Assembly: GCA_001801685.1 (NCBI GenBank)
Contig: MGYJ01000091.1
Span: 1 to 43,163, forward strand
Source of the DNA: Gammaproteobacteria bacterium RIFCSPHIGHO2_12_FULL_63_22
Lineage (GTDB): Bacteria > Pseudomonadota > Gammaproteobacteria > Xanthomonadales > Xanthomonadaceae
Length of the DNA: 43,163 nt
Reading direction: 5' to 3'
Below the pieces are notes generated by a model that had not been told where the DNA came from, did not search any database, and worked only from the letters and a program-made list of their open reading frames with translations. The position numbers were made by a program, and so were the translations under genes. Of this stretch, positions 1 through 43,163 are shown in pieces; positions within the stretch are counted from its first letter, which is position 1; the number at the start of each line of letters is the position of its first letter.

Positions 1-48
1 TCTCACGCGGAGATTTTTTTTGCCGACGTAAATCCTGGGAGTCGATTG

Positions 49-62
49 CCGGTAAATACCGG
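49..62. repeat. 14-bp palindrome upstream of the small terminase gene
   Basis: CCGGTA and TACCGG arms around AA form a perfect dyad that ends a few bases before the ribosome binding site (CGGAG, 65-69) of the first gene. A second copy of its right half (GTAAATACCGGCT) occurs at 239-251 inside the gene. Its role is unknown. Small terminases often bind sites near their own gene, so a packaging or autoregulatory site is possible but unproven. Confidence 0.5.
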
Positions 63-73
63 CTCGGAGCGAT

Positions 74-655
74 ATGGGCCGTCCTGCTTTCAAACCGACC
101 GATGAACAGCGCGCCAAAGTGGCGCGGTTGATCAAAGGCAAGGTCCCAATTGAGGAAATAGCGCGCCGCATGGAGTTGGCGGAGAAAACGCTCCGTAAAT
201 ATTTCGGCGCCGAGTTGGGGTTAATCCCGGTAGAAACAGTAAATACCGGCTTGGCGATGGCGCGTCCGCGCACCGAAGTGTTCCGGCCAAGCGATGAACA
301 GCGCGAGATGGCGATGATCCTCGCGGGCGCACGGCTTTCGCATCCGGAAATCGCCCGCAAGTTGGGAATCACGGAGGAGTGCCTACGAGAGCACTTCGGC
401 GACGAGCTCGAGAAGGGCCCGATCAAGTGCAAGGCCGACATCCTTGCCGCGATGTTCTATTCCGGCAAGGGCGGCAACGTCGCCGCGGCGAAGGTCTTCC
501 TCCTGTTCAACGGCCAGGGCGATCCTGGGCCCGACCAGCAACCCGCGAAGGTGGGGCTGCAGGGCAAGAAGGTGCAGGCCGCCATCGCGGCACAGACCGC
601 TGAGGCTGGCACCAGTTGGGAAGACGTCGTTCCTCCGTCCGGCCGACCGAACTAG
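74..655 (+). CDS. Putative terminase small subunit with duplicated HTH
   Basis: This 193-aa protein immediately precedes the large terminase, where the DNA-recognition subunit is expected. It has two similar helix-turn-helix-like repeats: about residues 5-48 (PTDEQRAKVARLIKG...IEEIARRM...LRKYFG) and 72-115 (PSDEQREMAMILAGARL...EIARKL...LREHFG). A conserved-looking tail follows (ADILAAMFYSGKGGNVAAAK, about 123-142) that resembles terminase small subunits of alphaproteobacterial phages. The start ATG follows CGGAG at good spacing. The stop is 3 bases from the large-subunit start, so the two are co-translated. Function is inferred from position and HTH content; the doubled HTH is unusual. Confidence 0.72.
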   Translation: MGRPAFKPTDEQRAKVARLIKGKVPIEEIARRMELAEKTLRKYFGAELGLIPVETVNTGLAMARPRTEVFRPSDEQREMAMILAGARLSHPEIARKLGITEECLREHFGDELEKGPIKCKADILAAMFYSGKGGNVAAAKVFLLFNGQGDPGPDQQPAKVGLQGKKVQAAIAAQTAEAGTSWEDVVPPSGRPN

Positions 656-658
656 CGC

Positions 659-3520
659 ATGCAACTATCCCTGGCGGTCCCCGATTGGGAAGACCGCATC
701 CGCCGCGGACTTTCCCTCGTCCCGAAGATCAACATCAATCCCGCCGAGCAGCTGCGCGCTGTCAAGATGTTCGGCCGCCTACGGTTGCCGGACGTCCCCG
801 GCCAGCCGACGCTCGAGGTCGCCTGCGGCGATTGGTTCAAGGATATCGTCGGTCCGGTGCTGGGGTCACTGGATCCTGAGACCGGCGCCCGGGTGATCCG
901 CGGTCTTTTCCTGCTGGCCCCCAAGAAATCGAGCAAAGCGCTCGCCTTGGATACTCAGATTGCGACGCCGTCGGGCTTTACGACAATGGGCGCTGTCGCT
1001 GTTGGCGATCTGGTTCTGGATGCAGCCGGAGTTTCGACGCGCGTCACGGCTAAGAGCGAATGCTTTCTTGGGCGCCCCTGTTTTGATGTCGAGTTCAGCA
1101 CCGGCGAAACCGTCACCTGCGACGCTGACCACCTCTGGATTACGGATGCGCACCGTGACCGCGAGCGGCTTAATGCGCGCGCTCAGCGGGCAAAGCCGCG
1201 GCCATCGGTTAAGACGACGGCGGCGGTTGCAGCATCAATTACGGTTCCGAGTGGCCGGTATTCGATCAACAATCACCGCACGGCGCTCTGCGGAGCCCTT
1301 GCGCTCCCAGCCGCCGAACTGACGATCCCGCCGTATGCCCTTGGCGTTTGGCTAGGAGACGGCGCTACTGATGCGGCCCTAGTTACCACTGGACTCCAGG
1401 ACGCCGACGCGATTGTCGAGCGTTTGGTTGCGAACGGCCAGCCGGCCTATGTGCGAGCGTGGTATCCCGAAAAGGGCTCAGCGACGATAACACTGGGTGA
1501 GCCCAACACCCGAACGGAACGGCTACCCTACAGGTTTCGCACTGAGGCCGTGAAGCTTCACGTCCTGGGAAACAAGCATATTCCCGGTGCCTACCTGCGC
1601 GCCTCCCATGATCAGCGCCTTTGGTTGCTGCGCGGATTGATGGATACGGACGGCCACGTCACCACCAGCGGTGAATGTGTTTATACGACTACCCTTCCCG
1701 CGCTTCGCGACGATGTGCGCGAGCTCATTGCTTCGCTTGGGTTCAAGCCCACGTATTCCGAGCATCGGGCGATATTGCGTGGTAAGGATCATGGACCTTA
1801 TTGGCGCGTTCGATTTACCGCATTTGCCGATACGCCGGTTGCGACGATAGAACGGAAGTGCCGTCAGAAAAAGCGGCCAGAGCGCACGGCGCGCTCCGAA
1901 AGCCGCCAGATCGTCGCGGTGCGTCCCGTCAAGAGCGTGGCTGTCCAGTGCATCGCCGTTGAAAGCGAGACGAAGCAATATCTCGTTACGCGCTCACTGA
2001 TTCCGACGCACAACACGACGTACGGCGCCGGCATGATGATGACGGCGCTGCTGATGAACAGGCGCCCGAACGGCGAGTTTCTTCTCACCGGTCCTACCCA
2101 CGACATTTCTGAGATCGCCTATGGTGCGGCCGAAGGGATGATCGAGGCCGATGACGACTGGCAGCGCCAGGAAAACGGTCAGGAAGGCTACCTCAAGAAG
2201 GTCTTGCACTCCCGCGATCACCTGAAAACGCTTGAGCATCGGCGCACGGGCGCAAGTCTGAAGATTAAGACCTTCGACATGGACGTCGCCACCGGCGTGA
2301 AACCGGTAGGCGTGCTGGTCGACGAGCTCCATGTCATCTCGAAAGACAAGAATGCGTCCCGCGTGCTCGGCCAGCTCCGCGGCGGCCGCATTTCGAATAC
2401 GGAAGCGTTCTTCGCCATTATCACCACGCAGTCGGATGAGCCGCCCGTCGGCGTCATGGCAACGGAACTGTCGAAGGCTAGGGCGATCCGCGATGGCCGC
2501 GCACATGGCGACACGCTCAGCGTGCTGTATGAGTTTCCGCCAGAGATAGCGAACTCCATTCCGCGCTGGTACGATTCTAAGCTCTGGCCGATGGTCACGC
2601 CGAACCTCGGCCGGTCGGTGACCATCGATGTTCTTGAAAAGGAATTCGACGAAGCCAAGCAATCCGGCGAGACGGAAATCCGGCGCTGGGCGTCGCAGCA
2701 TCTCAACATTGAGATTGGGCTGAACCTTCGATCGAATAGATGGGCCGGCGCCGAGTTTTGGGCGAAGCAGGCGGACCCGGAGCTTTCGAAGCTGAAGCCT
2801 TTCGATGCGCTCACCGCGGTGCTGGATCGCAGCGAATCGGTGGTAGTCGGTCTTGATGGCGGCGGCCTGGACGACCTTTTCGGCTTCAACGCCCTTGGGC
2901 GCTCACCCGATACGATCGACGTCAAGGGCGTGGTGAATGGCCGCGAGGTCATCACCAAGATGAAGCGCTGGTGGTCCTGGTCGCATGCCTGGTGTCATGA
3001 AGGCGTGCTGACACGGCGGCAGTCGATCGCCTCGACGCTGCGGGACTTTCAAAAGGCAGGCGAGCTGACGATCGTTGGCGACGAACTCGGCGATATCGCG
3101 GCGATGGTCGAGATCATTCGGCAGATTAAAGACCGCGGACTGCTCGCCGGCGTGGCGGTCGACCCTGCTGGCCTCGGTGAATTCGTCGATGCCCTAGCCG
3201 AGATCGACGTAACCCAGGAAAACAAGCTCCTCATCGGTGTGCCGCAAGGCTACCAGATGATGAACGCGATTAAGACGACGGAGCGGCGCCTCGCAAACGA
3301 TACCTTCCGCCATTGCGGCGGCATCATGATGCCGTGGTGCGTTGGAAATTTGAAAATCGAGCCGCTCGCCACGGCAATCCGTGCGACCAAACAGTTTGCC
3401 GGTGACGCGAAAATAGACCCGGTTATGGCCGTATTCGATTCCGTCAGCGTGATGCAGACCAACCCTTCGCCGGCCGGCGGAAGGTCTTATCTCGAAACGC
3501 AAGATCTTCTCATCCTGTGA
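659..3520 (+). CDS. terL: Terminase large subunit (HK97/lambda-type) containing an intein
   Basis: DNA-packaging motor ATPase and nuclease, 953 aa as translated and 594 aa after removal of a 359-aa intein (residues 94-452), which is the normal family size. The Walker A motif is split by the intein: A87-P-K-K-S-S-K93 on one side and T453-T-Y-G on the other. Walker B is VLVDE at about residues 551-556 (D555, E556). The C-terminal half contains an RNase H-like nuclease start (VVVGLDGGGLDDLFGF) and a later Asp-rich segment (VAVDPAG, AVFDS). It couples ATP hydrolysis to DNA translocation at the portal and cuts concatemers. Activity should depend on splicing because the P-loop is incomplete in the precursor. 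Confidence 0.95.
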   Translation: MQLSLAVPDWEDRIRRGLSLVPKININPAEQLRAVKMFGRLRLPDVPGQPTLEVACGDWFKDIVGPVLGSLDPETGARVIRGLFLLAPKKSSKALALDTQIATPSGFTTMGAVAVGDLVLDAAGVSTRVTAKSECFLGRPCFDVEFSTGETVTCDADHLWITDAHRDRERLNARAQRAKPRPSVKTTAAVAASITVPSGRYSINNHRTALCGALALPAAELTIPPYALGVWLGDGATDAALVTTGLQDADAIVERLVANGQPAYVRAWYPEKGSATITLGEPNTRTERLPYRFRTEAVKLHVLGNKHIPGAYLRASHDQRLWLLRGLMDTDGHVTTSGECVYTTTLPALRDDVRELIASLGFKPTYSEHRAILRGKDHGPYWRVRFTAFADTPVATIERKCRQKKRPERTARSESRQIVAVRPVKSVAVQCIAVESETKQYLVTRSLIPTHNTTYGAGMMMTALLMNRRPNGEFLLTGPTHDISEIAYGAAEGMIEADDDWQRQENGQEGYLKKVLHSRDHLKTLEHRRTGASLKIKTFDMDVATGVKPVGVLVDELHVISKDKNASRVLGQLRGGRISNTEAFFAIITTQSDEPPVGVMATELSKARAIRDGRAHGDTLSVLYEFPPEIANSIPRWYDSKLWPMVTPNLGRSVTIDVLEKEFDEAKQSGETEIRRWASQHLNIEIGLNLRSNRWAGAEFWAKQADPELSKLKPFDALTAVLDRSESVVVGLDGGGLDDLFGFNALGRSPDTIDVKGVVNGREVITKMKRWWSWSHAWCHEGVLTRRQSIASTLRDFQKAGELTIVGDELGDIAAMVEIIRQIKDRGLLAGVAVDPAGLGEFVDALAEIDVTQENKLLIGVPQGYQMMNAIKTTERRLANDTFRHCGGIMMPWCVGNLKIEPLATAIRATKQFAGDAKIDPVMAVFDSVSVMQTNPSPAGGRSYLETQDLLIL
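938..2014 (+). other. Intein with LAGLIDADG endonuclease, class 3 features
   Basis: In-frame insertion of 359 residues in the terminase P-loop. It begins ALALDTQIATPSG (Ala at position 1 instead of Cys/Ser) and ends PTHN before Thr+1. Class 3 inteins are defined by Trp in block B, Cys in block F and Thr in block G; here W67 lies in DHLW (block B, with H65), C338 in VQCIAV (block F) and T357 in PTHN (block G), with terminal H358-N359. The central part carries LAGLIDADG motifs LGVWLGDG (135-142, D141) and LRGLMDTDG (231-239, D238) plus KHIPGAYL (213-220, block D), so the homing endonuclease looks intact. Boundaries are set by terminase homology and splice motifs. Confidence 0.93.
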
Positions 3521-3529
3521 GGGCAAGGC

Positions 3530-3727
3530 ATGAATTTGCGTGCGCGCGCCCTCGCGGCGATCGCCTGGGTGGCAAGCAATTCGCCGGCCCTGTCGCGGGA
3601 CGTGGCCGGGCTGACCGGCGCTGGCTTGATTAGCTATGGCGTTGGCCTCGTCTATGAACCGGCCGGCTACATCATCGCCGGCATGATGCTGGTCGCGACT
3701 GCACTTCTGACAGGGCGGGGCAAGTGA
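3530..3727 (+). CDS. Small membrane protein between terminase and portal
   Basis: 65-aa protein with an N-terminal basic stretch (MNLRARALA) and one or two hydrophobic segments, about residues 24-41 and 43-60 (AGYIIAGMMLVATALL). The stop TGA overlaps the portal start (TGATG). Small membrane genes at this place occur in several alphaproteobacterial phages, but the function is not established. It could be a holin-like protein or a head-assembly accessory. Confidence 0.65.
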   Translation: MNLRARALAAIAWVASNSPALSRDVAGLTGAGLISYGVGLVYEPAGYIIAGMMLVATALLTGRGK

Positions 3728-4995
3728 TGCGCAGCCTTTTCGGAAGTCTCGCGGAAGGCCTGGAGCGGAAGTCGACCGACATTTCCGCTCTCACCTGGTC
3801 GAAACTCTTCGGCGACGACGCCCGTGCAAAATCAGGCGTTTCCGTCAATATCGATTCAGCGCTTCGGGTTTCGGTCGTCCTGGCCTGCGCGCGTGTCATA
3901 GCCGAGGGCGTGGCCCAGACACCGATCAAAGCCTACATCGAGACTGACGACGGCGATAAAACGGTTGCCCGCAATCTGCCGCTCTATGGCTTGCTGCACG
4001 ATCAACCCAACGAGTGGATGACGGCCTACGAATTCATCGAGACGCTGACGCTGCATGCGGTGTTGGCGAAGGGCGGCTACGCCTTTATCAATCGGATCAA
4101 GGGTGAGCCGCGCGAAATCATCCCGCTGATGCCGCACCAGGTCAAAGCGGTGCAGTCTGCCGATTACACGCTCGGATATGAGGTTTTCGACCTTCACGGA
4201 AAGACGCTGGAGACGCTGGCGCCTTCAAGCATTCTTCATCTCCGCGGCCCGTCCTGGAACGGCTATTGCGGCCTCGACATCGTTCAGGAAGCACGCGATG
4301 CCATCGGGCTCGCGATCGCTACCGAAGAGACCCACGCTCGTTTTCACGCGAATGGCGCGCAGGGCGGCGGACTCATCTCGTTCAAGAACGGCCTGAAGGA
4401 TGACCAGATCAAGCGCCTGAAGGAGGGCATGAAGGAATTCACCGGGCTGGCGAACAAGTTCAGGACCATGATCCTGGACGACTCCGCAAAATTTGTCCCG
4501 ATGTCCATGTCTGGTGTCGATTCACAGCATCTCGAAACACGCCGTATGCAGATCGAAGAAATTTGCCGCTTCACGCGGGTGTTTCCGCTGATGGTGATGC
4601 ACTCCGACAAGACCGCAACATTCGCGTCGGCAGAGCAGTTCTTCAACGCGCACAACATCCACACGCTCGGCCCGTGGTTCGCGCGTTGGAAGGGCATCAT
4701 CCGCCGGGACCTAATTACGCCAGCACAGCGCAACGCGGGCGTGGTCGCGGACTTCGTCATCGAAGCGCTGTTGCATGCGGACATCGCCGCGAAGGGTCAG
4801 TTCCTGCGCGAGATGACCGGCGCCGGCATTATGGATCGCAACGAGGCGCGTCAGAAGCTGAATCTCAACAAGCGGACTGGGCTCAGCGACCCATTGGTTC
4901 CGCAAAACATGGCGACGGTCGATGAGGAAGGCAATGTGGTTCCTGTGTCGGCGCCACCGAGCAAGCCGGCCGCTTCCGAAGAACCCGAGGAATGA
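3727..4995 (+). CDS. Portal protein (HK97 family)
   Basis: 422-aa portal that forms the dodecameric ring at one capsid vertex through which DNA is packaged and the tail attached. Family signatures include VNIDSALRVSVVLACARVIAEGVAQTP near the N-terminus, the PHQVKAV...YEVFD region, the ILHLRGP segment, FHANGAQGGGLI and MHSDKTATFASAEQFF in the C-terminal half, and a disordered acidic, Pro-rich tail. Length fits the family. ATG at 3727 is coupled to the preceding stop; GTG at 3724 would add one residue. The gene overlaps the protease start by 4 bases. Confidence 0.93.
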   Translation: MRSLFGSLAEGLERKSTDISALTWSKLFGDDARAKSGVSVNIDSALRVSVVLACARVIAEGVAQTPIKAYIETDDGDKTVARNLPLYGLLHDQPNEWMTAYEFIETLTLHAVLAKGGYAFINRIKGEPREIIPLMPHQVKAVQSADYTLGYEVFDLHGKTLETLAPSSILHLRGPSWNGYCGLDIVQEARDAIGLAIATEETHARFHANGAQGGGLISFKNGLKDDQIKRLKEGMKEFTGLANKFRTMILDDSAKFVPMSMSGVDSQHLETRRMQIEEICRFTRVFPLMVMHSDKTATFASAEQFFNAHNIHTLGPWFARWKGIIRRDLITPAQRNAGVVADFVIEALLHADIAAKGQFLREMTGAGIMDRNEARQKLNLNKRTGLSDPLVPQNMATVDEEGNVVPVSAPPSKPAASEEPEE

Positions 4996-5750
4996 GAGGG
5001 TTAGGGCAAATGCATAGCGCAGCGACACCACACCTCGAACGGAAGGATTCCTCCGCGAGCTCGGAGCGTCGTGACTTCGAAATGAAGTTCGAAGCTGGCG
5101 AGAAGGCCGGCCTCTTCACCGGGTACGGCGCCATTTTCGGCAACGTCGATTCCTACGGTGATGTGATCGAGAAAGGCGCTTTCAAGGAGACACTTCGCGA
5201 ATGGGAAGCGAAGGGCAAGCTGCCGCCGATGATGCTGCAGCATGGCGGCGGCATGTTCGGCGGCACGGCTGAAGATATGCTTCCCGTTGGGCAGTGGCTG
5301 TCGATGGAAGAGAATTCGAAGGGATTGAAGGTCGAAGGCCAGCTCTTCGCGCTGCAAACCGAAAAGGGACAATACCTCTACGAGGGCATGAAGTCGGGCG
5401 TGCTCGACGGCCTGTCGATTGGGTATGTCACCAAGAAAGCCACCAACGGGACGAAGCCGACAGATCCGCGCCGGCGATTGGAGGCGGTCGATCTGCGCGA
5501 GGTCAGCATCGTGACGTTCCCGGGTAATGATCGCGCGCGGGTGAGCGGCGTAAAGGCCGCCCGCGACATCAAAACGATTCGTGAATTTGAGGACTTCCTA
5601 CGGGATGTAGGCGGGTACTCGCATAAGGCCGCCAAAGCCATTGCGGCAGGCGGCTTCAAAGCCAGAACGGACCCTCGGGATGAGGACGGCGACGGCGAAG
5701 GTGCGGAAGCGCTGCGTGCGCTCACCCGCAAGATCCGTTCCACCCTATAA
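4992..5750 (+). CDS. Prohead maturation protease (HK97 family, peptidase S78)
   Basis: 252-aa serine protease that cleaves the capsid protein N-terminal domain during head maturation. The fold pattern is clear: FTGYGAIFGNVDSYGDVIEKGAF (residues 42-64), the catalytic His in PPMMLQH (H84), the catalytic Ser in GLSIGY (S142), and the conserved VDLREVSIVTFPGND block. The start ATG overlaps the portal stop (ATGA); ATG at 5010 is an alternative. A basic C-terminal tail follows the catalytic domain. Its place between portal and capsid matches the HK97 gene order. Confidence 0.92.
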   Translation: MRGLGQMHSAATPHLERKDSSASSERRDFEMKFEAGEKAGLFTGYGAIFGNVDSYGDVIEKGAFKETLREWEAKGKLPPMMLQHGGGMFGGTAEDMLPVGQWLSMEENSKGLKVEGQLFALQTEKGQYLYEGMKSGVLDGLSIGYVTKKATNGTKPTDPRRRLEAVDLREVSIVTFPGNDRARVSGVKAARDIKTIREFEDFLRDVGGYSHKAAKAIAAGGFKARTDPRDEDGDGEGAEALRALTRKIRSTL

Positions 5751-5761
5751 GGAGTCCTTCA

Positions 5762-7042
5762 ATGGAACCCGAAGTGAAAGAGGCCGTCACCGGTCTTATG
5801 ACTGCGTTCGAGGAATTCAAGGCCACGAACGACACCCGCCTGAAGCAGATCGAAACCAAAGGCACCGCCGATCCGACCACGGTCGACAAGCTTGCGAAGC
5901 TCGAGGCCAAGATCGCCGCCTATGAGCCGATGGGCCAGAAGGTGACCGCGGTCGAACTGCAATCCAAGGCCGCCAAGGACGCCGCCGACGAAGTGAAGAC
6001 GGCTCTTGACGCGCTCACACTCAAGATGCAGCGCCCCGGCGCTGGCGGCGACAACAAGCGCGCCGAACTCAAGGCGATGGTCAACACCTGGGTTCGCGGC
6101 GCCGTCGGTGCGCACACGATGGGCGTTGCCAATCTGCCCGACGATCAGCGCAAGGCCCTCGAAGATGCGACCGCCGAATACAAGTCGCTGAACGTGTCGG
6201 CCGACACCGCGGGCGGATATCTCGCGCCGATCGAGTTCGTCGCGGAGATCATCAAGGGCGAGACCGAAATCAGTCCGGCTCGCTCCTTGGTCCGTGTCCG
6301 ACAGACTGCGCTGAAGTCGATTCAGATCCCGAAACGGACGGGCCAGTTCGCGGCCGTCTGGGTTGCCGAGCAGGGAACTCGCTCGGAAACCACCGGCCTT
6401 GCCTACGGGCTGGAGGAAATTCCCACGCATGAAATCTATGCGCTGATCGATATCTCCCAGCAGATGCTGGAAGACTCGGCCTTCGACATGGAAGCGGAAG
6501 TGCGCGGGGAATCGATCGAGCAGTTCGCGGTAGCCGAAGGCGCGGCGATCGTCAGCGGCAATGGCGTTGGCAAGCCGCAGGGCTTCCTCGCCCATCCCGA
6601 TCTGGCGACCACCAACTCCGGCGCGGCGACGACCGTGACGGCCGATGGCTTACTGACCCTGAAGCACGCCATCAAGACCGCTTACACCCGGAACGCGAAC
6701 TTCGTGCTCAATCGCACGACGCTGGGTTCCGTGCGCAAGCTGAAGGACGGCAACGGGCAATATCTCTGGATGCCTGGCCTTGCCAGCGGAAAGCCGAACA
6801 CGATCGACGGCGATCCGTATGTCGAGATGCCCGACATGCCGAACGAAGGCGCCGGCGCGAAATGCGTCGCCTATGGCGACTTCCGCCGCGCCTATGTGCT
6901 GGTCGATCGTATCGCGATGCAGATGCTCCGCGATCCGTTCACGCAGGCAACCGCCGGCAACATCCGCTTCATCATGCGTCGCCGTATCGGCGGCCAGATG
7001 GTGCTGGCGGAAGCCGTCCGGGCGCTGGTCTGCTCGGCGTAA
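5762..7042 (+). CDS. Major capsid protein (HK97 fold)
   Basis: 426-aa major head protein. Residues 1 to about 90 are predicted coiled coil (delta/scaffold-like domain, rich in Lys, Glu, Ala) that the upstream protease should remove. The mature part contains family landmarks such as SADTAGGYLAPIEFVAEIIKG, SPARSLVRVRQT, VWVAEQG...ETTGLAYG, HEIYALIDISQQMLEDS and the C-terminal DFRRAYVLVDRIAMQMLRDPF. A ribosome binding site (AAGGAG) precedes the ATG, as expected for the most abundant virion protein. It is followed by a strong hairpin. Confidence 0.95.
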   Translation: MEPEVKEAVTGLMTAFEEFKATNDTRLKQIETKGTADPTTVDKLAKLEAKIAAYEPMGQKVTAVELQSKAAKDAADEVKTALDALTLKMQRPGAGGDNKRAELKAMVNTWVRGAVGAHTMGVANLPDDQRKALEDATAEYKSLNVSADTAGGYLAPIEFVAEIIKGETEISPARSLVRVRQTALKSIQIPKRTGQFAAVWVAEQGTRSETTGLAYGLEEIPTHEIYALIDISQQMLEDSAFDMEAEVRGESIEQFAVAEGAAIVSGNGVGKPQGFLAHPDLATTNSGAATTVTADGLLTLKHAIKTAYTRNANFVLNRTTLGSVRKLKDGNGQYLWMPGLASGKPNTIDGDPYVEMPDMPNEGAGAKCVAYGDFRRAYVLVDRIAMQMLRDPFTQATAGNIRFIMRRRIGGQMVLAEAVRALVCSA

Positions 7043-7056
7043 CGCGTAACGGAGAA

Positions 7057-7092
7057 GAGTGTCGGGCCGGTTGAGCCGCCGGCCCGACACTC
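7057..7092 (+). terminator. Perfect 14-bp hairpin after the capsid gene
   Basis: GAGTGTCGGGCCGG pairs perfectly with CCGGCCCGACACTC around an 8-base loop. No T-run follows, so it is not a standard rho-independent terminator. It may protect the 3' end of the capsid mRNA or attenuate transcription after the capsid gene. Confidence 0.7.
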
Positions 7093-7124
7093 GTTCGACC
7101 ATTCATCGGACAGGAGACAACAAA

Positions 7125-7547
7125 ATGAAAGACCTCATGAACAATATCCACCTGCAGCCGGCGTTCGCGCCCAAGGCTGCGGTGACCGACGGCACCGCTC
7201 AGGTTTCCGCAAGTTGCAATCGTCAGAACTATGAATCCGTCGTGCTTGCCTTGATCACCGGTACCCTCACCGATGCCGACGCCGTGTGGTCGGTTTTGCT
7301 TGAGGAAAGCGACGACGACAGCACCTATACCGCCGTCGCTGACGCCGATCTGATCGGCACCGAGGCGCTCGCCGGCTTCGCCTTCGGTGATGATGGGGAG
7401 TGCCGGAAGATCGGTTATCGGGGTACCAAGAAATACTTGCGCGCCACGATCGATGACACCACGGCCAACACCGGCAATCTGTTCCTGGCCGGCGTCTGGA
7501 TTCTTGGCAATCCGCGGCACGCCCCGACAGCAAACCCGCCGGCGTAA
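7125..7547 (+). CDS. Hypothetical virion-associated protein downstream of capsid
   Basis: 140-aa protein not assigned to a named family. ATG at 7125 is preceded by CAGGAGA; an upstream in-frame start at 7059 would lie inside the hairpin and is rejected. It is rich in Asp, Thr and Ala and predicted to be mainly beta (SVVLALITGTLTDADAVWSVLLEES, NLFLAGVWILGNP). Proteins of this size directly after the capsid gene are often head decoration or stabilisation proteins; that role here is inferred from position only. Confidence 0.72.
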   Translation: MKDLMNNIHLQPAFAPKAAVTDGTAQVSASCNRQNYESVVLALITGTLTDADAVWSVLLEESDDDSTYTAVADADLIGTEALAGFAFGDDGECRKIGYRGTKKYLRATIDDTTANTGNLFLAGVWILGNPRHAPTANPPA

Positions 7548-7564
7548 TTGTGGCTTAGCTTTGG

Positions 7565-7585
7565 CGGGCGGCACTTTGCCGCCCG
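7565..7585 (+). terminator. Stem-loop in the 7548-7653 gap
   Basis: GGGCGGCA pairs with TGCCGCCC around a 3-base loop, with one additional C-G pair at the base. A pyrimidine-rich stretch (TCCCCTTCTTC) follows. It is a weak terminator or mRNA-processing hairpin. Confidence 0.5.
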
Positions 7586-7653
7586 TCCCCTTCTTCACCC
7601 GTCCCTTGAGTGGGTAGGCGGCAATCTTGTCGCTGCAACTAACGGAGACTGCA

Positions 7654-8253
7654 ATGGCAGACGGAACATATCAGCCCAAGGTTTACCGCGCACAAGGTGG
7701 TGACCGTCAGGTCGTCGCATCCGGCGGCGAGATCGACATCGAATCCGGCGGCGCGCTCAAATTTGCGGGAGAGGCGATCACCGCGACCGCGGCCGAGCTC
7801 AACGCCGCCGCCGATGTGTCCGGCCGCCTCGTCACCTTGACGGGCGACACCGCCATCACAGCCGCGCTCCACGCCGGCAGAACCTGCCTGCTGGGCGAGG
7901 TGGGCGGGGACGCGGCTCTTGCCGCCACGCTGCCCGCCGCGACCGGCACGGGCGATCGCTACCGCTTCGTCGTGTCCGTGCTGAACACGTCCGGCTATAC
8001 GATCAAGGTGGCCGATGCGACGGACACGTTCAACGGCCTGTTCATCCTGCTCGACAACGATGCGAACGCCGTGACGGGATATGCGGCGATCGGCGGTGAC
8101 GACACGCTGACCCTCGACGGCACGACCAAGGGCGGTCAGGTGGGCGATTGGTTCGAGGTCGAGGATATCGCTCTCAATACCTGGGCGGTCCGCGGTAGCG
8201 GCATCGTGCCTGCCGGATCGAACGTGGCCGATCCGTTCACCGCCGCCGTCTAA
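7654..8253 (+). CDS. Head fibre / decoration-like protein
   Basis: 199-aa protein whose start (YQPKVYRAQGGDRQVVASGG, then IDIESGGALKFAGEAITATAAELN) has the repetitive, short beta-strand pattern common to phage head fibre and similar surface proteins. The remainder is a predicted beta-sandwich ending GSGIVPAGSNVADPF. ATG at 7654 has GGAG nearby; the TTG at 7627 is less likely. It probably decorates the capsid surface. The family assignment is from pattern recognition, so moderate. Confidence 0.68.
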   Translation: MADGTYQPKVYRAQGGDRQVVASGGEIDIESGGALKFAGEAITATAAELNAAADVSGRLVTLTGDTAITAALHAGRTCLLGEVGGDAALAATLPAATGTGDRYRFVVSVLNTSGYTIKVADATDTFNGLFILLDNDANAVTGYAAIGGDDTLTLDGTTKGGQVGDWFEVEDIALNTWAVRGSGIVPAGSNVADPFTAAV

Positions 8254-8281
8254 TCGTTTCCCGTTTCGCGAGGAGACTTAA

Positions 8282-8650
8282 ATGTACGTCCAGCGACATG
8301 CCGTCACGGTAACAACCGCCTCCGATGGGTCGGCGACGGTCTATTCGCCAACCGTCACCGGGCGGCTGTCGCAGATCCGCTATGTGAAAACGGATTTCAG
8401 CGACGGCGTGGATTTCAACATTACAGCCGAGGCAACAGGCGAAACCCTGTGGGCCGAAGATAATGTCAACGCCAGTGCCACGCGCGCGCCACGTCAGGCG
8501 ACGCATGGCACTGACGGGGTTGCTTCGCTCTTTGCCGGCGCCGGCACCGCAGTTCAGGCGCCGATAGCGCTCGCAAACGACCGCGTGAAGATCGTGATCG
8601 CTGCTGGCGGCGACGCAAAGACGGGCACCTTCCACTTCGTTTTTGAGTGA
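8282..8650 (+). CDS. Hypothetical structural protein
   Basis: 122-aa protein, predicted all-beta, with a preceding AGGAGA ribosome binding site. It contains the pattern SQIRYVKTDFSDGVDFNITAE and later RVKIVIAAGGDAKTGTFHF. It lies among head-surface genes and is likely a minor capsid or decoration protein. No family is recognised with certainty. Confidence 0.68.
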   Translation: MYVQRHAVTVTTASDGSATVYSPTVTGRLSQIRYVKTDFSDGVDFNITAEATGETLWAEDNVNASATRAPRQATHGTDGVASLFAGAGTAVQAPIALANDRVKIVIAAGGDAKTGTFHFVFE

Positions 8651-8660
8651 GGGACAAGCC

Positions 8661-8963
8661 ATGAAGGTTCTCGTGCTGAAATCGTTTTCCTACGCCGGCG
8701 ACGAAATCGGCGTGCAATCTCGTGAGGCAGTTACTGGCACGGAAATCGAAATGTCGGAGGCCTTCGTTCCGGGGCTTATGAAAGAGGGTTACGTTCGCGT
8801 TCCGCCCCCGCTGCCCGCACCCCGCGCGGTGCGTGTTGTCGAGCCCGACGCCGTCGGCGAAGTAGCCAAAGATATCGCCGCACCGGTGGATGTCGCGTCG
8901 GCCACACCTGAGCCCGCGCTCGCCGCGGCGTCTCCGGGAAAGCCAAAGCGTAAGAATAAGTAG
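8661..8963 (+). CDS. Hypothetical protein with Pro/Ala-rich tail
   Basis: 100-aa protein. An N-terminal globular part (MKVLVLKSFSYAGDEIGVQS to about residue 50) is followed by a low-complexity Pro/Ala/Val tail ending in a Lys/Arg-rich stretch. ATG at 8661 is chosen over the upstream in-frame start at 8643 because GAGGGA precedes it. Short proteins of this shape sit before the head-tail connector in many siphoviruses; the function is unknown. Confidence 0.65.
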   Translation: MKVLVLKSFSYAGDEIGVQSREAVTGTEIEMSEAFVPGLMKEGYVRVPPPLPAPRAVRVVEPDAVGEVAKDIAAPVDVASATPEPALAAASPGKPKRKNK

Positions 8964-8974
8964 ACGATTCACCC

Positions 8975-9814
8975 ATGGCGACTTCGCGAACCACAACCAC
9001 AATCAAGGCCGCCAGCACTCGGAACTTGACGACCATCGCGCTGTTCAAATCGATGATCGGTAAGGTCGAAACGAATTCGGACGAATATCTGAATTGGGCA
9101 GTCCGGGCCGCCTCCGCAGCCCTTGATGGTGCCTGTCGCCGGGTGTTCGCCCGAGAATCTCTTTTGGACTTCTTCCGGGCAGATTCATGCATCGCCGCGC
9201 TCGTTCTCAGTCGTCCACCCATTACCAACATATGGGCGATCATAGACCCGGGCATCTCGGCGGTGGCGCTGGCGTCCGCCATGGACGCTTCTCAGACCAC
9301 GTTGCCGGCGACCGTAGCGCTGACCGGCTCCTTTCCGTTCAAAGCGGTCTTGGATGCCGGCGCCAGCCTCGAAGTCGTCACGGTCCTGAGTCTACAGTCG
9401 GGAACGACTTACAACGTGGCGCGCGGTGTGAATGGTAACGCGGTGGCTCATGCGAGCGGAGCCGCCTGCACGGTCGCGATGGATCCTGCGCTGTACGAAA
9501 TTGATGCCGCCGCGGGGATTGTTCGGAAAATCGACGGGGCTTGGTCGGAGGGCGCCACGTCAGTTCTGTACACCGGCGGATATCTTCTGCCCGGCGACAC
9601 GAACCGAGACCTTCCCTGGGAGCTCGAAGACGCGGCGCTGCGGTATATGCGCTATATGTGGTTCAGCCGTGAGCGCGATCCGGCGCTCCGTAGCGCTGGT
9701 GAGCCCGGTCTATCCAATCAGACTTGGTGGATCGGCCCGCCCGGTGAAAGCAGCAACCTTCCACCCGACGTCGAGGCGATCTTGGTGCCATATCGCCTTC
9801 CTCTGACCTATTAG
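8975..9814 (+). CDS. Head-tail connector (gp6-like)
   Basis: 279-aa protein in the position of HK97 gp6-type adaptors, which bind under the portal. The N-terminal helical part (EYLNWAVRAASAALDGACRRVFARES) and the C-terminal part (LPWELEDAALRYMRYMWFSRERDP, ending ILVPYRLP) match the usual helical ring-forming domain. A central beta-rich insertion of roughly 100 residues (about 90-190) makes it longer than typical members of about 100-200 aa. The start has no strong Shine-Dalgarno sequence. Confidence 0.72.
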   Translation: MATSRTTTTIKAASTRNLTTIALFKSMIGKVETNSDEYLNWAVRAASAALDGACRRVFARESLLDFFRADSCIAALVLSRPPITNIWAIIDPGISAVALASAMDASQTTLPATVALTGSFPFKAVLDAGASLEVVTVLSLQSGTTYNVARGVNGNAVAHASGAACTVAMDPALYEIDAAAGIVRKIDGAWSEGATSVLYTGGYLLPGDTNRDLPWELEDAALRYMRYMWFSRERDPALRSAGEPGLSNQTWWIGPPGESSNLPPDVEAILVPYRLPLTY

Positions 9815-9819
9815 CGCAC

Positions 9820-10311
9820 ATGGATTTCGACGTCGTCATCAGCGGCGATCGTGAGATTTCCGCCAAGTTCGATGAATGGCCGCACCAGTTTTACGAAGGG
9901 CTCTACCGTAAGATCGTTGACCTGATCGGCCCGCTCGAGGGCCTGGTAACAGGCGCGGCTCCGGTCGGCGCGACGGGCGCGCTTCGTGGCGGCATTGGCA
10001 GCGACGTTCACCGCTATCCCAATGCAATCGTCGGAAAGGTGTTTGCTTCGGGCGAGCATGCGCACGTCGCGCGGTTTCTCGAATTCGGCATCCACACCGA
10101 AGTTCATGTTGGCACTCATCAGCGCTCCATCTCTCAGGCGTTCGGCCGCACGATCGATCCAGTGCAAGCGATCGTCGATCCCTATACCCGGCTCGTGAAC
10201 ATCGAAGCGCAATATTTCATGCGCAACAGCCTGCAGAGCATGCAATCGCGCATCGTCGATGATCTTCAGGACGAGCTCGATCGGATAGCCGAGGCGGAAA
10301 ATCGTGACTAA
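9820..10311 (+). CDS. HK97 gp10-like tail completion protein
   Basis: 163-aa protein with the small gp10-family layout. It starts with a short beta strand and helix (FDEWPHQFYEGLYRKIVDLIGPLEG), followed by PVGATGALRGGI, a core strand (VFASGEHAHVARFLEFG, matching the common Y-A-x-x-x-E-F-G pattern) and a C-terminal long helix. Family members join head and tail. Position between connector and tail terminator agrees. Confidence 0.75.
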   Translation: MDFDVVISGDREISAKFDEWPHQFYEGLYRKIVDLIGPLEGLVTGAAPVGATGALRGGIGSDVHRYPNAIVGKVFASGEHAHVARFLEFGIHTEVHVGTHQRSISQAFGRTIDPVQAIVDPYTRLVNIEAQYFMRNSLQSMQSRIVDDLQDELDRIAEAENRD

Positions 10312-10753
10312 CAATGTGACGCCTCGCAATGTCGTCATGGACGCCCTGTTCACCGTAGCGAGCGGTGCGTTCGAATTCAAAACCTTCGACCAACGGCTGC
10401 GTCCAGCGCTCAAGGTGAATGACTTTCCCGCGCTGTTCGTCATCAGCGCCGGTGAGGACTATCCGCCGCGGCAGATACGGCAATTGCCGCCGAAGATCGT
10501 GATAGACGCGCAAATCTGGATTTATTCAAACGGCGGCAAGGAAAATATCGACGAGCCGCCGGAGCGCTCGCTCAACGATGCGCTCGATTCGATCGAAGAG
10601 GCCTTGCAGCCAAACATCGTCACGGGGGTGCAGACGCTCGATCTTCCCGAGCGTGTCTCGCACTGCTGGATCGAAGGGCGGATCGAGAAATATCCGGGCG
10701 TTCTCGACGGCATTGCCAAAGCAATCGTGCCCGTAAAAATCTTGCTCAAATAG
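10304..10753 (+). CDS. Tail terminator-like protein
   Basis: 149-aa protein beginning with GTG and overlapping the previous gene by 8 bases. The pattern (VVMDALFTVASG near the start, PALFVISAGEDY, KIVIDAQIWIYS, helix, VSHCWIEGRIEKYPGVLDG...AIVPVKILL) resembles tail terminator or minor tail U-type proteins that cap the tail tube at the head side. The assignment rests on pattern and gene order. Confidence 0.68.
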   Translation: MTNNVTPRNVVMDALFTVASGAFEFKTFDQRLRPALKVNDFPALFVISAGEDYPPRQIRQLPPKIVIDAQIWIYSNGGKENIDEPPERSLNDALDSIEEALQPNIVTGVQTLDLPERVSHCWIEGRIEKYPGVLDGIAKAIVPVKILLK

Positions 10754-10761
10754 GAGACGCA

Positions 10762-10947
10762 ATGAGCGACCCAAACAACAAGCCGGCGAAGGCCTCTGCC
10801 GCCCCGGATGATCAAAAGCTGGCGAAGGCTGAGGCCATTTACGTGAACTGGCGCAACACGCACATGAACCAAATTCCGGTCGAGCTTTTCAACCGGCTCG
10901 AGGCGGTCAAGGAACACCTGATCGCGGATATCGCGAAGGCCCTCTGA
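10762..10947 (+). CDS. Small hypothetical protein before tail tube
   Basis: 61-aa protein with a disordered N-terminus and a C-terminal amphipathic helix (VELFNRLEAVKEHLIADIAKAL). AGGAG precedes the ATG. No family is recognised. It lies within the tail-morphogenesis run, so it is probably a minor assembly factor. Confidence 0.6.
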   Translation: MSDPNNKPAKASAAPDDQKLAKAEAIYVNWRNTHMNQIPVELFNRLEAVKEHLIADIAKAL

Positions 10948-10999
10948 CGTCCGCCGCCGCGCCGAAACACCTTTCTCCGTAGACTGAAGGAGTCAAACA

Positions 11000-11776
11000 A
11001 TGCCTTTGGAGCAATATGGCTTCGGCGTCGGCGGCATCTTTGCCGTCAGAACCGATATTTCGAACCCGACGCCCACGCGTCTTGGCACCGTGCAGGACAT
11101 CTCCGTCGAGCTCTCGCACACGGTCAAGGAACTGATGGGCCAGTACCAGGCGCCGGTTGCCGTGGCGCGCGCCGGCATCAAGATCACCTGGAAGGCCAAG
11201 ATGGCCAAGCTGAACGCGCGAGCCTGGAACGATACGTTCTATGGCCAGACGCTGGCGACCGGCTCGGCGGTGCAGGTGCTGGACGAAGGCGGCCCTACCG
11301 GGACCGCCATTCCCGGCACGCCCTACGCGCTGACCGTCGCGAATTCCGCATCCATGTCGGCGGGGACCCCGGGCGTCGATCTCGGTGTATATTTCGCGGC
11401 CACCGGCGTGCAACTCACCCGCGTCGCCTCGGCCCCGACCACCGGCCAATATTCGTTCGCCAGCTCCACCGGCATTTACACTTTCGCCGCCGCCGACACC
11501 ACGCTGAAGGTCGTGATCTCCTATCAGTATGAGCAAACCACGACCGGCGGGCGCATCACCGCCAGCAACCAGTTGATGGGTCATGCGCCGGCGTTCCGCT
11601 TACATCTGGGCAATTCGTACCAGAGCAACAAGCAGAACATGATCCTTTATGCCTGCATCGCGACGAAACTGTCGTTCGGCATGAAGAACGAAGACTTCGA
11701 GATCCCGGAAATCGATGGCTCCGGCTTCGCCGATTCGCTCGGCCGCTATTACGACTGGTCGAGCGACTACGTCTAA
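11000..11776 (+). CDS. Major tail tube protein
   Basis: 258-aa protein placed between tail terminator and tail chaperone, as in siphoviruses. The N-terminal part (TRLGTVQDISVELSHTVKEL, VAVARAGIKITWKAKMAKL, AWNDTFYG) and C-terminal part (MGHAPAFRLHLGNSY...LYACIATKLSFGMKNEDFEIPE) carry the tail tube fold. The middle (about residues 90-190) is a Ser/Thr/Ala-rich beta insertion, probably an exposed Ig-like loop domain. AAGGAG ribosome binding site. A perfect hairpin follows the stop. Confidence 0.85.
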   Translation: MPLEQYGFGVGGIFAVRTDISNPTPTRLGTVQDISVELSHTVKELMGQYQAPVAVARAGIKITWKAKMAKLNARAWNDTFYGQTLATGSAVQVLDEGGPTGTAIPGTPYALTVANSASMSAGTPGVDLGVYFAATGVQLTRVASAPTTGQYSFASSTGIYTFAAADTTLKVVISYQYEQTTTGGRITASNQLMGHAPAFRLHLGNSYQSNKQNMILYACIATKLSFGMKNEDFEIPEIDGSGFADSLGRYYDWSSDYV

Positions 11777-11848
11777 CGCTGCATCTCGCTTTCGATCCGG
11801 CCCGACACCGGAACAGCGTCGCCGGGCAACCGGTGACGTCGCGCGACC

Positions 11849-11877
11849 GTGGGGCGGCGTTGTCGGCGCCGCCCCAC
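11849..11877 (+). terminator. Perfect 11-bp GC-rich hairpin after the tail tube gene
   Basis: GTGGGGCGGCG and CGCCGCCCCAC pair around a 7-base loop. There is no T-run. It resembles the hairpin after the capsid gene and is probably an mRNA stability or attenuation element. Confidence 0.7.
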
Positions 11878-11899
11878 ACCTCCCCGACAGAGGAAACAC

Positions 11900-12265
11900 A
11901 TGGGCAATACCAACACGATCACGCTGGGTGGACAAGAATACCCGTTCGGCGATTTTACCCTCGGCGACATCGAAGAACTGCAACCCCTCTTCGCCCTAAT
12001 CGGTGATGATTCACGTCAGGGGGCCCAGGCGAGAACGACGATCATCTGGATGGCGCTGCGCACGGCCAATCCGAATTTGACTGTCGCGCAGGTCCGCGCA
12101 ATACCGCGCTTCAAAATCCCCGAAATTCTGCCGGCCATCCGCAAAATCGCGATCGCGTCCGGACTCGAATGGCAGGATGAGCCGAAGGATCCTCCAGCGG
12201 GGGAAGCGAAGCCGGTGGCGAGCCCGGGAGAACAAGCCTCGCAAACTGGGACTTCGCCGAGCTGA
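11900..12265 (+). CDS. Tail assembly chaperone, unshifted product (G-like)
   Basis: 121-aa protein. ATG at 11900 follows AGGAAAC; an in-frame start at 11849 lies inside the hairpin and is rejected. The globular part (about 1-92: FGDFTLGDIEELQPLFALIG, TTIIWMALRTANPNLTVAQVRAIPRFKIPEI) is typical of phage tail assembly chaperones that hold the tape measure protein. A Pro/Gly/Ser-rich linker (EPKDPPAGEAKPV...) then contains the slippery site. A second ORF in the -1 frame continues it. Confidence 0.8.
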   Translation: MGNTNTITLGGQEYPFGDFTLGDIEELQPLFALIGDDSRQGAQARTTIIWMALRTANPNLTVAQVRAIPRFKIPEILPAIRKIAIASGLEWQDEPKDPPAGEAKPVASPGEQASQTGTSPS

Positions 12266-12408
12266 AGGCCGAGTTGCGAACGGCATGCGGCTACACCACA
12301 GACGAAATCGACCGAATGAAGCTCCGGCATTATCTGGAACTCCGGCGGTATTGGGCCAAGCACCCACCAATCCACGTGCTGGTGAAGGCGCTGTTCACGA
12401 AAAAATAG
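11900..12408 (+). CDS. Tail assembly chaperone, predicted -1 frameshift product (GT-like)
   Basis: Reading to GGA at 12227-12229 and then slipping back one base gives a 169-aa protein. The added part is read in the -1 frame, which is open from 12181 to the TAG at 12406-12408, and contains ANWDFAELKAELRTACGYTT, EIDRMKLRHYLEL and YWAKHPPIH. That tail is typical of T-domain extensions and of tail chaperones of alphaproteobacterial phages. It has no good start of its own. The slip is predicted from layout and motif, not measured. Confidence 0.72.
12223..12229 (+). promoter_or_regulatory. Slippery heptamer for -1 ribosomal frameshift
   Basis: C CCG GGA in the zero frame (codons CCG 12224-12226 and GGA 12227-12229, preceded by C) fits the X XXY YYZ rule. 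It falls where both the zero and -1 frames are open, shortly before the zero-frame stop at 12263-12265. Confidence 0.62.
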
Positions 12409-12418
12409 GGGCTGCATC

Positions 12419-14593
12419 GTGACAACGCTCAACGTTGAAGTCAGAGCGGGCGTTACCGACCTGACGGCGAAGCTCGCTGTTGCAAAGGCGGAATTCAACT
12501 CAGCCAGCGCCGATCTGCGTCGGATGGCCGAACAGATGCGTCAGGCCGGCTCGGCCGCGAGTGCCGAGCTGAAATCCGGGCTGGCTGCTGCTGCTCAAAC
12601 CGCCGCTCAGACGCGCACGCAGGTCGAAACGCTCAATCGCGAACTCCGCCAGGCCACCGGTAATATCGGCGGCGCCAGCGGCGTTCGCGGCGCGCTCGAC
12701 GCGGTAATGGGCCCGTTGCGCCAGATGGGGCTCGGCTTCACCGCCATAGGCGCTGCCTACAAGGCCTGGGACATCGTAAAGACCACGGCCGACATCGCTG
12801 ACCAGGCGCAGGTGTTGGGCATCAGCACCGATGCTCTGCAGGCCTACCGCGGCGCTGCGGTCAGCGTGGGCGCCGATACGAATTTCGTTGACGCAGCCAT
12901 TCAGCGCTTCACGCGCAGTATCGGCGAAAACAGGAAGGAGTTCCAGGAACTCGGCATCTCGGCGTTTGTGCTTGGCAAGGGGCCAGAAGCGGCCTTGCCG
13001 GCCGTCGCCAATGCGCTCCTGCAAATCGCCGATGGCTCTCAGCGCGCACGCATTGAGACACAATTGTTCGGCAGAGCCGGGCAAGAGGTGGAGCAGGTTC
13101 TTCGGCAGTGGGCCGATCCTGACATCATCGCCAAAATGGACGAGATGGGCCTTGTCATCGACAAGGCTCTGATCGCCCGCGCGGATAAGGTTGACGCCGC
13201 CTTCTCGTTGTTTTTCACGCGCATGAAGGTTGGGCTCGGCGAGGCCATCCTCGATTGGGAACGGCTCGTTAGAGCCATAGCGACATTTGGAGCATCGCCG
13301 GCGCTTGAAGACGCCGCGAGGCGCATTCAGCAGATGATTCCGAAGGCGCCAGGTGCCTCTAAAGATTCGCCCTTGCGCGGGAACTTTCCCCTTCCCGGTG
13401 ACGACGCATTTCTAGGAGATTTTCGCGCGCCGGTAGGAAAGTTTGAGGCGCCTGACATTACGGTCGAATTCGTATCGGCCAAACAGCAAGCGACGGAACT
13501 CTACTCGACTTGGCGCGCCGAGCTTCAAGAGACCGAACTGCGCCTCAAGATGTTCGGCGACAGCGCCCGGTCCTTCGAACTGAATTTCTGGCGCGAGAAA
13601 CTGCAGCAAGCCCGTGGCGGCGGCGAAGAGTGGAAGGGTATTGTTGCCCAGATCAATTCGCAACTCTATCAGATCGAGAACGCGCGCTATCAGGAGGAGG
13701 TCCGTGCTGCTGTCGATGCGGAGCAGAAGAAGCAGGAATCTCTGAAGCGCCAACTCGAGGCGCAGCGCAAGCACAACGAAGAGATGCTCACACTCGTCCG
13801 CGAGCAGGTGCGGATTCTCTCCGAAGAACAGAAGAACCGCGAGGACATGCCGCGCAAGGAGATGGAAAAGGCCGTCGACGCGGTCATGAAGCCGTGGGAG
13901 CGCGCGGTGCGCGGGATCGGCAGCGGCTTCGAAGATATGTTCCGCGGCGTGTTGCAAGGCACTCAGACGTTCCGCCAGATGATGGCGAACATGGCCACCA
14001 ACATCGCTCTCACCTTCGCCAGGATGGGGATTAAGATTCTCGAAGATTGGGCGCTGACGCAGATCAAGCAGATGATTGTGACGCAGGTGACCGAGACCGG
14101 CAAAACGGCGGCTGTCGCCACCGGGGAGACGGCGCGCGTCGGCATCCGCACCGCAGCCGCGATCGAGGGTGCCGCCGTTGAGCAGGCCACCGGCGCCGCC
14201 AGTGTCTTGGCGTCGGCTAACAAAGCCGCAGCCGGCGCGTTCTCGGCTGTGGCCGGGATTCCGTATGTTGGCCCGTTCCTGGCCCCAGTGGCCGCCGCCG
14301 CGGCCTTCGCCGGCGTCATGGCATTCAACATCTTCTCAGCCGAGGGCGGCTTTGACGTTCCCGCCGGCATGTCCCCGGTAACGCAGCTTCATGAAAACGA
14401 GATGGTGCTTCCGGCCAATATCGCCGAGGGCATCCGCGATATGACGGGAAGCAACGGCGCGGCGAGGCGGGGCGGCGCCGGCCGCCCGGTCAATTTCCAC
14501 ATCCATGCCGTCGACGCCAGATCCGTGCTGGAGCTTTTCAATCAGCCGCAAGTTCTCGCCGGCATCAAACAAAAATTAGAGACCATTTCATGA
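12419..14593 (+). CDS. Tape measure protein
   Basis: 724-aa tail length determinant starting at GTG. N-terminal coiled coil (about 10-85), a phage tape-measure core with TADIADQAQVLGISTDALQAYRGA (about 124-147), a long coiled coil (about 370-480, rich in Glu/Lys/Gln), hydrophobic helices near 630-660 (VAGIPYVGPFLAPVAAAAAFAGVM), and a C-terminal QLHENEMVLPANIAEGIRD motif common at tape-measure ends. At about 0.15 nm per residue (general rule), a tail of roughly 110 nm is expected. It overlaps the next gene by 4 bases. Confidence 0.9.
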   Translation: MTTLNVEVRAGVTDLTAKLAVAKAEFNSASADLRRMAEQMRQAGSAASAELKSGLAAAAQTAAQTRTQVETLNRELRQATGNIGGASGVRGALDAVMGPLRQMGLGFTAIGAAYKAWDIVKTTADIADQAQVLGISTDALQAYRGAAVSVGADTNFVDAAIQRFTRSIGENRKEFQELGISAFVLGKGPEAALPAVANALLQIADGSQRARIETQLFGRAGQEVEQVLRQWADPDIIAKMDEMGLVIDKALIARADKVDAAFSLFFTRMKVGLGEAILDWERLVRAIATFGASPALEDAARRIQQMIPKAPGASKDSPLRGNFPLPGDDAFLGDFRAPVGKFEAPDITVEFVSAKQQATELYSTWRAELQETELRLKMFGDSARSFELNFWREKLQQARGGGEEWKGIVAQINSQLYQIENARYQEEVRAAVDAEQKKQESLKRQLEAQRKHNEEMLTLVREQVRILSEEQKNREDMPRKEMEKAVDAVMKPWERAVRGIGSGFEDMFRGVLQGTQTFRQMMANMATNIALTFARMGIKILEDWALTQIKQMIVTQVTETGKTAAVATGETARVGIRTAAAIEGAAVEQATGAASVLASANKAAAGAFSAVAGIPYVGPFLAPVAAAAAFAGVMAFNIFSAEGGFDVPAGMSPVTQLHENEMVLPANIAEGIRDMTGSNGAARRGGAGRPVNFHIHAVDARSVLELFNQPQVLAGIKQKLETIS

Positions 14594-16350
14594 CGGTGAA
14601 GATGCCATTCTGCGTTGGCATGGAATATCCGGTAAGGCGGACGCCGATCATTCGACGTGACAGCATCGAGGCGCAATCGGGACGCACAACAAACCTGCCG
14701 CGTTGGTCGCAGCCGCGGTATCGGTTCGGCGCATCGTTCAATCTGCAAGACGCAGACTGGAAACGGCTCGAAGGTTTTTGGAAGCGCGCCATGACGTCGC
14801 CAGGGCAGCTCTTCCTTTTTCCGTTTCTTGAAGACAGCCAGGCGAAGGATTGGCGCTTTGGTCATGCGGCGGTCGGGCGGGAGGTTCAGTACCTCGCGCC
14901 CGGCGATGGATCGACGACGGAATTTCAATTGGTCCGCGACGTTGGCGGCTTCAGCGAAGTCGTGACGGCGCCGCGCGTCAATATGGTTGTTGAGGATTTC
15001 TGTCTTCCGGCATGGACCAAGACCGGCACTAGCATTGCGTCGGCCAATTACACTGATCCGTTTCAGACCAACGCGGTCAAGATCAACGAAGACACATCGA
15101 CTGGCAATCATCTTGTCGCGCACTCGATGTCATCGGCGATCGGGAATGAAGAATATACGGTCAGCTTCTACGCAAAGGCCGGGGAGCGCACATGGGTGCT
15201 CTGCCACGTGTATCCGAAGGACGGAAATGACAACGGCTATTTCTTTGACCTGTCGGCAGGCAAAATCGGCAGCGTCCTACGCGCGACCGAAACCAATGTG
15301 CGCAACGTCTTTATGGAGGCTCTTGGAAGCGGTTGGTTCCGGTGCGGCTTCACGATCAACATGCGCACTGGCGCCACAACGCCGGAGTTCTGGATTCAGA
15401 CGTCGACAGGCGATGGCGTCTACAATTTTACTGGCATCGCCGCCAATGGTCTGTACCTGTTCGGTCCGCAGGCCGAACAGGGTGCGCAAATCTCGCCGCG
15501 CGGTGGTGACGTCGCCTCGCCCTACCCGCTTGGGCCAGTGATCTATCAGCACGATTATCAGGAGTTGTGTTCCCCACGAAAATATAGTCACGCGCGGACC
15601 AACGTCGTCATCAGGTCGCAGGATTTTTCGAACGCGTCGTGGGCAAAGGTGGAGACAACGCTGCCGTCCACCTCGCAAAGCGCGCCGGATGGAACCGGCA
15701 CCGCTACGCAGGTTCGTGAGACGGCCGTCAACTCGACGCATAGTGTGCAGGCATCGTCGATCGCGGGCCTGGCCGACAACCTCATAGTGACGCTTTCGGT
15801 GTTCGTAAAATCCGATGGTCGTAACGCCATTGCCCTGGACCTCAATCTCAAGAACGGGCTGTATGTTCGGCAGTTTTTCAATCTTGCCGGGGCCACGCTG
15901 GGAGCAACTGCCGGAACCGGGGTGTTGCTCAGGGCCGAGATATTCGACATAGGCGTTTCCGGTTGGCATCGGTGTTCGGTCACGGCCAATATCGGATCGG
16001 GCGGGAGCGCGGTCATTCCCGATATTCTGCTTTCCGACGGGACCGGCGTGTCTTATCTCGGCGACATCACCAAAGGTGTTTTACTGTGGGGCGCGATGGT
16101 CGAGAACGGTTCGCGCGCCACGCGTTACATTCCAACGACGGCAAGCGCGGTGGCCGTTACCGATTATACTCTCTCCGCAGTTGGGAAGGTCACGTTCGCC
16201 GCGGCGCCGGCGAGCGGCATCTTGCAGAGCTGGTCAGGCTCTTTCGATTGGCTCTGCCAGTTCGATGGCGAAGAGGCTGAATTTGAGAACTTCGCCTATC
16301 GGTTCTGGAACCTCGGCGACATTTCATTCACGAGTTACAAGGTGCCATGA
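14590..16350 (+). CDS. DUF2460-type distal tail protein with two inserted lectin-like modules
   Basis: 586 aa, much longer than the usual family size of about 200. The N-terminus (residues 1-120: SGRTTNLPRWSQPRYRFGA, FWKRAMTSPGQLFLFPF, YLAPGDGSTTEFQLVR) and C-terminus (about 525-586: YTLSAVGKVTFAAAPASG, FDWLCQFDGEEAEFEN) are the two parts of the DUF2460 domain, the GTA orfg12 / distal-tail family. Between them lie two related beta-sandwich modules, about 131-315 and 335-520, each with an ASWTK-type start, a YTVSFYAKAG or LSVFVKSDG strand and a GW(F/H)RC(G/S) motif, as in carbohydrate-binding-like phage modules. They could bind the host surface. Confidence 0.8.
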   Translation: MTVKMPFCVGMEYPVRRTPIIRRDSIEAQSGRTTNLPRWSQPRYRFGASFNLQDADWKRLEGFWKRAMTSPGQLFLFPFLEDSQAKDWRFGHAAVGREVQYLAPGDGSTTEFQLVRDVGGFSEVVTAPRVNMVVEDFCLPAWTKTGTSIASANYTDPFQTNAVKINEDTSTGNHLVAHSMSSAIGNEEYTVSFYAKAGERTWVLCHVYPKDGNDNGYFFDLSAGKIGSVLRATETNVRNVFMEALGSGWFRCGFTINMRTGATTPEFWIQTSTGDGVYNFTGIAANGLYLFGPQAEQGAQISPRGGDVASPYPLGPVIYQHDYQELCSPRKYSHARTNVVIRSQDFSNASWAKVETTLPSTSQSAPDGTGTATQVRETAVNSTHSVQASSIAGLADNLIVTLSVFVKSDGRNAIALDLNLKNGLYVRQFFNLAGATLGATAGTGVLLRAEIFDIGVSGWHRCSVTANIGSGGSAVIPDILLSDGTGVSYLGDITKGVLLWGAMVENGSRATRYIPTTASAVAVTDYTLSAVGKVTFAAAPASGILQSWSGSFDWLCQFDGEEAEFENFAYRFWNLGDISFTSYKVP

Positions 16351-17270
16351 AGACGCCTTGGTATGAGACTAGCGCCGGCGCGACGGCTGCGCTGCTTCTG
16401 TCAGGCGCGTGGGTCGATTGCGATCTCTACACGATCACGACGCCAAGCGGCACGGTTCTGCGCTATGCGACCGGCGATCTGAATGTCGACGTCAGCGGCA
16501 CGATCTATTATTGCAACCTCGCCCTTGTCGATCTCGCGGGCAGAACACCGCGCGGGCATTGGAAAGTCGGCACCGGAGTCGACACATGGCAATGGATGAT
16601 GGCGCCGCGCGCCGTCGATCCTGCGACCGGCACGGCAAATCCGGACACGATCAATTCCCTGCCGTGGACGGAAGCCATCCTGAAGGGTGCTCTCGATGGC
16701 GCCGACGTGCAGGTCGACCGCGCGATCTTCTCGGCCTGGCCGGCGCAACTCGCTTCAAAGGCTTTTCCAACCGGCGTTTTCACGCTCTTTAAGGGCTTCA
16801 TGGGCGCGTGCGATGTCGGCGACAGCGCGGTTGCCTTCACTGCCATCAGCTATATGGACCTGCTTTCGAGCAACAGCCCGCGCAATGTCTGGCAAGCCGG
16901 TTGCCGGTGGACATTGTTCGATGCCGGGTGTGGCCTTTCCGCGGCGGCCTGGGATCAATCCAGCACCGTGCAATCCGGCAGCACGCCTCTGGTGATCAAC
17001 ACCAGTTTAAGCCCGCTTTCCGGCTCGACGTTTCCGCTCGGTCGCATCCTCTTCACCGGCGGTCAAAACAACGGCTTTGCTCGCGGCATCCGATCCTTCT
17101 CCGGCGGCGCGCTGACGCTTACCGCGCCGCTGTTCTGGCCGGTGAACACGGGCGACGGATTCACAATCTTTCCTGGCTGCGACAAGACGACGACCGCATG
17201 CTCGGCGTTTTCCAATCTCGCGAATTTCGGCGGTCAGCCCTACATCCCGAAGGCGACGACAGCCCTATGA
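16347..17270 (+). CDS. DUF2163 / BR0599-family tail protein
   Basis: 307-aa protein equivalent to GTA orfg13 (hub-associated tail tip). The N-terminal DUF2163 half has CDLYTITTPSGTVLRYATGD and IYYCNLALVDLAGRTP. The C-terminal half has NVWQAGCRWTLFDAGCG, TAPLFWPVNTGDGFTIFPGCDKT and FGGQPYIP, the BR0599-type signature with conserved Cys residues. It overlaps both neighbours by 4 bases (ATGA), showing a tightly coupled tail-tip operon. Confidence 0.88.
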   Translation: MKTPWYETSAGATAALLLSGAWVDCDLYTITTPSGTVLRYATGDLNVDVSGTIYYCNLALVDLAGRTPRGHWKVGTGVDTWQWMMAPRAVDPATGTANPDTINSLPWTEAILKGALDGADVQVDRAIFSAWPAQLASKAFPTGVFTLFKGFMGACDVGDSAVAFTAISYMDLLSSNSPRNVWQAGCRWTLFDAGCGLSAAAWDQSSTVQSGSTPLVINTSLSPLSGSTFPLGRILFTGGQNNGFARGIRSFSGGALTLTAPLFWPVNTGDGFTIFPGCDKTTTACSAFSNLANFGGQPYIPKATTAL

Positions 17271-17725
17271 TCGACCAGCGCGCCGCGGTCGTGCTCGAAG
17301 CCCTGAGCTTCGAGGGCACAGCCTATCACCATATGGGCCGGCTGAAGATCAAGCGCGGGGCCGATGGTGCGGTGCTCGACCGCGGTGGCGTCGATTGCGC
17401 CCAGCTCCCGTTTCTCGTCTATTACAACGCCGGTCTGATCCCGTTCATTCCGCTCGAATATTATCCAGAAGAATGGTTCGTGCACCGCTCGGAAGAGCGG
17501 TTTCTTGCGACCATCGAAGCCTATGCGCACCAGGTCGAAGAGCCAAAGCCGGGCGATCTCGCCATCTGGAAATTCGGCCGCTGTTTCTCGCACTCTGCAA
17601 TCGTGATCGATCCGGCCTGGCCGGCGATCATCCATTCGGTGCGATCTGCAGGTTGTGTGCTGCGCGACAGCGGCCTTGGCGGCCACCATGCGGACAAGCC
17701 GCGCCGCTTCTACAGCCTGTGGTGA
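17267..17725 (+). CDS. NlpC/P60-family tail peptidase
   Basis: 152-aa protein matching GTA orfg14-type peptidases that cut cell-wall peptides during DNA entry. The catalytic Cys is in GGVDCAQLP (C44) and the His in RCFSHSAIVI (H109). The PGDLAIWKFG strand precedes the His as in the family. ATG at 17267 overlaps the previous stop; a longer in-frame reading from 16808 runs through the upstream gene and is rejected. Confidence 0.87.
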   Translation: MIDQRAAVVLEALSFEGTAYHHMGRLKIKRGADGAVLDRGGVDCAQLPFLVYYNAGLIPFIPLEYYPEEWFVHRSEERFLATIEAYAHQVEEPKPGDLAIWKFGRCFSHSAIVIDPAWPAIIHSVRSAGCVLRDSGLGGHHADKPRRFYSLW

Positions 17726-17729
17726 TCCG

Positions 17730-20438
17730 ATGGGATTTCTGATCACCAGAAGGCCGAAGGTTAAGCAGCCAAGCGCCGCATCCGCAATTCGCGTGCAGAC
17801 TTCGATTCAGGGGCGGGCCATCCCGATTGGATGGGGCGAAAGCATGCTGCCTGGCAACCTGCTTTGGTATGGCGACTTCAAATCGACGGCCCATTCGCAG
17901 AGCCAGGGCGGCAAGGGTGGCGGCGGTAAGGGCGTCAAGACAACATCCTTCACCTACCAGGCGGCCGTGGCGATCGGCCTGTGCGAAGGCCCGATAGATT
18001 CGGTGCAGACCGTCTACCTTAACAAAGGCGAGACGACGCTTGCCGAACAGGGCATGACGCTGTTTGACGGCTCCTATTCGCAATCCGCCTGGGGCTATCT
18101 CACGACCAACCATCCCAGCGAGGCGCTTAATTATCGCGGCATAACCTACGTCGCCGCCGGCCCGCTCCAGCTCGGTGATAGTGAAGAGCTGCCGAACTAC
18201 CGGTTCGTTCTGCGCTTTGACATCAATAGTGCGATCGCCGGCAAGCCCGATGCCGATCCGCGCGACATCGTCAACGATCTTCTGACCAATGCAAAATACG
18301 GCGTGACGGGATTTCCGCCGTCGCTTATCGCCGCGATGACGACATATTCGAATTACTGCCGCGCCATGGGCCTCGTCCTCTCACCCATCATGACAGGCGA
18401 TGCGACGGCGAAAGATTTTTTCGACGAGATGATGGTCGCGACCAATAGCGAAATCGTCTGGAGCAACGGCAAGTTCGATGTCGTGCCATACGGCGATCAA
18501 TCCGTCACCGCGAATGGCTCGACGTACACAGCACCATCGGCGCCGGTCTACGGTCTGACGGATGAGGATTTCGGCGCCAACCAGGCGGCCAACTCGTCAT
18601 CGTCCGCATCATCGGGTTCGGGCGACAAGATCGTCGTCACGCGGCGGCCGCAGTCCAAGCAGCTCAATGCCATTCGGGTTGAGTTTCTTGACCGCGCGAA
18701 CCAATACGATCCGGCGATCGCCGAAGCAAAAGACGACGCGCTGATTGCCGTGAAGCTTCGGCCGTCCGATGTCAAACAGCTTCACATGATCTGCGACAAA
18801 GATGCGGCGAACACATGCGCAGAGCTGATGCTTGGGCGCGAGTGGGTTTCAAATACCTACGCGTTCACCATCGACGCGGCCTTTATTCTTCTCGATCCAA
18901 TGGACATTATTTCGGTGACGACGCCGGCGGGCTCGCGGCTGGTGCTCGACGAACAATGGATGCGCGTCAAGGAAATCACCGAGAATTCTGACCGCTCGCT
19001 GTCGATCATTGCCGAAGAGGTTCTGATCGGCACCGGCCATCGGCCTTTGTACACGCGACAATCTGGCCTTGGTTATGTCGCGGACTATTTTGAGGCGCCC
19101 GGTCCTGTCAACACTCCAATCATCTTCGAAGCGCCGATACAGATCGCGCCAACTGGCCTTGAGGTGTGGGTAGCAGCATCTGGATCTGTGCCGGCAACCT
19201 TTGGCGGTTGCGAGGTTTGGGTGTCATGGGACGGCTCGAATTATCAATTTGTCGAACGCCAGGTCGGCCCCGCGCGCATGGGCGAGTTGACCAACAGTCC
19301 CGCCGCTGGCTCTGGCGATCCAGATACCGGTGTAACGGTCTCTGTCGATCTCAGTGAGTCGCAAGGCGTGGTTTCGTCTGGATCGACGACGGATGTGAAC
19401 AATCTTTCGCCGCTCGCCTATGTCGATGGCGAGTTGATGGCGTTCCGCGATGCATCGCTGACGTCGACCTACAATTACGATCTTTCGTATCTGAAGCGCG
19501 GCCTCTATGGCACAACGCGGGGTGCGCATTCGAGCGGCACAAAGTTTGCCATGCTCGACAATCAGATCATGGCAATTCCATATTCGAAGGACCAAGTCGG
19601 TAAAACGATCAAGATCAAGCTGCCGGCCTTCAACCTGTACGGCCAGGCGATTGAATCGCTGGCAGCTTGTACCGAATACACGCACGTCTTGGGTGGGCCG
19701 TCGATCGCCTATGAGCCATCAAGCCTGACGGCGACCGGGTCGTTCAAGTCCATCCGGCTCAATTGGACAAACGCGGCCAATGTCGGCCCTGAAGTCGTTG
19801 AGATATGGCGGTCGGCTTCGTCATCGCATGGCGCTGGCGCGAAGATCGGTGAAGCGGCCGCCGGCACGACAACATACGTGGACGAGAACCTATCGACCGC
19901 GACCGCCTATTGGTACTGGATAAGGTATCGGGACCGCGCCGGCGGCGTGTCGGCCTACTCTCCGTCATCCAGCGGCGCCGGCGCGACAGCCACTACGACG
20001 CAGACCGCTACGGCTGATTATCAGGATGCCAGCACCACAACGCCAAAGTTGGCGACCAATGCCGCGACGCTCCTTGGTGATGTCACTGGCAGTACGACAC
20101 AGGCGGCCGCGAGCGAGGCATGGACTGCGCTCTGTAGTTTTACGGGCTCTTTCTACGGCGCCGGCGCTATAGCGCAGTTTTTCATCGAAATCAGAAACGA
20201 TGATGCCGGTCAGCACAAATACGGCATCCGCATCAAATACAATTCGACTGTGATCTACGAACTCGCATCGAGCGCGGGCTTCTGGTGTGCCGGCCAGGGT
20301 TTGCACATGCCGGCCACCGTAGTGCTTGAGCACGATCCAGCCGCTGGCTCGCAAACCTACTATCTGGAATTTGCGTCCGACTCGACGGCGGTTTACGCGC
20401 TCAATCCCACGATTGTTCTCCTGGAGGCGCGGAGATGA
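17730..20438 (+). CDS. Tail-tip host specificity protein (Phage-tail-3 type) with FN3 domain
   Basis: 902-aa central tail fibre/hub protein at the position of GTA orfg15 or lambda J. The N-terminal part (IQGRAIPIGWGESMLPGNLLWYGDF, Gly/Lys-rich loop, YQAAVAIGLCEGPIDSVQTVYLN) and PRDIVNDLLTNAKYGVTGFPP are typical of the Phage-tail-3 family. A fibronectin type III-like domain spans about 655-750 (IRLNWTNA, YWYWIRYRDRAGGVSAYS). The last 130 residues form a separate beta domain. ATG at 17730 is 4 bases after the peptidase stop. It probably recognises the receptor together with the downstream fibre genes. Confidence 0.82.
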   Translation: MGFLITRRPKVKQPSAASAIRVQTSIQGRAIPIGWGESMLPGNLLWYGDFKSTAHSQSQGGKGGGGKGVKTTSFTYQAAVAIGLCEGPIDSVQTVYLNKGETTLAEQGMTLFDGSYSQSAWGYLTTNHPSEALNYRGITYVAAGPLQLGDSEELPNYRFVLRFDINSAIAGKPDADPRDIVNDLLTNAKYGVTGFPPSLIAAMTTYSNYCRAMGLVLSPIMTGDATAKDFFDEMMVATNSEIVWSNGKFDVVPYGDQSVTANGSTYTAPSAPVYGLTDEDFGANQAANSSSSASSGSGDKIVVTRRPQSKQLNAIRVEFLDRANQYDPAIAEAKDDALIAVKLRPSDVKQLHMICDKDAANTCAELMLGREWVSNTYAFTIDAAFILLDPMDIISVTTPAGSRLVLDEQWMRVKEITENSDRSLSIIAEEVLIGTGHRPLYTRQSGLGYVADYFEAPGPVNTPIIFEAPIQIAPTGLEVWVAASGSVPATFGGCEVWVSWDGSNYQFVERQVGPARMGELTNSPAAGSGDPDTGVTVSVDLSESQGVVSSGSTTDVNNLSPLAYVDGELMAFRDASLTSTYNYDLSYLKRGLYGTTRGAHSSGTKFAMLDNQIMAIPYSKDQVGKTIKIKLPAFNLYGQAIESLAACTEYTHVLGGPSIAYEPSSLTATGSFKSIRLNWTNAANVGPEVVEIWRSASSSHGAGAKIGEAAAGTTTYVDENLSTATAYWYWIRYRDRAGGVSAYSPSSSGAGATATTTQTATADYQDASTTTPKLATNAATLLGDVTGSTTQAAASEAWTALCSFTGSFYGAGAIAQFFIEIRNDDAGQHKYGIRIKYNSTVIYELASSAGFWCAGQGLHMPATVVLEHDPAAGSQTYYLEFASDSTAVYALNPTIVLLEARR

Positions 20439-20821
20439 GGGTCACCTATGTGATCTATAGCATCAGCACCTACAAAATCCTTAGGCATGGAATGCTCGAA
20501 GAAGAAATGGTCCCGTTGCAGGTGCAGAACGCCGACGAATGGTACGTCATTAGCGATGAAGCAAATCTAAAATACGAAATGCAGCAGGCGGCGCGGCAGA
20601 GTTTGCCAAATCCATTCAAAATTGACGTCAATGAAAAGGGCGTGGCCGCCGTCCGTCTCACGGTAGATGAGGCGAAGGCCGAAAAAATACTCATGGATGC
20701 TGAGCGTCTAGCGGTAATTGAAAGCGTTCGACCAGCCCCAGGAACTGACGTCAAGGTGCCGTCCTCATCTGATTGGGACGAGCTGACCGGCACTCTGACC
20801 GTCTCTGAATTCAGCCAGTAA
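20435..20821 (+). CDS. Hypothetical protein in tail-fibre cluster
   Basis: 128-aa protein overlapping the tail-tip gene stop by 4 bases. The N-terminus (MRVTYVIYSISTYKILRHGM) is beta-rich and the C-terminus helical with charged residues. No family is recognised. Coupling suggests a small tail-tip accessory or fibre chaperone. Confidence 0.6.
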   Translation: MRVTYVIYSISTYKILRHGMLEEEMVPLQVQNADEWYVISDEANLKYEMQQAARQSLPNPFKIDVNEKGVAAVRLTVDEAKAEKILMDAERLAVIESVRPAPGTDVKVPSSSDWDELTGTLTVSEFSQ

Positions 20822-20845
20822 AACCGCGATCTTTCGAGGAAACCG

Positions 20846-23800
20846 ATGCACATCATTGGCGTCGTAGCGAATCCCGCGCCTGAGGCGCCGCCGGGGGTCA
20901 ATGTCCCGGACACGGACCTTGCGCCAGGCACGCTGCAAATCATCTATGACAGCGCGCACGACATCGACTTGGCGATGCTTGCCGCATCGGGCGGCACGGG
21001 CACGGGTCCGGTCTACACGCTGCAAGACAACGGCGGTGCCACATCGGTCACGATCCTTGGCGGCGCGCTGAAACTCGGCACGGCGCTAACGATTGGAACG
21101 TATGTTCTCGTCATTCGCGCGACCCGCGGCACGGCGCCTGACGACGTGTTCACGGATTTCCAGCGCGTTCTCACGGTTCTTGAAACGCCGACACCGAACA
21201 CTTATCCCACGCCTGACATCGAGAATGATGTCAATTACGCGGGCAACTGGGACGAAGCGACGCTGACCGGAACCGATGCGCTGTGGACCATGGCGTCCAC
21301 AGATCGGCCGACGCTGAACGGTACGTTCGACAATCTCAATGCGGTTCGCCAGCGGATCACTGATTTCGGCGGGCAGGTAAAACTGCACATGCCTGCGTAT
21401 GAAAGTGCGCAGACGATCCAGATTGCCGGCACCGATCTTCTTTTGATCGGGCAGGTGGATGGAAACGGTAAGTCAACAACGCTAGTTGCGGGCATCTTTG
21501 GCGGCGTCGGTCGGGCATGGGGTCAGCCCAATGCGAAGTTCTGGACAAAGAATGTCAAGGCCGGCCCGTTATCGTCTATTGTCGAGGGCGATCCAGAAGG
21601 CACGTTCACAAAAGAGCGGGTCATTCAAACGTGGTCGGTTGCCGATTTCACCAGCATCACGATCACGGGTGGCGGCACGACTGTTACGCTTGGTTCCAAC
21701 ACGTTCGCCGGCTTGGGCCTGCAAGTTGGGCATCAGATCGACTTCCAAAAAATCTCACCTGCCAACAATAGCTCGGGAGGAACACCGAAGCGCGTTTTGA
21801 TCGAGGCAATTGTCGATAACGTCGCCACCGTCACGTCCGGCGTTCTGGTGGATAACCCAATCGACAACGTCGATGCCATCATGCGTCGGCAAGACCCGAA
21901 CTACACCGGATGGACCAGGGGGCCGTTGGCGATCAGTGGCGGTTCGGCCGTCAGTTGGGGGCCAACTGCCGGGCCGATTGAGTTCATCGCCGTCAACATG
22001 TTCGCGCGCGGCTCTGGCGCGGGCGCCGACGGCTGCATTGAAACTTCCAACCATGCCGGTGTGCCGTTCCGGTATCTGACTTCGGTCATAAAGCTGTACG
22101 ACTGCCTTGTTGGATACAGCGGAGCGGACGAAAGGAAGCACCCGGTTTATTCCAAGGATGTGCGGATTGAATCGTATCGCACAGGCTTCGTTGTCCCATG
22201 TGCGGGCGGGCACGCTTACAAATCCGAAGCATATCTCGACTTCTCATACGGATGTTTCTTCGTCATCGACGACGGCGAGGAGGAGTCGATAACGCAGCGT
22301 CAGCCGATTGCGGCTGGAGCGTTCTCGCTCACGCTCAACGGCGTCGATGCCGGCGAAGACTTTCTCGAAGACAAGATCATCAAGGTCAGTTCTAATTTCA
22401 ATGGCGTCGGCGGCACCGTTACCGTCGAAGGCCTGACGAAGCTGGGAGTCCCGGTCTCGTCCACGCGCCCACTGGATAATTCAAACAATAGCAGCAACAA
22501 ATTCGCTCTCATGGGCGTGCGCATGGCGCGCGTGACAGCCGTCTATGGGAATAGCCCGAACGGTGGCACGATGTGGGTTGGCCACGGCGTCGGCTTCATT
22601 CAGGAAAGCACGGCGGCAATAGACGGGTTCGATCACGGCGACTGGCGTTTTGATCGCTTCGCCGTTCTCGATCCGCGCGCCGGAGGTTCGATTTTCAAGC
22701 CGAACCATCCCCGGATGCCGTACAGCCAGAACCCGACGAAATACCCGAGCGAGTGCGACAACCAGGGCGGCCTTATTCCATCGCACGAAGATATTGTCGC
22801 TGTCTCCAACCCATCGCACTCGAGCTTAAACAATGGCGGCAGCCTCACGACGTTCGCTGGAAAAATCAGTCGCACAGGAGCAAGCCCGCCAAGCAATGCA
22901 TCCTCGTCCACCTTCACAGTGTCCGGCTTGGTGCGCGCGGGTAAGGGGATTTCCGTCACGCCGACGACGGGGGTGAATTATACGACCCGGATCAGGCGAA
23001 GCGATTATACGATCAAAGAAGGGGTTGGCCAGTTTACTGTCGCGGGGAACGGAAGCGGGACTTTCGTACTCAACGCCAGCGATACCGTCGGCAATCCTGG
23101 AACAGGGCTCGGTCAGTGGCCGGTTGCCTTCAAACTCGCGACAGATGCATGGGATTCGCTTCTTCCAAACCGGCGCTTTTACGATCCGGCGAGCGTCGAT
23201 GAATTCGGCACGCCCAACTATTACTGGGCCGATACCGCGAAGGGCTGCTTGAATGCGAGCGGCGAACTCAGTCCAGAGACGCACTGGGACAACATCAACA
23301 ACCACTTGATGTCGAACGGCATCATCATTAACGGCCGAACCGGCAACCACAACCTCATCTATAGCGACGGAAATATTATGCGGCACGACTTCACGACCGG
23401 CGCGACGGGCATCAACACCCGCATGGGCCTGCCGCCCATGAACCATCCCGACGATGCGCCGAACGCGAATTACGGATCGGCTGAAATTATGTCGAGCGCG
23501 GGCTCTGACCATCGCGCGTGCTTTGGCACCGATCCGGCTGGGTTCGTGAGCTACTCCAATCGTGGCGCGAATTGTGATTTTCCGCCAACGGTGGCAAACA
23601 CAATTCTTCTTCGCCAGGTCGGTTACTGCAAAACCGGCTCGGGCACCATGGATGAGTTCGCTGGAACATCCGACGCCGGGAGCCTCTCCGACCATCAGAA
23701 TTGGTGGCCCGCCTATATCGGGTACATCGACAACGCCGGGGCCTTGCAGAAGATTGCCATCGGCGCAACGTCAGGCATCCCGCAACGCGGCTATTCGACG

Positions 23801-24103
23801 ATTGTCGGCAATCACACGGCGGGTGCTGAGTTCATAACCGCCGTCGCGGTCCCTGCGGGCACGGCGGCCGGCGACGTTCTCATTCTGCAAAACAGAAGCG
23901 GCATAGGGCCACATTTCATTCATGGGCGTGAGGCTGTGCACGTCGCGGCCATCACCGCCGTGAATGTGGACGGCGCGAATACGATCAGGTTCACAGGCGC
24001 GCCGCTTGCCTATGACGTTTACAAGCGCGCTGGCTTCGTTGTGGTGCACGCCGCCCCATGCCCAGCATGGATGCCCCCTCCCGAAGATTATTTGACGCGA
24101 TAA
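20846..24103 (+). CDS. Large tail fibre / tailspike-like protein
   Basis: 1085-aa protein, second only to nothing else in this window in length. Residues 1 to about 115 form a virion-anchoring region with a cadherin-like beta-sandwich pattern (LAASGGTGTGPVYTLQDNG, TYVLVIRATRGTAPDDVF). The remainder has short repetitive strands (IEFIAVNMFARGSG, VIKLYDCLVGYSGAD, YKSEAYLDFSYGCFFV) suggesting a right-handed beta-helix as in tailspikes. GAGGA precedes the ATG. No catalytic motif is evident. Assigned from location and strand pattern. Confidence 0.6.
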   Translation: MHIIGVVANPAPEAPPGVNVPDTDLAPGTLQIIYDSAHDIDLAMLAASGGTGTGPVYTLQDNGGATSVTILGGALKLGTALTIGTYVLVIRATRGTAPDDVFTDFQRVLTVLETPTPNTYPTPDIENDVNYAGNWDEATLTGTDALWTMASTDRPTLNGTFDNLNAVRQRITDFGGQVKLHMPAYESAQTIQIAGTDLLLIGQVDGNGKSTTLVAGIFGGVGRAWGQPNAKFWTKNVKAGPLSSIVEGDPEGTFTKERVIQTWSVADFTSITITGGGTTVTLGSNTFAGLGLQVGHQIDFQKISPANNSSGGTPKRVLIEAIVDNVATVTSGVLVDNPIDNVDAIMRRQDPNYTGWTRGPLAISGGSAVSWGPTAGPIEFIAVNMFARGSGAGADGCIETSNHAGVPFRYLTSVIKLYDCLVGYSGADERKHPVYSKDVRIESYRTGFVVPCAGGHAYKSEAYLDFSYGCFFVIDDGEEESITQRQPIAAGAFSLTLNGVDAGEDFLEDKIIKVSSNFNGVGGTVTVEGLTKLGVPVSSTRPLDNSNNSSNKFALMGVRMARVTAVYGNSPNGGTMWVGHGVGFIQESTAAIDGFDHGDWRFDRFAVLDPRAGGSIFKPNHPRMPYSQNPTKYPSECDNQGGLIPSHEDIVAVSNPSHSSLNNGGSLTTFAGKISRTGASPPSNASSSTFTVSGLVRAGKGISVTPTTGVNYTTRIRRSDYTIKEGVGQFTVAGNGSGTFVLNASDTVGNPGTGLGQWPVAFKLATDAWDSLLPNRRFYDPASVDEFGTPNYYWADTAKGCLNASGELSPETHWDNINNHLMSNGIIINGRTGNHNLIYSDGNIMRHDFTTGATGINTRMGLPPMNHPDDAPNANYGSAEIMSSAGSDHRACFGTDPAGFVSYSNRGANCDFPPTVANTILLRQVGYCKTGSGTMDEFAGTSDAGSLSDHQNWWPAYIGYIDNAGALQKIAIGATSGIPQRGYSTIVGNHTAGAEFITAVAVPAGTAAGDVLILQNRSGIGPHFIHGREAVHVAAITAVNVDGANTIRFTGAPLAYDVYKRAGFVVVHAAPCPAWMPPPEDYLTR

Positions 24104-24116
24104 GGATCGAACCTAG

Positions 24117-25244
24117 ATGACCCTAACGCTCATCCGTAATCCCGCCCTGTTGATGCCTATAGGTTTGCACCCGGCGACGATTGGAGCGAACGCCAATCAG
24201 CAGTTCAACGCGGCGGGCGATAAGCTCGCGATCATCTTCCACTGCCCGAGCACGGATGTGCCCGATCAGATCACCTTCGAAGTGGCGGCGGTGACGACGG
24301 CGGGTACGGCCGGAAATATCGAGGCGACCCTTGAGACGGTGGCGGCTGACGGCACGCCATCAGGCACACCGGTCACGAACTCAGCGACAGGTTCGGCCGC
24401 GATTTCGACAACAGGCGTCAAGACCATTCCAGGAATGGACGGGACGGCCACCGTTGCCGAAGGCGATCTTGTCGCGCTCGTTCTGACTGCCGGAGCAGGC
24501 TGGGATCGCGACCTGACCATCAAGTATCGCGGCGGCGCCGTTGGCGCCGGCCTCTCTATTCCATACTACGCGACCAAGGACACCGCTGGCTCGTGGGTCA
24601 AAGCCAGCGCTCACAATGTAGGGCTGCCATTCGGTGTCGCGAAGGCTGACGGAACCTATCTGCATATTCCAGGGCTGCATGGGTGCTTTACGACGAACAT
24701 CACGCAGACAGCTTACGCCGACGCCTCCAATCCCGATGAGATGGGCAATCAGTTTATTCCTGATGTGCCGTGCGCACTGGTCGGCGCGCTGGCGTTCCTT
24801 GCCCTTGGCACAAACCGCGACTATTCGCTGTCGCTCTATTCCTCGCACCTGGCGACACCGAGCCAGCTTGCAACACGCGCCTTCGACGGCGATCACGACG
24901 GCGGAACCAATCTTCTGCGTTATCTGCGTTTCGCCGCCCCTGTGAACCTGACAGCAGGCACGACTTACGCGATCACGGTCAAGGCGCGCGGCACCAGCAA
25001 TATCACGCTGCATCAATGGGACTTCACGTCCAACGCCGAGCTGGATGGCTTCGTCACCAAGGACTTTTTCTGGACCCAGCGCGACGGCGGTGCTGGTGCT
25101 CCGGCTAATCCCGGCAACAATTTTGCCAATACAAACACGCGCGTCGCCGGGGTATTCCCGATCTTGAAGAAGTTCGATGACGGCGCGGCGGCCGGCGGTG
25201 GGTTGGTTAGACATGGCGGAATGAGCGGAGGACTCACAGGATGA
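24117..25244 (+). CDS. Hypothetical tail-fibre cluster protein
   Basis: 375-aa protein, predicted beta-rich, with two similar-looking jelly-roll-like halves (about 20-150 with FEVAAVTTAGTAGNIEATLE, and about 180-320 with ALAFLALGTNRDYSLSLYSS and TTYAITVKARGTSNITL). The C-terminal tail is Gly-rich (GGGLVRHGGMSGG). It overlaps the next gene by 4 bases. Likely a virion surface or receptor-binding component; no named family recognised. Confidence 0.58.
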   Translation: MTLTLIRNPALLMPIGLHPATIGANANQQFNAAGDKLAIIFHCPSTDVPDQITFEVAAVTTAGTAGNIEATLETVAADGTPSGTPVTNSATGSAAISTTGVKTIPGMDGTATVAEGDLVALVLTAGAGWDRDLTIKYRGGAVGAGLSIPYYATKDTAGSWVKASAHNVGLPFGVAKADGTYLHIPGLHGCFTTNITQTAYADASNPDEMGNQFIPDVPCALVGALAFLALGTNRDYSLSLYSSHLATPSQLATRAFDGDHDGGTNLLRYLRFAAPVNLTAGTTYAITVKARGTSNITLHQWDFTSNAELDGFVTKDFFWTQRDGGAGAPANPGNNFANTNTRVAGVFPILKKFDDGAAAGGGLVRHGGMSGGLTG

Positions 25245-26722
25245 AAAGAGCAATCGCCAAGGGCGCAACGAGTCAATCAATCGACATCGTTGTCTATGAC
25301 TCGTCCTCCACGACCGGCGGAAAGCTGACCGGCCTTGCCTTCGACACCGCCAATCTTACGGCATACTACCGCCGTCCCGGTGCAGCCGCAGTGGCAATCA
25401 CGCTCGCGACGCTGGCCGCGATCACAACGGCCTGGACCTCTGGCGGGTTCAAGGAGGTAGACGCAACAAACATGCCGGGGCACTACCGCCTCGATCTGCC
25501 GGACGCCGTTGTTGCCACGGGGGCGGACAGCGCCACCCTATGTCTGCGAGGCGCCACCAATATGGTGTCAGTGGACATCGAAATTCAATTGACCGCGCTC
25601 AATCTCCAGGATGCCGTTCGCGGCGGCATGACGGCGCTTCCGAACGCCGCGTTCGGTGCGGCGGGCGGTCTATACAGCAAAATTCTCAGGGCAAGCACTC
25701 TTCAAGCTGGGGGGACAACATCCGCGACCCTGGACGCCGGGGCCAGCGCGACAACAAACGCATACAATTATACGATCTTGCAAATTACGGGCGGCACCGG
25801 ATCGGGCCAGCAGCGCGTCATTACCGCTTACAATGGCACGACGAAGGTTGCTACAGTGCATCAGGCTTGGGTCACGACGCCCGACAACACGTCAACCTTT
25901 GAGATCGTGCCGTTCGGCATCGAGCCGGCAACCACGGCTTCGGTCGCTGCCGAAACGTGGGCTTATCTGCAAGCCAATTCTGTTTCGAAGATCGACAATC
26001 TCGCGACCAGCCTATCGGCATTGGCGGTGACGCTCGCCGAATTGGCCGCGACATTGGGGACGCCCGCCGGCGTGAGCCTCGCCGCCGATGCGGCGGCAAT
26101 CAAGGCGGCGGCCGACGCTATCCTGGTTGATACCAACGAACTGCAAATCGATTGGGTGAACGGTGGGCGCCTTGATCTAATCCTAGATGCCAGGGCGTCG
26201 CAGGCCACTGTCGATATCATCCTGGTAGACACGAACGAGCTGCAAGTTGACTGGGCGAATGGTGGACGGCTGGACCTCATCCTGGATGCTAGCGCGTCAC
26301 AGGCGTCGGTGGATGCGGTGGACGACCTTCTTGATACCGAGATGCCGGCGCTTACGGCTGCCGTCGCCGCGGTCTACGCAAGGCTCGGTGCTCCGGTCGG
26401 GGCTTCCACGGCGGCAGACATCGCGGCGGTCTTCGCCGCCCTGCCTCGCCAGTTTCGAAAGAACACGGCGTTCCCGAATTTCACCTTCCGGATGGTCAGC
26501 TCAACCGACCACGTAACTGGTGCACCAAACCTTACAATCACGGCAAAACGTCGACTCGACAACGGCGCGTTCGCGGCCTGCGCCAATGCGGTTCAGGAAA
26601 TCGCATTTGGCTGGTACACGATCAATTTTGCAGCCGCAGACCTGAATGGTGACTTTGTCTCGTTTGAATTCAAGGCCGCCGGCGCCGACGATAACTGTTT
26701 TGGGTTTCCGTGCCAGCCATGA
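25241..26722 (+). CDS. Fibre-like protein with 33-residue tandem repeat
   Basis: 493-aa protein. The N-terminal part (VVYDSSSTTGGKLTGLAF...YYRRPG) and the sequence KEVDATNMPGHYRLDLPDAV resemble modules widespread in phage base-plate and fibre proteins. A linker with helices follows (about 230-300), then a tandem repeat (about 294-359) centred on DTNELQ(I/V)DW(V/A)NGGRLDLILDA, then a C-terminal beta domain (LTITAKRRLDNGAF, FEFKAAGAD). It is probably part of a trimeric fibre. The next gene starts within the stop codon. Confidence 0.6.
   Translation: MKRAIAKGATSQSIDIVVYDSSSTTGGKLTGLAFDTANLTAYYRRPGAAAVAITLATLAAITTAWTSGGFKEVDATNMPGHYRLDLPDAVVATGADSATLCLRGATNMVSVDIEIQLTALNLQDAVRGGMTALPNAAFGAAGGLYSKILRASTLQAGGTTSATLDAGASATTNAYNYTILQITGGTGSGQQRVITAYNGTTKVATVHQAWVTTPDNTSTFEIVPFGIEPATTASVAAETWAYLQANSVSKIDNLATSLSALAVTLAELAATLGTPAGVSLAADAAAIKAAADAILVDTNELQIDWVNGGRLDLILDARASQATVDIILVDTNELQVDWANGGRLDLILDASASQASVDAVDDLLDTEMPALTAAVAAVYARLGAPVGASTAADIAAVFAALPRQFRKNTAFPNFTFRMVSSTDHVTGAPNLTITAKRRLDNGAFAACANAVQEIAFGWYTINFAAADLNGDFVSFEFKAAGADDNCFGFPCQP
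26120..26317 (+). repeat. Two direct 99-bp coding repeats
   Basis: Two successive 99-bp units (starting 26120 and 26219) encode 33 residues each. They are nearly identical at protein level but differ at many third codon positions, indicating an old duplication kept by selection rather than a recent copy. Confidence 0.75.
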
Positions 26723-27213
26723 TGCCTCTTTTCAACTGGAGTGGCCGCTCAATCGCGTCAGCGTTTCTGCAATGGGGCGGGGCGGGCGCTTTTGCGGCCG
26801 CCAGCGAGGATCCCGATACGCCGGCGGGCTATCATGTCGTTCGCCTAGCGCAGCGGCAAAACCCACAAGCACGTGATTTGCCGCCGATCGTCGCTGTTAT
26901 TCAAAAGGCGACTATAAGTTTCGACTTCGGCTTACTCCTGGCGCCAGACGTCGAGCTTGAAGGCGTGCCCGCCGTGACAGTCTTCCCCTACGACGGAGTC
27001 GATGAGGATGCCCAATCACGGGTGCTTTCATCCCCTCGGATTGCGACGGTGGCAAAAGCAATCGGTGGCACCGGCCGGACCAATGCGGCTGTCAATTTCA
27101 GGATCGGCGACACATTGGGTGGTGTCGTCTACACCCTCGTTATTTCATGCGAGGCGTCGAATGGTGACGTTCTGGCAGGGTGGACTCGCATCCGCTCCAT
27201 CGCGCCCACATAA
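26719..27213 (+). CDS. Hypothetical protein before endolysin
   Basis: 164-aa protein starting at ATG 26719, overlapping the previous stop (ATGA). A short hydrophobic N-terminus (ASAFLQWGGAGAFAAA) precedes a predicted beta domain (TISFDFGLLLAPDVELEG, YTLVISCEASNGDVLAGWTRI) reminiscent of small phage tail/head-surface Ig-like proteins. The function is unknown. Confidence 0.58.
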   Translation: MMPLFNWSGRSIASAFLQWGGAGAFAAASEDPDTPAGYHVVRLAQRQNPQARDLPPIVAVIQKATISFDFGLLLAPDVELEGVPAVTVFPYDGVDEDAQSRVLSSPRIATVAKAIGGTGRTNAAVNFRIGDTLGGVVYTLVISCEASNGDVLAGWTRIRSIAPT

Positions 27214-27223
27214 GGTCGCCCCA

Positions 27224-27853
27224 ATGTTTGAAGTCGAACGCCTTGCGCGGCTCTGCCCGCGCGAGATCCCCGGCATTATGGAAGCTGCCGCCGACGCGCT
27301 GGAAACAGAGGCGGCCAAGTTCGGTGTCAACACACATCTCCGGCGCGCCCATTTCCTTGCGCAAATAGCTCACGAGAGCGCCGGGTTCACGCGGCTTGAG
27401 GAAAACCTCAACTATTCTGCCGCGCGGATTCCGGCCGTGTGGCCGCGCCTGGCCGATCGCGCCAAGGCCCTCGAGCACAAGCCCGAAGCGCTGGCCAATG
27501 CTGCCTATGCCAACAAGCTCGGCAATGGTGATGAAGGATCCGGCGATGGCTATCGCTACCGCGGCCGCGGGCTGATCCAGCTCACCGGCAAGGAGAATTA
27601 TCGCCGGCGCGGCGCGGCGCTCGGCATCGACCTGGTCGCGGTGCCCGAACAGGCCGTCCGTGTCGACGTCGCGGTGCGCATCGCCCTTTCCTTCTGGAAG
27701 GCGGCCGGCTGCAACGCGCTTGCCGATGCCGACGATGTCGAAGGCGTAACCCGCAAGGTGAACGGCGCCGCGATGCACGGCCTCGAAGAGCGCCGCGCCC
27801 TCACTGCGCGCGCCAAAGCCATCTTCACCGATGGCTCTGATCTTATCGCGTGA
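27224..27853 (+). CDS. GH19 chitinase-like endolysin
   Basis: 209-aa lysozyme-type enzyme that degrades peptidoglycan at the end of infection. The family shows HFLAQIAHESAGF with the proposed catalytic acid E51, then RLEENLNYSA (E59/E60), and GYRYRGRGLIQLTGKENYRR, the GH19 core motif. No signal peptide is seen, so export should need a holin. ATG at 27224 is chosen; the upstream reading frame extension runs through the preceding gene. Confidence 0.9.
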   Translation: MFEVERLARLCPREIPGIMEAAADALETEAAKFGVNTHLRRAHFLAQIAHESAGFTRLEENLNYSAARIPAVWPRLADRAKALEHKPEALANAAYANKLGNGDEGSGDGYRYRGRGLIQLTGKENYRRRGAALGIDLVAVPEQAVRVDVAVRIALSFWKAAGCNALADADDVEGVTRKVNGAAMHGLEERRALTARAKAIFTDGSDLIA

Positions 27854-27869
27854 AACGAAGGAGAAGACT

Positions 27870-28061
27870 TTGAAGCGTGCCCAGATATTTGAAATCTATC
27901 GCGACCGCAAGCGGCAGTACCGGTGGCGGCTTCGCGCCGGCAACGGGAAGATCATCGCGACGTGCCATGAGGGCTATGTGCAGCTCCGGCGTTGCGTGGA
28001 GGGCATGCAGATGGCGTGCCCGCTCAACAAGCGCGAGCGCGTCGTCAGGGTGATGCTCTGA
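27870..28061 (+). CDS. DUF1508-like small protein
   Basis: 63-aa protein with TTG start after a clear GAAGGAG. The sequence FEIYRDRKRQYRWRLRAGNG, then KIIATCHEGY, matches the DUF1508/YegP motif (Y-x-D-x-x-x-x-x-R-W-R-L-x-A-x-N-G-x-I-I-A). Family members are small beta-rich proteins of unknown function found in phages and bacteria. Upstream in-frame ATG at 27831 would overlap the endolysin by 23 bases and is less likely. Confidence 0.7.
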   Translation: MKRAQIFEIYRDRKRQYRWRLRAGNGKIIATCHEGYVQLRRCVEGMQMACPLNKRERVVRVML

Positions 28062-28064
28062 TCC

Positions 28065-28544
28065 ATGACCCGCTGCACAGTATCAGGCCAGGCGGCCGTA
28101 GAGCCGGAGGATGCAAGCGTTCCGAACGCTGCTAAGCGGTCTGATGGCCAGTTCGTCGATCATTGGGTTTTGTGCGAGACGGAACGGGCGAAGGGCTTTG
28201 TTCGCCCGGTGCGCGATGGCTACGTGCATGTCGGCGCCCCCGGCGCCAAATTTCCGCTTCGCGAACTGACACCGGAAGAACACGAGCGTTACGACCGTTT
28301 CGGATACGTGAAGTTTGAAGCATATCCGGACGGCGCCGGCATGTTCTGGACCCAGGACAGACTCGACAAGATTGGCAAGGGGTGCGGGACGCGCACGCTG
28401 ATGCCGCAAGCCATCGCTGAGACCTACGCGCGCAAGCCAGATTACTATGGCTCGACGTTCTGTTGCGGCTGCGGAAAGTATCTTCCGGTTGGATCATACG
28501 GCGAATTTGTTTGGGATGGCACGGCCGAGCGGGTGGGAACATGA
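28065..28544 (+). CDS. Hypothetical protein with C-terminal Cys cluster
   Basis: 159-aa protein, with a strand-rich middle (VRPVRDGYVHVGAPGAKFPLRELTPEEHERY) and a putative metal site near the end (FCCGCGKYLPVGSYGEFVWDG, two close Cys pairs). Similar proteins occur in lysis-region neighbourhoods of rhizobial phages; the function is not known. The stop overlaps the next ATG (ATGA). Confidence 0.7.
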   Translation: MTRCTVSGQAAVEPEDASVPNAAKRSDGQFVDHWVLCETERAKGFVRPVRDGYVHVGAPGAKFPLRELTPEEHERYDRFGYVKFEAYPDGAGMFWTQDRLDKIGKGCGTRTLMPQAIAETYARKPDYYGSTFCCGCGKYLPVGSYGEFVWDGTAERVGT

Positions 28545-28810
28545 CGCGCGAAGATCAAATGCTATTTGCTCTTGCGCCAACGAGCGACGGCCAACCGCCG
28601 ATCATCATCTTCGCGATATCGCAGGCGGCGTGGGAATACATGAAGGATGGCAAAACGCACACCTTCGACCTGACCAAGAGTGGCATTCCGCTCCGTCTTA
28701 TGTGCTTCGGTGCCAAGTCGCACTCAGATGCCATGAAAACTCTCAACGACGCGATGGCAAAACTAGGCGTGCCGTACCTTGATGAGCGCAGCAAAGACTT
28801 TTCGATATGA
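28541..28810 (+). CDS. Hypothetical protein in lysis region
   Basis: 89-aa soluble protein, coupled by ATGA overlaps on both sides. Pattern: MLFALAPTSDGQPPIIIFAI near the start and AWEYMKDGKTHTFDLTKSGI next, then a C-terminal helix (AMKTLNDAMAKLG). No family is recognised. Confidence 0.65.
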   Translation: MTREDQMLFALAPTSDGQPPIIIFAISQAAWEYMKDGKTHTFDLTKSGIPLRLMCFGAKSHSDAMKTLNDAMAKLGVPYLDERSKDFSI

Positions 28811-29055
28811 AGCTCGATTGGGACAAGGTCATCGTTCGCATCGGCGAGGTAGCGCGGCCGCTGGCGATGATTGTCGTAGCGCAATCGTTCGCGACCGCGG
28901 TGCTCCTGCCGTTTGTCGATTCCGCCAAGCTCACCGTCGCCGGCGGTGTGTTGACGGCCCTCTTCGCCGTTAAGGGCATGGACAAGCGGGCTGAGGTGAA
29001 GGCCGACGCTGAAACCAAGGTCGCGAAGATCAATGCCGGCAAGCCAGAGGAGTAA
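28807..29055 (+). CDS. Putative holin-like membrane protein
   Basis: 82-aa protein with two hydrophobic segments (about 15-37 and 38-56: PLAMIVVAQSFATAVLLPFV and LTVAGGVLTALFAVKG) and a highly charged C-terminal tail (KRAEVKADAETKVAK), typical of small class II-like holins. It lies in the lysis cassette after the endolysin, before the spanins. Holin identity is inferred. Confidence 0.65.
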   Translation: MKLDWDKVIVRIGEVARPLAMIVVAQSFATAVLLPFVDSAKLTVAGGVLTALFAVKGMDKRAEVKADAETKVAKINAGKPEE

Positions 29056-29057
29056 TC

Positions 29058-29219
29058 ATGGCGGACATCGAAAAGGCCAGAGACGACGCCCGTAAGGGTT
29101 GGGCTTCGTTCCGTGCCTTCATAAAGCCGCGGCCGCTCACCGCGTTCTGGATCGGCACAGCCTTCGGCTCGCTGGTGCTGTGCTGGCCAGTGTGGGGAGT
29201 GTTGCGATGGGCATTCTGA
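29058..29219 (+). CDS. Small membrane protein, 53 aa, in lysis cassette
   Basis: ATG at 29058 is two bases after the preceding stop, with AGAGGAGTAATC upstream giving an ideal ribosome binding site. The protein has a charged N-terminus (MADIEKARDDARKG) and one membrane segment (about 27-47: LTAFWIGTAFGSLVLCWPVW). Its end overlaps the spanin start by 13 bases. It may be a second holin or antiholin. Confidence 0.68.
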   Translation: MADIEKARDDARKGWASFRAFIKPRPLTAFWIGTAFGSLVLCWPVWGVLRWAF

Positions 29220-29638
29220 GGTTGTTGGCGGGGCCGATCATTGGGCCCCTCACCACCGCAGCTACCGTCGCGCTCGGCCTCGCCTTGGCGTTCGTCTGGA
29301 TCCGCGATCGCGTCGTGATCGGCCGGCTCGAGCGCCAAGTCACTGAGCTGCACCAGCAGATCGATGATCCTGCGACGGGCTGGCGCGCCAGGCTGTCCAC
29401 CTGCCAGACGAACGGCGTGACGCTCACCGAAGCGATCGGCCGACAGAACACGGCCGTCGAAGAGATGCAGCGCAACGCTGATGCGATCGCCGCTTCGGCT
29501 CGAGCCGCCGTCGCGGCCGTGCGCGCTGAGGGCACTAAGGCCGCCAGCGCCGCCACGAACATCCTCAGCCGGCCTAGGCCGGCCGCCGGCGACGAATGCC
29601 GTGCCGCCTTCGACCTATTGCGGGAGCGCGCGCCATGA
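29207..29638 (+). CDS. Inner-membrane spanin (Rz-like)
   Basis: 143-aa protein with an N-terminal membrane anchor (about 6-30) and a periplasmic coiled coil (VVIGRLERQVTELHQQIDD and later VEEMQRNADAIAASARAAV), the standard i-spanin layout. The outer spanin gene overlaps its stop by 4 bases. Together they would fuse inner and outer membranes, which fits a Gram-negative host. Confidence 0.82.
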   Translation: MGILRLLAGPIIGPLTTAATVALGLALAFVWIRDRVVIGRLERQVTELHQQIDDPATGWRARLSTCQTNGVTLTEAIGRQNTAVEEMQRNADAIAASARAAVAAVRAEGTKAASAATNILSRPRPAAGDECRAAFDLLRERAP

Positions 29639-29919
29639 GGCTCCTGGCCATCGCTGTCACCCTGGTGCTCGCCGCGTGCGCAACCGATCGACCGGCGCCG
29701 GAGCCGATCGTCCGCACCGTGGAGGTAAAGGTCCCGGTCCAGGTGCCGTGCCGGCCGGAACTCGGCGAGGAGCCCGCCTATCCCGACACCGATGAAGCGC
29801 TGGCCATGGCGCCGGACATCTTCGTCGGCGTCCAGCTTTTGAAATCCGGCCGAGGGCTACGTATCCAGCGCGATCGCGAGAAGACGGCGGCGTTGGCAGG
29901 GTGTGCGGGCGCGCCATAA
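29635..29919 (+). CDS. Outer-membrane spanin lipoprotein (Rz1-like)
   Basis: 94-aa lipoprotein: signal peptide MRLLAIAVTLVLAAC with a lipobox (L-A-A-C, Cys15), followed by a Pro-rich stretch (DRPAPEPIVRTVEVKVPVQV) typical of o-spanins. It sits directly behind the Rz-like gene. A later helix (about 65-90) is less common in Rz1. The lipobox and adjacency make the call firm. Confidence 0.82.
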   Translation: MRLLAIAVTLVLAACATDRPAPEPIVRTVEVKVPVQVPCRPELGEEPAYPDTDEALAMAPDIFVGVQLLKSGRGLRIQRDREKTAALAGCAGAP

Positions 29920-29961
29920 CGATGCCGCGTGGCGGCGGTCACCGCTGAAATAGAGGGGCAC

Positions 29962-30273
29962 ATGGCTCAGATCGACGAGGTGAGCCTGGCGCTTGGCGAA
30001 ATGAAGGCCGCCCTAGATTTTATTAAGACCGAGCTCAGCTATGCGAGGGTGGTGCGCAATGAAATTGCGACACAGGTCCAGAATTTAGGAGTGGTGAGCA
30101 ACGAAGTCGAGGCCTTGAAACTCGAGGTCAAAGCTCTTGAGAAAATCGTCGGTATTCATGAACGGTGGCGCCAACGCGGAATCGGCATCGTTCTGTTCTT
30201 GTCGTCGATCGCCGCGATTTGTGGAGCGGCCCTAACCATCGTTTTGCACAAGGTATTTGGCATTCCACGATAA
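29962..30273 (+). CDS. Coiled-coil protein with C-terminal membrane anchor
   Basis: 103-aa protein; ATG at 29962 follows GAGGGG. Residues 1-75 are predicted coiled coil (MAQIDEVSLALGEMKAALDF, VSNEVEALKLEVKALEKIV) and one membrane helix follows near 82-102. This layout occurs in phage lysis-region proteins with a holin- or HemX-like arrangement, but the role is not known. Transcription then meets two terminators. Confidence 0.68.
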   Translation: MAQIDEVSLALGEMKAALDFIKTELSYARVVRNEIATQVQNLGVVSNEVEALKLEVKALEKIVGIHERWRQRGIGIVLFLSSIAAICGAALTIVLHKVFGIPR

Positions 30274-30361
30274 CCGCCTTGGCGGTCGCGACCTCACGGG
30301 GTTGCGTCCGCTGCGGCGCTCTCTCTCCTCCTGCACTGCAGCGTTTCCTCCCCAATGAACT

Positions 30362-30395
30362 GGCCCGGGCCCCTCGTGGGGTTCGGGCCTTTTTT
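30362..30395 (+). terminator. Rho-independent terminator 1 of the late operon
   Basis: GGCCCGGGCCCC and GGGGTTCGGGCC form a 12-bp stem (two G-U pairs) with a 4-base loop, followed by six T. It marks the end of late transcription. Confidence 0.88.
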
Positions 30396-30526
30396 CATTT
30401 GCGGCGTGATCGGCGCGCTGAATCTGTATTCCATCGCTTACTCCGCAGGCCTTAGGCGGCCGAGCTAGTCCGTAATTGTGCCAAAATGCCGAATGGTCCT
30501 GCGGTGTCATCATCCATTCCCCGGCT

Positions 30527-30552
30527 CGGCCCGAAAGGTCCGGGCCGTTTTT
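30527..30552 (+). terminator. Rho-independent terminator 2
   Basis: CGGCCCG pairs with CGGGCCG around a 7-base loop, followed by five T. It is a second stop for rightward late transcription, just before the convergent leftward genes. Confidence 0.82.
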
Positions 30553-30565
30553 GTTTGTGCGGCGA

Positions 30566-30751
30566 TCAGGCCAACGCCGCAAAGGCAATCACGCCGATCA
30601 GCGCCGCTATCCCCACGAATGCCCACCATCGCAGCCCGTGATCAGGAGCCGCATCCATCTCCGCAACGCGCTCGATCGTGTAGGCAACCTCAGCCTCGGA
30701 AGCGTCTCGGTCGGCTTGCTCTTGCAGAAGGGTGCGGATGGGGTCAGACAT
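30566..30751 (-). CDS. Small membrane protein
   Basis: 61-aa protein with a charged helical N-terminus (IRTLLQEQADRDASEAEVAY) and one C-terminal membrane helix (about 42-60: WWAFVGIAALIGVIAFAAL). It is the last gene of the short leftward operon. No family is recognised. It shows a clear topological pattern, unlike the opposite-strand frames. Confidence 0.6.
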   Translation of the reverse strand: MSDPIRTLLQEQADRDASEAEVAYTIERVAEMDAAPDHGLRWWAFVGIAALIGVIAFAALA

Positions 30752-30791
30752 TGGGCGGCCCGAGGATGGTGAGGTAGGTCATGGGGGATAC

Positions 30792-31034
30792 TTAAGAGCT
30801 CGGTTTAGTTTTGGAAGGCTCGCACCATTGCAGCGCAAGCCGAATCCCAGTCTGGACATCCTGCACGCGCTGCATCGGTATTTCGATCAACCCATTCTGT
30901 TCCTGTTCGATTATCCAGCCGCCAAGAATCACACGCTCAAGCTCGGGGATGTGCGAGTCCCCAGCACGGACGGGATGCGCGTGCGGACGCGTGTGGCGAC
31001 ACTGCGGATGATGGCACTTAACAAATTCGACCAT
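30792..31034 (-). CDS. Hypothetical protein, His/Cys-rich start
   Basis: 80-aa protein from ATG at 31034 (MVEFVKCHHPQCRHTRPH). The N-terminal C-x4-C and several His suggest a small metal-binding site. The C-terminal part (ELERVILGGWIIEQEQNGLI) is amphipathic, with a conserved-looking LALQWCEP end. An upstream in-frame start adds 6 residues. The function is unknown. Confidence 0.55.
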   Translation of the reverse strand: MVEFVKCHHPQCRHTRPHAHPVRAGDSHIPELERVILGGWIIEQEQNGLIEIPMQRVQDVQTGIRLALQWCEPSKTKPSS

Positions 31035-31048
31035 AGCGACGCACCCCC

Positions 31049-31144
31049 TCAATCCATCAGCCCGTCATCGGCGCGCTGAAACTTCTCAATTACGCGGAGC
31101 AGCACGGCAAGCTTATCCACATATTCGCGGATCCTTGATCTCAT
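31049..31144 (-). CDS. Possible 31-aa ORF
   Basis: MRSRIREYVDKLAVLLRVIE followed by KFQRADDGLMD fills the gap between two leftward genes and overlaps the upstream one by 32 bases. No ribosome binding site is seen for the ATG; a GTG at codon 9 has AAGGA upstream. It is amphipathic. Weakly supported. Confidence 0.28.
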   Translation of the reverse strand: MRSRIREYVDKLAVLLRVIEKFQRADDGLMD

Positions 31145-31283
31145 CGGCGCGCGGCGGACGGCTCGCGAACAATTGCAGGGCAGCGGCGACCTCCTGCCTA
31201 ATTTGGCAGAAGCGGTAATAGTCGCCATAGGTAGCGTCTATCTCCGCTTTGGTCGGGCTTGAGAGGGTGGGTTTCGTCGCCAT
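31113..31283 (-). CDS. Hypothetical 56-aa protein
   Basis: ATG at 31283 with AGGAG 4 bases upstream. The protein is soluble and helical (AEIDATYGDYYRFCQIRQEV, then AAALQLFASRPP). The upstream gene ends 6 bases before it. Small but well supported by its ribosome binding site. Confidence 0.6.
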   Translation of the reverse strand: MATKPTLSSPTKAEIDATYGDYYRFCQIRQEVAAALQLFASRPPRADEIKDPRICG

Positions 31284-31288
31284 CGCTC

Positions 31289-31576
31289 CTATTCCTGGCA
31301 GGGGGGTCCTCTCCGAAATTTGGACGTATCGGCGCGCGCGGCTGCATAGGAGGCGTCCAGCGCTTCCGTTGCACTCGCGCGTGGGCCGGTCGGGTCATCC
31401 ATCAGCGGGGTTTTGCTCTGTCGAAGTACCAACACTGGAACCTCGCCCCGTGGCCCTCGCGCCGCTCGGCGCACAGCCGCCCGCATGGCGGAGGTAAGAT
31501 CGGGCTCGCGCTCTATTGTCACCCCTTCTGCCATCAGGGTACCGTTGATGTAGCGATCAAACTCAAATATCGGCAT
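31289..31576 (-). CDS. Hypothetical protein
   Basis: 95-aa protein with GGGAG 6 bases before the ATG. The N-terminus (MPIFEFDRYINGTLMAEGV) suggests a short beta hairpin, followed by a helix and an Ala/Arg-rich tail. No family is recognised. Confidence 0.58.
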   Translation of the reverse strand: MPIFEFDRYINGTLMAEGVTIEREPDLTSAMRAAVRRAARGPRGEVPVLVLRQSKTPLMDDPTGPRASATEALDASYAAARADTSKFRRGPPCQE

Positions 31577-31614
31577 CGGTCACTCCCTCAGGTGCCACTC
31601 CCAAATCCGGATCC

Positions 31615-31875
31615 CTAAAATGCGCCACTGAAAACGATCAGCAGCACAACGCAAGTCACGAAGCCGATCACGGCATGGGTCATCTCAATTGTTGGCGCCC
31701 GATTCCTATCTGGAAAACACCAAGCCGTGTACATGGCCTCGAATACGTCTTCTGCGAGTTGCTCCCGGGTCCTACCCTTCGCATCTTTCAAGATAGCGGC
31801 ACCGGTCTTCGCCATGGCAGGGGTAACACCGAACTGCATTAACGCCGCGACCCTTTTTCGTGTTGTGGCCGGCAT
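31615..31875 (-). CDS. Hypothetical membrane-anchored protein
   Basis: 86-aa protein: soluble helical part (KTGAAILKDAKGRTREQLAE, DVFEAMYTAWCFPD) with a C-terminal membrane helix (about 66-85). First gene of the short leftward operon. It has no evident Shine-Dalgarno sequence, so the start may be further downstream. Confidence 0.58.
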   Translation of the reverse strand: MPATTRKRVAALMQFGVTPAMAKTGAAILKDAKGRTREQLAEDVFEAMYTAWCFPDRNRAPTIEMTHAVIGFVTCVVLLIVFSGAF

Positions 31876-31957
31876 GGTTAATCCCGGCCTGCTGATTTAT
31901 AGATGGTATCACCTATTCCGGCTTTGTGCAAATAGCTGATGTCATCTAAGTTATGAC
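31876..31957. promoter_or_regulatory. Divergent intergenic region with promoter-like sites
   Basis: An 82-base gap separates the leftward gene from the rightward RHH gene. On the - strand, TTGCAC is followed after 17 bases by TACCAT, a weak sigma-70-like pair. ATGTCAT and ATGACGT form an imperfect inverted repeat around CTAAGTT next to the RHH start and could be its operator. Both are suggestions from sequence only. Confidence 0.35.
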
Positions 31958-32119
31958 GTGGGTCGCAAGCGAATCAACGACGAAGCTATGGTGGCAAGGT
32001 TCCCCAAGGGCACCGCCGCTCGTATTAAAGCGCTCCTCGCGGACAAAGAGAAGCGCTCTGACTTTGTTCGCGAAGCCGTCGAGCGGGAGATCAAGCGCCG
32101 CGAGCGCGACTGGTCCTGA
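31958..32119 (+). CDS. Ribbon-helix-helix regulator (CopG/Arc-like)
   Basis: 53-aa protein from GTG at 31958 (in-frame ATG at codon 11). The motif AMVARFPKGTAARIKALLAD and then KEKRSDFVREAVEREIKRRE is a textbook RHH fold: beta strand, helix with a Ser/Asp turn, helix. Its ORF is shorter than 60 codons. Divergent from the 30.5-31.9 kb leftward genes, it could regulate them and itself. A terminator follows. Confidence 0.7.
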   Translation: MGRKRINDEAMVARFPKGTAARIKALLADKEKRSDFVREAVEREIKRRERDWS

Positions 32120-32165
32120 AAGAAAACCCGGTTAGCGTGCTAAGTAAAGTATATAATAGGGAAAG

Positions 32166-32199
32166 AAAAAGGGGCGCCCGGACGTGGCACCCCCTTTCC
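32166..32199. terminator. Bidirectional terminator between RHH gene and integrase
   Basis: AAAGGGGCGCC and GGCACCCCCTTT pair with one internal mismatch and a one-base bulge. On the - strand the stem is followed by TTTTTCTTT, so it terminates the leftward integrase operon best. It may also end the RHH transcript. A TATAAT at 32152-32157 lies next to it with no clear -35. Confidence 0.72.
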
Positions 32200-32296
32200 C
32201 CCTAGAGACGATATTTTCGGTCAGATCGCTTTCCCGATGAACCCTTTCCTTTCTGTTGAGGTGCCGGCGCCCTGCCCCGCCGGCTTGGGCAACAGC

Positions 32297-33916
32297 TCAG
32301 GCCGATGCGCGGAACGAAATGCGTTCCTGTCCTAGGAATAGCGATGTGCGGTGCCCCGCAACTCGCGATTCCTTGGGTCCACCGGCAACGGTGGACCCTC
32401 GGATTGCTCCAGCCGAAGCAACATTCAGAATCCCCGCCAGATCGCCGATCAGGTCAACGCTGGGCCCTTCCGGCGCCATAGTGATGACGATGCGGTCTAT
32501 CAGACTTCGAAGTGTCTCACGGGCCTTCGCGGCCGCGGTTTGCTCGCCTGACAGCGATGCCGCGAGTTCGCTGACCTTCCGCCGGTACACCTCCGCCATG
32601 TTGGGGTGCAGGTAAGGCCCTGGTGCTTCTTCCTGTCCGGATTGGGCCAGCAGCACCGCGCGGCGCTCTTCGAGTTCGACCATGCGCTCTCTCACTCGAT
32701 CGGCCGGGACGCCTTGCGCAAGCGCATCAACGAAGCGGTCCAGTTCCCTCGTAACCTTGGCAAGGTCTGCCTCGCGGCCGCGAATGCTCACCGCCTGCTC
32801 GCGTCGGCGCTCGTTCATGACGCGGGTGAACGTCTCGCAGAACGCGGCAAAAGCCTCCGGACGGACGAGGTTGCACTCAAGTGCGGTAAGTATCCTGCGC
32901 TCCAGCTCTTTCTTGTTGATGCGGGCGGGGTCGGGGCATGTGCCGCGATCGTGGGCTGTCGAGCATCCGAACTGCGTCTGATTGATCGCCGACATGCCGC
33001 CGCCACAACTGGCGCATTTGATCAGCCCGGATAGAAAATGCTTCGGCCGGCGCCGGCCGGAAAGCGGCTTGTGCTCATAGGCGCCTTGGCGCTCCTTCAC
33101 GCGCTGCCAGATATCGTCGTCAACGATGCGCAGGTGCGGCGCCGGCACCCTCACCCAAGCATCGCGCGGGTTCGCTCGCGCCTGGCGCTTGCGGGAATCG
33201 GGATCCTTCACGAAGCGCTGCCGGTTCCAAACCATGGTGCCGATGTAGATCTCGTTATTGATCACGCCGAGCCCGCGATGCCGGTTGCCTACCACGGTCG
33301 ATGGGCCCCATAGCCGACCGCCAGGCCCGGGCACCGCGGCCGCATTCAAGCGCTTGGCGATCTGCCGTGGCGATAGGCCCTGATCGTATTCGATGAAAAT
33401 GCGGCGCACGATGGTAGCCTCGCCCTCGTCGATCGACCGCTCTCCGACGGCTGTGACGCGATAGCCATAAGAGAGACCAGCGACAGCTTTGCCAGATTCG
33501 AGCTTGCCGCGCATACCGCGACGGGTCTTATCAGCGAGATCCTTCAGGAAGATGGCATTCATCGTGCCCTTGAGCCCGACGTGCAGCGCGCCAATCTCCC
33601 CTTCCGACAATGTCACCAGCGCAACGCCAGCGAAGGAGAGGCGCTTGTAGATGCCGGCGACGTCTTCCTGATCGCGCGAAATCCGGTCGAGCGCTTCTGC
33701 GATAATGATGTCGATTGAGCCATCGCGTGCCGCCGCAAGCGCGCCTTGCAGTCCCGGCCGGAGAATGGTGGCGCCCGATACGGCGGCATCGGAATAGACA
33801 TGGACCACGGTCCAGCGCTGCTTCGCTGCATGCTCACGGCAAAGGCGTATCTGATCGTCGATCGACGCCGCCGTCTGAAGGCTCGAGGAATAGCGGGCGT
33901 AGATGGCGGCGCGCAT
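32297..33916 (-). CDS. Serine integrase (large serine recombinase)
   Basis: 539-aa site-specific recombinase for integration and excision. Resolvase domain residues 1-150 with MRAAIYARYS (catalytic S10), IIAEALDRISRDQED (about 71-85) and the linker helix to about 150; recombinase domain about 150-280 (GYRV...GLSPRQIAKRLNAAAVPGPGG); zinc ribbon C301/C304/C318/C327 (CASCGGGM...GCSTAHDRGTC); C-terminal coiled coil. ATG at 33916 overlaps the upstream stop (TGATG), so it is translationally coupled as the last gene of the leftward operon. ATG at 33937 is an alternative start. No excision factor is identified. Confidence 0.92.
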   Translation of the reverse strand: MRAAIYARYSSSLQTAASIDDQIRLCREHAAKQRWTVVHVYSDAAVSGATILRPGLQGALAAARDGSIDIIIAEALDRISRDQEDVAGIYKRLSFAGVALVTLSEGEIGALHVGLKGTMNAIFLKDLADKTRRGMRGKLESGKAVAGLSYGYRVTAVGERSIDEGEATIVRRIFIEYDQGLSPRQIAKRLNAAAVPGPGGRLWGPSTVVGNRHRGLGVINNEIYIGTMVWNRQRFVKDPDSRKRQARANPRDAWVRVPAPHLRIVDDDIWQRVKERQGAYEHKPLSGRRRPKHFLSGLIKCASCGGGMSAINQTQFGCSTAHDRGTCPDPARINKKELERRILTALECNLVRPEAFAAFCETFTRVMNERRREQAVSIRGREADLAKVTRELDRFVDALAQGVPADRVRERMVELEERRAVLLAQSGQEEAPGPYLHPNMAEVYRRKVSELAASLSGEQTAAAKARETLRSLIDRIVITMAPEGPSVDLIGDLAGILNVASAGAIRGSTVAGGPKESRVAGHRTSLFLGQERISFRASA

Positions 33917-34170
33917 CACGTAGGAGCGTCGACACATTCGGTGATTTTGCGCGCAATCTCATCATACTGTAATTGGAAGTCCTCTCGCATGATCTGGCGC
34001 ACCTTCGCCGCGGCGGCGGCGGACATGGACGGGCCGATTTCGCAGGCGTCAGCATAACCAGCGCTTTGGCTATCCGATGCGTCCTGGCCGGCCAGTCGCG
34101 CAAGCATGTCCCTCAGTCTCCGGCGCGCTGCAACCAAGTTTGCAATTTCTTCGACTTTATCATCGTTCAT
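33916..34170 (-). CDS. Hypothetical helical protein before integrase
   Basis: 84-aa charged protein with predicted helices (KVEEIANLVAARRRLRDML, SAAAAAKVRQIMREDFQLQY). It overlaps the integrase start and the gene before it. A recombination directionality factor or integrase partner is possible from position, but no family is recognised. Confidence 0.65.
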   Translation of the reverse strand: MNDDKVEEIANLVAARRRLRDMLARLAGQDASDSQSAGYADACEIGPSMSAAAAAKVRQIMREDFQLQYDEIARKITECVDAPT

Positions 34171-34331
34171 TGCGCTTCTCGCTCTCTAGCGATTATCTCT
34201 TCTGCCGCCATTTCCCCCAACAGCCCGGCCAGAATGATGATTGGATGATCCGGCGGCAAGGGTGATTCCCGTCTTTCCAACAGGCGAACGGGTTCTGACT
34301 GTCCTCGTTTTGGGCGAACGTGAGCGGTCAC
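34167..34331 (-). CDS. Hypothetical 54-aa protein
   Basis: GTG at 34331 with a GGCAGGCG leader opens a frame ending in an ATGA overlap with the next gene: about VTAHVRPKRGQSEPVRLLER followed by RESPLPPDHPIIILAGLLGE, then a charged helix. Its start overlaps the upstream gene's stop (GTGA). The double coupling makes it likely real. No family is recognised. Confidence 0.62.
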   Translation of the reverse strand: MTAHVRPKRGQSEPVRLLERRESPLPPDHPIIILAGLLGEMAAEEIIAREREAQ

Positions 34332-34594
34332 CGCCTGCCCCCATACCCCATCGCACCAAGGGCGACGGCAACTAGGTTCCAGACGTGAACCGCTTCAGCC
34401 GGCCACTCCTTGACCGTCGCATTTCGCTGGGCCTGGCCCCGATTAAGCGCCGCGGTCGATCGCCCGCGCAGCGTGCGGACGAGATAGTTGCGCTTCTGTG
34501 TGGTGCCGGTTTCATCGTTGGCAAGCTCCATGCGGGCGAGCTCGGTCTTTTGACCGGTGCGGGCACTCCATAGCTCGACGCGAACGACGATCAT
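34328..34594 (-). CDS. Hypothetical protein
   Basis: 88-aa protein starting at ATG 34594 (MIVVRVELWSARTGQKTELA), which overlaps the upstream stop by 4 bases; a longer in-frame start at 34648 is rejected for that reason. The strand-rich N-terminus and VHVWNLVAVALGAMGYGG at the C-terminus recur in phage proteins of unknown function. Confidence 0.65.
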   Translation of the reverse strand: MIVVRVELWSARTGQKTELARMELANDETGTTQKRNYLVRTLRGRSTAALNRGQAQRNATVKEWPAEAVHVWNLVAVALGAMGYGGRR

Positions 34595-35028
34595 CGCGTC
34601 GATCCTTTGTTTCGCCACACGAAGGGAAGCGGCTCGGGCAGCACCCACAGGTGCCGTATGTTTGAGACGTTCACGACATCGCGGTCGCGAGGAAAGACCT
34701 CAACAGCCTCCTTATCGCCGCGGCCGCATTCCATCTTCAGGCGCTGCAACTCGTCCCATGTGATGCCGTCGGCCCATTGGTTGCCGTCGTGGCATGTCCG
34801 AATGACTGAGAGCCGTACAACGCCGGCTTTTTCATTGAAGACCTGAACGAGAAAATCGCGCGAGCGCCACACCTCATCTGGCTGATGATCACGCGGGATG
34901 ATTGATCTGCGATCCAGCGCCTCTTCGGGCACCCGCACCAGGTTGGCGGGCCACCTCTTATTTTCAGCCTCCAGTGCACGCCGCTCCTCGCGTGTCGGGC
35001 TGACCCTGAGTGCAAACAGATGCTTCAT
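34591..35028 (-). CDS. Hypothetical phage protein (possible DUF7694-like)
   Basis: 145-aa protein with the pattern LVRVPEEALDRR, PDEVWRSRDFLVQVFNEKAG, VVRLSVIRT and GITWDELQRLKMECG. Similar proteins of unknown function occur in rhizobial phages. It is coupled by ATGA overlaps on both sides in the leftward operon. Confidence 0.68.
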   Translation of the reverse strand: MKHLFALRVSPTREERRALEAENKRWPANLVRVPEEALDRRSIIPRDHQPDEVWRSRDFLVQVFNEKAGVVRLSVIRTCHDGNQWADGITWDELQRLKMECGRGDKEAVEVFPRDRDVVNVSNIRHLWVLPEPLPFVWRNKGSTR

Positions 35029-35789
35029 GCCGCCTCCCGCTGCCGCAGGAAGGTGTCGATGTTAATCTTGTGGACGGTAAAGGTGAGGGCGACGACTTCC
35101 GGATTTGCGTTCCAGACCTCATCGCCATGAAGCCAACAGAATAGGCTTTCGAATGACCGGGTCGGGTCTGACGCATGGTAATGGGGACCACCATCGTCCG
35201 GCTCGCTCGAATACCCTTCAGACATGGCGCTCCAGCCAATGCCTTCGGCGATCGCGTCTGTCTCATTGATCTCCTGAAGATGCTGCAAGCGAACGGCTGC
35301 GATCTCCAGCGTGAGGCGCGAAGCCCAGCGCGGCATGTGAAGAGGCGAGGCCCAGTGGATTGCTTTGCCAAGCCGAGTGAAGTTACTGGCGACGGTAGGA
35401 AACTTAGCGTCGACCTCGTCCGCCGGACCGCTGAGCGAAAAATAAGGATGTCCGTCATGAACTCGCCACACCTGCAGCGGCTCGCCATCGGCACGATAGA
35501 TCACGCGATAGTTGATAGGTGGTGGGCCTGGAATGCCGGCCCGGCCCTCCTGGGAATACCGCCCCTCCTGCACAGCGAGCGGGTGTTCCTGGGCAAACGT
35601 CTCCTTCACCCAAAACAGCTCACCCGGCTTCACCTTCTGCCAGAGTGACGGCTTTGCCTCACGGACGGCGACGACACCGCCTTCATCCTTTGGGCCATCG
35701 CGCCAGGCGAGCCGGCGCGTCTGAGTCTTGCGGCCCTCAAGAAGCGCCCTGATCATCGGCGCCGAGAAAAGGATCGGTCGGTCTTTCAC
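35025..35789 (-). CDS. ASCH/PUA-like phage protein (MKxRPILFSAPM family)
   Basis: 254-aa protein with the familiar start ILFSAPMIRALLEGRKTQTRR seen in many phage proteins, then a beta-rich core (KPGELFWVKETFA, NYRVIYRADGE, HMPRWASRLTLEIAAVRLQH). These are usually related to ASCH/PUA-type nucleic-acid-binding folds. No catalytic role can be read. A gap of 28 bases separates it from the upstream gene. Confidence 0.75.
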   Translation of the reverse strand: MKDRPILFSAPMIRALLEGRKTQTRRLAWRDGPKDEGGVVAVREAKPSLWQKVKPGELFWVKETFAQEHPLAVQEGRYSQEGRAGIPGPPPINYRVIYRADGEPLQVWRVHDGHPYFSLSGPADEVDAKFPTVASNFTRLGKAIHWASPLHMPRWASRLTLEIAAVRLQHLQEINETDAIAEGIGWSAMSEGYSSEPDDGGPHYHASDPTRSFESLFCWLHGDEVWNANPEVVALTFTVHKINIDTFLRQREAA

Positions 35790-35817
35790 AATCCCGCCTC
35801 CGCTCGCCCAACGCCGC

Positions 35818-35961
35818 TCATGGTTTTGCTTTCTTCCGCGGTGATGGGCGCTTTGGCTTTTCAGGCTTAGGTGCTTTCTCGCGCACCTTCGGAGCGCCGA
35901 TGCACACGTGCCGCCATTCGGCGACTCCGCAGGTACGGCACAGCGGTGGGCTCATTGGCAT
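35818..35961 (-). CDS. Zinc-finger-like 47-aa basic protein
   Basis: ATG at 35961, overlapping the DUF5131 stop. The sequence begins with PPLCRTCGVAEWRHVC (Cys-x2-Cys and a later Cys with nearby His) and ends in a very basic tail (KPKRPSPRKKAKP), suggesting a nucleic-acid-binding mini-protein. Confidence 0.62.
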   Translation of the reverse strand: MPMSPPLCRTCGVAEWRHVCIGAPKVREKAPKPEKPKRPSPRKKAKP

Positions 35962-37028
35962 GCTGCCACCTCCGGGAATTGGTTCCATTCCTTGCCGTCG
36001 AGAAGGCGGCCGGCGGATTGCTTGCCGACGCGAATCATCGTGTGTCCGGAGCTGTGGTGCTCGAATTTGCCTTCGCGGCCGGTTATGGCGGCAAGGATTG
36101 CGGCGTCATCGAAATTGAGCGGGCGCGCCGGATTCCAAGGTGTGGGATAACTCTTGTAGAGCACCGTGCCCGGGCTCATTTGGTCGAGCCAATGATCGGC
36201 GTCAATCCACGAACCCCACTGTTTCCAGAAGAACGGAACCGAGGCGGTGGCGCACTGGTCGCGAAGTAGCCTTGCCCAATCGGGATGTCCCGGCCTCGCC
36301 TTCGATCCGCTCTCGAAGCCGCAGATCACCTGAGCGCGCCGCCCGAGCTGTAGAAAGTCATCCGGTAGAACGATGTGGCCGAGCATCGGCTCGATAGACA
36401 CGAAGACCGTCCAACCGACTTCGGCGAGCTTGCGCATGTGCGTCCAGCGTTCGTCGAATTCCTTCTGGCGCTCCGCTGAGAAGCCGAGCCATAACCGATC
36501 GTTCGGAAGCCCGCCGCAATCGTCGATCTCGCGCCGGCACCAATGCGCCGGCGCGTGCAAATCCATGACGCCGGAGATCAGTTCGCCGCGTTCTGGATAG
36601 AGAAAATAGTCGGCCATGATATCGGCGCGCTTGGTCAGAAGCTGGCCGGTGTGTTGGGACAGGAGAATGGTTCCGACGACGCGGTCGATCGTGGTGAAAC
36701 CGCGGTCCCTGTGAAACAGATCCGACATATCGCCGACGAAGATCAGGGATTGCTTGCCGTGGCCAAGCACCGGTTGCTTGGCGCCACGCCAGGTCAACGG
36801 CCAGCGCCAGCCGGCGTGATCGTCGGGAAGAATGGTGAGGGTGCCGTTGAACACGGGCCCCGCCTTCGACGGCGACGTTGTGCCCTTGTACACGGGATGA
36901 TCACGAAGGCGGCCGGATGCTGCGATCCCCTGCGCATAGCAATTGATGCAGCCTGGCGAATGGATTTCGCACCCGCCTATCGGATTCCAGGTTGCGTCTG
37001 TCCACTCGATGCCGGTCTGAGCGCCCAT
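35952..37028 (-). CDS. DUF5131 / phage Gp37-Gp68 family protein
   Basis: 358-aa protein with family hallmarks: GIEWTDATWNPIGGC, the Cys cluster C20-x6-C27-x2-C30 (ending CINCYA), SLIFVGDMSDLFH, LTKRADIM, WLGFSAERQKEFDERW, VFVSIEPMLG, VICGFESGSKARP and FFWKQWGSW. The Cys triplet suggests a radical-SAM-like iron-sulfur site, but the reaction is not known to me. Start ATG overlaps the upstream stop (TGATG). Confidence 0.85.
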   Translation of the reverse strand: MGAQTGIEWTDATWNPIGGCEIHSPGCINCYAQGIAASGRLRDHPVYKGTTSPSKAGPVFNGTLTILPDDHAGWRWPLTWRGAKQPVLGHGKQSLIFVGDMSDLFHRDRGFTTIDRVVGTILLSQHTGQLLTKRADIMADYFLYPERGELISGVMDLHAPAHWCRREIDDCGGLPNDRLWLGFSAERQKEFDERWTHMRKLAEVGWTVFVSIEPMLGHIVLPDDFLQLGRRAQVICGFESGSKARPGHPDWARLLRDQCATASVPFFWKQWGSWIDADHWLDQMSPGTVLYKSYPTPWNPARPLNFDDAAILAAITGREGKFEHHSSGHTMIRVGKQSAGRLLDGKEWNQFPEVAACQ

Positions 37029-37186
37029 CAGTTGGTGCCCTTCGCGCCAGGTTCCCGGTCATCGAATTCCTGATCGGCGCCCCATGCGACTTCGCGGCGA
37101 GTGTTGACCAGGAAGCCGTTGGCCAACTCGCGACTGACGTCGACCGCTTGGCTTGCCTGCATCAGTTCGTCGTGGGAGATGCTCAT
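37028..37186 (-). CDS. Hypothetical 52-aa protein
   Basis: Starts MSISHDELMQASQAVDVSRE and ends with a charged tail (QEFDDREPGAKGTN). The ATG overlaps the previous stop (ATGA) and its stop overlaps the DUF5131 start (TGATG). Tight coupling at both ends argues for a real gene. Confidence 0.62.
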   Translation of the reverse strand: MSISHDELMQASQAVDVSRELANGFLVNTRREVAWGADQEFDDREPGAKGTN

Positions 37187-37683
37187 TGTGCAATCTCCGG
37201 TTCGGCGCGTTGCTCCGGTTGCACGCCCTCATAAGGCAGAACCCATCCACCGCCACCGGCGAACTTTTCGCGTTCGTCATCAGGAATGACGGTGTAAACG
37301 CCGCGCTCTGCTAAAATTCCCGATACGACGCCGCTCTTGGTGCCTCGCCAGAAGCCAGTGAAGGTGCAACGATCACCCGTCGCCAGCGCGGGCGTGATGC
37401 CATTGGCGATCACCCATGCACGGACGGCCTCTTCATGCGCTTTGCGCATCGCACAAGAGCCATCCAGCAACTCAACAAGCACCGCATCGGGCTCGTAGTG
37501 GAGACGTTCCAATTCCTTTGCGAAACTGTAGCCATCGTTCGGCCACGACCTAATTCTCATCAGGTCAGCGACGATGCCTTCGAGATCATCTTTGCCATCC
37601 AGCCATTCGTGGATATGTGGGGCGAGGATTTCGGCGGCGCGGCGGCACACGCTTTCATCTAACTCCTTCGGGCGCGGACTCAT
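37183..37683 (-). CDS. Hypothetical protein
   Basis: 166-aa protein, ATG at 37683 overlapping the HNH stop. An N-terminal helical part (KELDESVCRRAAEILAPHIH, EGIVADLMRIRSWPN) is followed by a beta-rich C-terminal part (GDRCTFTGFWRGTKSGVVSG, ILAERGVYTVIPDDER). No family is recognised. Confidence 0.65.
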   Translation of the reverse strand: MSPRPKELDESVCRRAAEILAPHIHEWLDGKDDLEGIVADLMRIRSWPNDGYSFAKELERLHYEPDAVLVELLDGSCAMRKAHEEAVRAWVIANGITPALATGDRCTFTGFWRGTKSGVVSGILAERGVYTVIPDDEREKFAGGGGWVLPYEGVQPEQRAEPEIAQ

Positions 37684-38069
37684 CCCCACCGCCTTTCGAC
37701 CTTGCGACCTGTCGCGGTCATCTTCACTTTGAAGTTGGAATCACGCGAGCCTGGGAACGGTCGGCCCTTACGCTTTCGTATGCCGACGTTCTTGTCCTGT
37801 TGCCGCAGCGTCTTTGCCGCCGTCGGTGTGTCGTGGTGATCGGTCTTATAGCGATGGCATTTTGGGCAGACTGCGCCGCAATTCTCCAGGCTGTTATCGT
37901 GCGAGTTGGCCTCAAGGACGACATGGTCAAATTCAACGCCATAGGCGAGTGAGGCGTTACACCGCTGACCCAGGGGTAGCCCGTAGAGGGCGCCCTGCGC
38001 CTCGCACCTACCCTCCGCTCTCTTTAAGGTGGCGCGCTTTGTCTGCTTGGTGAATTCGGCGCGGGCCAT
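37680..38069 (-). CDS. HNH-type endonuclease
   Basis: 129-aa protein with an N-terminal basic helix (ARAEFTKQTKRATLKRA) and an HNH core: CEAQGALYGLPLGQRC, FDHVVLEANSH, DNSLENCGAVCPKCH, giving D-H, N and two Cys pairs for a beta-beta-alpha metal fold. ATG at 38069 is coupled to the preceding stop (TGATG). Far from the terminase, so it is not the usual packaging-linked HNH; it could be a free-standing nuclease of the early region. Confidence 0.82.
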   Translation of the reverse strand: MARAEFTKQTKRATLKRAEGRCEAQGALYGLPLGQRCNASLAYGVEFDHVVLEANSHDNSLENCGAVCPKCHRYKTDHHDTPTAAKTLRQQDKNVGIRKRKGRPFPGSRDSNFKVKMTATGRKVERRWG

Positions 38070-38239
38070 CAGATATAGCCTTTCGCCGAACCCCAGAGCG
38101 ACACGGCCAGCAGCACAAGCAGCGCCACACCCAGCCAATATTGTTCCGGTGTTGGCCGCGGCGGTTCGCCCATGTCCATCACGGCAATATCGAGATCGCC
38201 AGCCGGCTCTTCGAAATCGGAATAGCGTGAGACCTTCAT
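38069..38239 (-). CDS. Small membrane protein (56 aa)
   Basis: Acidic N-terminus (DFEEPAGDLDIAVMDMGEPP) followed by one membrane helix (about 35-50: YWLGVALLVLLAVSLWGSA). ATG overlaps the upstream stop and TGA overlaps the HNH start. Unknown function. Confidence 0.62.
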   Translation of the reverse strand: MKVSRYSDFEEPAGDLDIAVMDMGEPPRPTPEQYWLGVALLVLLAVSLWGSAKGYI

Positions 38240-38376
38240 GGAAGCCCCCCTTCAATGGCGATCGAGACAATCGCGGCGGCGCCAAGCGTCAGCATCAGGC
38301 CGAAGAAGCAGAGGCCATCGAGCGCGATCAGCCAGGCGGAGCGCTCACGCTCAGGCGGCGGGGTGTAGGGCGTCAT
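38236..38376 (-). CDS. Small membrane protein (46 aa)
   Basis: MTPYTPPPERERSAWLIALD with one membrane segment (about 18-40). ATG at 38376 overlaps the RNA-ligase-like stop. An upstream extension in this frame to 38748 lies entirely within the ligase gene and is rejected. Confidence 0.6.
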   Translation of the reverse strand: MTPYTPPPERERSAWLIALDGLCFFGLMLTLGAAAIVSIAIEGGLP

Positions 38377-39080
38377 GCTGCCACCGCCTGCGGGCGCCAG
38401 TTCCACACCGGTGCTTCGCCGGTGAGTTCGGGAAGGAATTTCCCATCGACCTTGTCCGGGCGCACCCACTTCACCATGAAGTCGAAGACGCCGCGGCGTT
38501 CGACGCGCCACACGCAACCTTCTGGTTCGTCGAGCAGACCGTGATTGCCGGCGCCGTGCAGCGCCATCGCAGTCTCGACCGGCATCGGTGAGCCGAAATG
38601 CATGACCTTCGGCATTGGCACGGCGAAGCGCGCGCAGAGTTGCGTAAGGGTCGCGAATGGAGCCCGCTGTTCCGCCTCCATGAGATCGAATGCGACGAAG
38701 GGCCCCTGCGGCAGCGCGTAACGGGTGCCGTGCGCCTGGGCCATCCACTCCCCAACGAGGCGCTGGCCTGGTTGCAGAACATCCAGCCAGAACGGTCTAT
38801 GCTCCAGGACCCATGCGGCGAAGAGCTTGTGCTGTTCGTACTTCGACGTTTGCGCAAGGTAACCAGCGCGACCGATCGCATGGATTTCATCGCCGATGCG
38901 GGCGATGCCAACATTCGAGCCGTCAACCTTTTCGGTGACGATGATCACGTCATGGCGATCGCGCGCCCTTTCGGTTGCAATGCGTTGCTGGCCTTCGTGG
39001 CAGGCGTGATCGGCAGGCCCCATGCGACTGCACGGCAGGTGTGGGATGGAGCCATAGTTCTTGCGGCCGAGCGGTTTCAC
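38373..39080 (-). CDS. RNA-ligase-like nucleotidyltransferase
   Basis: 235-aa ATP-dependent ligase fold. Motif I K51 in VTEKVDGSN, motif III area VGEW (E111) and VAFD (131-132), motif IV EGCV (187-190), motif V DFMVKWVRPDK (K204). The size matches the small single-domain RNA ligase group of phages, which seal broken RNA, for example tRNA cut by host defence. No C-terminal domain is present, so substrate is uncertain. It lies in the leftward early operon. Confidence 0.82.
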   Translation of the reverse strand: MKPLGRKNYGSIPHLPCSRMGPADHACHEGQQRIATERARDRHDVIIVTEKVDGSNVGIARIGDEIHAIGRAGYLAQTSKYEQHKLFAAWVLEHRPFWLDVLQPGQRLVGEWMAQAHGTRYALPQGPFVAFDLMEAEQRAPFATLTQLCARFAVPMPKVMHFGSPMPVETAMALHGAGNHGLLDEPEGCVWRVERRGVFDFMVKWVRPDKVDGKFLPELTGEAPVWNWRPQAVAA

Positions 39081-39105
39081 GATGCACCGACCTTGCCGGC
39101 GGCGG

Positions 39106-39360
39106 TCACAGCGCGACCTTCTTGAACGTTCCGTCCGCCATCCTGGGCGACTGAAATGCGCCGGGGATAGGACGGGCCCCCATTCGCCCGTCGCGCTGGT
39201 GCGGTGGGCTTGTTTCAGTGTCGGTTCGACTGGAGACGCGCTCAGGGCGACGTAAACGGATCATCAGCAAGACGAAGATCAGGCTGATCGCCGCGCCGAA
39301 GACCGATATCCCGGCCCAAAGCTGAGGGCTTAGAAAGCCATCTGAGGGTGATGATGCCAT
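39106..39360 (-). CDS. First gene of the leftward operon, membrane protein
   Basis: 84-aa protein with one N-terminal membrane segment (about 12-35: LWAGISVFGAAISLIFVLLM) and a basic cytoplasmic tail. It begins 25 bases from the left operator block and is the first product of the leftward promoter. Function unknown; superinfection-related membrane proteins sit at this place in some phages. Confidence 0.58.
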   Translation of the reverse strand: MASSPSDGFLSPQLWAGISVFGAAISLIFVLLMIRLRRPERVSSRTDTETSPPHQRDGRMGARPIPGAFQSPRMADGTFKKVAL

Positions 39361-39384
39361 GTGCCCCGCCCCGCGATTCGTCAG

Positions 39385-39432
39385 CGGGCACGCTGATGGG
39401 TTTCACCCCACTTGTCAATGGGCTGAAACCCA
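39385..39432. promoter_or_regulatory. Left operator block (OL-like)
   Basis: 39 bases (39385-39423) recur in inverted orientation at 41297-41335. It carries TGGGTTTCA (39397-39405) and TGAAACCCA (39424-39432), a perfect 9-bp dyad with 18 bases between arms. TTGTCAA inside it reads TTGACA on the - strand, a consensus -35 box pointing at the leftward operon. The location between divergent genes next to a repressor supports an operator. Confidence 0.72.
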
Positions 39433-39449
39433 CTTTGGTAAAGGGAATG

Positions 39450-39461
39450 TTGTGCGCACAA
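39450..39461. promoter_or_regulatory. 12-bp palindrome TTGTGCGCACAA
   Basis: Perfect dyad between the left operator block and the WYL/TerB start. It could be an additional protein-binding site for the rightward promoter there. No copy was noticed at the right operator. Confidence 0.4.
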
Positions 39462-39491
39462 TCACGAGCGCGGGCTGCGGGGGGGGGCGTC

Positions 39492-40244
39492 ATGCTTGAC
39501 GCACTTATTTTCAGAATTCGTGGCGGGCACTCTTCACCAAGGATATCGCCACCGGCGCCGCCTCCGGGCTTTACGCCCTTTGTCTCTGACCACCCGGATG
39601 AAGAGTTCGACGGCGACGATATCTTAAGTGAGGCCGATGTCTTCGGGCAGAGCTTCGGGCTTGTGTATCGGGACGCCAAAGGAAATGAAACGCATCGTCG
39701 AGTTACAGTCCGCGCGCTGCGCCGGTCCTTTCATGGTCATGTGTTCATGCGTGCTTTCTGTTGGGAACGTGCCGCGCCGCGAAGCTTTCGATTGGATCGC
39801 ATGCAGGCCCTTTATCGCATCACAACCGGCGAGGTGATTGAGAATCCAACGCGGTTTTTCGCTGGATGTATATCGTCGATGACCGAGCAAGATGCTGTGG
39901 TTGCTCTGCTTCGCGAACTTGCGCCTGGGCTGCGGACGCTCTTGTACATAGCGCAGTGCGACGGCGAACACATTCTTGAAGAGCGCGGCGCGATCCGCTG
40001 GTATGCCGAGCAGCGCGCCGGTGATCGGCCTTTTGAGTGGACCATCGTTGCAGAGTTTCTGGACCGGCAACGCCCCGATTCGTTCCTTGTTTCACAGGGG
40101 CTCAAAGCGATTGCTCGTGATGCCGAGCATGCGCGCTGCCTGATGAGGGCTGCAGCTCAGCTCATAGACGCGGATGGCGAAATCACTGCCGAAGAAACTG
40201 CTGCTTGTATGGAATTGCAAGGTATACTCCGCGTGGAGGAATAA
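39492..40244 (+). CDS. WYL-like plus TerB-like protein in the immunity region
   Basis: 250-aa protein. After a Pro-rich leader, residues about 50-115 (SFGLVYRDAKGNETHRRVTV, RALRRSFHGHVFMRAFCWER, FRLDRMQALY) match a WYL-type ligand-binding fold; residues about 120-250 form a helical TerB-like bundle (LYIAQCDGEHILEERGAIRW, AQLIDADGEITAEETAACME with the D-x-D-G-x-I-x-x-x-E motif). ATG at 39492 sits behind a 9-G run; upstream in-frame ATGs lie within the operator and are rejected. It is placed like a lysogenically expressed gene and could be a sensor or exclusion factor. Function is not established. Confidence 0.75.
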   Translation: MLDALIFRIRGGHSSPRISPPAPPPGFTPFVSDHPDEEFDGDDILSEADVFGQSFGLVYRDAKGNETHRRVTVRALRRSFHGHVFMRAFCWERAAPRSFRLDRMQALYRITTGEVIENPTRFFAGCISSMTEQDAVVALLRELAPGLRTLLYIAQCDGEHILEERGAIRWYAEQRAGDRPFEWTIVAEFLDRQRPDSFLVSQGLKAIARDAEHARCLMRAAAQLIDADGEITAEETAACMELQGILRVEE

Positions 40245-40251
40245 CCAGGCC

Positions 40252-40590
40252 ATGGCCATGCAAAAATGCGTTGAATGTGGGCATGAAATTTCAGCGCAGG
40301 CGAAGGCTTGCGTGAATTGCGGTCATCCCCTGAAGAGATCCAGCGGCGCCCGCATCTTGATGCTGATAGTTGGGATACCCGTGGCCGGGTTCGCAGCCCT
40401 CGTGATTTTTGGGGCAATTATCGGGCCTTCGGAGGTAAGCCTTCGCGAAAGAATTGATCGTTCTTGCCAGGAGCAGTTTGGTGATCGTGGCGAGGCCGCG
40501 GTGACGGAATGCCGACTGCGGTTAAGCGTAGAAGCTCTTGGACAAGCAGAGCGTGAGCGCCTTGAGCGCGCCAGGAATGGCGGGCGTTAG
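40252..40590 (+). CDS. Zinc-ribbon membrane protein
   Basis: 112-aa protein with an N-terminal zinc ribbon (C6, C9, C20, C23 in KCVECGHEISAQAKACVNCG), a membrane helix (about 34-55) and a charged C-terminal helix with two further Cys. It follows the WYL/TerB gene by 7 bases and shares a transcript. Its stop overlaps the convergent repressor stop by 3 bases. Confidence 0.68.
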   Translation: MAMQKCVECGHEISAQAKACVNCGHPLKRSSGARILMLIVGIPVAGFAALVIFGAIIGPSEVSLRERIDRSCQEQFGDRGEAAVTECRLRLSVEALGQAERERLERARNGGR

Positions 40591-41252
40591 TGTCGCCGGA
40601 TCGAGAGGAACATTCTCCCAATGACGATCAGGCGGTCCAGCTTCTTTATGGTCTGCGGCTGATATTTGGGATTGTCTGACGCTAGGGTCACGGCACGCGT
40701 TTCAATGTGCTGGGACGCGCGCTTAATGACGGCATCGCCCTCGACGTTCAAAGCGTAAATGCCTGGATTTGTCAGGTGGGTTCGCCGCCGATCGACCAAG
40801 ATCCAGTCGCGGTGGTAGAGGGTCGGCTCCATACTGTCTCCGTCGACCTGGAATACACCAATCTCGGTAAGCGGCGCATTGGTCATCGACCGCAAGAGCG
40901 ACAAGCTCATGATGAAGTGGTCGATTGGCGCCTCTTCATAATTCTGCGCGCCGGCGCCTGCGGCGAATCGGATATCGTAAACCGGCAACCGTGCGAATTC
41001 AGCACCCTCTACGTCGACGATCGATTGATCACGGCCCCGCGTGCCAGCATCTAGAAACCAGGCGCCAATGTCGACGCCGAGCCCGTCGGACAACTTCTGA
41101 GCGGAGGCGGCCGTCGGGGTTTGGCCCTTTTCCAAAATGTCTCTCAGATAGGTTTCGTTGAGCTTGGACTTTTTGCTCAGGGCTTTTCGATTGCCGCCCT
41201 GCTCCTCTACGAGCTCGGCCAATCGCTGCCGCCAGTCATTTCGGATTCGCAT
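40587..41252 (-). CDS. CI-like repressor (HTH-XRE plus S24 peptidase)
   Basis: 221-aa repressor. N-terminal HTH about 10-60 (GGNRKALSKKSKLNETYLRD), linker, then LexA/CI-type S24 domain with Ser140 in VFQVDGDSMEP and Lys177 in EGDAVIKRA. A possible self-cleavage pair Ala98-Gly99 lies in RFAAGAGA, so SOS-induced cleavage is plausible. ATG at 41252 is chosen; an extended frame to 41324 encodes MGFTPLVNG from the operator block and is rejected. It should bind both operator blocks. Confidence 0.9.
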   Translation of the reverse strand: MRIRNDWRQRLAELVEEQGGNRKALSKKSKLNETYLRDILEKGQTPTAASAQKLSDGLGVDIGAWFLDAGTRGRDQSIVDVEGAEFARLPVYDIRFAAGAGAQNYEEAPIDHFIMSLSLLRSMTNAPLTEIGVFQVDGDSMEPTLYHRDWILVDRRRTHLTNPGIYALNVEGDAVIKRASQHIETRAVTLASDNPKYQPQTIKKLDRLIVIGRMFLSIRRH

Positions 41253-41287
41253 ACAAAATGATGGAAAACGGACCGCGCCAGCGCCAC

Positions 41288-41335
41288 TGGGTTCTGGCCC
41301 ATTGACAAGTGGGGTGAAACCCATCAGCGTGCCCG
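41288..41335. promoter_or_regulatory. Right operator block (OR-like)
   Basis: 41297-41335 is the exact reverse complement of 39385-39423. The flanking TGGGTTCTG (41288-41296) keeps most of the outer dyad arm (7 of 9 positions with the left block). TTGACA at 41302-41307 points toward the Cro-like gene. It lies between the repressor and that gene, as expected of OR. Confidence 0.72.
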
Positions 41336-41339
41336 GGCT

Positions 41340-41567
41340 ATGGCTTCTGATTCGTTGCTCGACGAAATCGACGCGTTCCTATCGCGCCCCGGGGTCTCTC
41401 TCACGGAGACCGCTTTCGGATTGCGCGCGGTGAACGACGGCAAGTTTATCGGCGAGATCCGCAAAGGAAGGCGCGTGTGGCCGGAGACTGCAGCGCGAGT
41501 CCGTAAATTCATCGCTGGATACCAAGCCGCCACAATTAAGCCCCCCAAACCTCGGAGGGCGGCATGA
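41340..41567 (+). CDS. Cro-like small DNA-binding protein
   Basis: 75-aa protein divergent from the repressor. The middle contains an HTH-like stretch (SLTETAFGLRAVNDGKFIGE, then IRKGRRVWPETAARVRKFI). No Shine-Dalgarno sequence precedes the ATG, which starts 4 bases after the operator block, so the message may be leaderless. It is most likely a Cro-type antirepressor; identity rests on size, position and the HTH pattern. Confidence 0.68.
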   Translation: MASDSLLDEIDAFLSRPGVSLTETAFGLRAVNDGKFIGEIRKGRRVWPETAARVRKFIAGYQAATIKPPKPRRAA

Positions 41568-41647
41568 ACCTCCAGGCGGTCTTGGGCCCGTTCCTCACAC
41601 TCTTTGCCGGCGCGCATGGACTTCACCGTCAGATGCGCGCCGCAACT

Positions 41648-41676
41648 GCCAGACGGGGGGACCGTCTGGCTCTTTT
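41648..41676 (+). terminator. Rho-independent terminator after the Cro-like gene
   Basis: GCCAGACGG and CCGTCTGGC form a perfect 9-bp stem with a 5-base loop, followed by TCTTTTCTT. It is placed like a lambda tR1-type early stop, so downstream early genes may need antitermination or their own promoter. The remainder of 41568-41789 shows no convincing gene. Confidence 0.8.
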
Positions 41677-41789
41677 CTTCCCATTCGTCATGCGCATACA
41701 CGCTTCGGCGGAAACGGCGCGTCCCGGGTCCGTGCGGCGCCCATCGGTACGCGGGGAACGCGCACCGGAGCGCCGCGCGGCTTTCATTC

Positions 41790-41864
41790 AGCAGGGTGGA
41801 GCAGCGGTAGCTCGCCAGCCTCATAAGCTGGAGGTCGCCCGTTCGAATCGGGCCTCTGCTTCCA
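41790..41864 (+). tRNA. tRNA-Met (anticodon CAU), CCA encoded
   Basis: All arms fold: acceptor AGCAGGG/CTCTGCT (7 bp, one G-U), D stem GAGC/GCTC, anticodon stem CCAGC/GCTGG with loop CTCATAA, T stem GCCCG/CGGGC with loop TTCGAAT, discriminator T and encoded CCA. The first pair is A1-U72, unlike bacterial initiators (unpaired C1-A72), and the GGG/CCC anticodon-stem pairs of initiators are missing. It could be an elongator tRNA-Met or, if C34 is lysidinylated, tRNA-Ile2. Confidence 0.9.
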
Positions 41865-42237
41865 AGTTTCGACCCCAGGCTGGCATCGTTCAACGCGCTG
41901 GTGCACGCGCGGAGATGCAGGGGGGGTACGCTAGCAAGTGCAGCCGTGAGCGAAGCGTAGCAGCACCGGGCGGTCAGAAAAGGGGCGCCCTGCCTTTCAC
42001 CGGTGTAACGGGAAGAGAGATCGCGGACCTGGTTCCTGCCCGCGGCAGGCTGGCAATGCGTGATCGCAGTCGGGTGAAAACCCCGGCACCAATTTTTGCG
42101 GGAGCGTGCGCATGACGATGCACGCGCACGCCGTTCAAAGAAAAGGCCCCGTTCGCGCGGGGCCCCAATTATCGGCATCAAAACCATTCGATCAAACTGA
42201 AGCGTTGCAGTTGGCTCCGGATTTATGGAGCGAACCG
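41865..42237. other. 373-base region without a convincing gene
   Basis: It contains several small hairpins (CCTGCC/GGCAGG near 42036-42050, GGGT-GAAA-ACCC near 42073-42084), a G7 run near 41917 and a leftward terminator at 42137. An open frame covers it, but that frame also runs through the tRNA gene. A start at 42112 has a possible ribosome binding site but would translate the terminator hairpin, so I place the next gene start at 42238. A small RNA is possible but unsupported. Confidence 0.5.
42137..42164 (-). terminator. Leftward terminator upstream of the early gene
   Basis: GGCCCC pairs with GGGGCC around an 8-base loop, and on the - strand it is followed by TTTTCTTT. It would stop leftward transcription entering the tRNA and cro region from the right. 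No T-run on the + side. Confidence 0.65.
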
Positions 42238-42765
42238 ATGAAATTTTCCTATCCCTTGAAGGATACATTTGTATCCCGCGCACCGGTGACAAATGCAGAG
42301 ATTGCCGACGAATTCTGCGATCAGATCGCCGATCTCACGGCGAAGGAAGCTGCCAACATCGCGGGCCGCAGCGTTCCTGCCGCGAAAAAGTGGAAGGCGA
42401 AAGTCCAGGCGCCTGATTCCGCCAGCCTGATCACATCAGCCCGGCGCCGGCCGCGCGTCCGCGCCTGGCTGATGTGGAAGATCGGCAGCGATGATGCGCG
42501 CATTCAAAGCCCACAGGTTCTCGCGGAGCTTCACACCCTGTTGCTGGCCGTCGGTGTCGGTGAGGGCCGCGAAGCCGTCGAGGCCCGCAAGTTGTACCGC
42601 GAAATCTTCCGGCCCCCGGCCGGCACCGAAGCATCGGCCCATCCTGGGCCAGTGCAGTCATCCGATGGCTCGCTGCCCGCGGATGGCTTTGAGCGCCCCT
42701 CCGCTGTGGCGAACACCGGGGGCCCGATTACCCCCGGTGTTCTTTTCGAGGCGCGAGAACAATGA
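42238..42765 (+). CDS. Hypothetical early protein with HTH-like segment
   Basis: 175-aa protein from ATG 42238 with GGAG upstream. The N-terminal 70 residues (VTNAEIADEFCDQIADLTAK, EAANIAGRSVPAAKKWKAKV) suggest a winged or HTH DNA-binding domain; the C-terminal part is Pro/Ala-rich. The stop overlaps the next gene (ATGA). It might be a regulator of early genes, but no family is recognised. Confidence 0.65.
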   Translation: MKFSYPLKDTFVSRAPVTNAEIADEFCDQIADLTAKEAANIAGRSVPAAKKWKAKVQAPDSASLITSARRRPRVRAWLMWKIGSDDARIQSPQVLAELHTLLLAVGVGEGREAVEARKLYREIFRPPAGTEASAHPGPVQSSDGSLPADGFERPSAVANTGGPITPGVLFEAREQ

Positions 42766-43058
42766 CCAAGCGCAAGTCGGCCGAATGGGTACGCACTCAT
42801 GCCGATCTTGCGAAGACCGTGAACGCCGACCTTTCAAAACTGGGACTGACGCCTGTGCCTGCCGCAACGAAACAGAAAACCGCATCGACCAAGCGCCGCG
42901 CCTTCAGGCAGCGGAAGTCTTATCGCGCGAATTTCGTTCCGGCCGGCTATGTGCCGATCGAAGCGACGCGCCTGCACCAGTCGGACCGGCGCGTTCACGC
43001 GGCACAATCCGACGCCGGCGCCGGCTTAATCGAAACGCCGTGGCACCTGAGAGATTGA
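42762..43058 (+). CDS. Hypothetical basic protein
   Basis: 98-aa protein with basic stretches (MTKRKSAEWVRTHADLAKTV; KQKTASTKRRAFRQRKS) suggesting nucleic-acid binding. It overlaps the previous gene by 4 bases. No family is recognised. The remaining 105 bases to the end of the window contain no complete gene. Confidence 0.6.
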   Translation: MTKRKSAEWVRTHADLAKTVNADLSKLGLTPVPAATKQKTASTKRRAFRQRKSYRANFVPAGYVPIEATRLHQSDRRVHAAQSDAGAGLIETPWHLRD

Positions 43059-43065
43059 ACACCCG

Positions 43066-43088
43066 AATTTGCCACTGGGGGGCAAATT
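43066..43088. repeat. 8-bp perfect hairpin near the window end
   Basis: AATTTGCC pairs with GGCAAATT around ACTGGGG, directly after the last gene. No T-run follows. It may be a weak terminator or an operator-like site. Confidence 0.45.
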
Positions 43089-43163
43089 GGCAGAGCGACA
43101 TTCTTTAGATCGTATCAGGGTCGAGCGCCGATCGATTCCGGCCAGAGGTTCGATCACCATCGA

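Follow-up and report, generated by a model that had tools for sequence, protein, structure and literature searches.

The window, that is, the whole stretch of 43,163 nucleotides analysed here, is the entire contig C91 of the 4.26 Mb genome of Gammaproteobacteria bacterium RIFCSPHIGHO2_12_FULL_63_22, and is identical to the IMG/VR record UViG_2710723518_000009; its ends share no exact overlap of 16-300 bases, the range checked for terminal redundancy. Near its start lies a reading frame without internal stop or frameshift over all its 953 codons, which outside an inserted segment is, by its family matches, a phage large terminase (TerL) (Table 1). The HTH protein encoded directly upstream is probably the small terminase subunit (TerS), a name suggested by its position, and the portal, prohead protease and capsid genes that follow downstream are all open and typical. 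The window also carries a serine-type integrase and a CI-like repressor, and therefore belongs to a temperate phage. A search of our phage collection with positions 1-25000 returned no DNA-level relative, and no TerL homologue was found in 60 genomes of the same genus, family or order besides the own genome (0/60), where the only match to the inserted segment is its own locus, with no second copy.

Table 1. Features of the window and, in the last two rows, of contig C55 from the same genome; counts out of 105 refer to the related inteins described in the text.
Feature	Position	Strand	Evidence
HTH protein, candidate small terminase subunit	74..655	+	PF01527 2.5e-07; PF13384 3.9e-06; phrog_12540 1.2e-24 (unknown function)
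TerL precursor ORF, intein inside, 953 aa	659..3520	+	phrog_9 terminase large subunit 1.2e-77; PF20441 TerL_nuclease 3.1e-06
N-extein, 93 aa, P-loop ...APKKSSK at its end	659..937	+	alignment to intein-free TerLs
Predicted class 3 intein, 359 aa, ALALD...IPTHN, ORF residues 94-452	938..2014	+	PDB sequence matches, extein alignment, 15- and 105-sequence comparisons, model
Splicing block A, ALALDTQIATPSGF; residue 1 = Ala, no nucleophile	938..979	+	Ala1 also in 76/105 relatives
Block B His65 (codon 1130-1132), Trp67 (codon 1136-1138)	1130..1138	+	both in 105/105 relatives
LAGLIDADG homing endonuclease region, intein residues 131-291	1328..1810	+	PF14528; PI-SceI alignment
Asp141 (codon 1358-1360), Asp238 (codon 1649-1651)	inside 1328..1810	+	PI-SceI alignment
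Block F Cys338, predicted initiating nucleophile	1949..1951	+	Cys in 105/105 relatives
Block G Thr357, His358, Asn359	2006..2014	+	Thr, Asn 105/105; His 104/105 relatives
C-extein, 501 aa, first residue Thr+1 (P-loop Thr), contains TerL nuclease domain	2015..3517	+	PF20441, phrog_9, extein alignment
Portal protein	3724..4995	+	PF04860 7.8e-80
Prohead protease	4992..5750	+	PF04586 7.8e-26
Major capsid protein	5762..7042	+	PF05065 6.4e-75
Serine-type integrase	32297..33937	-	phrog_95 integrase 9.2e-87; phrog_125 DNA invertase 3.1e-19
CI/LexA-like repressor	40587..41324	-	phrog_4 transcriptional repressor 1.7e-29
TerL ORF with class 1 intein, L002, contig C55, own genome	1423-3837	-	other phage in same genome
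HNH ORF inside the L002 TerL intein, other frame, same strand	1544-2266	-	PF13392 2.6e-16

The splice junctions read ...PKKSSK/ALALD...IPTHN/TTYGAG.... The initial annotation had proposed a comparison with intein-free terminases, which we carried out on three TerLs: once the exteins were joined by script, all three aligned gap-free across the junction, where PKKSSK-TT faces PKKNAK-TT in Microcystis phage Mel-JY03, PKKNSK-ST in Pseudomonas phage IME307 and SKKNTK-ST in Burkholderia phage Bcep176. Without recourse to any intein motif, this defines residue 1 and the +1 residue, confirms Ala1 as the splice junction, and places the insertion exactly where it had first been read, after the P-loop Lys and before the Thr that follows it. 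That packaging by this TerL is impossible without splicing is a reasonable inference.

Several features of the insertion point to class 3. Residue 1 is an Ala, and thus offers no Ser, Thr or Cys nucleophile; Trp67, Cys338 and Thr357 form the triplet Trp B:12, Cys F:4 and Thr G:5; the +1 residue is Thr; and the block B His, the penultimate His and the terminal Asn are present as His65, His358 and Asn359. The residue numbers first given for Ala1, Trp67, Cys338 and Thr357 are exact, and the assignment of 938..2014 to class 3 is borne out by these residues, by the alignments and by the structural model. His65, Trp67, Cys338, Thr357, His358 and Asn359 do not vary in an alignment of 15 sequences, and the triplet and the terminal Asn are found in every one of 105 related inteins, with the penultimate His missing from a single one, an agreement that is partly built in and not independent since similarity to the query is how the relatives were found. 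At +1, 58 members of this set have Thr and 47 have Ser. Left out of the set were L011 (the same as L010), L012 and L036 (the window itself) and L015 (a partial match), and L072, which has lost its N-end at a contig end, was dropped before counting.

Among the viral loci compared, L072 (5-1042) and L084 (2501-3484) have class 3-type C-ends in which Gly replaces the penultimate His and which precede a P-loop GK (PTGN/CGKS and PTGN/SGKD, respectively); the +1 residue of L072, whose N-end is cut off, would be Cys, which is rare among class 3 inteins. Another, L014 (3131-6787), encodes a viral TerL whose single reading frame contains two inteins, a class 3-type one at the P-loop and, further on, a class 1-looking one (DCLAGDT...VHN/C).

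The best phmmer matches among PDB sequences are the Msm DnaB-1 intein (6bs8, 1.1e-23) and the Mch DnaB-1 intein (6rix, 2.4e-23; 6riy, 1.2e-22). Most of the score comes from the N-terminal block (72.0 and 69.2 bits); the C-terminal block is weak when taken alone (13.6-15.8 bits, i-Evalue 0.05-0.22) and aligns ungapped, Cys on Cys and THN on THN. At the level of sequence, then, the likeness to class 3 DnaB inteins is not due to chance. In Mch DnaB-1 the catalytic triad has been described as Cys124/His65/Thr143, together with Trp67 (PMC7664689); His65 and Trp67 bear the same numbers in the window intein, and the Cys and Thr align with Cys338 and Thr357. The two DnaB-1 inteins further share with it Ala1, a C-end of the form Cys...THN (as described in PMC7664689), the P-loop family of insertion sites and the HINT fold, the latter predicted by our model, and differ from it in being mini-inteins of ~140 residues without endonuclease, inserted in a replicative helicase. 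In Krischviruses (Escherichia phages FL04, FL15 and PTE-Eco09, matches H52, H55 and H56, and viral locus L031 at 2009-4825), the genes that the intein matches carry the annotation 'replicative DNA helicase'; the one in FL04 follows the small terminase gene and is a TerL by position. The helicase label is probably a naming error arising from the intein's likeness to DnaB inteins.

We rejected the assignment to class 1 as modelled by PF14890, because this general Pfam intein model, which finds two other inteins in the same genome, does not list the window intein and because residue 1 is Ala. NCBIfam gave weak matches, the best (0.017) to the model of an intein-containing enzyme. As PF14890 misses a clear class 3 intein here, censuses built on it may undercount such inteins. 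Elsewhere in the genome, on contig C25 (L001, 559-3168), a B12-binding radical SAM protein is interrupted by an intein that matches PF14890 (1.5e-13) and, in frame, HNH_3 (2.5e-05).

An AlphaFold2 model of the intein, built on a 38-sequence alignment, reached a pLDDT of 91.3 and a pTM of 0.91 and has the HINT fold of the solved class 3 inteins, as a predicted structure. The top Foldseek match was PI-SceI (15-16% identity, query TM up to 0.73), and the Mch and Msm DnaB-1 chains (6riy, 6rix, 6bs8) were recovered at a target TM of 0.83-0.86; the high rmsd to these class 3 inteins (8-13 A) comes from alignments that extend over the inserted endonuclease. PI-SceI, a class 1 intein, sits in the yeast V-ATPase and resembles the window intein in carrying a two-motif LAGLIDADG endonuclease with aligned acids.

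The LAGLIDADG endonuclease with both catalytic acids, also part of the initial annotation, stood up to closer analysis. PF14528 (LAGLIDADG_3) matches intein residues 225-291 (9.9e-08), and a slice of 180 residues matches PI-SceI (1.5e-04) such that Asp141 lies opposite residue 218 and Asp238 opposite residue 326, the catalytic acids of PI-SceI. Both motifs thus have their acid, and the endonuclease is apparently intact as judged from sequence and model; Asp141 is found in 95/105 relatives, and Asp238, like Lys213, in 101/105. We consider it a real possibility, though not the favoured one, that the splicing domain works while the endonuclease no longer cuts, the intein being inherited and not mobile: neither the phage collection (searched with window positions 1-25000) nor the 60 related genomes hold a close intein-free relative to show recent homing, and against this stand the two acids, the conserved Lys213 and an endonuclease region free of frameshifts.

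Taken together, the insert is with high probability a full-length class 3 intein that carries a LAGLIDADG homing endonuclease of its own and is lodged in the P-loop of the TerL of a temperate tailed phage. The steps of class 3 splicing are known from relatives (PMC5222942, PMC7664689), and by their example Cys338 in block F would attack the Lys-Ala1 bond after translation to form the block F branched intermediate, the acyl group would then pass to Thr+1, Asn359 would cyclise and release the intein, and an acyl shift would join Lys and Thr, restoring the ATP-binding loop. The freed intein would cut the same site in intein-free terminase genes and be copied in by repair, i.e., home. For mycobacteriophage TerL inteins, splicing was observed in all five that were tested (sites b, c, e, f and g), and cleavage of an intein-free site in both of the two assayed for it (PMC5050341); by analogy with these results both activities are likely for the window intein. 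A route as in class 2, with Thr+1 attacking the N-terminal junction directly and Cys338 a bystander, seems very improbable: Ala1 would be expected of a class 2 intein too, and both routes are in principle open to inteins with the class 3 signature (PMC5222942), but the full Trp-Cys-Thr triplet is present, and all three inteins examined in that study lost splicing when the Cys was replaced by Ala (PMC5222942).

Two residues of the intein are uncommon. Residue 335 is Ala where 97/105 relatives have Pro, and Lys346 of block F is shared with 4/105, at a position that varies widely and where His, the commonest residue (51/105), has been described as assisting Asn cyclisation (PMC7891396). These two residues, an argument from sequence, would fit a dead intein in a prophage terminase that is a pseudogene; such decay is hard to reconcile with an uninterrupted 953-codon frame, with the filling of every catalytic position of the intein and with open and typical portal, protease and capsid genes alongside, and we give it very little credence. 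It is conceivable, at long odds, that the intein splices only under certain conditions and so forms a post-translational gate, keeping the terminase motor off until an induction-linked signal lets Cys338 react; if so, DNA packaging would be tied to prophage induction or to redox state.

As to where the intein came from, its closest relatives, L037 (44% identity) and L038 (42%), sit in TerLs of other families, whose C-exteins are only ~21-22% alike to that of the window, and the intein of the nearest TerL homologue, in the viral contig L069 (IMG/VR; C-extein 37% identical over 493 residues), is only 39% identical. This might hint that the intein was recently acquired from the terminase of another family and not inherited with this TerL, an origin we regard as doubtful: a tree of the inteins (87 of 106 rows used) places that of the window nowhere with support, and its grouping with L069 is not rejected (p-AU 0.52) and has a slightly higher likelihood. 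Given the unplaced intein and the AU test, we make no claim of recent transfer. The L069 intein occupies the same site (...ISKKNTK/STIAAG), with Ser at +1 in place of Thr.

The founding survey of class 3 inteins is said to be that of Tori and Perler in 2011. The view expressed at first that they form a small group is out of date, as 1,701 were counted in nr in 2020, 82.5% of them with LAGLIDADG motifs (PMC7891396). We found a relative of the window intein (E <= 1e-3) in 730 of 50,697 phage records, 465 of which cover at least 80% of the intein; 300 records reach 1e-25, and 272 of these are Mycobacterium phages. Viral contigs hold at least 578 loci with a relative; 80 of these were kept. A junction between Lys and Ser or Thr fits 84 of the 105 inteins compared, and the TerL1-a site of mycobacteriophages, where the insertion likewise separates the invariant Lys of the TerL P-loop from the Thr, was named in 2016 (PMC5050341). 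On these published counts, the described site and our own numbers, we rejected the idea that a class 3 intein at the P-loop is rare; it is ordinary. The intein of Mycobacterium phage Flypotenuse (Kostyavirus, L033), which we infer to be TerL1-a, reads ...ARKNGK/ALDVET...PTHN/TELL and has the Trp, Cys and Thr of the window intein. The mycobacteriophage TerL1-a group belongs to another terminase family, and its inteins share ~34% identity with that of the window. Vibrio phage 489E54-1 (L020) and Escherichia phage AV108 (L026) also combine the class 3 signature with a Lys/Thr junction in the TerL P-loop, in different TerL families (35% intein identity each, tblastn). The reading of the window is thus right, but such inserts at such sites are already well known.

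The same genome carries, on contig C55, the terminase gene of another phage, and its intein is of class 1 (Cys1, terminal Asn and Cys+1; 327 aa) and is inserted at the TerL nuclease domain. Nucleotides 216-938 of its 981 bases double as an HNH nuclease gene read in a different frame of the same strand. We found an identical layout and frame offset in three of three further phage terL genes with an HNH match (Tetrasphaera phage TJE1, Rhodobacteraceae phage LS06-2018-MD07 and Acinetobacter phage Highwayman), and a fourth phage, Pseudomonas phage FBPa53, encodes the HNH in a gene of its own. Among viral loci with a related HNH (L116-L199; the best 80 of 455), the HNH lies inside a longer reading frame, always in one relative frame, in 67 of 80, and does not in 13. 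The overlapping frame is fully open in 61/69 distinct HNH regions, versus 4.8% after codon shuffling, and the remaining frame in 0/69. Pfam Intein_splicing matches 60 of 62 distinct overlapping ORFs, and Cys1, the block B His and the terminal Asn are present in all 62. In 20 pairwise comparisons of overlapping HNHs, not independent because the pairs have members in common, 981, 800 and 1707 substitutions fall at HNH codon positions 1, 2 and 3, a pattern that shows selection on the HNH frame. A full-text search, covering literature other than preprints and most subscription papers, returned no description of inteins with an out-of-frame HNH; the nearest found is a report of out-of-frame HNH genes in phage methylase insertions that its authors could not identify as inteins (PMC11855218). 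To judge from these sequences, inteins that have their homing nuclease encoded in another reading frame seem to be widespread.

The window thus adds one well-formed class 3 intein at a type of site already described, in a temperate phage whose first 25 kb have no DNA match in the phage collection, and would be practical at the bench as an example of a class 3 intein that is full-length and has an endonuclease. The inteins with an out-of-frame HNH matter more, because in them an overlapping gene and two selfish functions are tied to an essential phage protein in many viral contigs.
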